Translations under genes and position numbers: made by a program | The notes under the pieces: model-generated | Database searches by the model: none | What the model saw: the letters and a program-made list of their open reading frames with translations, nothing else | Told to the model about the DNA's origin: nothing | Part shown: piece by piece, positions 1 to 49,973 of the stretch | How the letters are laid out: each line of letters begins with the position of its first letter | Numbering within the stretch: the first letter of the stretch is position 1 | Source: Deltaproteobacteria bacterium | GTDB taxonomy: Bacteria; SAR324; XYD2-FULL-50-16 | Direction: 5' to 3' | Length of the DNA: 49,973 bases | Assembly (NCBI GenBank): GCA_018645005.1 | Contig: JABGPJ010000074.1 | Location: 1-49,973 of the forward strand

Positions 1-386
1 GAGATGCTTTGCTGCTGCTGTTTTATGATTTCCTCGGTCGTTCTTTCAGCGGAGATGAATTCCGTTTCCTTCATGCTTCCATCCATTTTCATCAATATAA
101 ATGCAATTTTTGCCCGATACTTCAGCCGGCTCTGGATGAAAATCCAATTTCGTAAAAACCACTTATGTCACCCGATAGCAGGCTTTAATAAACTGTCCCA
201 ATTGTTAATTCCCCCATGCTGAAATCAGTTTGCTGCTGACTGACTGCCATACGGTTTCTGTTTAAGATGTGCCCGGGAATGGACTATTGTACTCTTGAAG
301 AGGATTTTTCTTAAGTGACAGCGGTCAATTGATTCCGAACAATTCCCAGGGAAACCAATTGACAACAGTTCATATGAAGCTTTTGC
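1..386. other. Left-edge stretch without a supported gene
   Basis: No convincing gene is visible. A 38-codon minus-strand frame (162 to 46, GTG start, no ribosome binding site) reads as a plausible acidic peptide, and another minus frame runs off the left edge from about position 93. Both are too short to name. The plus-strand frame starting at base 4 is rich in Cys and Phe and looks like an antisense artefact. Confidence 0.4.
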
Positions 387-1469
387 TTATGATAGCGGGA
401 CCATATCTGTCTTCTTGAACTGAAATAGGAATTTGCTGACGAAGCCTTTGAAAATCAGAAACAACAACACGAGAGTGGAAATATATGCGATGACGCCATG
501 GCTTTCCTCACCCCCGGAGCTGATCCAGTTCTGAATCGAAAGACCTGAGAAATCGTAGATAAAGTTGACCAGAACGCCAAACAAGAGGGAATTGATTAAA
601 ATAGAGATCAAATAGATGAGCGCTGTTTTTTTCCCAAGCAGTTTCGACACCACCGTCAGGGTGGCCATGTTGGTGGCGGGCCCTGCCAGCAGAAATACAA
701 GTGCGGCGCCTGGAGACAGTCCCTTCATCACCAGGGCAGCGGCAATGGGTGTTGAAGCGGTTGCGCAAACATATAAAGGCGTTGCCACGACCAGCATGAT
801 CAGCATAGACAGTATGCCATCACCCAGATAGGCCTCGATGAGTCCAGGAGAAAGGAAGACGCCGATTAAACCTGCCAGTAGAACGCCCAGCATCAACCAC
901 GATCCAATATCGTCCAGTAAATCGCCAAACGCGAATTTCATACCAGATCGAAATTTATCCATTTTTGAGAGCTTAAGATTTTCTCCTGTACCACAGGAGC
1001 CTTTGTTGCTTCAACAGGATACCGGGATGGGCTCAGGAGCTTCTTCAGAATCAAAGAAATGAACAAACAAGCCGGTTGTAATTGCTGTCACAAATGCCGT
1101 CAACGGCCTTAAAATGGTCATGACAGGATCAAGCAGTGCATAGGTAATCGCAATCGAGTCTACCCCTGTCTCCGGTGTCGAGATCATGAAGGATGAAACG
1201 GCGCCTTTACTTGCACCTTGCTCTTTCAGACCTGCAGCAGCAGGCAATACGCCGCAGCTGCATAGCGGTATGGGTATTCCGATCAGGGATGCCTTGATCA
1301 CACCTGAGATATTGCCCCTGCCCAGATGCTTCTTGATTAATCCGTCCGGGAGATAGGCTTTCAATAATCCGGAAATAAAAAAACCAAAAAGGACGTAGGC
1401 AGAAGAGTCCAGCAGAACCATCCAGGATGATTTGAGAATCTCAGCCCCAAGGGGTATGATTGAGTCCAT
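387..1469 (-). CDS. SO_0444/YraQ-type metal-efflux permease, probable selenoprotein (in-frame UGA)
   Basis: Polytopic permease of the COG0701 (DUF318) family, whose SO_0444 branch is linked to copper and zinc efflux across the inner membrane. The first half (1469-1014) carries PIPLCSCGVLPAA and STPETGVDS; the second half (962-390) carries the matching GPATNMATL motif. Each half has about four hydrophobic segments, as in the internally duplicated family. The halves lie in one frame separated only by a UGA at 1013-1011 and 16 sense codons, giving 360 residues, normal for the family. The context is Ser-Cys-UGA-Ser-Asn-Lys-Gly-Ser-Cys-Gly, where a Cys would make a Cys-rich central loop. A SECIS-like hairpin follows the UGA. 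I read the UGA as selenocysteine (inference). The alternative is a nonsense mutation or a split gene restarting at the ATG at 962. The upstream ArsR gene and operator-like site support metal-responsive expression. Confidence 0.72.
983..1013 (-). promoter_or_regulatory. Candidate bacterial SECIS element with UGA codon
   Basis: Reading the minus strand, UGA (1013-1011) is followed by 11 nt and then a perfect 7-bp stem, CUCCUGU/ACAGGAG (999-993 and 989-983), closed by the three-base loop GGU. The loop begins 19 nt after the UGA. A short Gly/Gly-Ugly-type apical loop carrying G and U at about this distance is what SelB recognises in known bacterial SECIS hairpins. A lower AAG/CUU helix (1003-1001 with 977-975) could extend the stem across an internal loop. 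Confidence 0.6.
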
Positions 1470-1490
1470 AATATTAAATTTAAAGTGCTT

Positions 1491-1510
1491 ATATGATCAG
1501 ATGTTCATGT
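1491..1510 (-). promoter_or_regulatory. ArsR/SmtB-type operator upstream of the permease gene
   Basis: The imperfect palindrome ATGATCAGATGTTCAT (1493-1508) sits about 22 bp upstream of the permease start. It resembles the site in front of the arsR-like gene (2072-2089) and the family TGAA-N6-TTCA pattern, so the regulator probably controls both genes. Assignment is by eye. Confidence 0.45.
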
Positions 1511-1537
1511 AATAGAATACATGACAAATCTAATATA

Positions 1538-1673
1538 CGGATCGTTCAATAATAACTTCACATAATCTAATAGCAAAAGTCCTAAAAACACTCGATATTT
1601 TGCAAATAGAATGTGGCAGCAAAGTGTTTCTTTTCTTGACTGGGAAACACTTGACTAATTTTTGAGTCGACCC
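1538..1673. mobile_element. MITE family A, copy 1 (long form)
   Basis: Element between the permease operator and the ArsR gene. Its ends read GGATCGTTCAATAATAA and TTTTTGAGTCGACCC, matching the family A terminal inverted repeat, and it is bounded by ATA on both sides (1535-1537 and 1674-1676), a 3-bp target duplication. It contains the sub-hairpin around GTGTTTC/GGAAACAC typical of the long form. It has no coding capacity. Confidence 0.75.
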
Positions 1674-1690
1674 ATAGCTACTGGATGAAG

Positions 1691-2059
1691 TTATCTGCTC
1701 TCTAAGACATGATTCAGTCCCTGGTTTATCAGCTGGCTGATATGATTATCGTCGAGACTGTAATAAACATTCTTTCCCTCTTTGCGAAATTTTACAATCT
1801 TCGATGATCGTAAAACCCTCAATTGATGAGAAACAGCTGACTGATTCATATCCAGCACACTGACCAGGTCGCAGACACACAGCTCGGAAGACAGCAACGC
1901 CTCCAGAATACGAATACGCGTAAAATCCCCCAGTGCTTTGAACAGATTTGAAAGCTCCATCATCTGTTCAGCTCGCGGTAGCTCTTTTTTGACCTTCTCC
2001 ACGAGTTGTTCGTGAATGCAGACGTCCTCGCAGATATCGGGTTCCAGTTGAGTTGTCAT
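1691..2059 (-). CDS. ArsR/SmtB-family metal-sensing repressor
   Basis: A 122-residue winged-helix metalloregulator. The DNA-binding helix-turn-helix is around residues 58-85 (VCDLVSVLDMNQSAVSHQLR). An ELCVCD motif (Cys61, Cys63) sits at the alpha-3 metal site, with extra candidate ligands Cys10, Cys14 and His16 at the N-terminus as in CadC/ZiaR types. The C-terminal helix carries Asp104-x-His106-x10-His117-x2-Glu120, the exact alpha-5 zinc-site spacing of SmtB, ZiaR and CzrA. It therefore probably senses Zn(II) or a related soft metal and releases DNA when metal binds. The gene points toward the permease and is separated from it by a MITE. An operator palindrome lies just upstream of its start, indicating autoregulation. 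Family assignment is secure; the metal is inferred from the motifs. Confidence 0.93.
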   Translation of the reverse strand: MTTQLEPDICEDVCIHEQLVEKVKKELPRAEQMMELSNLFKALGDFTRIRILEALLSSELCVCDLVSVLDMNQSAVSHQLRVLRSSKIVKFRKEGKNVYYSLDDNHISQLINQGLNHVLESR

Positions 2060-2071
2060 AATATAATACGC

Positions 2072-2119
2072 ATGAATAGTTGTTCATATATTAATACGAT
2101 ATCCGGGCTGAATTGTCAA
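2072..2119 (-). promoter_or_regulatory. Promoter and operator of the arsR-like gene
   Basis: On the minus strand TTGACA (2119-2114) is followed after 17 bp by TATTAA (2096-2091), a good sigma-70-type promoter. Directly downstream, over the expected start of transcription, lies ATGAACAACTATTCAT (2087-2072), with TGAA-N6-TTCA symmetry like SmtB-family operators. The arrangement fits simple autorepression relieved by metal. Confidence 0.65.
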
Positions 2120-2177
2120 TGAGCGGGCTAACCAAAACAGGAAAAATTATATCCGAAACGATGTGAGATGGACTTTA

Positions 2178-2942
2178 TCAGGGAGCTAAACTTCTTCCGC
2201 CGTCGCATACCAGCACCTGACCCGTTACCAAATCGGACCCTGTGATCAAACTCAAAATGGCATCGGCCACATCGTCTGGCGTTGACACCTTTCCAAGGAC
2301 TGTACGTTCTTCATTGGCCGCTTTCAGTTTAGCATAGTTTTTTCCGAACCCTTTTTTCAGCCAGTCTCCGTCAATAAAAGACGGCGCCACGGCATTCACC
2401 CGTATTTTTGGGGCCAGGACTCTGGCCAGCGAAGTGTTAAGGTTTATCAGTGCTGCTTTTGAAGCACAGTATGGAATAGAACTCCCAACAGCATTGATCC
2501 CGGATGAGCTGGCCACATTTATAATGACACCCCCTCCTGCTTCATTAATTGGATCTCTGGCAGCCCGGGCGCACAAAAAAGGACCTTTGAGGTTCACATT
2601 CAAGACCTGGTCCCAATCTTCATCTTTGACTTCATCCAGTTTGAAATCGCGGATAAAACGGGTGGTACCGGCATTGTTTATTAAAAGATGGAGTTGTCCA
2701 AAGGTCTCTACTGCCCCCTGAACCATGGCTTTGCAATCAGCGTCGTTTGAAACATCCGCTTTCCAGGCGATGGCTTTGACGCCCAGTTTTTCAATTTCAG
2801 CCACTGTCTCTTCGGCTTGAGTCTGGGATCGGCTGTAGTTGACCAGGACGTTGCAGCCTAGTTTTGCCAGTTTCAAACTGGTAGCGCGACCGACACCTGT
2901 TCCACCGCCAGTCACAATAGCGGATTTTCCCATAACATCCAT
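2178..2942 (-). CDS. Short-chain dehydrogenase/reductase (FabG-like)
   Basis: NAD(P)-dependent oxidoreductase of the classical SDR family, about 254 residues. The N-terminal cofactor loop TGGGTGVG, the structural NNAG motif, the catalytic Ser in SSSGINAVG and the YCASK motif are all present in order. A Gly-Gly near the C-terminus (VCDGGRSL) matches FabG-like enzymes. The start at 2942 is chosen because AAAGGAG lies 7 bp upstream; the frame continues open to 2984 with a weaker ATG. The substrate cannot be read from sequence. The gene lies upstream of arsR on the same strand with a promoter-bearing gap of over 100 bp, so it is probably not part of the metal operon. Confidence 0.9.
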   Translation of the reverse strand: MDVMGKSAIVTGGGTGVGRATSLKLAKLGCNVLVNYSRSQTQAEETVAEIEKLGVKAIAWKADVSNDADCKAMVQGAVETFGQLHLLINNAGTTRFIRDFKLDEVKDEDWDQVLNVNLKGPFLCARAARDPINEAGGGVIINVASSSGINAVGSSIPYCASKAALINLNTSLARVLAPKIRVNAVAPSFIDGDWLKKGFGKNYAKLKAANEERTVLGKVSTPDDVADAILSLITGSDLVTGQVLVCDGGRSLAP

Positions 2943-3221
2943 ACGCATACTCCTTTGATTGGTTGCCAGATAAATTTTATTCATAAAAAAGACTAGTTAA
3001 AACTCCTGATGTCAAAGTATGATGATAGAGAATCAATTGAGCTGTCCAGTAAAAATCATGGTTGATCAGGCAAATAGACGGAAGGTTGAAGTCAGAGAGC
3101 GGAAGGGCAATATATCGACTTAATTCTGGCTATAAGTCTTGCAGGGATGGTTGCAATTGGATACTATTTTTTTGGAATGATTCATTTATTGAACAGATCA
3201 AAATGATCAGGGAGAAAGATA

Positions 3222-4655
3222 ATGACGCAACTTATCACACGTAGATTGGGACGGACCGGAAGACACGTGACTACGCTGGGACTCGGAGGCCAAGCCTCTA
3301 TTCAGTGGGCCGCAGAAGGAGTGAATCCGATTTCGATCATTGAGAAAGCCTTTCAACTGGGTATTAATTATATAGATACATCGAATATTTACGGGCCGAG
3401 TCAGAAAAATTTCGGTGAAGCCTTTCGTCGTCTGAAACTATCCCCCTCAAGAGATGATTATAATCCGACCGTTCGTGAACAGTTGTTTATTGCCAGTAAA
3501 ACCCATATTCGCTCTGAGAGGCGTCCGGAGGGCGAACGCTTCCGCACCGATTTCAGTGAAGGTATGGTGGACGAATTTGGTGTTTCAACGGCAATCGATG
3601 ATGTCCGACGCTCTTTGAGCCTGTTGTTCGGTGATGGCCAGGGGGATTATCCTGAAGGCGCCTATCTGGACTCAATTCAGTTTCACAATATTAACACGAA
3701 GGATGAAGTCGATATGCTGTTTGAAGGGTTTGATGATCCAAGTCCGGATCGACCCTGGATCGGATCGCTGGTTGCGATGCTGGATCTGCGTGAAGGCACC
3801 AACCGAACTGGATGTAATCCTAAAAAAGAAAAGCTGGTCAAGCATATCGGTATATCCGGCCACTGGAACACGGCTGCGCACATCTATGCCATTCAGAGGG
3901 ATAGACAACGGATTATTGACACGCTTTTAGTCACTATCAATCCCAGTGACCGCAAATATATGGCCCATCGTCACAACGCGATTGCTGCCGCGGCAGCCGC
4001 TGATATGGGGGTTATCGGTATGAAGGTCTTTGCGGATGCGTCGTATTATCACAAAGAGGTCAGATTCTCTAATAAACCGGAGGATGTGTACTGTGACGTC
4101 GGATCTCCTGAAATGCCAAGCGGAGATCTCATCCGTTACGCACTGTCCGTTGAAGGCATCAGCACGCTCATCGTCGGTATTGGCCATATTGATGAAAAGG
4201 CTGAAAAATGCCAGCTCAAGCAGAACCTGGCGGCAGCTCAGCTTGCAGAATCCCTGGACAAGGATGAAATGAACCGGATTGAGAAGATGGTTGTTTCCGC
4301 GGGCAAGGATTCAGCCAATGCATACTTTCAGCGGAAAGCAATTGGGCTGACTGCTCCTCGCAATGTGGGTGTTGAAGAGGATTCGTCCATGCCGGCTCTG
4401 AACCGCAGTGCAATCCGCGTGAGTTGGGATACCTCTTATGCAGGCACCGAACCGATTGAACGCTATGATGTGCTTTGTGATGAGGAGGTGATCGGTACTG
4501 TGCCCCACGTTCCCCAAATCACTCAACAACCATTTCATTTTGATGACATTTTGAGCGAAGATCAGAGGAAGAGCGCCCGGCAATACAGGGTCCGAGCTGT
4601 GGATGCTGTCGGAAACCAGGCTGAAAGTAACCCATTAGCGATAGACCTCCTTTAA
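3222..4655 (+). CDS. Aldo/keto reductase with C-terminal fibronectin-III-like extension
   Basis: A 477-residue protein, far longer than the usual 320-350 of aldo/keto reductases. The N-terminal (alpha/beta)8 barrel carries the expected tetrad residues: Asp and Tyr in YIDTSNIYG, Lys in ASKTH and His in IQFHNI. After the barrel (about residue 360) a further segment of about 95 residues reads like a beta-sandwich: SAIRVSWD, the ERYDVLCDEEVIG strand pair and YRVRAVDAVGNQA near the end closely follow the FN3 pattern of alternating strands with W and Y-R-V-x-A. The domain call is by eye. There is no signal peptide, so it is probably cytoplasmic. The start follows AGGGAGA. It stands alone between an SDR read from the other strand and a MITE. 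Confidence 0.85.
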   Translation: MTQLITRRLGRTGRHVTTLGLGGQASIQWAAEGVNPISIIEKAFQLGINYIDTSNIYGPSQKNFGEAFRRLKLSPSRDDYNPTVREQLFIASKTHIRSERRPEGERFRTDFSEGMVDEFGVSTAIDDVRRSLSLLFGDGQGDYPEGAYLDSIQFHNINTKDEVDMLFEGFDDPSPDRPWIGSLVAMLDLREGTNRTGCNPKKEKLVKHIGISGHWNTAAHIYAIQRDRQRIIDTLLVTINPSDRKYMAHRHNAIAAAAAADMGVIGMKVFADASYYHKEVRFSNKPEDVYCDVGSPEMPSGDLIRYALSVEGISTLIVGIGHIDEKAEKCQLKQNLAAAQLAESLDKDEMNRIEKMVVSAGKDSANAYFQRKAIGLTAPRNVGVEEDSSMPALNRSAIRVSWDTSYAGTEPIERYDVLCDEEVIGTVPHVPQITQQPFHFDDILSEDQRKSARQYRVRAVDAVGNQAESNPLAIDLL

Positions 4656-4719
4656 TTAAAGTAACCTTCTCCAAGCATAAATGCGCCTTAAGTTCCAGCT
4701 TATGTCCCTCTTGGTCTAA

Positions 4720-4854
4720 GGGGTGGCTCAAAAATTAGTCAAGTGTTTCCCATTTGAAAAGGAAACACGTTGCTGTCACATTCTATCTACAAAATGTCCA
4801 GCTATTTTAGGACTTATGTAGATAGATTATGTGAAGTTATTTTTGAACGATCCC
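4720..4854. mobile_element. MITE family A, copy 2 (long form)
   Basis: Ends GGGGTGGCTCAAAAATTA and TTATTTTTGAACGATCCC form the terminal inverted repeat, flanked on both sides by TAA (4717-4719 and 4855-4857). The interior contains the AAGTGTTTCCC...GGAAACACGTT hairpin and a second stem around ATTCTATCTACAAAATG. No open frame of note. Confidence 0.85.
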
Positions 4855-4942
4855 TAAGGGGGCAGGCAACTGGGATAATTCTATTTCAGTATGTTGGCCT
4901 AAGATTTCGAATATCAAATCGGGAAAAAACACAGAAATTTTT

Positions 4943-7900
4943 ATGAAATTTCCTTCCTTAAAAGGCCGTTCTGAGCGATTGCTTCCGGAACAATCCGATG
5001 AAGAAAAGATGGTTCTGCTTAAAATCGCAGCCCACCAGTTTCTCGGTCAAAAATGGTTGTATTTTAAGAAAATAAAAGGAACAGATCAATCCGGAAAACT
5101 CATCAAGGAAAAATCCCTGTTCGAGGAGATGAAAGCAACCCGGTCGGCCTTGAAATTTACCTCGAAAAATACCTTGCGACAGTATATTCTGGCTTTTCAG
5201 AACTGTATGAAGGAAATCAAAAGCTTTGCTGTCACAGATGAGGAATTTCCCGAATTACCAGACGATTCTGATGGCAAAGTTCTCAAATCTATGATCCCTG
5301 AGCTGGATGCGGTGATCATTGCCTGGACCCCTTTGAAATTTCTGCTACCTGCCAGACAAATCCGTGAAAAAGGACAGGCCTCCGAGAGGCACACAGAAGG
5401 TTTGATTGCCAAACTGTTCTTCAAAGTGGCCGGATTCTACGCGGTACCGGAAAATTGGGACAGCAGAAAACTGTCATTTTATCTGGACCGCATTGGCAAA
5501 GACAGCCCCTATCAAGATGTTGTTCAAAAGCTGGAGCCCTTGAAAAAGAATCTGCTTAAGTTCAGTGAAGAGTTCGAACAGATTAAATTCGGGCAGGCGG
5601 CTTTGTCCAAAGATACGACTTCAGATGCAGGCGCCTTTGATGATGCCATGGAAATTGAGAATTTTGATTCTCAAGTGCAAACTCTGTACTGGCATCGATT
5701 TATCTATAAAGCCATCGAGAGTTTTCTGCTGAAGTACTACCTGACCCTGGTCTCTTCCACCGCATCTATTCATGCTGTGCGCTACCTTTCAACCGTTTTT
5801 GAGCCAGCCCTGACCCATGCTATTGATATGTCAGTTCTGTTCGACGGTTCGTTTGATACGGATATCTCAAAAAAAAGGTTTAGAAAAGCCTTTGTGGAAC
5901 TTCAACAAAAACGAGTTGATCAAGAATCCACCAAAAAAATAAAGATGAGGCGGGGCGTATTTGAGGTTTACAATTATAATCTTCCCCTCATTACAAGACA
6001 CGGGGTTCCATATGAGATTAACAAAAACATAAAAAAAACATCATTCTGGTGGTTATTCGTCGAGAAAGCCATTCTGGGTAAAAACCGCACTGACCTCGCT
6101 ACAGAGTTGAATTATACCCCGCACAAGAAATTATCCCAGAGTATCGCCGATGCTGTGCAACAAACTGAAGATTTATCAAATGAGAAGATTAAACGAACGG
6201 CTGAACTGGCAGGGCTCAAAGAAGGCATTGAAGAACTGAATGACGAGATGATCGCTCTTGATAAAGCGTTTAGAGATGAAAATCCGGTGCAGAAAAAAGA
6301 GCAACTGCAGCAGAGAAACAACAATGTCGAAAAAGGTCTGCAGGAAACCGCAAACCTGCTCAAAAAGATGAAGGAAGAGGAAACCGGCTTGATCCAAACG
6401 GAAGAAAAGCTGGCGCAGGAAAGAGATCAATTGCTTGAGGAAGAAGGAACTCTGAAGAAAGCGGCAGTAGAGGTTCAAGCGACAATAACTCAATTAGAAG
6501 CTGAACTGAAGGAAGCTACCATTAAAAAGACTGCTCTTGAAACGGAAAGTGCACAAACCAAAAATGAAAACCAGGGAACAGGACCCGATCAGAAAAAAAG
6601 CGCTAATCAAAAGATTGAAGCCTTACTGGCTGATATTGAGAGAAAGAGTGAAAAACTACAGCAAGCACGGGCTAAGCTGAGTTCCGTCACCGAAAAGTTA
6701 ACAACAGTGGGAGCAAGAAGAACAAACGATATCCCGGAAAAGTTTGAGCAAACTCAAGCAAAACATACTGAGATATTAGAAAAAATCAACGAATTTGATC
6801 TTAAGGGGTTAGATCAAAAAAAGCAGAAAAAACAGATACAGGAAGAGCAGATCGCTCTTGAGGAAAGGGATATCCGCTACGCAGAGTCTAAAAAGAAGAT
6901 CGATTCTACTATAAAAAATTCAAGAAAAAATCTGGAAAAGGATGCCAAAACTATTGAGAATATTGTAAAAAAAATCGCTGACACTGAGGCCGCAAAAGCA
7001 GAACTACAAAAGAAGCAGCAGGCGGTGCTGGAAGAAACCAAACAGAAACTGGAAGCCTTGAACAGTGTGGAAACCCGCTCTGCTATATTGATACATATTT
7101 CAGCCTTACTGATTACCAGTTCCCAGAAACGAAAAGAGGCCTGGCAAAAGGTACTTGAGCGGTTCAAGCAGAGATTGATTTCTGATCAAAAACTGGCGCA
7201 GAGCCGTGTGGAAGAGATTAAAAAAGAGTCTCAGAAAAAACTGCGGGAAATGGGGAAGAAGGCTTCAAAACTGGAACGTTTAAAACAGGGTGCCGCTGTC
7301 GAAGATTTCAAAAAGGAGATGGAGATTTATCAGCAGAGTGTTGCTCAGAAAAACAGGCAGATTATTAAATTCGCAAAACAAGAAGCCGAACTTCAGAAAC
7401 AACGGATTACGCAGATGTTTCATAAAATATCAAAAGATAAAAAGAGGAATGATGCGCTTTCAGCACGTCATCTTTTTGAACTGATATGTCAAATGGATGA
7501 GGGAGAACAGTTTAAGAATGAATTTATGGACTATCTAATTCAAAGCACTGCCCAGAAATACCAACAGAAGCTGGAACCGCTTTACAGCAATATGTTTACT
7601 GTTTTCAATCCCACTCTACTCAAAAAAGTAAGTCTGGTTAAGGCTTTAAATAAATCTGGAGATGTCGATGGTGTTCGGTTGGTGCTCAGCGATGAAGAAC
7701 AAAAAGGATTTAACGGTATTGTCCAGGGGATAAAAAATAATTTAAGGAAACAGAAACCGGACATTTTCGACTGTCAAGCGAAAATCGCTAACATTATTGC
7801 AACCATTGACGGGCTGTTGAATATCAAGATTGACAACCCCAGCCTGCTGCTTGTCCTGGGGACGAATTTCTTCGCACCCAAAAACCCGAAAGCAGCCAAG

Positions 7901-8065
7901 CTGCACCCCGGGCTGATTAAAAGGATATTGGAACTCAACCATATCATGACACCAGTTGCGGAAAACAGCCTTATCCTGGAAGGAAAGGAAAATGAGAGAG
8001 ATCCTGTTAATCGGATTAACACCTCGTTATTAAGAAAACTGATCGCGGAGAATCAACCTGCTTGA
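4943..8065 (+). CDS. Large coiled-coil protein of unknown function
   Basis: A 1040-residue, highly charged protein that I cannot assign to a family. Residues 1 to about 390 are globular and mixed. From about 395 to 850 the sequence is an almost unbroken Lys/Glu/Gln-rich heptad-bearing coiled coil, interrupted near 685 by a hydrophobic stretch (AILIHISALLITSS). The last 180 residues are globular again, with aliphatic strands and an FFAPKNPKAAK stretch. There is no Walker A, signal peptide or membrane anchor, so it is not an SMC or kinase; a cytoplasmic scaffold or tether is possible (inference). No clear ribosome binding site precedes the ATG and a MITE ends 88 bp upstream. The next gene starts 33 bp downstream and has its own strong ribosome binding site, so the two may be cotranscribed. 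Confidence 0.8.
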   Translation: MKFPSLKGRSERLLPEQSDEEKMVLLKIAAHQFLGQKWLYFKKIKGTDQSGKLIKEKSLFEEMKATRSALKFTSKNTLRQYILAFQNCMKEIKSFAVTDEEFPELPDDSDGKVLKSMIPELDAVIIAWTPLKFLLPARQIREKGQASERHTEGLIAKLFFKVAGFYAVPENWDSRKLSFYLDRIGKDSPYQDVVQKLEPLKKNLLKFSEEFEQIKFGQAALSKDTTSDAGAFDDAMEIENFDSQVQTLYWHRFIYKAIESFLLKYYLTLVSSTASIHAVRYLSTVFEPALTHAIDMSVLFDGSFDTDISKKRFRKAFVELQQKRVDQESTKKIKMRRGVFEVYNYNLPLITRHGVPYEINKNIKKTSFWWLFVEKAILGKNRTDLATELNYTPHKKLSQSIADAVQQTEDLSNEKIKRTAELAGLKEGIEELNDEMIALDKAFRDENPVQKKEQLQQRNNNVEKGLQETANLLKKMKEEETGLIQTEEKLAQERDQLLEEEGTLKKAAVEVQATITQLEAELKEATIKKTALETESAQTKNENQGTGPDQKKSANQKIEALLADIERKSEKLQQARAKLSSVTEKLTTVGARRTNDIPEKFEQTQAKHTEILEKINEFDLKGLDQKKQKKQIQEEQIALEERDIRYAESKKKIDSTIKNSRKNLEKDAKTIENIVKKIADTEAAKAELQKKQQAVLEETKQKLEALNSVETRSAILIHISALLITSSQKRKEAWQKVLERFKQRLISDQKLAQSRVEEIKKESQKKLREMGKKASKLERLKQGAAVEDFKKEMEIYQQSVAQKNRQIIKFAKQEAELQKQRITQMFHKISKDKKRNDALSARHLFELICQMDEGEQFKNEFMDYLIQSTAQKYQQKLEPLYSNMFTVFNPTLLKKVSLVKALNKSGDVDGVRLVLSDEEQKGFNGIVQGIKNNLRKQKPDIFDCQAKIANIIATIDGLLNIKIDNPSLLLVLGTNFFAPKNPKAAKLHPGLIKRILELNHIMTPVAENSLILEGKENERDPVNRINTSLLRKLIAENQPA

Positions 8066-8098
8066 TTCCATCTATAATTTATTCTTGGAGGATACTCG

Positions 8099-8371
8099 AT
8101 GATAGATATTAAAGTCACGTTTTTATCATATATAAAGTTTGAAACCGGTCTGGATGAAGTTCAGGTTTCGTTGGAGGAGAATTCCACGATTCAGGATCTT
8201 GTCAAGAATCTACAATCCACCTATGGAGATCGACTGATCCGCTTTATGATTAATAAAGAAAGCGGTAACTACGTTTCTCTTTTCATGAAAGACAACCAAA
8301 TTTGCGACCCGGCAGAAAAACTGAATCATCAGGACAGTATCATTATCATGCCCGTGGGCGCGGGTGGTTAA
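8099..8371 (+). CDS. MoaD/ThiS-like ubiquitin-fold sulfur carrier
   Basis: A 90-residue beta-grasp protein ending in Gly-Gly (MPVGAGG), the hallmark of small sulfur carriers that are adenylated and thiocarboxylated at the terminal glycine. The IIIMPVGAGG tail preceded by the LNHQDSI turn matches MoaD/ThiS proteins, as does the N-terminal IKVTFLS strand. Strong ribosome binding site TTGGAGGA. It lies 33 bp after the coiled-coil gene, and no MoaE, MoeB or ThiF partner is seen nearby. In sulfate reducers such carriers can serve molybdopterin, tungstopterin (aldehyde oxidoreductases), thiazole or amino acid biosynthesis; which applies here is not visible. Confidence 0.82.
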   Translation: MIDIKVTFLSYIKFETGLDEVQVSLEENSTIQDLVKNLQSTYGDRLIRFMINKESGNYVSLFMKDNQICDPAEKLNHQDSIIIMPVGAGG

Positions 8372-8440
8372 GACCCATTGAAAACAGTCCTCAATCCTAT
8401 ACTCCCACTTCCATATTATCCTTGCAAAACAGGTTTTATT

Positions 8441-8676
8441 CAGCAATGTCCGGTTAGGTTTTTGCGAAACAAAAGCTGAATGATAAAACCTGTCTCTACG
8501 CATAAGGATTTAAAGATTTTCTAAATTTGCTACACGAAAAACCGCCAAACTCGCCTGCCTCGCTCAAACAAGGCTTATTTTCGCTACGCTAAACTAAGAA
8601 AATCTAATAAATCCTTATAAGCTCGATCCAGGCTTCATCATTCAGCTTTCTGCATAAACCTAACCGGACATTGCTG
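8441..8676. mobile_element. Long palindromic MITE, family B, with 9-bp target duplication
   Basis: Ends CAGCAATGTCCGGTTAGG and CCTAACCGGACATTGCTG are perfect inverted repeats, and complementarity continues imperfectly through both arms (for example AAGGATTTA / TAAATCCTT) to a central region near 8550-8600. GGTTTTATT is duplicated exactly on both sides (8432-8440 and 8677-8685), proving insertion by transposition. No transposase is encoded. A related half-copy begins at 49833. Confidence 0.88.
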
Positions 8677-8685
8677 GGTTTTATT

Positions 8686-8975
8686 TCGCTAACCACAATC
8701 ATTTTCAAGATTAAACACTTGCACGATAGACCAAAAAAGTAAAACGGCTCTGTCGTTTGAATTGGTTTCAAGGTCGAACTGTAAAGTGTTTAATTGCAAG
8801 GATGAGCTGCTGATTATTATTTCGGACAGTAAATTCGTATTGGCGAAAAAATAAAATTAGTTTGACAGGAAAAATTCAGGAGCGATATAATAAAACTTTA
8901 GGTCGATGATCATTAATTTGATCCTTTTTATGCCACCCATCTCTTTCGGCTTTGGACTGAATAGAGGAGTTAATT
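8686..8975. other. Leader region of the dehydrogenase operon
   Basis: Noncoding stretch between the family B element and the E1 alpha gene. I see no hairpin, riboswitch fold or strong sigma-70 promoter. It presumably carries the operon promoter. Confidence 0.4.
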
Positions 8976-10082
8976 ATGCCGAGAAAAAACATCAATATCT
9001 CAGACAAAATTGAAACCCTCTCCATTTTGGACGAACACGGAAAATTGGATGAAGACCTTGAACCGGATATTCCGGAGGATGAGCTGATCAAACTCTTGAG
9101 AGGGATGCTTTTAGGACGAAAGTTTGATGAACGCATGCTGAATCTGCAAAGACAAGGGCGCATCGGTACTTTTGCCCCGATCAGCGGTCAGGAAGCGGCT
9201 CAAATTGGCGCTATTGCATTGCTGCGTTCTTCGGACTGGATGGTACCGGCCTTCCGGGAAACCGCCGCAGAGATCTGGCGGGGACGTTCCCTCGAAAGTG
9301 TGATTATCTATAACAGCGGCTATTGTGAAGGGGCTCAGATCCCTGAAAATTTGAATAACCTGCCCATTTCGGTGCCGGTCGGATCACAGATCCTCCATGC
9401 GGTCGGACTGGGTTGGGCCATGAAATACCGCAAAGTCGATGATGTCGTGATGACCATTTTTGGAGATGGTGCAACCTCGGAGGGGGACTTTCATGAGGCC
9501 CTCAATTTTGCCGGTGTGTTTCAGACCCCGGTAATATTTGTTTGCCAGAACAACCAGTGGGCCATTTCAATACCGGTGCACAAACAGACCCGCTCAAAAA
9601 CCCTGGTTCAAAAGGCGCTTGCCTACGGTTTGCCCGGAATTCAGGTGGACGGCAATGATGTGCTGGCTGTCTATGTGGCCGCTCAGGAAGCAGTTGCAAG
9701 AGCGCGCGCTGGTGGAGGCCCGACACTGATTGAGTGTGTCACATACCGCATGACAATGCACACAACAGCGGATGATCCCACACGTTATCGCAGTGATGAA
9801 GAGGTTGAGATGTGGCGCAAGCGGGATCCGATTGAGCGCTTTCAAAAATACCTTCTAAGTAGAGGTACGCTTTCCCGGGATAAACTTGAGGGGCTTGAAG
9901 CGGAGATTTTGACCCAGATCCAGACTGCCATTGATCAGGCAGAAGCAGAGATGACATCTCTTGGCGATCCTGTCGATATGTTTGATCACTCCTATGAACA
10001 GATGCCTGCCTACCTGATGGAGCAAAAGAAGGCTTTCCTGGCAGAACTTGATGAATCAAGAGAGGAGGCTGATAATGGCTAA
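8976..10082 (+). CDS. pdhA: 2-oxoacid (probably pyruvate) dehydrogenase E1 component, alpha subunit
   Basis: ThDP-dependent decarboxylase subunit, 368 residues, as in alpha2beta2 E1 enzymes. The ThDP/Mg motif begins at GDG (163-165) and closes with NN (192-193). A phosphorylation-loop-like segment MTMHTTADDPTRYR resembles Gram-positive-type pyruvate dehydrogenase E1 alpha more than branched-chain enzymes, where HHSTSDD is usual. The ribosome binding site GAGGAG precedes the ATG. It heads a four-gene operon, and its end overlaps the E1 beta start by 8 bp. An acetoin or branched-chain 2-oxoacid dehydrogenase is the main alternative. A complete PDH complex is notable in a presumed anaerobe, where pyruvate:ferredoxin oxidoreductase is the usual route. 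Confidence 0.9.
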   Translation: MPRKNINISDKIETLSILDEHGKLDEDLEPDIPEDELIKLLRGMLLGRKFDERMLNLQRQGRIGTFAPISGQEAAQIGAIALLRSSDWMVPAFRETAAEIWRGRSLESVIIYNSGYCEGAQIPENLNNLPISVPVGSQILHAVGLGWAMKYRKVDDVVMTIFGDGATSEGDFHEALNFAGVFQTPVIFVCQNNQWAISIPVHKQTRSKTLVQKALAYGLPGIQVDGNDVLAVYVAAQEAVARARAGGGPTLIECVTYRMTMHTTADDPTRYRSDEEVEMWRKRDPIERFQKYLLSRGTLSRDKLEGLEAEILTQIQTAIDQAEAEMTSLGDPVDMFDHSYEQMPAYLMEQKKAFLAELDESREEADNG

Positions 10083-11055
10083 ATTGACAATGGTTCAAGC
10101 CCTCAATCTGGCTCTGCAGCAGGAAATGAGAAATGATGATAATGTGATCGTTTTAGGAGAGGACGTTGGTCTGGATGGGGGTGTTTTTAGAGTCACCGAG
10201 GGCCTCATCCAGGAGTTTGGAGAAGAGCGGGTGGTGGACACGCCCCTGGCCGAATCTGGTATTGTGGGCATGTCGATTGGAATGTCACTTTATGGACTCA
10301 AGCCAGTTTGTGAAATTCAGTTTTCCGGCTTTACCTATCAAAACTTTCATCAAATTGAAAACCATGCTGCCAGATTTCGCTGGAGAACCCAGGGCCGATA
10401 TACGGTTCCCATGGTCTTGCGATCCCCATATGGTGGTGGTGTCCGGGCGCTTGAACACCACTCGGAAAGCCGGGAAGCGTATTGGGCGCATATGCCGGGT
10501 ATAAAAATGGTCATCCCTTCAGGGCCAAGAAATGCCAGGGCTCTCCTGGTCAGTGCCATTCGGGATCCCGATCCAGTCATATTTTTTGAATCCAAGGCGC
10601 TTTATCGGGCCTTTCGGGAAGAGGTTCCGGAAAAAGAGGAAACACTGCCCCTGGGTAAATCTCAAGTTGTTAGAGAAGGCAAGGATCTGACCTTGATTGC
10701 CTATGGGGCAATGATGCGCCCAACACTTGAGGCCGCGACTGAGTTGCAGGAAAAACTTGGTGTGGAAGCAGAGGTGATCGATCTTCTGACTGTTTCGCCT
10801 TTGGATGATACCCTGTTTGTTAAGTCAGTGCTGAAAACAGGTCGGGCAGTGGTCATTCATGAGGCCCCCAGAAGTTTTGGTGCCGGTGCGGAAATCGTCT
10901 CGCGGCTGATGGAAAAATCGTTTTACTATCTGGAAGCACCAATTGAGCGTGTCACGGGCTATGATGTTGTTATTCCACTATACAGTCGGGAAAAAGAGTA
11001 TCTACCAAACGCTCATCGGATCACACGCGCCGCGAAAAAAGTGTTGGCGGCATAG
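10075..11055 (+). CDS. pdhB: 2-oxoacid (probably pyruvate) dehydrogenase E1 component, beta subunit
   Basis: Transketolase-type beta subunit of E1, 326 residues, completing the ThDP site with the alpha subunit. Recognisable features are VLGEDVGLDGGVFRVTEGL near the N-terminus, VDTPLAESGIVGMSIG and the C-terminal transketolase domain with VIHEAPRSFGAG. The start at 10075 is chosen over an upstream frame opening at 10048 because it follows GGAGG by 7 bp and aligns with MAKLTMVQALN-type family starts. It overlaps the alpha gene by 8 bp, indicating translational coupling and equal expression of the two subunits. Confidence 0.92.
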   Translation: MAKLTMVQALNLALQQEMRNDDNVIVLGEDVGLDGGVFRVTEGLIQEFGEERVVDTPLAESGIVGMSIGMSLYGLKPVCEIQFSGFTYQNFHQIENHAARFRWRTQGRYTVPMVLRSPYGGGVRALEHHSESREAYWAHMPGIKMVIPSGPRNARALLVSAIRDPDPVIFFESKALYRAFREEVPEKEETLPLGKSQVVREGKDLTLIAYGAMMRPTLEAATELQEKLGVEAEVIDLLTVSPLDDTLFVKSVLKTGRAVVIHEAPRSFGAGAEIVSRLMEKSFYYLEAPIERVTGYDVVIPLYSREKEYLPNAHRITRAAKKVLAA

Positions 11056-11170
11056 CTGTTATGCATAGGTTGAAGTCTGAAGGTAAAAACTGTTATTTCA
11101 TTCGAGCGAATTCAGCCTCCAATCTGTATATTGCTGAATTGATCAAGTCTTTACAAGCTGAGGAATTGAT

Positions 11171-12463
11171 ATGACCATGTCTTTTAAACTCCCGGATTTG
11201 GGAGAGGGAATACATGAGGCCGAAATACTTGCGATTCCCGTTACAGTTGGCCAGGAAGTGAAAGAGGGGGACACGATCTTGGAAGTTGAAACCGACAAGG
11301 CCGCAGTAGAGATCCCTTCTCCATATACAGGCAGCATCAGCGAGATATGTGTCAAACCAGGTGATATGATCAACGTTGGTGATGTCATTATGACATTCTC
11401 AACAGATGCCAGACCCGAAAGTATTAAAATAGAAGAGCCTGTGCCTCAGCAGGTTTCATCTGAGCAGGCTGCCGCCAACCCGATTCAATCCACTCTGGAA
11501 GCCAAAACGGTTCCAGTCCCGGCATCACCAGCGACCCGTCGTTTGGCGCGGGAGTTGGGCGTTGATCTAAAACAGGTCGCCCCCAGCGGTCCTGCAGGCT
11601 TGTTGACGGCGGAGGATGTTCGCGGTTCCGCGAAACGGAAAGACGTAGGCCAGGCTGATATTCCGGCGACAGTTCCGGATCCCTCGACATCAGAAATTTC
11701 TGCCTCAATCGATCTGCCGGCGTTACCGGATTTCAACAAATGGGGAGCGGTCGATCGTATTCCATTTCGCTCCATCAGGCGGGCCACTGCAAAACAGATG
11801 GCCCTGTCCTGGTCTCAAATCCCTCACGTTAACAGCCAGGATGTTGTGGACTTAACCAGGTTTGAGGCTTTTCGGAAGAAACACAAAACCGAAATTGAGG
11901 CGGTTGGCGGCAGGCTGACCATCACAGTCTTTATATTGAAGGCCATTGTCACCGCCCTGAAAAAGTATCCGAATTTTAACGCCACGCTGGATAGTGCAAA
12001 CTCCGAGATTATTCTCAAAAAGTACTACCATCTTGGTGTGGGGATGAATACGGACAGTGGGTTGGTCGTGCCTGTGGTGCGGGATGTTGACCGCAAGAGT
12101 ATCAGGGAACTGGCAATCGAAGTAAACGAACTGGTTCTTAAAACCCGGGAACGCAAAACCACCCTAGAAGAGATGCAGGGTGGAACCTTTACCCTCACCA
12201 ATACCGGGGCTATGGGGGGAGGATTTTCCGTGCCGATTATTAATTATCCGGAAGTCGCTATCCTGGGTATTGGACAGGCCAGAATGCAGCCAGTCGTCAG
12301 AGAAAACGAGAACGGTGAATACGTTGTTGTTCCAAGACTGATGATGCCGATCGTTCTTTGTATTGATCACAGGGTCCTGGACGGATCGGATTCGATTCAG
12401 TTTCTGAGAGTTATCATCAATTCTCTGGAGGATCCGGATCAATTGTTGATGAATATGGTTTAA
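11171..12463 (+). CDS. pdhC: Dihydrolipoamide acyltransferase, E2 core of the 2-oxoacid dehydrogenase complex
   Basis: A 430-residue E2 that carries acyl groups from E1 to CoA. One lipoyl domain (residues 4-80) has its lipoylated Lys43 in ETDKAAVE. A flexible Pro/Ala-rich linker leads to the peripheral E3-binding domain (about 119-151, PATRRLARELG...LLTAEDV). The C-terminal catalytic domain ends with HRVLDG, with active-site His400 and Asp404. Domain order and single lipoyl domain match Gram-positive PDH or acyltransferases of branched-chain complexes. There is a gap of 115 bp to E1 beta and a run-through of 11 bp into the E3 gene, whose ribosome binding site overlaps the stop codon here. Confidence 0.93.
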   Translation: MTMSFKLPDLGEGIHEAEILAIPVTVGQEVKEGDTILEVETDKAAVEIPSPYTGSISEICVKPGDMINVGDVIMTFSTDARPESIKIEEPVPQQVSSEQAAANPIQSTLEAKTVPVPASPATRRLARELGVDLKQVAPSGPAGLLTAEDVRGSAKRKDVGQADIPATVPDPSTSEISASIDLPALPDFNKWGAVDRIPFRSIRRATAKQMALSWSQIPHVNSQDVVDLTRFEAFRKKHKTEIEAVGGRLTITVFILKAIVTALKKYPNFNATLDSANSEIILKKYYHLGVGMNTDSGLVVPVVRDVDRKSIRELAIEVNELVLKTRERKTTLEEMQGGTFTLTNTGAMGGGFSVPIINYPEVAILGIGQARMQPVVRENENGEYVVVPRLMMPIVLCIDHRVLDGSDSIQFLRVIINSLEDPDQLLMNMV

Positions 12464-12474
12464 GGAGATGAACG

Positions 12475-13929
12475 ATGGTGATGGGTGAATTGACACAGGA
12501 AACCGACCTGCTGGTAGTAGGTAGCGGGCCGGGAGGGTATGCGGCCGCTTTTAGAGCAGCCGATCTGGGTCTGGATGTGACCATGATCGACCCGGGTGCT
12601 CGACCTGGTGGCGTCTGCCTCTTTGAGGGCTGCATCCCATCCAAGACATATCTTCATCTTTCTGAACTCATATTTGATGCAGCCAAAGCAGAATCCATGG
12701 GCATTGCATTTGACCGTCCACGAATCGATCTGGAAGGGATGCGAAAATGGAAGGAGAAGGTTATTGATCAAATGGCAAATGGTCTGGTCAGCCTGAATAA
12801 GCGCAGAGGAGTTCAGCTTCTGCAGGGGAGGGTAGTCTTTGAGGGTCCTCAATCAGCCCGTGTCTACGATTCTGAGGTCAGTCATATCAAATTCAAAAAT
12901 GCCATTCTGGCGACCGGATCGACACCTGTTCCATTTCCAGGGTCCTCTTTTAAACCGGAAAGTCGCATCATGAGTTCGACAGGGGCGTTGGCCCTGGCCA
13001 GCGTCCCCAAAAAGCTCCTGATTGTTGGGGGTGGCTATGTCGGGTTGGAATTGGGAACAGTCTATGCGGCTCTTGGAAGCCAGGTCAGCCTGGTTGAACT
13101 GGCAGACAGACTGTTGGCCGGGGTGGATCATGATCTTGTCGAGCCACTGCACCGCAGGCTGAAAACTGTTTTTAAGGAAATTTATCTGAAAACGAAGGTT
13201 ATCTCAATGAATGAGAAGGAAGATGCAGTGGAGGTGATATTTGAGGGTGATGTCGCTGACACTTTGCAGCATTTTGATAGCGTACTGGTCGCTATTGGAC
13301 GGAATCCGAACACTGTCGATCTGGGTCTGGAAAACACAAAGGTTAAGGTTGATGCCAAAGGGTTTGTGCTGGTGGACGACCAGCAACGGACCGCAGATGA
13401 ACATATCTATGCAGCAGGCGATGTTGCGGGTGGCATGATGTTGGCCCATAAAGCCATGCGGGAGGGTAAAGTTGCAGCGGAGGTGATCGCAGGGCTCCCG
13501 TCGGCCTTTGATGTCCGGGCCATTCCGGCAGTCGTTTACACAGACCCTCAAATCGCGTGGTGCGGTATGACAGAGACCCAGGCAACGCAGGAGAATCGGG
13601 CCATCAAAGTGCAACGCTTTCCCTGGAAATTCTCCGGAAGAGCCGTCACTATGGGGGCACCGGAGGGTCTGACCAAAATCCTGGTAGATCCCGATTCAGG
13701 ACGAATTCTCGGGGTTGGTATCACAGGCAGGGATACGGAAGGTTTGATATCAGAAGGGGTCCTGGCTATTGAGATGGGGGCCCTGGCAGAAGATATGGCC
13801 CTGAGTATTCACCCTCACCCGACCCTTTCAGAAACCGAAGCGGAAGCGGCGGAAATCTTTCTGGGCAGCACGACCCATATATTGTCAAAACCGGCTAAGC
13901 ATAAAACGGAATCCACCGTTATGAGCTAA
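12475..13929 (+). CDS. lpdA: Dihydrolipoamide dehydrogenase (E3)
   Basis: FAD-dependent pyridine-nucleotide disulfide oxidoreductase of 484 residues that reoxidises lipoamide on E2 using NAD. It has the FAD motif VGSGPGGYAAA (15-25), redox-active disulfide Cys48 and Cys53 in GVCLFEGCIPSK, NAD motif VGGGYVGLE (about 183-191), the second FAD motif IYAAGDVAG and the C-terminal catalytic HPHPTLSE. The sequence differs slightly from the usual CLNVGC active site (CLFEGC), keeping the C-x4-C spacing. It ends the operon. Strong ribosome binding site AAGGAG. Confidence 0.95.
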   Translation: MVMGELTQETDLLVVGSGPGGYAAAFRAADLGLDVTMIDPGARPGGVCLFEGCIPSKTYLHLSELIFDAAKAESMGIAFDRPRIDLEGMRKWKEKVIDQMANGLVSLNKRRGVQLLQGRVVFEGPQSARVYDSEVSHIKFKNAILATGSTPVPFPGSSFKPESRIMSSTGALALASVPKKLLIVGGGYVGLELGTVYAALGSQVSLVELADRLLAGVDHDLVEPLHRRLKTVFKEIYLKTKVISMNEKEDAVEVIFEGDVADTLQHFDSVLVAIGRNPNTVDLGLENTKVKVDAKGFVLVDDQQRTADEHIYAAGDVAGGMMLAHKAMREGKVAAEVIAGLPSAFDVRAIPAVVYTDPQIAWCGMTETQATQENRAIKVQRFPWKFSGRAVTMGAPEGLTKILVDPDSGRILGVGITGRDTEGLISEGVLAIEMGALAEDMALSIHPHPTLSETEAEAAEIFLGSTTHILSKPAKHKTESTVMS

Positions 13930-13952
13930 TAGCTTCGTGGCCGATCGTTGTT

Positions 13953-14792
13953 TTACCCAGGAGAAAACATGGAAAGAGGCAGCCCTTCGTATTGACTTTT
14001 TTTGAAACAGAATTTTGCGGTTGAATCCCCCCATCGTGTCTGGTCACGTAAATGTTGCATAAACGATTGTCCATCTTTGATTAAAGTGCCGCCCACGACA
14101 TCCACTCCTCTGGAGAAAAGAGGATCTGGAAAATAACCGGCTGTCGGACCAATGACTGAGACAAGGGCACTAGGAGAACAATGGGTCAACACATTGTCCA
14201 GCGTATTGTTGTACACCGTAGTGCTGGTGCAGAGTACGCTGTCGCAATCTTTCAGCAACGTTGGATCAAGTGTGATATTATATTGGGGATATTTGTGGAT
14301 CAGCGTCTCTTTTTGCTCGAATATGATCAAATCAGCGCCCAGGCTTTCCACTCTTTTAATCAAGGGCCGGAACAGGCCTACCATCCCAACTCGCTGACCT
14401 TTTTCGATGTTCAGCAATCCCAGGGAATCGGATGTAAAGTCCAATGAATACCGGGAGGATTTCATCACATGTTGGCAGATCGCATTCAACGCAGCCAGGC
14501 CCAGCATATTTTTGACTGGGTCCCGGGATCCAAAATCTCCTGACAGGGTCACGGGATCGGCTTTTAAGAAGCTTGAACGCGCCATAGCTTGATAATTTTC
14601 CAATTCCTCATCGGCCAGTAAAACGAAGCTGATACCACAGGCCCCACTTTCAAGTTTAAGGGCAATGAACTCAAATTCCTTTGGCTGACCCCCTTTGAAA
14701 AAAGGGGGAAAGTAAATATCAGAGATTGTCGGAATCGTATATTGAGCCGCTAATTGTGGGACGATTTTTTGAAATTCCTGATAGATGGTCAT
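13953..14792 (-). CDS. DUF4213/DUF364-family protein (putative metal-chelation domain)
   Basis: A 279-residue protein resembling the DUF4213-DUF364 pair, whose structures suggested a Rossmann-like C-terminal domain with possible metal or small-molecule binding; the function is unproven. Visible features are LESGACGISFVL in the N-terminal part, LGLAALNAICQ in the middle and GMVGLFRPLIKRV, LIIFEQK, TSTTVYNNT and VIGPTAGYFPDPLFSRG in the C-terminal part. These match the family's glycine-rich loops. The start at 14792 follows AAAGGTGA. The frame stays open upstream to 15014, but that part is low-complexity-like and contains a MITE end, so I leave it out. It converges with the E3 gene. Confidence 0.78.
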   Translation of the reverse strand: MTIYQEFQKIVPQLAAQYTIPTISDIYFPPFFKGGQPKEFEFIALKLESGACGISFVLLADEELENYQAMARSSFLKADPVTLSGDFGSRDPVKNMLGLAALNAICQHVMKSSRYSLDFTSDSLGLLNIEKGQRVGMVGLFRPLIKRVESLGADLIIFEQKETLIHKYPQYNITLDPTLLKDCDSVLCTSTTVYNNTLDNVLTHCSPSALVSVIGPTAGYFPDPLFSRGVDVVGGTLIKDGQSFMQHLRDQTRWGDSTAKFCFKKSQYEGLPLSMFSPG

Positions 14793-15195
14793 TTTCACCT
14801 TTTTTTTGAGCCGACCCTTAGACCAAGCTTTGTTTCCGGCCTCACACATATCAAGACCACTGTCCGTAAAGGTTAACATCAAATTACTCGAACCACAACT
14901 CACTTGGGGAATCCGGTCCACAGGCTGGCATGACCAAACCCGAAAAAAAGGTTTATCGCGCAAGGATATCCCATCAAGATAAAAGGGGTTCTGGAGACAA
15001 GTTTGTCTCTCCACGCCGGGTGACGAGCTGGTTTTTATGGGAAGCGAATCCGTTTTTGGCAGGAAATGCTTTTGTAGTGGACATGGAAAACCGAGAGACA
15101 GTAAAATGTTAGGAAGCAGTATATTGGACGCTTTACTTCAGAAGTGTCGTGCTTGAATCTTTCAAGTAGTATCCACAAATTATGATTGGTATAAA
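14793..15195. other. Intergenic region with a solitary MITE family A end
   Basis: Divergent promoter region between the DUF364 gene and the FecR-domain gene. At 14803-14823 the sequence TTTTTTGAGCCGACCCTTA matches one terminal repeat of family A, but no partner end lies within 200 bp, so it is a fragment. The adjoining bases TAGACCAAG are the reverse complement of the left flank of copy 2 (CTTGGTCTA), which hints at a hot spot or at rearrangement between the two sites. Confidence 0.45.
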
Positions 15196-15849
15196 ATGAA
15201 AATATCAGCGCTTTTTTTGATACTCGCTCCATTTTATCTATTGTCCTGCTCAAATATCGTCCCTGAGTCCGATACTCAGTCTAATCCACAGATCGGTGAG
15301 CTGGTCCGGTTTGAGGGTGACGCATCAGCTACCCTGAACAACCGGTCTCGGAACCTGAGCAGGGGGAGTGTTGTGTATGAAGGAGATCTTGTTCAAACGG
15401 GACCCGCTACCCGACTTAAAATTCATATGACCGATGGCGCTGAAATAGTCCTGGGCGACCAGACAACTTTGCTGATCGAGCGCTACGGTTTTAACAAATC
15501 AACTCAGGAAGGTCAGGCCGTTTTGCAAGTCAAACAGGGGGTTTTCCATAATAAATCAGGCAAGATTGCCAAAAAACGGCCAAAACATTTCAGAATCAAG
15601 ACTGCGTTCGCCTCTATCGGGGTGAAAGGGACCGAGTTTTGGGGTGGGTTCTGGGAGAGTGGAAAATTCGATGTCGCTCTTTTGAAGGGCAAAGGTGTCA
15701 TTATATCTAATCAGGGAGGAACAGTCGAAATAACGAACATCGGTTGGGGATCGACATTGGTTGACGACACCACCGCGCCGACACCACCAAAATTGTGGAG
15801 TCAGGCAAAACTAAAAAAAGCCTTTAAAACCGTCTCTTTTAAAGAGTAA
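15196..15849 (+). CDS. FecR-domain lipoprotein
   Basis: A 217-residue exported protein. The N-terminus has a lipoprotein signal peptide ending in the lipobox LLSC (Cys18). A FecR domain follows: RGSVVYEGDLVQTGPATRLKI-like turns, a DGAEIVLGD segment, the LQVKQGVFHNKSGK strand pair and IKTAFASIGVKGTEF, the signature of FecR proteins. The short C-terminal tail is Lys- and Pro-rich. FecR domains act in extracytoplasmic signalling or cell-envelope scaffolding; no sigma factor or TonB receptor is nearby, so the envelope role is more likely here. Weak ribosome binding site. A palindromic MITE lies downstream. Confidence 0.85.
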   Translation: MKISALFLILAPFYLLSCSNIVPESDTQSNPQIGELVRFEGDASATLNNRSRNLSRGSVVYEGDLVQTGPATRLKIHMTDGAEIVLGDQTTLLIERYGFNKSTQEGQAVLQVKQGVFHNKSGKIAKKRPKHFRIKTAFASIGVKGTEFWGGFWESGKFDVALLKGKGVIISNQGGTVEITNIGWGSTLVDDTTAPTPPKLWSQAKLKKAFKTVSFKE

Positions 15850-15911
15850 AAAGACTCCCCGTGAATAATCTTTAAACCATTTCCAGATCGTGGCCATGCT
15901 TGGTCAGCAGA

Positions 15912-16146
15912 CAATGTCATTAACTTAAGCATATGATCCCGTGTCTGTCATAAAACCGTTGCAATCGCGGAACCGTTTCAAGATGATCTATCACTCATTT
16001 CGCTGAAAACCCGAACTCGCTCCGCTCAAACAAGCGGATTTTCGGGCGCTCAATTTCGTTATGATCATCTAAGAAACTCCTCCAAGCAATTGCAACGGCT
16101 TCATAACAGACATTCTGTCGGTTGAGTTCTTAAGTTAATGACATTG
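15912..16146. mobile_element. Long palindromic MITE, family C, with 10-bp target duplication
   Basis: Ends CAATGTCATTAACTTAAG and CTTAAGTTAATGACATTG are perfect 18-bp inverted repeats. The site GGTCAGCAGA is duplicated exactly (15902-15911 and 16147-16156). The ends and the 10-bp duplication resemble those of the IS231 group of IS4-family elements (remembered CATGCCCATCAACTTAAG-type ends), so it is probably a non-autonomous derivative. The interior is a long imperfect palindrome containing the core CGCTCAAACAAG (16023-16034), also present in the family B element. Confidence 0.88.
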
Positions 16147-16217
16147 GGTCAGCAGAGGTTGTTTCAGGTGTTCCTGTAAATAACCCGGCTTTTGAAACTC
16201 AGAAAAAAGGAGAAAAA

Positions 16218-16709
16218 ATGAAAAACAAGCTGATGATTCTTTTCATAATAGGTGTGGTTGGCATATTTTTTACCCAAACCAGTTTATTCGCTGCAGGCGG
16301 AGGGGGAGGTGAAAGCTCCGATACGTCAACATCCGTCCAGTCTGCCAATTTCAAGATGGGGCAAAAGGCCATCGAATCCCGTGAGTATCGTGCAGCGATC
16401 GGTTTTTTGGTCAAAGCGGATCAGGATACCCCTGACAATGCAGATGTGAATAATTTGCTTGGATATAGTTACCGGAAACTGGGTGAATTTGAAAAGTCCC
16501 TTACACACTATCATCGGGCGTTGTCTATTGAACCAGAGCATCGAGGCGCCAACGAGTACATTGGGGAACTCTACCTGCAAACCGGAAATCTCAGCCAGGC
16601 GGAAAAACATCTTAAAATACTGGACAAAGCCTGCTTCTGGGGCTGTGAAGAGTATGATGAGCTGAAAGAAGAAATTGCCAAATACAAAGCAAAAGCAGGG
16701 AGTAACTAA
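16218..16709 (+). CDS. Secreted tetratricopeptide-repeat protein
   Basis: A 163-residue protein with a clear signal peptide (IIGVVGIFFTQTSLFAA, cleavage near residue 26) and a glycine run GGGGG just after it. The mature part holds TPR units: residues about 44-75 (GQKAIESREYRAAIGFLVKA), 76-109 (LLGYSYRKLGEFEKSLTHYH) and 110-145 (YIGELYLQTGNLSQAEKHL). A CFWGC motif near residue 138 gives two closely spaced cysteines. It is a periplasmic protein-protein interaction module of unknown partner. Strong ribosome binding site AAGGAG. Preceded by the family C MITE, which may have replaced its original upstream region. Confidence 0.85.
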   Translation: MKNKLMILFIIGVVGIFFTQTSLFAAGGGGGESSDTSTSVQSANFKMGQKAIESREYRAAIGFLVKADQDTPDNADVNNLLGYSYRKLGEFEKSLTHYHRALSIEPEHRGANEYIGELYLQTGNLSQAEKHLKILDKACFWGCEEYDELKEEIAKYKAKAGSN

Positions 16710-16757
16710 GGTTGCACACCACTGCATTCTCTGCTTTCAGGGGAAAATAATTTGTAA

Positions 16758-17960
16758 CTATACCGGTTTGGTCTGACCCATTCGAAACAAAAACAGGGTA
16801 AAAACCATCAATCCAGTTCCTGAAAGCAATAGTAGATGACTGACTTGAAATTGGTCTAACAATACGCCATAAATCAACATGGCTATGGGGATAGACACAT
16901 CACCAACGGAAAAAGCCACTCCAAACACTCTGCCTGCCATGTTATTCGGGATGCTTTTTTGCACCAGCGTTCTAAAACTGGTAACAGCCAAAATGATGAG
17001 CCCTCCATAGATAAAAAACGGTATCAGAAAAAATTGTACCCCGCTGATCCCGGTATAGACAAAAAGAGCAATCACAACATTTATGGTACCTACCAGGAAA
17101 ACAGATCCGAAAAGTACTGTTCCTTCTCTCTTATTTAAGAAATTGACCAGACCGAAAATAAGAGAAATGGTTATCATTCCGATACCAAAGGCCGTTTGTA
17201 GAAATCCCAGATTTTGGACCCCTCTACCGTTCAATTGGTTTGCCAGAACAGGGGTAATTATTTGAAAAGTCCCGACGAAAAAGTGAATAACAGCAATGGA
17301 TACGATTAAGATAGCCAGAGTTTTTTCTTGTACTACAAAGAAAAAACCTTCCTTGATATCAGCTATTAAGCTGGATTGAACAGTCGATCTTTTGATTTCC
17401 GGAATCCTTAAAAATAACTCAAACAAAGCAGAAATGATGAAGGAGATACCATTAAAGGCGAAGACAAAAAGATAGCCAAATGTGGCAACGGACAATCCCC
17501 CTAGAACAGGACCCGCTACAGTGGAAATTCCCCGGATCAATTGAGTTTGAGCATTCGCTTTTCCCAACTTCTCTTGCGCCACGATCTGTGGTACAACAGC
17601 CGGAATGCAGGGATTAAAAAAGGCTGTGTTTAATGAAAGCAACACCTGGGCTACAACTATCCATCCAATCGAAACCGAGTCCAGGTAAAAAAGGAGTGCC
17701 AGAAACAATACAATCAATCCCCTGAGAAAGTCAGTGATAACGATAATCCACTTCCGATTATATTTATCAACAACAGCCCCGGCCGCCAGTCCCAAAACAG
17801 TTTCCGGGAGTAGTGTAAAAAAAAGAACCACCCCCATCAATGCAGCTGATTTGGTTGATTCCAACACCCAATATGACAATGCCAAAAGATAAAACTTGTC
17901 TCCTATCTGAGAAACCAGTTGGCCGCTGAGTAAGATAGTCAAGTTTTTATTCAATCTCAT
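16758..17960 (-). CDS. MFS transporter, MFS_3/EntS-like efflux family
   Basis: A 400-residue inner-membrane protein with about 12 hydrophobic segments and the loop motif DKYNRKW after segment 2, as in drug or siderophore exporters (MefA and EntS types). ASALMGVVLFFTLLPETVLGL and VAQEKLGKANAQTQLIRGIS also match this family. The substrate is not visible. Its ATG overlaps the stop of the small upstream regulator gene by 4 bp (ATGA), so the two are translationally coupled, implying that the exporter is controlled by that protein. Confidence 0.9.
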   Translation of the reverse strand: MRLNKNLTILLSGQLVSQIGDKFYLLALSYWVLESTKSAALMGVVLFFTLLPETVLGLAAGAVVDKYNRKWIIVITDFLRGLIVLFLALLFYLDSVSIGWIVVAQVLLSLNTAFFNPCIPAVVPQIVAQEKLGKANAQTQLIRGISTVAGPVLGGLSVATFGYLFVFAFNGISFIISALFELFLRIPEIKRSTVQSSLIADIKEGFFFVVQEKTLAILIVSIAVIHFFVGTFQIITPVLANQLNGRGVQNLGFLQTAFGIGMITISLIFGLVNFLNKREGTVLFGSVFLVGTINVVIALFVYTGISGVQFFLIPFFIYGGLIILAVTSFRTLVQKSIPNNMAGRVFGVAFSVGDVSIPIAMLIYGVLLDQFQVSHLLLLSGTGLMVFTLFLFRMGQTKPV

Positions 17961-18214
17961 GTCATCCCTTCAGTTAGTTTATGGCTGTGGGATGCATCCA
18001 AATCCAGGTTATAGATTTTTTTAATCTCGTTTATCTTACCAACAGTTTCCTCGTTAAAAGGAGACTTTCCTTCGAATGCATGAAGCACAATTCCTTCAAT
18101 CAGATCCCCTAAAGAGATGTCCAGATATTCTGCCAGGGCTTTTAATACTTTCACCAACCTTTTTTCAATGCGCATTCCCGTTTGAATGCGATCCACTTTG
18201 ACGTTATCACTCAT
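17957..18214 (-). CDS. Small putative ribbon-helix-helix transcriptional regulator
   Basis: An 85-residue protein. The N-terminal part VKVDRIQTGMRIEKRLVKVL followed by ALAEYLDISLGDLIEGIVLHA reads as a beta strand plus two helices, the ribbon-helix-helix layout of MetJ/Arc-type repressors; the rest is a charged tail. The assignment is by pattern only. The ribosome binding site is GAGGAATA. It is the first gene of a two-gene operon with an MFS exporter, and tandem 16-bp repeats overlap its promoter, as expected for an autorepressing RHH protein. Confidence 0.7.
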   Translation of the reverse strand: MSDNVKVDRIQTGMRIEKRLVKVLKALAEYLDISLGDLIEGIVLHAFEGKSPFNEETVGKINEIKKIYNLDLDASHSHKLTEGMT

Positions 18215-18272
18215 TATTCCTCACAAAAACAGGTCCGTTGAGATAGAAACAGGAATTCCGAAATTTTGTTAT

Positions 18273-18324
18273 ATTGGTATTTTGGTACATTGGTATTTTG
18301 GTACATTGGTAACATACCTGTCAA
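18273..18324 (-). promoter_or_regulatory. Tandem operator repeats and promoter of the RHH-MFS operon
   Basis: ATTGGTATTTTGGTAC occurs twice in tandem (18273-18288 and 18289-18304), followed by a partial third copy to 18310, with 8-bp internal periodicity. On the minus strand a consensus TTGACA (18324-18319) begins just upstream, so the repeats cover the -10 region and the transcription start. Cooperative binding of a small repressor to phased half-sites is the likely use (inference). Confidence 0.65.
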
Positions 18325-18365
18325 CCGTTTTTCCCTCTTATTTCATTTGGATATAAAATAACTGA

Positions 18366-18502
18366 GGGTCGGCTCAAAAATTAGTCAAGTGTTTCCCATT
18401 AGTGAAAAGGAAACACGTTGCTGTCACATTTTGTCTGCAAAATGTCCAGTCTTTATGGGACTTTTGCGGACAGATTATGCCAAGTTATTTTTTAACGGTC
18501 CC
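18366..18502. mobile_element. MITE family A, copy 3 (long form)
   Basis: Ends GGGTCGGCTCAAAAATTA and TTTTTTAACGGTCCC are the family A inverted repeat. Flanks are TGA and TAA (18363-18365 and 18503-18505), a target duplication with one mismatch. It contains the GTGTTTCCC/GGAAACAC sub-hairpin and a TTTTGTCTGCAAAATG stem. It lies in the divergent region before the aldo/keto reductase gene. Confidence 0.85.
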
Positions 18503-18607
18503 TAAGGGAGACATCAGATCTCTGCGATGTAGTGACTTTAAGATTCCCTTGCTTTATACTAACAATGAAAGCGCAAAACTGCTGGCAATTGAACAGAAGG
18601 AGATATC

Positions 18608-19582
18608 ATGATAAAAAGAAGAATCGGAAACAGTGATCTGAACGTATTCCCCATCGGACTGGGTGCGATGGGTATGTCTGAATTTTATGGAGAATCCGAT
18701 GACGAACAGTCAATCAGGACTCTCCACAAGGCCCTTGAATTGGGTGTCGACTTTATTGATACCGCAGATATGTACGGAACGGGCCATAACGAACAACTTC
18801 TTGCAAGAGCACTGAAGGGAAGGATCAAAGAGATTACCCTGGCGACCAAATTCGGTATTGTTCGCGAGCCTGAAGGCAAAACGGTCGGTTTGAGCGGAAA
18901 ACCGGACTACGTTAAAAAAGCTTGTGAAGCCAGCCTGAAAAGGCTTGAGACAGATGTGATCGATCTCTACTATCTGCACCGGGTGGATCCCGAGACGCCC
19001 ATTGAGGACACGGTAGGTGCCATGGGTGAACTGGTGAAAGAAGGGAAGGTCAGATATATCGGCCTGTCCGAAGTCAGTGGTGATACCTTGAAAAGGGCCC
19101 ACGCGGTTCATCCGATTACGGCCGTGCAGTCGGAGTACTCAATCTGGACCCGCGACAACGAGGATGCAAACCTGGCCGTATGCAGGGAACTGGGTGTTTC
19201 AACCGTCGCATACAGCCCCTTGGGAAGAGGTTATTTAACGGGAACCCTGGCAACCATCACCGATGAAAAAGACTATCGTGCCAGCGTTCCCCGCACCAGC
19301 GGGGAAAACCTCGAGATAAACCTGAAAACCGTCAGGACGATTGAGCAAATGGCGGCAGCAAAAGGGGTGAAGTCCTCGCAAATAGCCCTGGCCTGGCTGC
19401 TGGCACAGGGGGAAGATATTATCCCCATACCGGGAACCCGGCGGGAGGTATATCTGATTGAAAACATTAAAGCGGTGGATGTCGCCCTGTCAAAAAGCGA
19501 GCTGGCTGAATTGAACAAGATTGCAGCCCTTGTCCAGGGAACGCGATATTCCGCTGCAGCGATGCAATCAACGCTCAGGTGA
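18608..19582 (+). CDS. Aldo/keto reductase (AKR13-like)
   Basis: NADPH-dependent carbonyl reductase with a single (alpha/beta)8 barrel, 324 residues. It has the catalytic tetrad Asp and Tyr (FIDTADMYG), Lys (LATKFG) and His (LYYLHRVD). SPLGRGYLTG and IPIPGTRRE are typical cofactor-binding segments. Strong ribosome binding site AAGGAG. The close follower is a diiron ferritin-like gene 115 bp downstream, which would fit a general stress or detoxification unit, but a shared transcript is only inferred. Confidence 0.93.
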   Translation: MIKRRIGNSDLNVFPIGLGAMGMSEFYGESDDEQSIRTLHKALELGVDFIDTADMYGTGHNEQLLARALKGRIKEITLATKFGIVREPEGKTVGLSGKPDYVKKACEASLKRLETDVIDLYYLHRVDPETPIEDTVGAMGELVKEGKVRYIGLSEVSGDTLKRAHAVHPITAVQSEYSIWTRDNEDANLAVCRELGVSTVAYSPLGRGYLTGTLATITDEKDYRASVPRTSGENLEINLKTVRTIEQMAAAKGVKSSQIALAWLLAQGEDIIPIPGTRREVYLIENIKAVDVALSKSELAELNKIAALVQGTRYSAAAMQSTLR

Positions 19583-19697
19583 CAACTGGCAGAATCAACT
19601 GCTTGCCCGACAAGCGACGGTCATTGAACACAGGTCCGGTCGTAACGGGCGGGTATCACTACTCAAGGTTAACATTAAACCCCATCTGGAGGAAATC

Positions 19698-20159
19698 ATG
19701 GAATTAGAATCCATAGAGAACGCTATTCAATTTGCCATTGAAAAAGAACGTGAAGCAGCTGCTTTTTATCGGCAGGCTGCTGAACAGGAATCCATCGCCG
19801 TGAACAAGAATGTGCTGGAGGATTTTGCCAAAGAGGAAGATAAACATGAGCAGATGTTGATTAATTTCTCGGCCGACCCGGAGGCTATTGCCCAATACCA
19901 GTTTCAGAAAATCACAGACCTGAAACGGGCTGACTACATGGTAGAGATAGACTTCAAACCGGGTATGACCTATTATTCAGTCATACGGATCGCCATGAAA
20001 CTGGAGGAAAAAGCCAACAAAATGTACACCAAGCTGGCAGAATCTGCCGAAAAAGAGGACATGACCAATATCTTTCAGATTCTGGCCCAGGAGGAGATGA
20101 AGCACAAGAATAAACTGGAAACCATCTATGATGATCATCTCGCTAAAACTGGGGACTAG
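19698..20159 (+). CDS. Ferritin-like diiron protein (rubrerythrin type, no rubredoxin domain)
   Basis: A 153-residue four-helix-bundle protein. The diiron ligand pattern is repeated: Glu in KEREAAAFY, ExxH in EEDKHEQM, Glu in KLEEKANKMY and ExxH in AQEEMKHKNKLE. The rubredoxin Cys pairs found in full rubrerythrins are missing, as in erythrin/sulerythrin-like proteins. The probable role is hydrogen peroxide reduction or iron handling under oxygen stress (family knowledge). The start is set at 19698 after GGAGG; the open frame upstream to 19521 is antisense-like. Confidence 0.88.
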   Translation: MELESIENAIQFAIEKEREAAAFYRQAAEQESIAVNKNVLEDFAKEEDKHEQMLINFSADPEAIAQYQFQKITDLKRADYMVEIDFKPGMTYYSVIRIAMKLEEKANKMYTKLAESAEKEDMTNIFQILAQEEMKHKNKLETIYDDHLAKTGD

Positions 20160-20181
20160 GTCCCGGCACTTGACCTGACAT

Positions 20182-20218
20182 TTCTGCTCAAGACGATGGA
20201 TGACCGGCTTGAGCAGAA
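20182..20218. repeat. 11-bp inverted repeat between convergent genes
   Basis: TTCTGCTCAAG and CTTGAGCAGAA (20182-20192 and 20208-20218) pair perfectly around a 15-nt loop just after the ferritin-like gene. No T-tract follows, so intrinsic termination is doubtful; it could stabilise the 3' end of either convergent transcript. Confidence 0.5.
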
Positions 20219-20350
20219 CAGCCAACCTGGCCCGCAACCTCCTGTGACCATCTCCACCAGATCAACTCCCTCACTTGCCTTAATTGTCTCAAATAATATC
20301 TGTTTTTTCATGTTTCTTAAAATCTTTCCGGCCATCTCCCTCAGCAGTAC

Positions 20351-22018
20351 CTATCCAACGACAGGAGATTCCCATTGATCGGATATGACTTCAATCACGG
20401 CTGGGCCTTGCGGGGATTTTTCCTCTTCCAGATATCCGTCCAATTCGTCGATGGTCAAAGCCGTATAACTTCTGACGCCAAAACCCCTGGCCACGGTGGC
20501 AAAATCGATGTGTGAAAAATCGGTGGAGATATAATTTTTATCATAGTAATCCCTCTGGACGTGCTTGATCCAACTTAAGGTATCATTGTTGAACACGATT
20601 GAAACAACCGGCAGATCCAGTCGTTTCATTACCTCAAGCTCCTGCACCGAATACCCGAACCCACCATCGCCGGCAAATTGTAAGACCCTGCGTTGTTTCT
20701 GCACAGCCAGTGCCGCGCCGATCGATGCAGGTAGCCCCCAACCCAGGCCAGCCAGGCCCCTGGGTGCGATAAAATTCCGCCCGGCCGAAGTGAACTGCAG
20801 AAAGGCTGCCGTCCAGCCGGATGAAAGACTGGCATCACAAACCACCAGGTCGTCACTGGTCAGGACCTTGTTGATGGATCCCATCACAGCCTGAGGTCTC
20901 AGAGGTTGTTCCGGCAGGGGCTCACCACCTGTTTTTTCGGCGTACCATTGCTGATGCTTTCGTTTATATGATTCAAAATCCCAATTCACATCGGGTTTCC
21001 TGCCCGCCAGTGCCGTGATCATTGAATCGAGTCCCAGGCTGGCATCGCCGAGCAGAGGTACGCTGTCTGGATAATTACGGCCGATCTCCTCTGGATCTGC
21101 GTCCAGATGAATGATCGGCGTATTCCTGTCCGGGATGCGGTAACTGAACGTCGTCATTTGTCCAACCTTGCAACCAATAAAAAATACCAGATCCGCGGAC
21201 TGCATGATCTCTTTTGTAATTGGATTACCGAAGGTTCCCGTCACGCCAAAGGCCTGTGGATGGGTCTCCTCAATAATTCCTTTGCCTGAAATGGAGGTGA
21301 CGACAGGTGCGTTAAGTTGCTCAGCCAGGTCTCTGACCTGCTGGTAGCAACCAGATATATGAGCGCCACCACCAATAACCAGCAGCGGTTTTCTGGACTC
21401 CAGGATCATTTGACTGGCTTTTGCGACTTCCAGCGGATCAGGTGCGCAGCGGGACCGAGGGTAAACCGCTCCCAGCAACTGATTTCCGCGCTCACGAAAA
21501 GGAAAGTCCGTGGATCCAATATCGTCCGGAATTGAGACCACTACGGGTCCCGGTTTTCCCGTCGTGGCAACCCGGAGGGCTGCATCGATGGTATTTTCCA
21601 GTGCCTTGGGATCGGAAACCTGGACCTGCCATTTACTGACGGTTTGAAACATCTCAAGCTGCTTCATGGCCTGTGAGGCATTGCCCCTGTGGCGTCGGTG
21701 TTCCCAAGCCCTTGGAATATCAGAGATGATGGCGAGCATCGGGATGGAGGAACAATAGGCTTCAGCCAGGGGCGAGACCAGGTTGGTTGCTCCCGGTCCC
21801 ACGGTACCATCACACACACCCACTCGTCCCGTGAGACGGGCATACGCATCAGCAGCAAATCCGGCACTTCGTTCGTCCCGCATCAAAATGTGATCGATCT
21901 GTCCCGGCAGCTTTCTGATCCCCTCATACAGTGGCAAGGTTTGTCCACCGGGGACACCGAATACGTACCTGACACCATTTTTCATCAATAGTTCCGCTAG
22001 TTTGTCCCCAACTCTCAT
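20351..22018 (-). CDS. ThDP-dependent enzyme, acetolactate-synthase-like
   Basis: A 555-residue member of the acetolactate synthase large-subunit superfamily. The N-terminal PYR domain has GVPGGQTLPLYEG and MRDERSAGFAADAYAR with the catalytic Glu. The central FAD/nucleotide-fold domain has KPLLVIGGGAHISG. The C-terminal PP domain has GDGGFGYSVQELEVMKRL...FNND, the ThDP/Mg motif. The start at 22018 follows AAGGAG by 6 bp. No ilvN-type small subunit is nearby, so it is more likely a catabolic decarboxylase or lyase than valine biosynthesis (inference). It follows the zinc alcohol dehydrogenase gene by 37 bp on the same strand and probably acts on the aldehyde or keto acid linked to that enzyme. 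Confidence 0.9.
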   Translation of the reverse strand: MRVGDKLAELLMKNGVRYVFGVPGGQTLPLYEGIRKLPGQIDHILMRDERSAGFAADAYARLTGRVGVCDGTVGPGATNLVSPLAEAYCSSIPMLAIISDIPRAWEHRRHRGNASQAMKQLEMFQTVSKWQVQVSDPKALENTIDAALRVATTGKPGPVVVSIPDDIGSTDFPFRERGNQLLGAVYPRSRCAPDPLEVAKASQMILESRKPLLVIGGGAHISGCYQQVRDLAEQLNAPVVTSISGKGIIEETHPQAFGVTGTFGNPITKEIMQSADLVFFIGCKVGQMTTFSYRIPDRNTPIIHLDADPEEIGRNYPDSVPLLGDASLGLDSMITALAGRKPDVNWDFESYKRKHQQWYAEKTGGEPLPEQPLRPQAVMGSINKVLTSDDLVVCDASLSSGWTAAFLQFTSAGRNFIAPRGLAGLGWGLPASIGAALAVQKQRRVLQFAGDGGFGYSVQELEVMKRLDLPVVSIVFNNDTLSWIKHVQRDYYDKNYISTDFSHIDFATVARGFGVRSYTALTIDELDGYLEEEKSPQGPAVIEVISDQWESPVVG

Positions 22019-22055
22019 GCTTGTCTCCTTCATTTTTGTTGATATTATGTGCTTC

Positions 22056-23087
22056 TTATGCTTCAGGGCCAAAAACGACTTTCGCTGCAGTTTTACTGAC
22101 TGCTAATTCAAAACCCTTCACTCCCTGTGAAAAAGGAAGGCGGTGGGTAATGATCGGGTCGAGATTTATCTTGCCAGCTGACATTAAAGTGAGTGCCCGT
22201 AACCAGGTATTTCTATCATAACCATACACACCGATCAGGGATTTACTGCGGCGAACCAGGTCGATGGGATCAAAAGTGGCTTTCCTGGCGTGAATCCCGA
22301 TAATCATCACCTTGCCACCGTTTTTCAGCATTTGCAATCCTTGAGAAATGGTCTGCGGGATCCCGGTTGCTTCGAAAACAAAATCTAAATGGCCAGCGAC
22401 CTTTCTGACCTGCTTGACTGGATCTTCCTTTTCCACATCTATGATGATATCTGCCCCCAATTGTTGAGCGATATCCAACCTTCGACCATCGGCGCTTGTG
22501 CCGGTGACAATAATCTGCCCGGCACCAGCGGCTTTTAATAGTTGGACCGTCAGTAAACCGATGGGGCCCGGTCCAAATACCGCGGCGGTTTGACCGGGTT
22601 TAATACCGGACAGATCGATGCCATTCAGGGTTATGGCCAGGGGCTCACAAAGAGACGCCACCTCATGCGAGACATTGTCCGGAATCTTTAATATTTCAGC
22701 CCCTCCTTTAATCAGCATATATTCCGCAAAGGCACCGTTTCGGGTCAATCCCAAAACGTAATTCTGTTTACAAATGTCCACTTTGCCCATCAGACAGAAT
22801 TCACATTCACCGCACGGCATGAATGGTAAGGCGGTAATTCGGTCTCCTCTGGACACTCCCCTTATCTTTTCACCGATTTCAACCACTTCGCCTGCAAATT
22901 CGTGTCCCAGGACTACCGGCATCGGCAGCCACTCATAGCCGGCGGTCCATTCGTAAATATGGACATCACTGCCGCAGAGACTCCCTGCCATGACCTTTAC
23001 CAGTATGTCGTTTTCTCCAACCACTGGTTTTTCCAGATCGACGATCTCGATTCCAGGTGCTGCCCTGGTTTTGATGATTGCTTTCAT
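22056..23087 (-). CDS. Zinc-dependent medium-chain alcohol dehydrogenase
   Basis: A 343-residue MDR dehydrogenase of the sorbitol/threonine dehydrogenase branch. Catalytic zinc ligands sit in LCGSDVH and GHEFAGEV, structural zinc cysteines in CGECEFCLMGKVDIC, and the Rossmann motif in VFGPGPIGLL. It oxidises a secondary or polyol alcohol with NAD(P). It is the first gene of an operon with a ThDP enzyme. A perfect palindrome ATGATATATCAT lies about 75 bp upstream, shared in part with the divergent-side GntR regulator's own promoter, suggesting control by that regulator. Confidence 0.92.
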   Translation of the reverse strand: MKAIIKTRAAPGIEIVDLEKPVVGENDILVKVMAGSLCGSDVHIYEWTAGYEWLPMPVVLGHEFAGEVVEIGEKIRGVSRGDRITALPFMPCGECEFCLMGKVDICKQNYVLGLTRNGAFAEYMLIKGGAEILKIPDNVSHEVASLCEPLAITLNGIDLSGIKPGQTAAVFGPGPIGLLTVQLLKAAGAGQIIVTGTSADGRRLDIAQQLGADIIIDVEKEDPVKQVRKVAGHLDFVFEATGIPQTISQGLQMLKNGGKVMIIGIHARKATFDPIDLVRRSKSLIGVYGYDRNTWLRALTLMSAGKINLDPIITHRLPFSQGVKGFELAVSKTAAKVVFGPEA

Positions 23088-23161
23088 TTCGTTTCCGCTC
23101 CAAGACTGATGCGTTAAGTCTCATTCTGCCATTGATTTGATGGGTTCTCGAAATTTTATAT

Positions 23162-23173
23162 ATGATATATCAT
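23162..23173. promoter_or_regulatory. Perfect palindrome, candidate GntR/FCD operator
   Basis: ATGATATATCAT is a perfect 12-bp palindrome upstream of the alcohol dehydrogenase operon. The same ATGATATAT core occurs in front of the GntR gene (24165-24179). FCD-type GntR proteins usually bind short AT-rich palindromes, so this is a plausible operator. Confidence 0.5.
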
Positions 23174-23267
23174 TATTCAAGTCAAACGTCATAGCTTTTT
23201 TTTAATCATATAACAGTCTGAAATTATTGTAAAAAAAACTGAGGTAGTCCGGCAGGTAAGATTTTTT

Positions 23268-23351
23268 GTATCTATTCAGCACCTCTCCGGAATCGAGAGG
23301 GTTGTGATTTAAAACAAAACCCTCTCGATGGAGGGTATACTGAATAGTTAC
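23268..23351. mobile_element. 84-bp MITE, family D, with 8-bp target duplication
   Basis: Ends GTATCTATTCAG and CTGAATAGTTAC are inverted repeats with one mismatch, flanked by exact GATTTTTT on both sides (23260-23267 and 23352-23359). The centre contains a strong stem CGAGAGGGTT/AACCCTCTCG. GTAA-type ends with an 8-bp duplication are what I recall for IS66-family elements, so this may be an IS66-derived miniature (inference). It could also serve as a terminator between the two flanking minus-strand genes. Confidence 0.8.
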
Positions 23352-23410
23352 GATTTTTTTTCGATCAGATCGAAAATGTCGTTTGCGAATCGGAAAAGAT
23401 AATCGGTGGA

Positions 23411-24088
23411 TTATGAGGGTTGATTATCAAAATAGTCAAGCAGCGCGGCCCCTCCCTGAATGAGATCTTGCTCCATAGCGGTTTTCGCCGCCTCGGAATC
23501 TCGTTTTTCCAAGGCCTGGAGGATCTCTCTATGAAAATTAGTTTTTGCTATGGTCAGACTGTTGGGGGTAGCTACATGCAGCATATTCAAGGAAGGGCCA
23601 ATCTTTAACCATAGAATCTCTACAATCTCCAGCAAAGCGGGCATAGCGGCTGCTCTGCACAGTTCAATATGAAACGAATAATTGTGAGCAATGGCGTCTG
23701 CAAAGCGCTTTTCCCGGGCAGCCTTGAACATGTCATCATTGATTTTAACGAGTCGGTTTAACTGCCGTTTCTTAATTTTTTTCGCTGCCTCGGCTGCAGC
23801 CAACCCTTCATTGGCAAGGCGGATGGTTCGGTTTTCAAGATAGCCCTCTTTATTCAGGATCGGAATCGTAATTGGATGGGCGGGCTTCATTTCCAGAGCG
23901 CCAAAGGAGACAAGTTTGAGCAGGGCTTCCCTTACCGGTGTTATACTCGTTCCCATTTTCGTCGCCAGGCTGCGGATGGGCAGGCGTTCTCCGGGCTGGA
24001 AACGACCGGACATGATGGCCTCTTTGATCTGTTGAAAAACTTTGGATGTCAGGTTTTCTCGACTGATTTTGCTGAGATTCGTCGCCAT
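23411..24088 (-). CDS. GntR-family (FCD/FadR-type) transcriptional regulator
   Basis: A 225-residue regulator. The N-terminal winged helix (about residues 12-75) holds IMSGRFQPGERLPIRSLA and TSITPVREALLKL, the GntR signature. The C-terminal all-helical FCD ligand domain has the usual metal-binding pattern: Asp and His residues around DAIAHNYSFHIELCRAA and a further His in KTNFHREIL. The start at 24088 is chosen because the upstream extension to 24187 is not family-like. It lies on the same strand upstream of the alcohol dehydrogenase operon, and both have an ATGATATAT-type palindrome in front, so it probably regulates that operon and itself. The effector is unknown. Confidence 0.9.
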   Translation of the reverse strand: MATNLSKISRENLTSKVFQQIKEAIMSGRFQPGERLPIRSLATKMGTSITPVREALLKLVSFGALEMKPAHPITIPILNKEGYLENRTIRLANEGLAAAEAAKKIKKRQLNRLVKINDDMFKAAREKRFADAIAHNYSFHIELCRAAAMPALLEIVEILWLKIGPSLNMLHVATPNSLTIAKTNFHREILQALEKRDSEAAKTAMEQDLIQGGAALLDYFDNQPS

Positions 24089-24164
24089 TTTTTTCCCCGG
24101 CTTCTGAAATTGTGTTCCACGAATAAAATTGGGTGAACATCCTCGGGGTCTAATCGAAGATTTG

Positions 24165-24179
24165 TAATATGATATATTA
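24165..24179. promoter_or_regulatory. Candidate operator upstream of the GntR gene
   Basis: TAATAT-GAT-ATATTA is a 6-bp inverted repeat with a 3-bp centre and contains the core ATGATATAT shared with 23162-23173. It fits an autoregulatory site. Confidence 0.45.
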
Positions 24180-24234
24180 TGCAACAAGTGGGGTTGATGT
24201 CAATGTCCGATCTTTACGTTCTGATAACAGCTAA

Positions 24235-24333
24235 GGGTTGGCTCAAAAATTACTTGGCATTTTGTCTGCAAAATGTCCAGGCTTTATGGGACTTTTGCGG
24301 ACAGATTATGCCAAGTTATTTTTGTACGATCCC
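24235..24333. mobile_element. MITE family A, copy 4 (short form)
   Basis: Ends GGGTTGGCTCAAAAATTA and TTATTTTTGTACGATCCC form the family A inverted repeat, flanked by TAA on both sides (24232-24234 and 24334-24336). The short form lacks the GTGTTTC hairpin block; it retains the TTTGTCTGCAAAATGTCC and GGACTTTTGCGGACAG arms, which are complementary, so the element folds as one long hairpin. Confidence 0.88.
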
Positions 24334-24600
24334 TAAATTCAGTTGGATATAACCTGTTCTCTAATTTGGTATTGACAGGGAAAACGCCGCTTTAAAAATT
24401 ATTACGGTCGCGCTGGGGTGGTAGAAAAAGCGAGGATGGTGGGTTGAACCGGCGTGCCTGGGCCGATACCAAATCCCGTTTTAGACTGAGGCTTGGGGCA
24501 TCGGATCGAAGTCGTTATAAGCGGTTTGCCCTGTTCATGCAGGAGCAGGGCGGGTTTGTGCAATAATAGAATAGTTGCATAGATTGTAGATCATCAAATC

Positions 24601-25629
24601 TTAATCGGGGTCAGCTACCTTAATCAGCTGTTTCCCGAAGTTATCTCCCCGTAACAATCCACGAAAGGTCTGAGGGGCATTATTGATCCCCTCGACCACA
24701 CTTTCCCGGTATTTAAGCGTGCCATTTTTTACCCACTCTGACATTTCGGTTGAGGCTGCCGACCACTCCTCGATCCATTCTCTGACCAGAAAAAAACGGT
24801 GGAGGGGGGGATTTGGCATTTTCCCCAGCACATCAAACGGGGACTCTGCCTCAGATGGATTTTCTTTGTTGTACTGAGAGACATAACCGCAGACCGGGAC
24901 CCGTGCACCTTCATTCAAGAGGGGCACAACCGCATGGAGAACCTCACCGCCTACATTTTCAAAATAGACGTCTATTCCATCTGGACAAGCAGCCTTGAGT
25001 TCGGGGGCCATGTTACCGCCTTTCCGGTCTATGACGGCGTCGAATCCCAATTCATTCAGGACATAGTCGCACTTTTTTTTACCTCCGGCGATGCCAACAA
25101 TGCGACACCCTTTGATTTTGGCAATTTGACCCACAACCGATCCCACAGCTCCTGAAGCAGCGGCCACCACGACCGTCTCCCCGGGTTTGGGCTCTCCGAC
25201 TTTCAACAGTCCGAAAAAGGCAGTGCGGCCTGTCATTCCCAAGACATGCAGGGCAGTGGCAATCGGTCCCAGTGCCGGATCGACTTTGCGAAACAGCTTT
25301 GGGTCTGCTTCCACTGTGGCATAACTTTGCCACCCGACCGGACCGACCACAATCTCTCCGGCAGCATAGTCCGGTGATTTAGAAACGACCACCTGGTTTA
25401 CTGTTTCACCGACCATGACTTCTCCCAAACCAACGGGCGGGGCGTATGACTTGACGTCATTCATGCGGCCTCTCATGTACGGATCCAACGACAGCCACAG
25501 GGTTTTCAATAACAGTTCACCCTCTTGCGGCTCAGCGACGGGAACGGTCTCTATTTTAAAATCGTCGTCCTTGGGTTCTCCAAAAGGACGTTTGTCCAGT
25601 AAAATTCTGGTATTAACAACTTCTGCCAT
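24601..25629 (-). CDS. NADP-dependent MDR oxidoreductase (prostaglandin reductase/CurA type)
   Basis: A 342-residue zinc-free medium-chain reductase. It has the LSLDPYMRGRM and YAPPVGLGEVM motifs near the N-terminus, the cofactor motif VVAAASGAVGSVVGQIAKIKG, and KYRESVVEGINNAPQTFRGLL near the end, as in leukotriene B4 dehydrogenase and E. coli CurA. It reduces the double bond of alpha,beta-unsaturated ketones or aldehydes with NADPH. No structural or catalytic zinc cysteines are present, as expected. It lies alone between noncoding stretches. The 264 bp downstream hold a MITE and a short open frame ending QEQGGFVQ that I cannot assign. Confidence 0.92.
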   Translation of the reverse strand: MAEVVNTRILLDKRPFGEPKDDDFKIETVPVAEPQEGELLLKTLWLSLDPYMRGRMNDVKSYAPPVGLGEVMVGETVNQVVVSKSPDYAAGEIVVGPVGWQSYATVEADPKLFRKVDPALGPIATALHVLGMTGRTAFFGLLKVGEPKPGETVVVAAASGAVGSVVGQIAKIKGCRIVGIAGGKKKCDYVLNELGFDAVIDRKGGNMAPELKAACPDGIDVYFENVGGEVLHAVVPLLNEGARVPVCGYVSQYNKENPSEAESPFDVLGKMPNPPLHRFFLVREWIEEWSAASTEMSEWVKNGTLKYRESVVEGINNAPQTFRGLLRGDNFGKQLIKVADPD

Positions 25630-26002
25630 TTTTGCCTTGTTTATTTGGGTTGGTTTAATTTAGAAAGATTTTCTGTTTGAATCGTCTCGAACCTCTTTTT
25701 CCTCTGCGAATGTTCGTATATTGCTGGTATCGCCTGGATCTTTAACCCTGTTTTACTGAAATAATCATGCCAAATAAGTCAGCCGTTGAAACCTTGTCTA
25801 GTCGGGTTATATGGCGTTACAAGAGAAATTGACCCCTGCATGTAGAAATCAAGAGAGTGGGTTTGACGTGGTCAGGGTTAGTGTTTATAAGCGGCTAATC
25901 AGAATGGCAGACAGCAGGTTTACCTGCAGGGGGACCCCACCCTTGCGCCCTTATCTCATGTAACAAGCAGTAGGGGGGGTAGATTGTTCTTTCTTTAAGG
26001 GG
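25630..26002. other. Intergenic stretch, no gene seen
   Basis: Between two minus-strand genes. It contains a small stem GCAGG/CCTGC (about 25912-25930) with a G-rich tail, and no convincing promoter, operator or coding frame. Confidence 0.4.
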
Positions 26003-26983
26003 CTAAACCTTTGCGTTGGAAAAGTATTTCATGAATTGGGAGCGTTCATATAATGCCGGGTCTTTGACATGTTTGTGATTCAGCTTGCCAATAATATCTT
26101 TGATGGCTGAATATTTTTTCTCATTCATCCACGCTTCCATCTGGGCCAACATTTCACCAATAAATTCAGGGCCCTTTTTATAAATGATCGTTGCAACTTG
26201 AACGGCCTGAGCGCCAGCCAGGAGATTTTTTAAAACTGTGTGACCGTCGTGGATACCGGTTGTTGCGGCCAGATCGCATTTCAGGTCTTCAGAGAGCATG
26301 CCGATCCAGCGTAGCGGCAGCACATTTTCCTGGGGTGTGCTGAAGATATCCGCAGATGACAAGACCTCCTTTTTAAGGTCAATATCTGGACGGTGGAAGC
26401 GATTGAACATCACAATCGCAGTGGCTTCCCTGATGGACAGGTTATAGAGCATATTGGTCATGCTCGTGAAATTAAGTCCGATTTTAACGGCAATTGGAAT
26501 TGAAACGTGTTTATTCACCTCTTTGATAATATCAAAATAGACTTTTTCAATATCCTCACTCTTCTGAGTAATATCCCGCGGCATGATATACATATTCAGT
26601 TCAAGCCCATCGGCGCCTGCAGCCTGCAGCCTTTCACCAAATGTGGTCCATTCAGCTGCTGAAATGCAATTGATGCTGGGAATGATCGGAATGGAAACCG
26701 CCTTCTTGGCATCAGATACCAGATCCAAGTATTCATCCAGATTATGTTGTCTGGTATACCCACGAATATAGTCTGCTTCTTCAGCGTGAATTGAGTGATC
26801 ACTTTTCAGAGAATCCACCTCCATCAGAATTTGCTCTTCAAACAGTGATTTCAAGACAACGGCTGCGGCGCCATTCGCTTCGAGGTTTTCAATGCTCGTA
26901 ACGGAGTTTGTCAATCCGCTGCTTGCTGCGATAATTGGATTTTTTAAACGCAATCCCATATATTCAGTGCTAAAATCTGTCAT
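26003..26983 (-). CDS. Dihydroorotate-dehydrogenase-like flavoprotein
   Basis: A 326-residue TIM-barrel protein of the PyrD-like group. It has LRLKNPIIAASSGLT at the N-terminus, IPSINC and ADGLELNMY around the flavin, the IPIAVKIG strand and AGAQAVQVATIIYKKGPEF near the phosphate site. The catalytic base of true DHODs (Cys or Ser in a loop after LELN) is not obvious: here the LELNMYIMPRD segment replaces it, as in the DHOD-like proteins found beside pyruvate oxidoreductase genes. The pyrimidine role is therefore doubtful and it may act on a different substrate. Ribosome binding site GGAGGAG. It sits between a hydrophobic-enone reductase and an acyl-CoA ligase gene. Confidence 0.88.
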   Translation of the reverse strand: MTDFSTEYMGLRLKNPIIAASSGLTNSVTSIENLEANGAAAVVLKSLFEEQILMEVDSLKSDHSIHAEEADYIRGYTRQHNLDEYLDLVSDAKKAVSIPIIPSINCISAAEWTTFGERLQAAGADGLELNMYIMPRDITQKSEDIEKVYFDIIKEVNKHVSIPIAVKIGLNFTSMTNMLYNLSIREATAIVMFNRFHRPDIDLKKEVLSSADIFSTPQENVLPLRWIGMLSEDLKCDLAATTGIHDGHTVLKNLLAGAQAVQVATIIYKKGPEFIGEMLAQMEAWMNEKKYSAIKDIIGKLNHKHVKDPALYERSQFMKYFSNAKV

Positions 26984-27188
26984 GGCTGACTCCTCCGCTT
27001 GGTAAAGTAGTTACAATTGTTCATCGTCAGAAAAGAGATCGGATGATTGAAGCGCAAAAACATCTTAATCAAATTGAAGAGTTAAGCCAAGCATTTATGT
27101 TTGGTTGGGGGAATTGGGATACTTTTTTGACCGAAACAGAGGGGAAGAATTATCAGCCCTTTAGCAGAGCTGGCAGGTGGTCTGGCTT

Positions 27189-27214
27189 GGATTCCGGAAT
27201 CGCTCCCGGAATCC
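27189..27214. repeat. GGATTCCGG hairpin repeat
   Basis: GGATTCCGG and CCGGAATCC form a perfect 9-bp stem with an 8-nt loop, followed on the plus strand by a T-run. It sits in the 305-bp gap 26984-27288, where no gene is seen. Such hairpins are common dispersed repeats; as a terminator it would serve only the plus strand, where no gene precedes it. Confidence 0.55.
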
Positions 27215-27288
27215 AGAGAGCAAGTTTTTTCTTAAGCTGATCCCGTTTGAGACCCGGAACTTAGCGGGCGACGATCAGGTTTTTGCTT

Positions 27289-28809
27289 TTACACTATGGC
27301 GTTCAATTCCCTGAGCTCTTTCTTGAGGATTTTGCCGATGGGATTTCGGGGTAGGGCATCCATAAACTCCACGTAAGTCGGGCACTTGTACTTGGCGAGG
27401 TGCTCCCGGCAATGCTCTATTATCTCGTCTTCCGTGACGGTTGCGCCCGGGCTGACAACCAGATAGCACTTGACCTCTTCCCCCATTATCTTGTCTGGCA
27501 CACCAACCACGGCGGCGTCTATGACAGCCGGATGTTGATAGAGGATCTCTTCGATATCCCTGGGCAGGATGTTGAAGCCACCGCGAATGATCAGGTCCTT
27601 TTTGCGGTCGACGATAAAGATATAACCGTCTTCATCGATTTTTCCCATATCTCCGGTATAAAGCCATCCGTCGATAAACGTCTCAGCGGTCTTATCGGGC
27701 ATGTTGTAATATCCGGGTGAGATATTGAGGCCTTTGACAATCAGTTCCCCCACTTCGTTCACGGGCAGCTCATTTCTGTCCAAATCGACGATTTTGACTT
27801 CCACACCCGGTATAGGTTGACCGATCGAACCGACTTTCCGCTCACGACCTTTGTAGTGGGCAGAGACAATGGGGGATGCTTCTGAAAGACCATACCCCTC
27901 ATAGATGACGCAACCGAACTTTTCTTCAAACCCCTTCAAGACCTCGACCGGCAAGGGGGCCGAGCCACTGGTACATTCAGTCAGGCTGGAAAGATCGTAT
28001 TTGTCAACGACATCCGGTGTATTCAGGAACATGGAGAAGATGGCCGGCACACCGGCAAAACCCATGACTTTGTACTTTTCAATCAGGCGGCAGGAGGTTT
28101 CCAGATCAAACCAGGGGATCATAACGCTGGTATTGGCAAACATAAAACCAACGTTCATCACCGTCAGGCCAAAAGAGTGGGACAGGGGCAGGACAAACAG
28201 GCCGACATCGTCAGGGTCACGGTCAGGGTCCAGGTTATAACTGCTGACGGCGTTGGCGTACAGATTTTTGTGGGTCAGCATGACCCCCTTGGGGACGCCG
28301 GTGGTGCCGGAGGTGTACAAAACAACGGCATTGTCTTCATCCTGAATGGTCAGGTCCAGGTTCGCTTCCGAGCGGTTCTCCATCACACTTTTCAGGGTTA
28401 TGGTTCCGGGAACATCTTCATCTTCTACAATGATGATATGCTGCAGCGTCTCAATGCCTTCCCTGGCCTGAGTGACGTTGTCCAGAAATGCTTTTGTGGT
28501 AATAATGGCGGAGGCTTCAGAGTTTTTGAGGATGTGGGCCACCTCTTTTGGACCCAGCAGAAAAATCACCGGGATCAGGCTCGCCCCAGCCCTGAGAACG
28601 CCCTGGTAGCTGATCAATACATCAGGAGAATTCAGCAACATGACCAGCACCTTATCACCGGGCTTGATGCCCAGACCCAGCAGTCCATGCGCCAGTTGAT
28701 TAGCTTTTTGAATGAGCTGCAGGTTGGTGTACTCCTGGTCCTCGTAAATCAGTTTTGTGATTTCGCCGAATTTTTCAATGTTTTGATCAGCCAGTTCCAC
28801 TAAATTCAT
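27289..28809 (-). CDS. AMP-forming acyl-CoA ligase (long-chain-fatty-acid type)
   Basis: A 506-residue adenylate-forming enzyme that activates a carboxylic acid to its CoA thioester using ATP. It has the P-loop-like motif LYTSGTTGVPKGVMLTH, the motif II region EGYGLSEASP, the DGWLYTGDMGKIDEDGY hinge-side motif and the C-terminal catalytic lysine region NPIGKILKKELREL. Family length is normal. The acid is unknown; placement among ene-reductases and a DHOD-like protein suggests activation of a growth substrate or intermediate. It precedes the DHOD-like gene by a 305-bp gap and follows the OYE gene by 177 bp. Confidence 0.93.
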   Translation of the reverse strand: MNLVELADQNIEKFGEITKLIYEDQEYTNLQLIQKANQLAHGLLGLGIKPGDKVLVMLLNSPDVLISYQGVLRAGASLIPVIFLLGPKEVAHILKNSEASAIITTKAFLDNVTQAREGIETLQHIIIVEDEDVPGTITLKSVMENRSEANLDLTIQDEDNAVVLYTSGTTGVPKGVMLTHKNLYANAVSSYNLDPDRDPDDVGLFVLPLSHSFGLTVMNVGFMFANTSVMIPWFDLETSCRLIEKYKVMGFAGVPAIFSMFLNTPDVVDKYDLSSLTECTSGSAPLPVEVLKGFEEKFGCVIYEGYGLSEASPIVSAHYKGRERKVGSIGQPIPGVEVKIVDLDRNELPVNEVGELIVKGLNISPGYYNMPDKTAETFIDGWLYTGDMGKIDEDGYIFIVDRKKDLIIRGGFNILPRDIEEILYQHPAVIDAAVVGVPDKIMGEEVKCYLVVSPGATVTEDEIIEHCREHLAKYKCPTYVEFMDALPRNPIGKILKKELRELNAIV

Positions 28810-28986
28810 AACAATCCCTGTTTGAAGTTAAGATAAGACGAATGGTTTATAAGAGCTTCTCTCTGTTAGTTAACAACGTTCGCAGCTGATTATCAGATTG
28901 CAATTAATTCGTCAATTAACACCACTGGAAATATCTGACTCATTTTTCCAAACAAGGTCTGTCTTGTGCCTGACATTGCAGCACTT

Positions 28987-30108
28987 TTACTCGGTCTTTT
29001 TTTTATGTAACTGTCGACAGAAAACGTGATTTTTCCCTTCTTTATCGGGGTTGATACAGCCCCAGCAGGAGATGCAGTCTACTTCAGCCTTCTCACCTTT
29101 TTTTAAACGTTTAACCAGTTCAGGCTCCCGGATAAATGGGCGACACAGGGAAACCATGTCGACGATGCCTTCGTTGAGGATGTTTTCAATCACGGGGATA
29201 CTTCTCATGCCGCCAACCAGGCACAGCGGAATGGACACAGCACTGCGAATGGCTTTCGCTGCTTCGAGCATATAGGCCTCGTTTTCGGGCGCTGTTATCT
29301 TGAGCCCTCTTTTTCTAAAGGTCTTTTCAATCCGGCCATGGCTGATTTCTATGAGTGAGACACCTTCTTTTTCAATTGTTTGTGCAACCTGTTTGCCCTC
29401 TTCGATGGTGAATCCGCTACCGTCTTCCAGATAATCCTGGCACCCAAATTTAATCAGGACGGGGAAATCATCGGCCACGTTTCTTTTGATAGAGCGAATC
29501 ACTTCGACCAGAAATCGTGTCCGATTTTCCAGGCTTCCGCCCCATTTGTCCTGTCGCTGATTGGTGGTTGGAGACAGGAATTCGCTGACCAGATAACCAT
29601 GGGCACCATGAATCTGGACCCCATCGAAGCCTGACTCCTGAACACGTCTGGCAGCCTGCCCAAACGCTTCAATAATGGTCTGAATATCATCATCCGTCAG
29701 TACTCTCGGTTTTCTACCGTAATCAGGAGTTGCATCGGTTAATGAAACAGCCACATAATCGCCATTCCCCTGGGCTGCATGGGTTGAAATTGAACCACCG
29801 TGGGCAATCTGCATGACTATTTTTCCGTTTTGTGCATGAACCGCCCCAGTCATTTTCTGATAGGCAGCAATATGATCGTCCTGATCAATGCCGTTCATAT
29901 CAGGGAATACCTGTCCATGTTTTATCACAAAAGCGTAACCTGTAATGATCAGCCCAATATCACCCCCTGCCAGTGTTTTCATAAGTTCAACACTGCCATC
30001 ACTGATAAACCCGTCTTGATCGCTTAAGGCGTAATATGTTGCTGAGCGGACAAAACGGTTTGCAATTTTCAATTTTCCAATTTCCAGCGGTTCAAATAAT
30101 TTAGACAT
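28987..30108 (-). CDS. NADH:flavin oxidoreductase, old-yellow-enzyme family
   Basis: A 373-residue FMN barrel. It has LFEPLEIGKLKIANRFVRSAT at the start, the active-site HGAHGYLVSEFLSP with the substrate-binding His pair, the FMN motif GGSLENRTRFL and the C-terminal LVGGMRSIPVIENIL. A C-terminal Cys cluster CISCWGC followed 13 residues on by Cys suggests the 4Fe-4S site of the 2,4-dienoyl-CoA reductase/bile-acid (BaiCD) branch, but it lacks the second NAD(P)-binding domain, so electrons must come from a partner or directly. Ribosome binding site AGGAG. It reduces activated C=C bonds in enones or enoyl-CoAs, consistent with its neighbours. Confidence 0.92.
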   Translation of the reverse strand: MSKLFEPLEIGKLKIANRFVRSATYYALSDQDGFISDGSVELMKTLAGGDIGLIITGYAFVIKHGQVFPDMNGIDQDDHIAAYQKMTGAVHAQNGKIVMQIAHGGSISTHAAQGNGDYVAVSLTDATPDYGRKPRVLTDDDIQTIIEAFGQAARRVQESGFDGVQIHGAHGYLVSEFLSPTTNQRQDKWGGSLENRTRFLVEVIRSIKRNVADDFPVLIKFGCQDYLEDGSGFTIEEGKQVAQTIEKEGVSLIEISHGRIEKTFRKRGLKITAPENEAYMLEAAKAIRSAVSIPLCLVGGMRSIPVIENILNEGIVDMVSLCRPFIREPELVKRLKKGEKAEVDCISCWGCINPDKEGKNHVFCRQLHKKKTE

Positions 30109-30273
30109 AGCTAACTCCTGTTTTCATTACCAGTTCTTTTTTTTTATTGGGTTATTACATGAAGGTTGATCAAACGCGGTCGTTGTGAGGGACGCCGCGG
30201 TTTAAAAAATGACAATCGTAAGTTCTTTACTAACGAAATGTTTGTTCATTGGCAACCATTAATGTGTCTTAGG

Positions 30274-30367
30274 GTCGGCTCATAAATTACTTCACATTCT
30301 ATTTGCAAAATGTCCAGTGTTTTGGGGCTTTTGCAAATAGAATGTGAAGTAATTTATGAACGATCCC
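30274..30367. mobile_element. MITE family A, copy 5 (short form)
   Basis: Ends GGGTCGGCTCATAAATTA and TAATTTATGAACGATCCC are inverted repeats flanked by TTA on both sides (30271-30273 and 30368-30370). The element is a nearly perfect hairpin (ACTTCACATTCTATTTGCAA pairs with TTGCAAATAGAATGTGAAGT), the best-preserved copy in the window and probably the youngest. Confidence 0.92.
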
Positions 30368-30612
30368 TTAAAGGTCGCTATGTCAAGTTTTTTTTGGGTA
30401 GACGGTGAAGCGGGGGGAGGGACCAGCCCCGATTGAGATACGGGTCATAGACGAATCAATTGAGTTGTCATAATATAGATATAATTGCTATTCGTACGGC
30501 CCGAAGAGATGAACATGCTGTCGAAACCTTCGGTCTCCAGTCATGTGTTGCAAATCCAGATTTTGATAAAGCAGCATGTATATCTGAGATAACATCATCA
30601 GGAGTGTACAAA

Positions 30613-31050
30613 ATGTCGGAATATGAGGACATATCACCGAATTTCAAGAATGCGTTGATTAAGAAAATGAAAACCACCGTGCCATTCTGGAAACTGCTGG
30701 GCATGGAAGTCGTGGATGTTAAAAAAGGATGGGCTATCGTAAAACTTCCCTACTCGGACAAACTGGCACAACCCGACGGTGTCGCGCATGGAGGGGCTAT
30801 TTTTTCCCCGGCAGATGCTGCGGTGGCCGTTGCGCTGTTGGGCCTGATCGATAAAAGCGAGACGCTCCTGACCATTGAAATGAAAATCAATTATATAAAA
30901 GCGATCAGAGAGGGGGATATTATTGCAGAAGCAAAGATTGTTCACAGGGGGAGCAAAACTGCGATTGGTGATGTTGAGGTCCGCAATTCTCAAGGGAACT
31001 TAATCGCCAAATGTCTGGCCACCTATATGATCATTAAGAATGGATCATAG
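30613..31050 (+). CDS. Hotdog-fold acyl-CoA thioesterase (PaaI type)
   Basis: A 145-residue thioesterase with the hotdog signature VAHGGAIFSPADAAVAVALL (His-Gly-Gly followed by the Asp-bearing helix) and the LTIEMKINYIKAIREGDII strand pair. It releases CoA from an aryl- or acyl-CoA. The start is at 30613 after GGAG; the frame opens further upstream to 30460 but without a family-like sequence. The gene lies between convergent minus-strand catabolic genes and ends at a bidirectional terminator. Confidence 0.92.
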   Translation: MSEYEDISPNFKNALIKKMKTTVPFWKLLGMEVVDVKKGWAIVKLPYSDKLAQPDGVAHGGAIFSPADAAVAVALLGLIDKSETLLTIEMKINYIKAIREGDIIAEAKIVHRGSKTAIGDVEVRNSQGNLIAKCLATYMIIKNGS

Positions 31051-31054
31051 CAGC

Positions 31055-31085
31055 CAGGGGGTTTGACCCCCTGTTTGACTTTTAC
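31055..31085. terminator. Bidirectional intrinsic terminator
   Basis: CAGGGGG and CCCCCTG (31055-31061 and 31067-31073) form a 7-bp G/C stem with a TTTGA loop, followed by TTTGACTTTT. It separates the convergent thioesterase and HMG-CoA-lyase-like genes. Confidence 0.8.
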
Positions 31086-32311
31086 CGGGTGGGCAGGACT
31101 GCTTCTTTTGACCATCCTTCCGGGAAGGCCTGGTCTGGTGTTTCCTGAAGTTTCTCTTTCAGCTTCTTCAGGCCCGGTCTGGCATATTGCATATGACCTT
31201 CTTTCAAGGTCCGTCCATTGACAATCGCCTCAGAGCGGAGTTTGCGACCAATGGTTTTTTCCATCTGCTTACCCAGTTTTAAAATCCGGTCTACGTCATA
31301 GCCATGCTCAATACCCATCTCGTCGATCTGCACGAGCGTATCCTCCAGACAAACCAGTCCGACATAGCGAGGATCATCATAGTAGTAGTCCCCGGTGCCT
31401 CGAGTAGGGCAATCATCCAGGAAGTTTGCAGGTTGTCCACCGAGTCCACCCAATGTTCCCTCAAAAATGGTTATCCCTGCCTGAAGAGCTGCCAGGATTG
31501 AAGCTGAAGCGACCCGTTTTGTTTCATGAAAATGGGCAATATGGAGCTTCGGATCCGGCATAGCATCGAGGACCATGGAGAAGTACCGATACACATCCGC
31601 TGCAGACGCACTGCCGTCGTGATCTGCGTGTTCAATGTCGTGAGCTCCTATTTCAAGCCAACGCTTTGAAAATTCAACAGCGTCTTTCATATCTGTCGCA
31701 CCGCCAATGGGACTTCCCCAGATCGTGCTCACCGTTCCGCACATTTTTATGCCTGCGTCATTGCACTTTTGAATACACCTTTCAGCCTCTTGCCAGTAGA
31801 CCGGCAGTGATGTGCCTGAATTTGCAAAGTGGTGCTCTTCTTCAGTGGAAACCATCATCAGGATACGATCCGGGCCAATCCCTTTGTCTTTTAATTGGAT
31901 GGCGCGATCAACGGCTTTCTCACGGATGGTGACTGCTGTCAGACAGATATCATCATAGTTGATGCCATTTCTTTCACACTTCTGCTTGAACCGGTCACTT
32001 CGCAGATGAGTAAGCAGCTCCTCTGCATCTTTGAATTGCGGCATCAAATAGGGACTGCCCAGATTTGTGACCTCAATATCCCGACAACCGGCCATGATAA
32101 GTTCTTCAAGATAGTACTTCTTTGCCTCAGTGGAAACAAACCGCTCTTCATGTTGAAATCCATCTCTGATTGTAATGTCACCAATCGTTACTTTCCAGGG
32201 CATTTTTGGAAAGATTTTCCAGTAATCATATTCAGTCATATCGATACCAAGCTCCCTTGTTTTTTCAACAAACTTCCATTCAAATGACGACAGTTTCTGC
32301 TCATCGACCAT
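31082..32311 (-). CDS. HMG-CoA-lyase-like enzyme (DRE-TIM metallolyase family)
   Basis: A 409-residue TIM-barrel enzyme of the HMGL-like/pyruvate carboxyltransferase family. It has the metal and catalytic motif GDITIRDGFQHEERF (the DxxxRDG...E form, a variant of DGxRDG), IEVTNLGSP, AHFHETKRVA with the HxH metal ligands, and GTLGGLGGQPANF with the Cys/Gly loop of the family. Relatives cleave or condense acyl-CoA carbons. The 409 residues exceed standard HMG-CoA lyase (about 300) by N- and C-terminal extensions. The start is uncertain, since GGAG lies only 1 bp before the ATG. Metabolic context suggests a carbon-chain cleavage step. Confidence 0.88.
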   Translation of the reverse strand: MVDEQKLSSFEWKFVEKTRELGIDMTEYDYWKIFPKMPWKVTIGDITIRDGFQHEERFVSTEAKKYYLEELIMAGCRDIEVTNLGSPYLMPQFKDAEELLTHLRSDRFKQKCERNGINYDDICLTAVTIREKAVDRAIQLKDKGIGPDRILMMVSTEEEHHFANSGTSLPVYWQEAERCIQKCNDAGIKMCGTVSTIWGSPIGGATDMKDAVEFSKRWLEIGAHDIEHADHDGSASAADVYRYFSMVLDAMPDPKLHIAHFHETKRVASASILAALQAGITIFEGTLGGLGGQPANFLDDCPTRGTGDYYYDDPRYVGLVCLEDTLVQIDEMGIEHGYDVDRILKLGKQMEKTIGRKLRSEAIVNGRTLKEGHMQYARPGLKKLKEKLQETPDQAFPEGWSKEAVLPTR

Positions 32312-32748
32312 ACTCCAGGAGGCATAAGTTATTCAATTCAAATAATAAATACCTTTATGAAGTACGTCGCCAGGATCAATCCTAAAAAAAGAACACCATG
32401 TTGTTCATAATAGATAGTAGAAATTTGGCATTTTGAAGTCAAGGGATGATTTTCCCGTTCCTTTCATTGGATGATATATACGTCAATTATCCGAAAGGCT
32501 TGTACAGAGCCTTCTCTTTTAACCTTTTAAAACGGATGATAAGAAATTGGATTTTTGGAGTCAATAACATTCTTCCTTAAAGTTCAGTTCGTAATGTTAT
32601 CCGAACAAACCCCAATCTACTTGACATTTATAACGTTGTCAGATAGTTATGTCGTTAAGTATGTTATCCAGAACTGCATAATAACTTGTTGGGGGGCAAC
32701 AAATTCTCTGGACTTGCCTGGCTGTATCTATTCGGATACAGTAGAAAT
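32312..32748. other. Intergenic stretch, no gene seen
   Basis: A 437-bp AT-rich gap between divergent genes. There is no supported coding frame and no clear operator. Confidence 0.35.
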
Positions 32749-33051
32749 ATAAACACAATACTACGCACTGAAACCTTTGACATATGGCTCACAAAGCTTA
32801 AAGATGCTCGTGGCAAAGCTCGCATCATTGAAAGAATACGGTCGGCCGAACGAGGTAACTTTGGTGATTGTGAGTCTGTCGGGCAAGGTGTTTCCGAAAT
32901 GCGTGTCCACTTTGGTCCCGGTTATTGCGTGTATTTCTCTCGCATTGGAGCTGTGGTCTATGTTCTGCTTTGTGGTGGTGTCAAACGTAATCAACAGCGC
33001 GATATTGCCAAGGCTCAGGAAATGGCACGGATGTTAAAAGAGGAAGAATAA
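32749..33051 (+). pseudogene. HI1419-type RelE/ParE-family toxin, start codon apparently lost
   Basis: A 100-codon frame closely resembling the HI1419 family of RelE/HigB-like toxins (killer proteins): TETFDIWLTKLKDARGKARI, a central GNFGDCESVGQGVSEMRVHFG, and PGYCVYFSRIGAVVYVLLCGG at the end. The expected start codon position reads ATA (32749-32751), and no good ribosome binding site or alternative start lies nearby; only a distant TTG at 32686 opens the frame. The gene's stop overlaps the ATG of the antitoxin remnant (TAATG). Taken with the broken antitoxin I read it as a decaying toxin gene, although translation from an ATA or upstream TTG cannot be excluded. Confidence 0.7.
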
Positions 33052-33185
33052 TGAAAAAAATTGATCGATTAGGTATTGCTCCATTCGATTCTAGCGACTA
33101 TCTGGACAGTGAAGAAACTATCGCCAAGTGTTTCTTCAGCATAATTGCCCTGTTCCAGCAAGATAGAACCTGCCTGGATCTGTGA
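33051..33185 (+). pseudogene. HI1420-type antitoxin, truncated after about 25 codons
   Basis: The frame starts MKKIDRLGIAPFDSSDYLD, the recognisable N-terminus of HI1420-type antitoxins (about 95-100 residues with a Cro-like helix-turn-helix). After SEETIA the sequence turns into unrelated Cys/Phe/Gln-rich residues and stops at codon 45, so the DNA-binding domain is gone. The point of divergence, about 33120-33126, coincides with the beginning of an opposite-strand signal-peptide gene fragment, indicating a deletion joining two genes. Confidence 0.75.
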
Positions 33186-33236
33186 CGCAAAGCACAAAAT
33201 AAACACCAGGCCTATCGCGATTGCGAGTTTATCCAT
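33120..33236 (-). pseudogene. Fragment of a secreted (TPR-like) protein gene
   Basis: A minus-strand frame beginning MDKLAIAIGLVFILCFASQ, a typical signal peptide, followed by a short QAGSILLEQGNYAEETLGD segment that resembles the start of a TPR helix. It then runs into the antisense of the antitoxin gene. Only about 39 codons survive. The two truncated genes share ATCGCC at the joint, which may be the microhomology at which the deletion occurred. Confidence 0.5.
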
Positions 33237-33308
33237 TTTTACCAACAATCGATTTTCTTCAAAAACCATCAAATTTGGACATCGCGAATCGTCCAGACAA
33301 GCTATCAT

Positions 33309-33669
33309 GGTTTTTCAAAATTGTATATTCCGCCGCAGTCATCTGTTATTTTACATCAAATCCTTTTTCGAGCCTATATATTAAATTTATCGTTGACACA
33401 GTCGGCAAAGTTATTCTCAGCCCACCGTAGCAATTGGATTCCAGCTAATTATCCTGACCAAAATCGTTGCAATGTTGAATTCTCAGTTCTTTATGTTAAA
33501 TAAAGGTACAAAATCAAAATAAATTTCTCTTGTAAAGCCAGGAACAGAGCGAGTGATGTAGAAAATTTATCCAATAATTCCATATAGGTGAAAGGACATT
33601 TTTTGCGATCCAGCAATTCTGTGGGTATGGGATTGATAAATGTCTCGGATAATGGTCTCTACGATTCCG
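33309..33669. other. Intergenic stretch, no gene seen
   Basis: A 360-bp AT-rich gap. It contains no family repeat, terminator or coding frame that I can support. Confidence 0.35.
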
Positions 33670-34134
33670 TTATTTCGATTCAGCTGCTGCCCTTTTTTTC
33701 AATTCCTCAATCGACAACTCCTCAATCCGAGACGACAAATGCCAGGTATGTCCGAATGGATCCTCCAGACTTCCCCCTCGATCGCCATAAAACTTGTTTT
33801 CGAGAGGTCTGGTTACCGTTGCTCCAGCTTCAACCGCCTTTTCAAAAGATTTATCGACATCCTCTACGTAAAGCATGATCGATACGGGCGAACCACCGAT
33901 AGATTCTGGGCTTAATACATTCATGTCCGGAAACTCGTCGGCTAGCATAACGGGTGAATCTCCAATCCGGACCTCAGCATGGCCAATATGGCCGCTGGGA
34001 TCGTCCATGCGCATGGTCTCGATCGCTCCAAACGCATTCTTATAAAACTCAATGGCTTCGGCGGCGTTCTTACAGACCAGATAGGGCGTAACCGTATGGT
34101 ACCCATCCGGTATGGGTTTGACATATGATGACAT
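33670..34134 (-). CDS. VOC-family (PhnB/glyoxalase-like) protein
   Basis: A 154-residue protein with two beta-alpha-beta-beta-beta units. VTPYLVCKNAAEAIEFYKNAFGA and SPVSIMLYVEDVDKSFEKAV are the paired starts typical of the PhnB branch (COG2764), and EDPFGHTWHLSS is its characteristic metal-site end. In this family the fold supports metal-dependent isomerases or dioxygenases, but most PhnB-like members have no assigned reaction. Ribosome binding site AGGAGGAG. It stands alone. Confidence 0.92.
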   Translation of the reverse strand: MSSYVKPIPDGYHTVTPYLVCKNAAEAIEFYKNAFGAIETMRMDDPSGHIGHAEVRIGDSPVMLADEFPDMNVLSPESIGGSPVSIMLYVEDVDKSFEKAVEAGATVTRPLENKFYGDRGGSLEDPFGHTWHLSSRIEELSIEELKKRAAAESK

Positions 34135-34559
34135 AACTCCTCCTGAGGTGTGGGTTGGGTTTTAAAATTTCACTGGAAACACACTTGCTCAAGAATCAAC
34201 TGCAAAGTTCATGCTCTTCTGGCTATGGGGATAGGATGGCGGGAAACAGACATTTGGTGAGCTTTTTAGCCTGCGTCAGCATTCGCAAACCCGGGCAGGT
34301 TTTAAAACTGAAAAAATAAATCTTTACGCTTGATCATCAAATCATGCCTATTTTGTTGTTTCTTAAGATTTATATTTGACAATTCGTATGTCCCGGAAGT
34401 TCAGTAGTGCTATTTATGTCATTAGAGAATGGGCTAGTGTGGGCTGACAAAATGGGCTGAGTTTTTTTGTTGTGAGCCGTTGATGCTGAACTGTTTTTTG
34501 TATCATGCTGATAATAATAATTCTATTGACTTGATGCCAATACCTTTAGAAGATTTAGA
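34135..34559. other. Intergenic stretch before the marR-like gene
   Basis: A gap of about 425 bp with no coding frame I can support; it ends in the marR promoter. Confidence 0.35.
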
Positions 34560-34588
34560 TTGACAACTAGTTAGATGTCTAATAAAAA
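34560..34588 (+). promoter_or_regulatory. Promoter with embedded operator of the marR-like gene
   Basis: Consensus TTGACA (34560-34565) and TAAAAA (34583-34588) are spaced by 17 bp. The palindrome TTAGATGTCTAA (34571-34582) fills most of the spacer, a placement that would allow the MarR-family protein to repress its own transcription and that of the amidohydrolase gene behind it. Confidence 0.65.
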
Positions 34589-34613
34589 GCAAAAAAAACC
34601 TATCGAGGATTAA

Positions 34614-35048
34614 ATGGCACACCCAGATCATATTCTTTATCTTATTTCTCGTCTCCAGGAGCAGGCATTCCGATTTCTCTCCCGGGAGCTTGGGCAGCGT
34701 GGAATTCAAGGGATTGAGCCGTCCCACGGTGCCATAATCAGACAGCTGGAAATGCATGGTTCTCTTTCGATGAGCCAACTGGCAAAATTGATCGACCGGA
34801 CCAAACCCACTGTAACTGTGCTGGTGAGAAAGCTTGAGAAGAACGGATATGTCACACGTATTCCCGATCCGACCGACGGTCGGGTGACCAAGATCTCTCT
34901 TACTGAAAAAACAAAAGCATTAGCGGATGATTTGCAGGAAGTTTCCCTGCTAATGATCCAAAAAGTGTACCTGGGTCTTTCAGATACAGAGCAACAGGAT
35001 TTTGTCGACCGACTTGAAAACGCCGCTCTTAACTTTACGGGAGAGTAA
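34614..35048 (+). CDS. MarR-family transcriptional regulator
   Basis: A 144-residue winged-helix regulator. The helix-turn-helix MSQLAKLIDRTKPTVTVLVR is followed by the wing YVTRIPDPTDGRVTKISLT, the MarR signature with Asp-x-Arg. Long helices at both ends form the dimer interface. A ribosome binding site (CGAGG) and a promoter/operator precede it. The amidohydrolase gene starts 72 bp downstream on the same strand with its own ribosome binding site, making it the probable target. The ligand is presumably an aromatic or lactone substrate of that enzyme (inference). Confidence 0.93.
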   Translation: MAHPDHILYLISRLQEQAFRFLSRELGQRGIQGIEPSHGAIIRQLEMHGSLSMSQLAKLIDRTKPTVTVLVRKLEKNGYVTRIPDPTDGRVTKISLTEKTKALADDLQEVSLLMIQKVYLGLSDTEQQDFVDRLENAALNFTGE

Positions 35049-35120
35049 GAAAAAAAATCCAAACATAGTTCGATATCTAATCATTTAAACGGAACAATTT
35101 TTCAAAGGAGTAGAATCAAA

Positions 35121-35945
35121 ATGAGTGGAAACGAAAGAATTATAGATGTCTGGATGCAGCATCCGACACCAAGACATTCAGCTCATGAAATGTTTGCCTC
35201 ATTGAGAAGATGGACTCGGGATCATGGCCGACCGGCAGTTATAACACCTGAGATGACGATAGCCGCTCTAGACCAGGGTAATGTTTCTGTCGGTCTTTCT
35301 GCAGCCTGGAGTAGTCCAGAGGGGTGGCTGATTTCTCATGATGAAGTGGCCGAAATGTGTCAGGCCTATCCCGATCGAATCATCGGTGTAGCAGGCGCAG
35401 ATTTGAACAAGCCCATGGAAGCAGTGCGGGAACTACGTCGCGTCGTTAAAGAACTGAACTTCAAAGCTCTGAGAATTGTGCCCTGGCTGTGGAAATTGCC
35501 ACCGACTGATCGTCATTACTATCCACTCTTTGCAGAATGTGTTGAACTTGGCATTCCATTTTGCACCCAAGTTGGACACACAGGACCGCTCCGTCCTTCG
35601 GAAACCGGCAGGCCTATTCCATATATTGATGAAGTTGCTCTCGATTTCCCCGAGCTGGTGATTGTCGCCGGCCATATTGGTTATCCCTGGACTGAGGAAA
35701 TGATCGCGGTGGCTACAAAACATGAGAATGTGTACATTGATACATCTGCCTATACGGTAAAACGCTATCCTCCTGAGCTTGTCCGATATATGAAGGGTCA
35801 TGGCAGAAAAAAGGTCATGTTTGGAACAAACTACCCCATGATCACAGCTGGCAAGGCTCTTGAAGGATTAGACAATCTTGGTTTGGATGATGAAGCAAAG
35901 CACCTTTTTCTTTTCGAGAATGCGGCTCGTGTTTTCAAGATATAG
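35121..35945 (+). CDS. Amidohydrolase-2-family protein with altered metal motif
   Basis: A 274-residue TIM-barrel protein of the amidohydrolase 2 family (PF04909 type), which includes decarboxylases and lactonases. IVAGHIGYPWTEEMI and YIDTSAYTVKRYPPEL are typical. The N-terminal metal motif, usually DxHxH, reads DVWMQH, and the C-terminal catalytic Asp in FGSDYP is replaced by Asn in FGTNYP. This suggests a changed or single-metal site, seen in some subgroups. It is probably controlled by the MarR gene 72 bp upstream. Reaction unknown. Confidence 0.88.
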   Translation: MSGNERIIDVWMQHPTPRHSAHEMFASLRRWTRDHGRPAVITPEMTIAALDQGNVSVGLSAAWSSPEGWLISHDEVAEMCQAYPDRIIGVAGADLNKPMEAVRELRRVVKELNFKALRIVPWLWKLPPTDRHYYPLFAECVELGIPFCTQVGHTGPLRPSETGRPIPYIDEVALDFPELVIVAGHIGYPWTEEMIAVATKHENVYIDTSAYTVKRYPPELVRYMKGHGRKKVMFGTNYPMITAGKALEGLDNLGLDDEAKHLFLFENAARVFKI

Positions 35946-36080
35946 TGCTTAATAATTGTAAATTAGATGGGCTGGGACTTGGGCTGAAGTTTTGTCAGAT
36001 TTGAATTCACGGTAAAATTGGATTTTGAAAGAGCGGTTTGGCGACGTATAAAAGTGTTTGAACGCCAGACTCAACTTCCG

Positions 36081-36498
36081 CTAACGGGCCGGCAGGCACA
36101 TTTGGCATCGTTTTTTCCGGAACGGCGAGACATATTGAATGTCCAAGCCCGCTCCCATCTGCTTATATTCCCCTGGCGTCATCGCTTCAAAGCTAAATAA
36201 AAAGATCATGCAGGCGACTGGAGCCTGATAACCCCGCATCTAATGAAGTATCAAGTAAACTACGTGATTCAATCAATTTCCCCTTTGTATATTCCAATGT
36301 TAGAAACTGCATGAACTGATTCGGAGTTACGCCAACCCATCTTTTAAATAGCCGATTGAAATGAAACTTACTAAGATGAACACTTTTTGCCATCTGTTCC
36401 AATGTTGGTTGAGTTTTAAAATGAGTTTCAACAAACTGAATCGCTTTTTCAATTCGCAGATAATCTTCTGCTTCATGTGAATAGTCTTTGTTTGGTAT
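36081..36498 (-). pseudogene. Ada-like AraC/alkyltransferase fusion gene, frameshifted and with a MITE at the 5' end
   Basis: The first frame (36498 to 36193) encodes an AraC-type helix-turn-helix region: PTLEQMAKSVHLSKFHFNRL, VGVTPNQFMQFLTLEYTKGK and LSGSSRLHDLF, as in bifunctional AraC/methylated-DNA-cysteine methyltransferase proteins. It stops after LHDLFI, but one base further the same protein continues as FEAMTPGEYKQMGAGLDIQY, the usual join to the methyltransferase domain, so a single-base insertion in a T-rich run broke it. The second frame ends at 36081 and the active-site PCHR domain is absent. At the 5' end a MITE was inserted directly before AAAGGAGG, and the codon at the correct distance after it is ATA, not ATG. 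Residues predicted upstream come from the MITE and are not real protein. Confidence 0.8.
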
Positions 36499-36512
36499 TT
36501 TTTCCTCCTTTA

Positions 36513-36649
36513 GGGATCGTTCAAAAATAACTTGGCATAAGCTGTCTGCAAAAGTCCCATAAAGACCGGTCATATTGCCGACACAATGCCACAGCAACGC
36601 GATTCCTTGACATTAATGGGAATCACTTGAGTAATTTTTGAGCCGATCC
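36513..36649. mobile_element. MITE family A, copy 6 (long form), interrupting the Ada-like gene's 5' region
   Basis: Ends GGGATCGTTCAAAAATAA and TAATTTTTGAGCCGATCC form the family A inverted repeat, flanked by TTA on both sides (36510-36512 and 36650-36652). It lies inverted relative to copies 2-5. A translated extension of the neighbouring gene would run about 29 codons into it. Confidence 0.85.
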
Positions 36650-36809
36650 TTATTCTAATCAACACGATATTTTAATCGTCAAAATCTGACCACCCGAATC
36701 TTGCTTTTAAATACCGCAAGATTCGGGTTGTTAATTTGAACTCTAAGTAGGCATAGTGAAATTACAAAAAGCTAAAAACTATGAAATAGAATCCTGACGG
36801 AGAAAAGAC

Positions 36810-37754
36810 ATGAAAACAATGGTATCGAATAATTCAGAAAAAAAGAATGTTGATCCAGTGAATCATCAGATGGACATCAAAGAATGGGGACTGCTTCTCT
36901 TTTTATCACTTATTTGGGGCGGATCTTTTTTCTTTGTTGAGGTGACAGTTAAAGAATTAACCCCGCTTACAATAGTGTTAGGTCGGGTTGGTTTAGCTTC
37001 GGTATTTCTGCTCTTCTTTGTTTATGCTAAAGGGCTTAAAATGCCAGGTATTTCGAAAATCTGGGGCAGTTTCTTAATAATGGGGATATTGAATAATATC
37101 ATTCCTTTTAGTTTGATTGTTTGGGGACAAACACACATTCAGAGCAGTTTAGCGTCCATCCTAAACGCGACAACACCTATATTTACAGTGCTTATGGCTC
37201 ATTTATTAACAAAAGATGAAAAACTAACTTTTAACCGAGGATTAGGGGTTTTTATTGGTTGGATTGGTGCTGCTGTATTGATTGGTGTAAACGCGCTAAA
37301 GGTATGGGATTTTAAAATAATAGGACAAATCGCGGTATTAGGTGCTGCTTTATCATACGCCTGTGCCGCTATATATGGTCGTCGTTTTAAAGAGACTAAT
37401 TCTATCGTAGTGGCAACAGGAATGTTGATTGGATCAACCGCTATGATGATTCCCATGGTTTTCATTTTTGAAGCGCCATTGAATCTGACACCCAGTCTCA
37501 CCACTTGGGGCGCAATGATTGGACTCTCACTTATAAGCACATCTATAGCATATGTTGTCTATTTTCGTTTACTTGCTTCGGCAGGCGCCACAAATCTGCT
37601 ACTGGTAACATTTCTTATTCCTGTTAGCGCGATTTTTTTAGGAGTAACCATATTAGGAGAGCAACTCAAGTGGAATGATATTGGTGGAATGATTATTATT
37701 TTTATGGGACTCTTATTGATTGACGGCAGGGTATTAAAATTCAGGAAGAAATAA
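36810..37754 (+). CDS. EamA-family (DMT) transporter
   Basis: A 314-residue inner-membrane protein with ten hydrophobic segments in two EamA repeats. SLIWGGSFFFVEVTVKEL opens the first and LSYACAAIYGRRF the second; GWIGAAVLIG and GGMIIIFMGLLLI close each half. Family members export amino acids, nucleosides or small metabolites. The substrate is unknown. Ribosome binding site CGGAG. No neighbour on the same strand. Confidence 0.93.
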   Translation: MKTMVSNNSEKKNVDPVNHQMDIKEWGLLLFLSLIWGGSFFFVEVTVKELTPLTIVLGRVGLASVFLLFFVYAKGLKMPGISKIWGSFLIMGILNNIIPFSLIVWGQTHIQSSLASILNATTPIFTVLMAHLLTKDEKLTFNRGLGVFIGWIGAAVLIGVNALKVWDFKIIGQIAVLGAALSYACAAIYGRRFKETNSIVVATGMLIGSTAMMIPMVFIFEAPLNLTPSLTTWGAMIGLSLISTSIAYVVYFRLLASAGATNLLLVTFLIPVSAIFLGVTILGEQLKWNDIGGMIIIFMGLLLIDGRVLKFRKK

Positions 37755-38168
37755 ACGACGTATTGTGGTGAATTACAGACCTTCCTGTTTGGTCAAAAAA
37801 TTATTTCTCTCCTAAACCCGCGCCAACAGGGGGTTAAAACCCGAAAATCATTCAAAAAGCCATCGGCCCATTCAAAATTGCCTCAAGTGTTTGGTTTTAA
37901 AGAATTTCCATTTACATCCGAATCATCGTGTATTTGAAACAAACCTGGGGGAAAAATTGACAACGTGTTTCTTTTACATAAATGAGAAACACTTGGTAAG
38001 TGTTCGAGGCATCGGCTTTGGTAAGTGGTCGTATTGAAGAAGAAATCCTGTTGAGAAATGAATATCTGGCAGTGAAAAATGAAATCTTAATATCCAAGAT
38101 CAAAAAGCATCTCCACTCTTAGCTTTCCGGAAAATAGCTTTTGGCCATTTATGTTGAGAAGATACAAC
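37755..38168. repeat. Intergenic stretch with a MITE family A remnant
   Basis: At about 37958-38000 the sequence CAACGTGTTTCTTTTACAT and GAGAAACACTTGGTAAG matches the inner hairpin of long-form family A elements (GTGTTTC/GAAACAC), without recognisable ends. The rest of the 414 bp shows no gene. Confidence 0.4.
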
Positions 38169-39707
38169 TCAAATATTCTTGGTTCCTTTCCAGTATCGAT
38201 CCTTGATGAGGCGTTTTAACAGCTTACCTGTCGGCGTCCGCGGCAGATCATCGTCGAAGTCAATGGTCCTGGGACATTTAAGCCTGGCCAGACTTGACTG
38301 GCAGTAGGCAACCAGTTCCTGTTCCATTTCGGGGCCGGCCAGGGACCCGTCCCTTAGTTGAACAACACCCTTGACCTCCTCGCCAAATTCTTCGTTCGGT
38401 ACGCCCAGGACAGCGGCATCTTCAACTTCCGGATGCATGATCAATACGTTTTCCGCTTCCTGGGGATAGATGTTTACACCACCCGAAATGATCATATTGG
38501 CCTGTCGATCGGTCAGGTACAAATACCCTTCTTCATCCAGGTAGCCAATATCACCGATGGTCGTCCACCCCTTGGGGCTTCTGGATGCCTCTGTTTTTTC
38601 CGTGTCAAAGTGATATTCGAAATCCTGACCTTCGCCGAAATAGATTAAACCGGGTTCTCCCATCCGCATATCCTTTCCCTGTTCGTCGACAATATGAATC
38701 TTTCCCCATAAGGCTCGTCCCACAGATCCCTTATGGGTTAACCATTCCTCGGAGTTAATCTGGGTATAACCGTTGGCTTCGGTGCCTGCATAATATTCAA
38801 AAAGAACGGGTCCCCACCAGTCGATCATCTTTTTCTTGACCGGGATGGGGATGGGTGCCGCTGCATGAATGGCGATTTTTAAACTTGAGACGTCATACCG
38901 GGTTCGTTCTGCTTCCGGCAGCTTGATCATGCGCACGAACATCGTGGGAACCCATTGGCTGTGCGTCACCTTGTACTTTTCGATCAAGGCCAGTGATTGG
39001 GCAGCGTCAAATTTTTCCATCACAATCACTGTGGCGCCAGCGTACAGGTTCAACATGCAAAATCGTAACGGAGCGGCATGATACAAGGGGGCCGGGGAAA
39101 GGTAGACGGTCTCTTCGTCAAATCCGTACAGGGCAATTACCAGTTTTCCGGAATCAATCAGCTCTCCATAGGGAAGATCGACGTAGTTGACCTTGATCCC
39201 CTTGGGTCTGCCGGTTGTTCCTGATGAATAGAGCATGTCCTGTCCCGATGCTTCGTCTGTGATGGGTGTAGTCGGGAATGGAGCGACTTTCATCTCATAC
39301 GATTCAAACCCCTCCATCACCCCGCCGATCATCAGCCGTGCACTGACATTCGGCATTTTATCGATCAGTTCCAGGGCAGTACCACTCAGGGCCTTTGAGG
39401 TGATAAACGCTTTGGCGCCGCAGTTATTGACGATATACTCGATCTCCGCCACCTTCAGATGGGTGCTGATAGCCGTATAGACAAGTCCGCACCGGGAAGC
39501 CACACTGCAGAGCTCCAGATAATGTCGATTGTTCTCCATGAAAATAGCGATGTGATCGCGGGTTTTTAAACCAAGGGAGCGAAAAAGATGAGCGCCCTGG
39601 TTACCTCGCTCTTCCAACTGCATCCGCGTGACCACTTCACCGCTGCCAGCCATAATATATGCTGGTTTATCGGGATTATCGAATATATTTTTTCTAATCT
39701 CAATCAT
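38169..39707 (-). CDS. AMP-forming acyl-CoA ligase
   Basis: A 512-residue adenylate-forming ligase. It has LYSSGTTGRPKGIKVNY (ATP loop), YYAGTEANGYTQINSEEWL (motif II region), GWTTIGDIGYLDEEGYLYL and the C-terminal RTPTGKLLKRLIKDRYW with the catalytic Lys. The start at 39707 follows AGGAGAGG; the frame opens further to 39797 without support. It differs from the ligase at 27289 (different motif spellings, lower identity by eye), so it probably activates a different acid. It is isolated, with noncoding sequence on both sides. Confidence 0.93.
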   Translation of the reverse strand: MIEIRKNIFDNPDKPAYIMAGSGEVVTRMQLEERGNQGAHLFRSLGLKTRDHIAIFMENNRHYLELCSVASRCGLVYTAISTHLKVAEIEYIVNNCGAKAFITSKALSGTALELIDKMPNVSARLMIGGVMEGFESYEMKVAPFPTTPITDEASGQDMLYSSGTTGRPKGIKVNYVDLPYGELIDSGKLVIALYGFDEETVYLSPAPLYHAAPLRFCMLNLYAGATVIVMEKFDAAQSLALIEKYKVTHSQWVPTMFVRMIKLPEAERTRYDVSSLKIAIHAAAPIPIPVKKKMIDWWGPVLFEYYAGTEANGYTQINSEEWLTHKGSVGRALWGKIHIVDEQGKDMRMGEPGLIYFGEGQDFEYHFDTEKTEASRSPKGWTTIGDIGYLDEEGYLYLTDRQANMIISGGVNIYPQEAENVLIMHPEVEDAAVLGVPNEEFGEEVKGVVQLRDGSLAGPEMEQELVAYCQSSLARLKCPRTIDFDDDLPRTPTGKLLKRLIKDRYWKGTKNI

Positions 39708-40000
39708 TTCCTCTCCTGCAAAATTTAAGCTAATATGTAGGGGGGAGAAATCCAGATCACCTCCACGTGCGGCAAGAAGTTGTTGTACACAATCCACTCA
39801 GTTTTCCCACATTTACGAGAGGTACTTCTGAGCAGAAGTATAGTCAATCACGCATGCTGGAGGGTACCCGTGACGATTCTTTATTTCAGTCCACAAGTAA
39901 GTCATTGATCGTTTCCTTGATTACCAACTTTCAAAACGTCCGACACATCGTTTCAGCTGGCCATTATCCGCTTAAAACGGTGATTCAGCGATTTTGTTAA

Positions 40001-40309
40001 CTACTCCTTGCTAAAAATGCTAAAGAATTTGTCCAGACTGGATTTATTTAGATTAGCAATCTGTTCAAGTTCTCCGGCATCCAGCCATACACCCATACAT
40101 TCAGAACATTCATCGATTTCTATCCCTTTATAATCAATCTCAATCAGTTCCATTCCGCATTTTGGGCATCTCATATGATGTAGTTCTTTGAGTTTATCCT
40201 TTTCCTCTTGTTTCATTTTAAGATGTTTTTCGTGCTCAATTTGTTTCTTTCGCTCAAAATCTTGCCTGGCAATATACTCTTCTTCGTTCTTGCTGGGTTT
40301 TATAGGCAT
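40001..40309 (-). CDS. Small zf-TFIIB-domain protein
   Basis: A 102-residue protein. A Lys/Glu-rich helical N-terminus (about 45 residues) leads to a zinc ribbon with CPKCGMELIEIDYKGIEIDECSECMGVWLDAGELEQI, that is, two CxxC knuckles followed by the GVWLDAGE motif characteristic of the zf-TFIIB family. Function in bacteria is unknown. Ribosome binding site GGAG 8 bp upstream. Confidence 0.9.
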   Translation of the reverse strand: MPIKPSKNEEEYIARQDFERKKQIEHEKHLKMKQEEKDKLKELHHMRCPKCGMELIEIDYKGIEIDECSECMGVWLDAGELEQIANLNKSSLDKFFSIFSKE

Positions 40310-40534
40310 GTCAACATCTCCATTTGAAAGTTAAAATATGAAAAATGATTACACAACATGAAGGTTTTGCTTTACTTTGGATTTTCAGTAAAATATCTGA
40401 TATTGTCAATCATTACTGAAGTGTTTATTGGTGAATAACGCTCTAATGGAACAGGATAGGATATTCAAAAACATCAAATTGTGTTACTTGGTAAGCCATG
40501 AAGATATTAAAACAGAAACGATTTTAAATGGTTA

Positions 40535-40753
40535 GTGATCGGCATAGGCTTAAGCTTCTTCGGCCCATTTGGAGAGTGGGTATTGCTGAACAGTTTTGCG
40601 CCTGGCGGTAAGGATACACTGTTTCTCACTTATATTTTTGCTGAAATCTCTGCACTACTTGCTTTTAGAGTTTTTGGTTTCATATTGGGGACATATGCCG
40701 ACCGAGTGGAAAACCTTGCGATGACAGATCGCTCAGGAACGGCCTTATTTTGA
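40535..40753 (+). pseudogene. Remnant of a membrane diguanylate cyclase gene (tentative)
   Basis: The 72-codon frame encodes a membrane segment pair and then FGFILGTYADRVENLAMTDR, which resembles the linker and first strand of GGDEF domains (usually followed by LTGLFNRR). The expected motif is broken here into TALF and a stop, and the next 210 bases hold frames that do not continue the domain. I regard it as a decayed fragment, though the identification rests on a short match. Confidence 0.4.
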
Positions 40754-40962
40754 AATACAAGTATGAACAATGGCGCAAGAACTTTGGAGTGAACTGGAAC
40801 ATGTCCTTGCCTGTAAATCAGAAAACAGGCCACACTTTTCTGCAAAACGTCGGCTGCAAATTCTGAGCAAAGAGATGAGTGCGATTGGAGAATGGGATTC
40901 AACGGAAACAGCTTTATTCAAATCTTTCAGGATAGATACAACCCACACAAGCAAAGAATGAC

Positions 40963-41173
40963 ATGAGTGATATCAAAGTGATGGCCTATAACATTGAATT
41001 TTAGTCTCCATAAAGCATGGCTGGATTATATTCTCATCTCTCCAAATCTGCTTTCTGAATCAGCACGGTTCAAATACAACATGAATTCTGGTGAGATCAT
41101 CCCGAAAGATGATGATGCTAAAAAAGTTTCTGACCACTATGCTGTATATTGTCGATTAAAACTTAATCACTGA
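40963..41173 (+). pseudogene. Endonuclease/exonuclease/phosphatase-family gene, internally deleted
   Basis: A start MSDIKVMAYNIEF (40963-41001), typical of EEP hydrolases, is followed by a stop. Beginning at 41012 in another frame a C-terminal piece reads KAWLDYILISPNLL and ends with KKVSDHYAVYCRLKL, the DHY motif that carries the EEP catalytic His/Asp pair. The central 200 or so residues are missing, so this is a deletion remnant that stops at 41173. Confidence 0.75.
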
Positions 41174-41222
41174 CTGAATAAATAAAAACGGACTAGCCAT
41201 CCATAGCCGCAAGTACATGCAA

Positions 41223-43181
41223 TCAAGAAACTGTTGCTTTTAGCAGTGTGTCTCTTTCATGCGTATTCCCCATCATGGCTACCAGGTCACCTGTGGTAAA
41301 TATATATTCAGCCTCCGGATTGGGGCGAAAGATCTCATTTCGAATCACACCCACAATCGAGGCGCCCGTTTTTCGTCTGATATCGAGGTCTTTGAGAGAC
41401 TTACCAATAAATGGGCTATTCTTTTCGATCGGCGCCCAGGTGATTTCGATGAGATTTTGAGCGTTTTTAAGTTGTGATAAGGTGTTGCTGTTTTGTTGAG
41501 AACTTGGAGCGGCAGAATAGTGCTTCAGCCTGATGGAATCGACATAGTTCTGGATGACAATAGCAGGTATGTCCAAGTGCAACAGCGCCTGTCGAGCTAT
41601 TTCCAGCCCGGCTTCAAGTTCAGGCAGAACGACCATGTAAGCCCCCTTTTCATAGAGACAGTTCATCTGATCCGCGCCCTCTGCCCTTGATACGACATGC
41701 AATTTGCTGTTCATCAACCTGGTTTTCTCTACTACTGATTGAGAAACGATAACATTTGGTATCGTAAGTAACATCAGTTTTGCTTGCTTGATTTGAGCCA
41801 CATCAAGGACCAGCTCATGGCAAACATCTCCATAAATGACGGGAAACCCGGCTAATTTACACTGTTCATAAAGCTGAAAATTCAACTCAATGATAACAAA
41901 TTCGACTTTTAACAACTTCAGTATGTTGGCAACGTGCTGACCGACTCTTCCACCACCAGCGATGATCACGTGGTTTTTAAGACTTTTTCCCTGGATTTCA
42001 AAGGTTTTTAGTGGTTCTGCCTTGAAAAACCGTTTGCTAAACGCATAAAGCGGTTCTGTAATCCCTGAAACGATGGGTGTAAGCACCATGCTAATAATCG
42101 CTGTTGCCAGGACAAATGAATATAACTCTTTATCAATTGACTTAGTATCTAAACCGACCCTTGCCAGGACGAATGAAAATTCACCAACCTGAAACAACCC
42201 CAAAGCCACGGAGAGTGGTATCACTTTCCTGTACCGAAAAAACCTTACGATCAAACCAAAAATGGTCCCTTTACAAAAGCTAACCAGAAGAACAATCAGA
42301 AGGATATTTAGCCAGTTTTCAACTACGAAATGGGGATCGAGCAACATGCCAACCGAAGTAAAAAAAAGGAGCCCGAAAACATCCCGTATTGATAGAATAT
42401 CGCTCAGTGCTTTATGACTGTATTCGGATTCACTAATGACCATCCCGGCAACAAAGGCCCCCAGTGCAAAGGACAACCCGACGAAGTGGGTGATGTAGCC
42501 GATACCAAGTGCTATCGCCGTTATCGTCAATAGAAAAAGCTCCCGTGAATCCCAGCTTGCAATAATGGAGATAAGCTTCGGAATCAGTTTGGTACCTAAA
42601 AAAACCATGGCAATAAGGAATATTGCTGATTTCAATGCAGCCAGCCCCAGTAAAGGCATGCCAGCTTTCGGATCATTCAATTGCGGCATAATAATCATGG
42701 CAGGCACCACTATCAAATCCTGAATAATTAACATTCCTATCATCACTTTGCTGGAAAGGGTACCCATCCACCCCTGGTTCATCAGTGTTTTCAAGATGAC
42801 CATGGTACTGGAAAATGAGATCAAAGCACCAAACCAAAGTGACGGAATTAATTCCCAGCCCATCCAGCGTCCAATAAAAAATCCGAAAAGCATGGTCAGC
42901 ATTATTTGAACAGGAGTTCCGATGACTGCGACTTTCCAGACCGGTTTTAACTCACTGAATGAAAACTCCAAGCCTAACGCAAACAACAACAGCGCAACTC
43001 CTATCTCAGCCAGCATTTCAATTTCATGAACCCCGGATACCGTAATACCGCCTGAATAGGGCCCGATGACAATCCCTGCAATAATATACCCTAAAATCAG
43101 CGGTTGTTTAAGCTTCTGTGCAATCAAAGCCCCAACCAAAGCGGCAACGACGATGATAACAATATCTCCAGCTATTCCCAT
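41223..43181 (-). CDS. Kef-type monovalent cation/proton antiporter with TrkA domains
   Basis: A 652-residue CPA2 antiporter. The N-terminal membrane domain (about 12 segments, residues 1-400) begins with [33 protein letters not shown]-type sequence and has [16 protein letters not shown] and [22 protein letters not shown] cytoplasmic TrkA-N domain with the Rossmann motif [17 protein letters not shown] and a C-terminal TrkA-C domain follow. It probably exchanges K+ or Na+ for protons in pH or electrophile stress. No glutathione-binding KefF partner gene lies next to it. Start at 43181 after GAGG; the frame to 43232 is weaker. Confidence 0.93.
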
Positions 43182-43542
43182 GAAGAACCTCAATTTTGAT
43201 AGTTGCAGTTGTATTAATCTATGTACAGGCAATATCTATTTTTGACATTGCTTTTTTAAATTTATGAATTTTCTTGCTATTCAATCGTCTTCTATCTTAA
43301 GTATACCATACTCCGGATTCAAAATAAAAGACAAGGAACCTACGAGATAAGTTTCAAATTCAAGTCCTTTATCTGATTCTTTCCAATTCATAATATTGAA
43401 AACGTTTGAGAAAGCAATCGTCATTCAATTTATCTCGGATCATCTGTCGATTATCAACCGAAGGTTTCGGCTTTCAAGAGATTGAACCGACCTTCAACTC
43501 AACCAAAACAGCACTAAAACTTACATCATATACGAGAAAACC
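43182..43542. other. Intergenic stretch, no gene seen
   Basis: A 361-bp AT-rich gap between divergent genes with no supported feature. Confidence 0.35.
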
Positions 43543-43926
43543 ATGAGTTCAATAGTGAAAAAATCATCCTCCTCCACATTCGGTGCAATAGAAGCAGTCA
43601 AACAAGAAATCCAAAAAACCATAGAAACACTTCAAATGACCAATGATTCAATCATGAAGCCGGTCTTAACCAAACTACTAAAAGACCAAACCCAACACCT
43701 AAGCGAGCTCAAATCGAAGGCGATAAGCACACCAATAGTTAAGAAATCACCGTACAACCCGCGTGAAGACATATTGAGAAAGGCTTTACCCCCGTTCATG
43801 AATACATCAAATCTCCCGAGCCCGGGTTTGATTCAATACTTGTATACTGTATGTTCTCAATCGCTTCTACTGATTCTGTTGAAAAGAAAAAAGCTGAAAC
43901 TCCTGATCAGCCATTCAAGGATTTAA
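43543..43926 (+). CDS. Hypothetical protein of unknown function
   Basis: A 127-codon frame that I cannot assign. The first 70 residues are Lys/Ser/Gln-rich and strongly helical (FGAIEAVKQEIQKTIETLQM); the last 30 become hydrophobic and basic (LLLILLKRKKLKLLI), which could be a real membrane anchor or a frameshifted tail. Codon use is AT-rich like the pair on the opposite strand that follows. There is no good ribosome binding site. Confidence 0.4.
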   Translation: MSSIVKKSSSSTFGAIEAVKQEIQKTIETLQMTNDSIMKPVLTKLLKDQTQHLSELKSKAISTPIVKKSPYNPREDILRKALPPFMNTSNLPSPGLIQYLYTVCSQSLLLILLKRKKLKLLISHSRI

Positions 43927-43951
43927 TCGCCGGAGTATTTCTTGTATAGGG

Positions 43952-44019
43952 GCCCCTAATGCCCCTTTAATGCCCTTTTAGCAATTGGGATTAAATATTT
44001 ATGCCCCTAATGCCCCTTT
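43952..44019. repeat. 17-bp direct repeat in a G/C-block cluster
   Basis: GCCCCTAATGCCCCTTT occurs at 43952-43968 and 44003-44019, with further partial copies (ATGCCCTTTTAG, GCGCCCCTTTAG) nearby. The second copy overlaps the 3' end and the stop codon of the ATPase-like gene. It is too short and irregular for a CRISPR. Confidence 0.6.
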
Positions 44020-45002
44020 GGCGCCCCTTTAGCTAGATGATAAAAAACACCTTTCCCAGTCGTTCCTTGCTTCATAATGAGTTCTAGCGACTGCAAATAC
44101 TGAAGATCCTTAGACGCCGTTCGTTTTGCTACATTAAAAAGCTTTTGGTATTCAGAATTTGTAATTCTCCTATTTGATTTAAGATATTGAATTGCTCCTT
44201 TCTGGCGATCATTGAGATCGAACTCTTTAAGCTTTTGATCTGTCATCCAATTCCGCCACATAGTAACTCGAAACTGTTGATTTAATTGTTCAAACAATGG
44301 CTCTGGCAGCTGAGCTTTTTTACACCAATCAATAACATACTTTGTACCAAATCCAAGTTGTTCAATATAGCCCACCAAAAAGAAAGGTCGAGCTAGAAAA
44401 GGATTTACGGGAATAGACAAATGTTCTTTGGTTAAATCATCCACAGTTAGCTGTTCTGGTAATTGTCCAGGATTAACTATTTCAACGCGATCAGCAAAAA
44501 TAGCAATTTGGACAGAGCCTGACGAATCATAATCGCGGTGAACAACAGCATTAACGATGATTTCTGTAATAACTTCTTTTGGAATTTCCATCCGTACATC
44601 AGCCATCGGCCCATCTTGTCTACTACCTATAGATCTATCAAGTTTTGACATAACAAGGTCAACAGCAGCATCTATTTGTTGAAACAATGTACCACCGAAG
44701 ACCTGATAACTGGGAATTGGGCGGACTTCTTCAATGCCGTAGTAGTGAGAACACTTAATGACAGCATTTGGGCAAAAACGTTGTGGGTCTACTCCAAAGA
44801 GCATTAAAGCTGAGTTTAAGGGATGTGAGTCTTCCTCAAGAGTTAGTTGTCTTAAAATATCATCAACACTATCATTGCTCAAGAAAACGAAATCTCTCTC
44901 TTTTTTGGCCCTATCAACAAACCAATTAATTGATTTGTTAGAAAAATCTGATATCTTCGCCTTACTAGCCTGAGAAATATAAAAGGGAGTTTGTTTAACC
45001 AT
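44007..45002 (-). CDS. AlbA/HATPase-type ATP-binding protein (Schlafen-like regulator family)
   Basis: A 331-residue protein of the bacterial family that pairs an AlbA_2-like N-terminal part with a GHKL (HATPase_c_4) ATPase and a winged helix. The ATPase N-box is EVITEIIVNAVVHRDY (143-158), the G1 box ADRVEIVNPGQLP (170-182) and the G2 region EQLGFGTKYV (214-223). A winged helix follows (about 265-318, ITNSEYQKLFNVAKRTASKDL). Relatives often carry an N-terminal DUF4062 domain in one chain; here that domain is encoded by the adjacent upstream gene. The start lies 1 bp after the upstream stop, with GGAGGAG inside the end of that gene, so the two are coupled. Role: possible defence or stress effector regulator (inference). 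Confidence 0.85.
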   Translation of the reverse strand: MVKQTPFYISQASKAKISDFSNKSINWFVDRAKKERDFVFLSNDSVDDILRQLTLEEDSHPLNSALMLFGVDPQRFCPNAVIKCSHYYGIEEVRPIPSYQVFGGTLFQQIDAAVDLVMSKLDRSIGSRQDGPMADVRMEIPKEVITEIIVNAVVHRDYDSSGSVQIAIFADRVEIVNPGQLPEQLTVDDLTKEHLSIPVNPFLARPFFLVGYIEQLGFGTKYVIDWCKKAQLPEPLFEQLNQQFRVTMWRNWMTDQKLKEFDLNDRQKGAIQYLKSNRRITNSEYQKLFNVAKRTASKDLQYLQSLELIMKQGTTGKGVFYHLAKGAPKGH

Positions 45003-45003
45003 C

Positions 45004-45474
45004 TTATTTCTCCTCCATACTAGACTGTTTTTGTTGCCAGAAAAGAAGACTCCTCATTACTTTCAGCTTCAGTTCATCCAATGACCTAAAAATTTCATAA
45101 GTCACATCCTCTTTTACTTTTGCAATTAGTTCCGACATCTTCACTTCTTGCCTAGTTTCTGGAGCAAAATCTTTTAGAAAAACGATACAATCTTTTCCAA
45201 GCTCTGATGCGAGGTTGAATTCATGCTCTGTTGCTGAGATACCGTTTATGTCAGGTGTCCCATATGTTTCTCCAAACAACCCAAGAATAATAGATGATTC
45301 CTCAACTTTATCTTGATAATTGTTTTTTGGACTTTGTTCATTTGCGGGGAGATTCTCGAAAAGAAATACATCGAAATATTGCTTAAGATATGGGTCTGTT
45401 AAAATAAAGTAACAGAGTTCTCTTCGTTCATGCTCAAATTCTGATTGCGGACTACTGATAAAAACAAGATACAT
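45004..45474 (-). CDS. DUF4062-domain protein
   Basis: A 156-residue protein starting MYLVFISSPQSEFEHERRE, the signature of DUF4062, a TIR-like fold frequently fused to NTPases or ATPases in conflict systems. FLFENLPANEQSPK, SSIILGLFGETYG and GISATEHEFNLA are typical of this domain. The gene ends 1 bp before the AlbA/HATPase gene. Full-length homologues, as I recall them, fuse both parts; one A more or less in GAGAAATAAG would join them here. It is therefore either a natural split or a recent frameshift. No enzymatic residue can be proved by eye. Confidence 0.82.
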   Translation of the reverse strand: MYLVFISSPQSEFEHERRELCYFILTDPYLKQYFDVFLFENLPANEQSPKNNYQDKVEESSIILGLFGETYGTPDINGISATEHEFNLASELGKDCIVFLKDFAPETRQEVKMSELIAKVKEDVTYEIFRSLDELKLKVMRSLLFWQQKQSSMEEK

Positions 45475-45961
45475 TGGCTTAAGCCTATTTCAGAGATTTG
45501 ACTAAATACAAGACATACAGTTCATTATACCTGAAAGCTTGTTCATCATATCATGCAGGAATCGGTAGAATCCATCAAGTTAGGTTTCAAAGACCTGAGG
45601 ATGGGTTTTTATACTGATGTACAGCGGGAATGAAGCATTCTATTCACATTAAAAACTGCCAAACTGTGGGTCTCAAAATGCAAATCCCCCCAATCAGTAT
45701 TAAAAAACTGTGACTAAATTGTAACCGGAAAGCGTCTTTTACATACCGGTTGAGTAACTTTTGAAGCACATCTTCTTCGATTGGGTTTGCAGAAAAGACT
45801 TCATTCAAAACTGTTATTATTAGAAATTTTCAGCTTATCTAAATTTATGTGACTGGATATCCGATCTTTTCGTGAGGCCACCCTTGTTCTTGCCATTGTT
45901 TACATGCTTCTGCCCCAGGAAGAAAAAAAGATCAATAAAAAGCGAGATAGCCAGAAAAGAC
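45475..45961. other. Intergenic stretch, no gene seen
   Basis: A 487-bp AT-rich gap. Short frames on the plus strand here overlap the cupin gene antisense and are not credible. Confidence 0.35.
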
Positions 45962-46327
45962 TCACTTCAAAATCTCAGCAACGTGCCGTTGCAATTGATG
46001 GAGATAAGCTGCAGCGTTGGGATGTCCTTCGGGAGGAGCCCAGGAGGTAAAACTTTTATCTGTCTGGGGATCATAGGGACCGGGTTTGACTTCATAAAAG
46101 ACGGTTTGGGGTACAACGGCAAGGATGGTGTGGTAGAGACCTGCTGGAATATCCACGCCCCATTTGCCTTGGGAGGGATCAAGCAGGAACATATCACGAA
46201 TTTGGCCGTCATCCTCAAAAATAATAGTAACACCTTTTCCCTGGAGGACTAAAAATCCCTCGTCTTTGGGCGGAGTGATGTGTCGATGAGGACAAATGTA
46301 ACTGTCTGGTTCGATGGCATTGAGCAT
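45962..46327 (-). CDS. WbuC-like cupin-fold protein, N-terminus uncertain
   Basis: A 121-codon frame with the metal cupin core: PDSYICPHRHITPPKDEGF, where the HRH motif carries the metal-binding histidines, then VLQGKGVTIIFEDDG and VDIPAGLYHTILA. It matches WbuC-family proteins found in surface polysaccharide clusters, but no such cluster lies here. In-frame coding sequence continues upstream to 46465 (LDSLAELQERLLDDNG, NEFTIFPPRQR) with no ATG, GTG or TTG, so the true start is missing or frameshifted relative to an ATG near 46499. The called start is therefore a minimum. Confidence 0.78.
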   Translation of the reverse strand: MLNAIEPDSYICPHRHITPPKDEGFLVLQGKGVTIIFEDDGQIRDMFLLDPSQGKWGVDIPAGLYHTILAVVPQTVFYEVKPGPYDPQTDKSFTSWAPPEGHPNAAAYLHQLQRHVAEILK

Positions 46328-46593
46328 GCGTTGGCGTGGGGGGAAAATAGTAAATTCGTTGCTAGAATATGAATAGAAAGGATCTACAGGGAATTTTATA
46401 CGATTTTCCTGTCCGTTATCATCAAGTAGTCTTTCTTGGAGTTCTGCAAGCGAATCCAGAATATGTCAGGCGGGAAGGGGTATCGGCGTTTTAACATGTC
46501 TTTGAGTTAAAGAGGTGAGTAAAATGATGAGAATGCCGCTGAATGCTTTAAAAACGGATCCTCATCATCCGGTTGGGTGACGAGAGTGGGTGT

Positions 46594-47088
46594 CTAAATG
46601 CAATCGCTTGCCAACATGGGATCGTTCTGGATTTCTTCTTTGATGGAGAAGAAAAAATGGTCACTTTTTGGCTGTTCGGACGCCTCCTGAAAAAGATCAG
46701 CGAAGTTGTTCTGCACCTTTTCTGTGAGAAGGGATTCCGCTTTTTGGGAGCATCCCATCAGTTGGGCGAAACCACTGATGTAGGTTCCTTCTCCTTTGGC
46801 GGCGTCTTCGGCCAGGTTCTCATAGTTGATTCTGACGTAGTGCAGCCTTGGGGCATCAACTTGCACGATACCGCTGTACCCGCAGCCCGATGTCCCAACT
46901 GTGACTGAAACCGCATTGGTGGGCAGCAGGGTTACGTTGGTGAATTGAACCAGCACTTGTGATACCATTCCTTTTCCGCCCAAGACTTTGGGTCCGATCC
47001 CGCAGGTCTGTGCACCTTTTGCTCCGAATGCGACGCTGGGGAGGCCCACAATCAATAAAAGTATCAGTAAATGGATTGTTTTTTTCAT
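46594..47088 (-). CDS. Secreted DUF3015-family protein (copy 2)
   Basis: A 164-residue exported protein with a signal peptide (LLILLLIVGLPSVAFGA, cleavage near residue 23). The mature part has the family's cysteine pattern: CGIGPKVLGGKG, SVTVGTSGCGYSGI and a third near LMGCSQ. DUF3015 proteins are envelope proteins of unknown function. It lies 16 bp after its paralogue, on the same strand and in the same order, and a DUF4105 gene is divergent. Ribosome binding site GAGGAAC. Confidence 0.88.
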   Translation of the reverse strand: MKKTIHLLILLLIVGLPSVAFGAKGAQTCGIGPKVLGGKGMVSQVLVQFTNVTLLPTNAVSVTVGTSGCGYSGIVQVDAPRLHYVRINYENLAEDAAKGEGTYISGFAQLMGCSQKAESLLTEKVQNNFADLFQEASEQPKSDHFFFSIKEEIQNDPMLASDCI

Positions 47089-47104
47089 CGTTCCTCTGTG
47101 TCGT

Positions 47105-47587
47105 TTATGAATTATGACAAGCGTCCAGGAAAACCGGGTTGTTGTTCAGCTCTGTGTTTAATTGCTGATAGAATCGCAGAGCCTTGGATTTCTGATCAAT
47201 AGGTTGCTCGATCAGATTTTCGATTTTTGTCTGTACAGACTTTTGGAATTCTGTGTTGACGTTTGAGGAGCAACCCATGACCTCAACAAGGTTAGCCAGG
47301 TAGGGACCCGATCCTTTTAAGATATCTTCTTCAAGATTGGGATAGGTATGGATAATGAAATTCTTCTGCTTCTCATGTTGCACGATCCCGGAGTTGGAAC
47401 AGCCACTGGTTCCCGAGGTGATGGAGAACGAGTTGCTGATTGAACTGCCTGCATCCTGAGTCAAAGCGAAAGTTTCACCCAGGAAGCTGTCTCCGTAAAG
47501 CCTTGTTCCGAAACCGCATCCTGAAGCAGCAAACACACTACTTGGCAAGACGATTCCGCAGAGTACGAAAAATAATAATCGTTTCAT
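47105..47587 (-). CDS. Secreted DUF3015-family protein (copy 1)
   Basis: A 160-residue paralogue of the next gene: signal peptide FFVLCGIVLPSSVFAA, then CGFGTRLYGDSFLGE, SITSGTSGCSNSGIV and VEVMGCSS in the same positions. It is the first gene of the pair and starts 318 bp from the divergent DUF4105 gene. Conservation of glycine and cysteine positions between the copies, with low identity elsewhere, indicates an old duplication. Function unknown. Confidence 0.88.
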   Translation of the reverse strand: MKRLLFFVLCGIVLPSSVFAASGCGFGTRLYGDSFLGETFALTQDAGSSISNSFSITSGTSGCSNSGIVQHEKQKNFIIHTYPNLEEDILKGSGPYLANLVEVMGCSSNVNTEFQKSVQTKIENLIEQPIDQKSKALRFYQQLNTELNNNPVFLDACHNS

Positions 47588-47905
47588 CGGATTTTCCTTT
47601 GATTTTCATTAACAGGTCTTTTCGTTAACATGAAAAAGAAACACGCGATCCGCTCAGGAGGCGACCTATGGACCAAAACCAGGTAAAATGATTTGATTCA
47701 ATGGTGCCTGAGAAGGCGGACTGTCATAAAAAACCCCAGTTAAGGAATAGTGCCAAAACTGATAATCTCATTGACGACGTTAAAAAACCAATTCAAGATT
47801 GAAAACACGTTTGCTGGATTAAAAAGGATTATCCGCGTATCGTCAGAATGAATTGATCTGATAACGATAATACTTTAAAATAGGGACTGCGTAAATAAAA
47901 ATCGA
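47588..47905. other. Divergent promoter region, DUF3015 pair and DUF4105 gene
   Basis: A 318-bp gap that must carry promoters for both directions. I see no strong consensus promoter and no inverted repeat worth naming. Confidence 0.35.
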
Positions 47906-49828
47906 ATGAAACAAAATTATCGATTGCCATATTATAATACCTTTCTGCGGTGGATTGCGGGCCTGGTGGCGATCGGGTATCTTTTCTTCTGCCAGCCTCT
48001 TTATGGATATGACTTTTTCGATTACTTAAAAGATGTCCATCAAAAGGCTATTGCCAAGGAGATCTATAACAATGAAACCTGGCTTTACCTGCTCCACTAT
48101 TATCCGGTGGCACCGGACAGTCAAAGCGACATCACAGATCGACGCTTTTTTCTTTCAGAAAAAGGCAATGTGGATCCACAGGCTGAACTCTATGAAACGC
48201 TGGAAGCGATTTTCGATCCTGTCTTTGAAAAAGGGGATCGCCATGGACAATGCCTGTTTCGCTCTCGATTTATCTGGTTAGACAGGCAGTTGAATTTTGA
48301 TCGCAGATATCTGCCTGAGGTGAGGTGCAAAAACTACCAGGTGTGGCGGGATTTGGTGAGCGCGCAATCGATCAGCCTGGTATTTGCGTCTTCATTTATG
48401 GACAATCCCGGCTCTGTTTACGGACACACGTTTTTAAAAATAAATCGGGAAAAAGGGGGCACTCGGCTGAATCTGCTGGATCATGTCATACAGTATCAAG
48501 CACTCCCTGAAGATAACATTGGCATTGTCTATGTGATGAAGGGCATCTTCGGCGGGTACAAAGGCCTGTACCCTCTCGATCCCTACTATATTCCGATTCA
48601 GAACAATATTGAATTTGAGGACCGCAGTATCTGGGAGTACGAACTGAATCTGACCGATCAGCAGATGGAAATACTGCTGACCCACTCCTGGGAACTGGCC
48701 CATTTTTATACCCAGTACTATTTTTTTAAAGAGAATTGCGCCTATCGAATTGTAGAACTGATTGAAATTGCGGCACCCCAATACCGGTTCAAAGACAAGT
48801 TTTTATTCTGGGCCATGCCGTCTCAATCAGTCGTGTATGCCCTCAATGAAAAGGGGTTGATCAGACAGGTGAACTATTTCCCCTCTCGGACGCGACAACT
48901 CATGCAGAAATTTGGAAATCTGAGGCCGGAAGAAAAGAGATTGCTGGGATCTCTGGTTGCGGATCCCGGATTGATGAATTCAGATGCTTTTCAAAATCTT
49001 TCCGAGGAGAGAAAAATCAGGATATTGGATACAGTTCTGGATTATTCACGGAGCCGGGTGAACAAAGACAGGGACAAACCCCGGACAGCAGACCATCGCC
49101 GGAAATTCCTGCTGGCTCGTAGCAGATTGGGAAAATCCAGGGGTTATGAGGCACATGTCTCTGATGAACAATCCATCCATCAAGGACATGCGCCGGCCAG
49201 GTTTCAAATTGCAACCGGGAACAGGAACGATCTCCCCTTCCTGCAAATGGCGATTAGAACCTCTTATCACGATCTACTGGCCGACGATACAGGGCATTTG
49301 AAAAACTCCCATTTTACGACACTCGATTTTTATTTCAGGATTTATGAGGAGGATTGGACTCTGCACAAGCTCGATATTGTCTACCTGTTTGACCTGGCTC
49401 CCAATAATATTATTTCTGATGACTGGTCATGGCGCTTCAGGGCGGGGGTGTATCCTTCCACAATCTCATCGTGTCTTCATTGCAGGAAGTCTCAGCTGCA
49501 GACGGCTTTTGGCAAGAGTTTATCGATGTTTTCAAATTCAACAGTGGGATATCTGCTGGCCCACGGGTCTTTTGAGGCAGATCGCCACTATGAAGATGAT
49601 TATTTGCTGGGAACAGGTGTGGATATGGGGGTGTTGGTAGATATCAACCAGACCTGGAGATTGCAGATGGAATTAACCGGCAGTCAGGGAATTGCCGGGG
49701 ATGATCACGCCTATGTGAAAGGATTCGTTCAACAGCGGTGGCGTTTAAGTCAGCAAAGTGATGTTCGATTGCAGTGGAATTATCAAACAGAACATGAAGT
49801 ACTATTGGCGTTAAATGGCTATTTTTAA
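47906..49828 (+). CDS. DUF4105 (Lnb N-terminal domain) envelope protein
   Basis: A 640-residue protein. An N-terminal hydrophobic stretch (FLRWIAGLVAIGYLFFCQPL) probably targets it to the envelope. The DUF4105 domain (about residues 130-400) has ASSFMDNPGSVYGHTFLKI and, further on, FFKENCAYRIVELIEIA: a His and a Cys in positions typical of the permuted NlpC/P60-like fold predicted for this family, which suggests a hydrolase or acyltransferase on lipid or peptidoglycan (inference). The last 200 residues are rich in short strands alternating with Trp/Tyr, as in an outer-membrane barrel, ending in a Phe. Start codon lacks a clear ribosome binding site. Divergent from two DUF3015 genes. Confidence 0.87.
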   Translation: MKQNYRLPYYNTFLRWIAGLVAIGYLFFCQPLYGYDFFDYLKDVHQKAIAKEIYNNETWLYLLHYYPVAPDSQSDITDRRFFLSEKGNVDPQAELYETLEAIFDPVFEKGDRHGQCLFRSRFIWLDRQLNFDRRYLPEVRCKNYQVWRDLVSAQSISLVFASSFMDNPGSVYGHTFLKINREKGGTRLNLLDHVIQYQALPEDNIGIVYVMKGIFGGYKGLYPLDPYYIPIQNNIEFEDRSIWEYELNLTDQQMEILLTHSWELAHFYTQYYFFKENCAYRIVELIEIAAPQYRFKDKFLFWAMPSQSVVYALNEKGLIRQVNYFPSRTRQLMQKFGNLRPEEKRLLGSLVADPGLMNSDAFQNLSEERKIRILDTVLDYSRSRVNKDRDKPRTADHRRKFLLARSRLGKSRGYEAHVSDEQSIHQGHAPARFQIATGNRNDLPFLQMAIRTSYHDLLADDTGHLKNSHFTTLDFYFRIYEEDWTLHKLDIVYLFDLAPNNIISDDWSWRFRAGVYPSTISSCLHCRKSQLQTAFGKSLSMFSNSTVGYLLAHGSFEADRHYEDDYLLGTGVDMGVLVDINQTWRLQMELTGSQGIAGDDHAYVKGFVQQRWRLSQQSDVRLQWNYQTEHEVLLALNGYF

Positions 49829-49832
49829 TCAG

Positions 49833-49930
49833 CAATGTCCGGTCAGGTGTTTGCGGAAAGCAGATTGATGAAACCTGGATTGAGCTTATAAGGATTTATT
49901 AGATTTTCTTAGTTTAGCATAGCGGTGCGA
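49833..49930. repeat. Family B palindromic element, partial copy
   Basis: CAGCAATGTCCGGTCAGG and TTATAAGGATTTATTAGA correspond to the right arm of the element at 8441-8676, read in reverse, at roughly 85 percent identity by eye. It diverges after AGCATAGCG (about 49930), so only one arm is in the window, and the second end is either beyond the edge or lost. Confidence 0.75.
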
Positions 49931-49973
49931 CCGGCATGGTCATTAACTAGTTGGTGAAAATCCAACCATAACC

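Follow-up and report, generated by a model that had tools for sequence, protein, structure and literature searches.

The window, our term for the whole 49,973-nucleotide stretch of SAR324 DNA that was analyzed, encodes a predicted heavy-metal efflux permease on its minus strand. The gene (1469-387) forms one frame of 360 amino acids when a single TGA is taken as a residue, while translation table 11 splits it into two ORFs of 152 (1469-1011) and 191 (962-387) amino acids. The TGA occupies 1013-1011 on the minus strand and corresponds to residue 153, in the context VSC-U-SNKGSCG. The joined protein scores 416.7 bits with NCBIfam NF033936 (SO_0444 family; cut-off 300) in a full-length match (residues 16-341, profile positions 2-349 of 351), and it matches Pfam ArsP_1 (PF03773; COG0701) as well. 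These scores confirm the proposal of an initial annotation that two COG0701 permease halves lie in one frame around a single UGA. Besides a score above the cut-off, the protein has the membrane CSC motif and the Cys-rich central loop that mark SO_0444 members. The intramembrane metal motif, CSCG at residues 70-73, is encoded at 1252-1263 (minus strand), and C70 and C72 are invariant in an alignment of 45 sequences.

Directly upstream on the same strand lies a gene for an ArsR/SmtB metalloregulator (1691-2059) that carries an ELCVCDL metal-site motif and matches NF033788 at 100.8 bits as well as HTH_5. An ArsR gene occupies this position in most relatives with enough flanking sequence, across many phyla. 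In Nitratiruptor, a Cys-type SO_0444 member located beside a winged-helix regulator shows some of the strongest induction of any gene under Cd(II) and Cu(II) (PMC10092412). From the family annotation and by analogy with this induction, the window protein is likely a soft-metal exporter of the SO_0444 type, with Cu, Zn, and Cd as the predicted substrates. Elsewhere in the window, at 4943-8065 on the plus strand, lies an ORF of 1,040 amino acids that is Glu/Lys-rich, looks coiled-coil-like by eye, and has no Pfam match.

An AlphaFold2 model of the window protein, built from 45 sequences (mean pLDDT 89, pTM 0.86), predicts a disordered linker at about residues 140-168 that connects two halves resembling each other. 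Residue 153 falls in the least certain part of this linker, with pLDDT below 50 at residues 151-162, and the CSC motif (70-72) and C235 are placed at helix breaks in the two halves. By low pLDDT and by the Cys/Sec counts of homologs, the linker codons extend over 966-1055 on the minus strand (residues ~139-168). Three Cys/Sec residues lie in this loop, C152, U153, and C159, and 87% of homologs have at least two. Positive charges cluster around residues 80-90, 160-180, and 276-284 and at the C-terminus, marking the cytoplasmic side, and negative charges at 110-118, 200-210, and 305-330 mark the outside. From this distribution, both linker and tail probably face the cytoplasm, which supports the placement of the loop proposed earlier. 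A sequence search of the PDB with the window protein found no relative up to E = 10, and Foldseek against the PDB returned nothing at E <= 0.001. The best Foldseek matches were elevator-type transporters (CNT, TRAP SiaQM, and Pho90) with TM scores of 0.3-0.45, below significance, so the modeled likeness to an elevator-type fold is suggestive only.

Is the UGA a stop, an error, or a codon? Among the genomes of the window's phylum, the gene scored above the cut-off in five, the window included, all of them from the window's bacterial family within SAR324. Each of the five has exactly one TGA inside the match, at the identical point of the loop (WIN, L016, L017, L020, and L100). The motifs around it are SCUSNKGSC, ASUSGKSCC, PTUGCDSSC, SCUSKSSSC, and PCUSSQSSC. 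When the whole alignment is counted, full-length family copies share 59-75% identity with the window protein, and pairwise identity in the loop is 5-14 of 27-29 residues (50% or less). The loop is thus little conserved while the UGA is invariant, so the UGA was retained as its surroundings changed. Family copies differ at 51-69% of third codon positions, which vary far more than first and second positions, equally upstream and downstream of the UGA. Conservation of first and second positions on both sides indicates that both halves are selected as protein in one frame.

These comparisons bear on the possibility that the gene is a pseudogene or that an assembly or sequencing error turned TGC or TGT into TGA. 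The window does come from a draft metagenome-assembled genome, and Cys is common in the loop. However, the same UGA recurs in four other independently assembled genomes of the family, and the first and second codon positions are equally conserved on both sides of it. Sequencing error is rejected by these independent genomes, unless one error were common to all five, and the chance that the UGA arose in any of these ways is close to negligible. The recurrence also answers the concern, raised in the initial annotation, that a sequencing correction might remove the UGA.

Might the UGA instead be a genuine stop, with the halves made as separate subunits and the second started at an internal ATG (window 962)? 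This ATG lies 17 codons past the UGA, and the SO_0444 family has a two-half architecture that would lend itself to such a split. Yet the ATG is not conserved, being GTG in L016 and absent at the matching place in L017, L020, and L100, and the window ATG lacks a ribosome-binding site at normal spacing. A conserved Met farther along (SGMKFAFG) occurs in unsplit Cys relatives too and is therefore no signature of a restart. Moreover, separate subunits would not demand UGA over UAA or UAG in 5/5 genomes, a frame free of indels, or a hairpin, and a relative with Cys in place of the UGA in an otherwise identical frame speaks against them. With the start unconserved and the Met shared with unsplit Cys relatives, we reject the split-gene reading as very unlikely.

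Bacterial selenoprotein genes are recognized by an in-frame UGA that is conserved as UGA or Cys. Here, UGA is found in 5/5 family genes and a Cys-rich loop in the other relatives, as had been expected if the UGA encodes selenocysteine (Sec). The earlier suggestion that the UGA sits exactly where a second Cys would complete a pair holds for the Cys-rich character of the loop; the strict position is too precise a claim, given that the loop is hypervariable and residue-level homology in it is unreliable. Taken together with the hairpin and the Sec machinery described below, this makes the UGA of the window gene very probably a selenocysteine codon.

Bacterial SECIS (bSECIS) elements are hairpins just downstream of the UGA, with an apical loop about 16-37 nt after it and a G in the first two loop positions. 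The window has such a hairpin, CTCCTGT-GGT-ACAGGAG, at 999-983 on the minus strand; its 7-bp stem starts 12 nt past the UGA, as first described, and its GGU apical loop lies 18 nt past it. In the five family sequences, the stem keeps the same register without gaps, and 91% of pair cells are standard. Two stem pairs show two-sided changes (C-G to U-A and C-G to G-C), a covariation signal drawn from five sequences only; slid-partner controls give 46-57% pairing and 0-1 two-sided pairs. The stem pair adjoining the loop is lost in three of the five. Single-sequence folding energies differ mildly from those of shuffled sequences (z = -1.8 to 0.1, with -1.8 for the window), and for L100 a different fold is slightly favored, so that the hairpin is not the minimum-energy structure. 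As single-sequence folding is weak, we place weight on register, covariation, and controls from Cys homologs.

For these controls, a fixed rule was used: a stem of at least 6 bp, a loop of 3-8 nt with G in the first two bases, and a distance of 14-37 nt from the codon to the apical loop. Its terms were chosen once the window hairpin had been seen, so the window is not independent evidence for it, while the other sites are. The rule is passed by 3.3% of the 2,232 TGA trinucleotides in the window. Among the 31 TGAs in long frames of the window interrupted only by TGA, the permease UGA alone passes, and no other candidate for UGA read-through in this set has a hairpin. All five family genes carry the loop hairpin, compared with 9/142 Cys-only homologs at the same loop (Fisher P about 4e-6). 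For all loop-Sec sites together, 9/12 pass against the same 9/142 (Fisher P about 1e-7).

Can the host decode such a codon? The window's genome assembly (3.28 Mb, 68% complete) contains SelB above the cut-off and a tRNA-Sec gene that exceeds the curated score and has the anticodon UCA. SelA and SelD were searched for in this 68% complete assembly and not found, yet tRNA-Sec (9/9), SelA (9/9), and SelD (9/9) are all present in the nine other family genomes. The sel gene check thus found tRNA-Sec and SelB, and the absence of selA and selD is most simply a gap in the assembly. In eight of the nine family-mates, SelD has an in-frame UGA (L130-L133 and other selD loci), and the SelD of this SAR324 family is therefore likely a selenoprotein itself. 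Of 16 other tested genomes with Sec-type SO_0444 members, 15 have tRNA-Sec; the exception is the genome of L051, which may be incomplete.

The frame would also be open if TGA were read as some other amino acid, through recoding of the whole genome or a suppressor tRNA, or if there were plain read-through. Against this, the genome has a genuine UCA tRNA-Sec and SelB, most genes of the window are ordinary table 11 frames, and the UGA has Cys residues around it and a SECIS-like hairpin downstream. We regard such decoding as extremely unlikely. Selenocysteine specified by a SelB-type hairpin, as originally put forward, is strongly supported by the conserved UGA, the covarying hairpin, and the Sec machinery of the lineage. 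We therefore read the window gene, with a probability of roughly 0.93, as a selenoprotein gene for an SO_0444-type exporter with Sec in a flexible cytoplasmic loop.

How does this protein relate to known selenoproteins? The initial annotation knew of none of this transporter type, a statement that no longer stands: a 2026 review (PMC13188914) lists the SO_0444 family Cu/Zn efflux transporter (NF033936) among selenoproteins. The entry comes from GenBank annotation, with one Sec, motif UxC, and reference WP_014809615.1, and the review links such transporters to metal and metalloid resistance, with roles untested. The listed and window proteins share the family and are both Sec-containing metal efflux permeases; they differ in that the listed form has a single Sec in UxC, whereas in the window the cytoplasmic loop carries C-U-x5-C. 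The window motif reads C-U-S-N-K-G-S-C, outside the UxC pattern, and its intramembrane CSCG is all Cys. The membrane USCG agrees with UxC, and so do the UGC of some tails and the UGC of the L017 loop. A literature search for WP_014809615 found it named only in PMC13188914, which does not show which UxC is meant; from the motif, the intramembrane USCG form is probably the known one.

Other known systems are similar in part. SaoE (NF040736) of the Sao system is a related ArsP_1 permease of a Sec-linked metal system, but the window protein scores 189.4 bits against its cut-off of 325 and so falls outside SaoE, though related to it. Selenoprotein forms of MerT and of ZntA-type ATPases (PMC9312934) are likewise metal transporters with a predicted Sec ligand, in UxxC for ZntA, but their folds are unrelated to that of the window permease. 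The methylarsenite permease ArsP shares the Pfam family (PF03773), while the window protein matches the SO_0444 subfamily with its predicted Cu/Zn/Cd-type substrate. In our literature search, the SO_0444 family was named only in PMC13188914 and PMC10092412, and no paper linked SAR324 with an SO_0444 gene; SAR324 is named in a table of PMC5029168. By this search, the loop position of Sec seems to be new, as does the swapping of selenium, more than once, into different Cys sites of one pump.

This swapping is apparent from 167 distinct SO_0444 sequences. Of these, 19/167 have UGA within the intramembrane PL-U-S-C-G, 12/167 (the window included) have it in the cytoplasmic Cys-rich loop, and about 20/167 have it in the C-terminal tail, within the motif C-x-G-x-T-U-[GS]-[CS]. 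The intramembrane TGA-Ser-Cys-Gly is carried by L024, L025, L036, L061, L142, L153, L187, L191, L192, L194, L197, L211, and L218. Here, a hairpin follows the UGA in 17/19 proteins, compared with 21/148 Cys counterparts. The tail motif is carried by L041, L042, L043, L047, L051, L058, L139, L148, L157, L178, L180, L189, L196, L198, L200, L202, and L208. The hairpin behind C-x-G-x-T-TGA-[GS]-[CS] sometimes extends beyond the final stop. Hairpins are found at 14/17 strictly motif-bearing tail sites and at 10/58 other downstream TGAs. By these motifs and hairpins, the tail is a probable third Sec position of SO_0444 transporters in Desulfobacterota, and the least secure of the three because a TGA there could be a true stop. 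Several proteins have two UGAs, in membrane and loop (L155) or in membrane and tail (L041, L042, L043, L051, and L174).

On a quick tree built without the loop, from which L100 was left out as too short and in which losses and regains are indistinguishable, the fewest changes are 8 for the membrane site, 5 for the loop, and 10 for the tail. The tree groups its four SAR324 proteins in a single clade (support 97) that adjoins Cys-type proteins of Desulfamplus, Desulfocicer, and Desulfogranum. In Desulfobacterota, the loop Sec appears separately in L050/L059, in L136/L137/L150/L151, and in L155. From the tree, we infer that each of the three Sec sites arose several times.

What would selenium do in such a pump? 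The single frame, the conserved UGA, the conserved and covarying hairpin, the Sec machinery of the lineage, and the operon partner are read directly from sequence; from them we infer the actual insertion of Sec, the substrate, and a hand-over role. Ribosomes would read the UGA as Sec by means of tRNA-Sec and SelB, with SelB recognizing the downstream hairpin, and the flexible cytoplasmic loop would then present Cys152, Sec153, and Cys159. As a ligand for Cu(I), Cd, Zn, Hg, or As(III), a selenolate would surpass a thiol in both strength and nucleophilicity. Together with Cys152 and Cys159, it may take up soft metal from the cytoplasm and deliver this to the CSC/C235 site within the membrane, where export would begin, and the adjacent ArsR/SmtB repressor probably controls expression. 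Given where the Sec sits, how rich in Cys the loop is across the family, and how selenium behaves chemically, this hand-over is the most likely role; a redox function, such as protecting or reducing the loop, is also possible. On balance, we favor a view of SO_0444 transporters as soft-metal relays of loop, tail, and CSC, in which selenium was repeatedly and independently substituted at each station, sometimes at two. The Sec positions would then trace the path of the metal, and the loop Sec of SAR324 and the C-terminal Sec of sulfate reducers would be undescribed forms.

Redox enzymes make up most of the selenoproteins studied so far. In the permeases described here, Sec is likely a metal ligand in a membrane exporter, at several Cys positions of one family. 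Among related species, some have the Cys version and others the Sec version, which provides natural pairs for testing the effect of selenium on soft-metal capture and transport. As standard gene calling splits such genes, metal-resistance genes of SAR324 and of sulfate reducers are likely mis-annotated.
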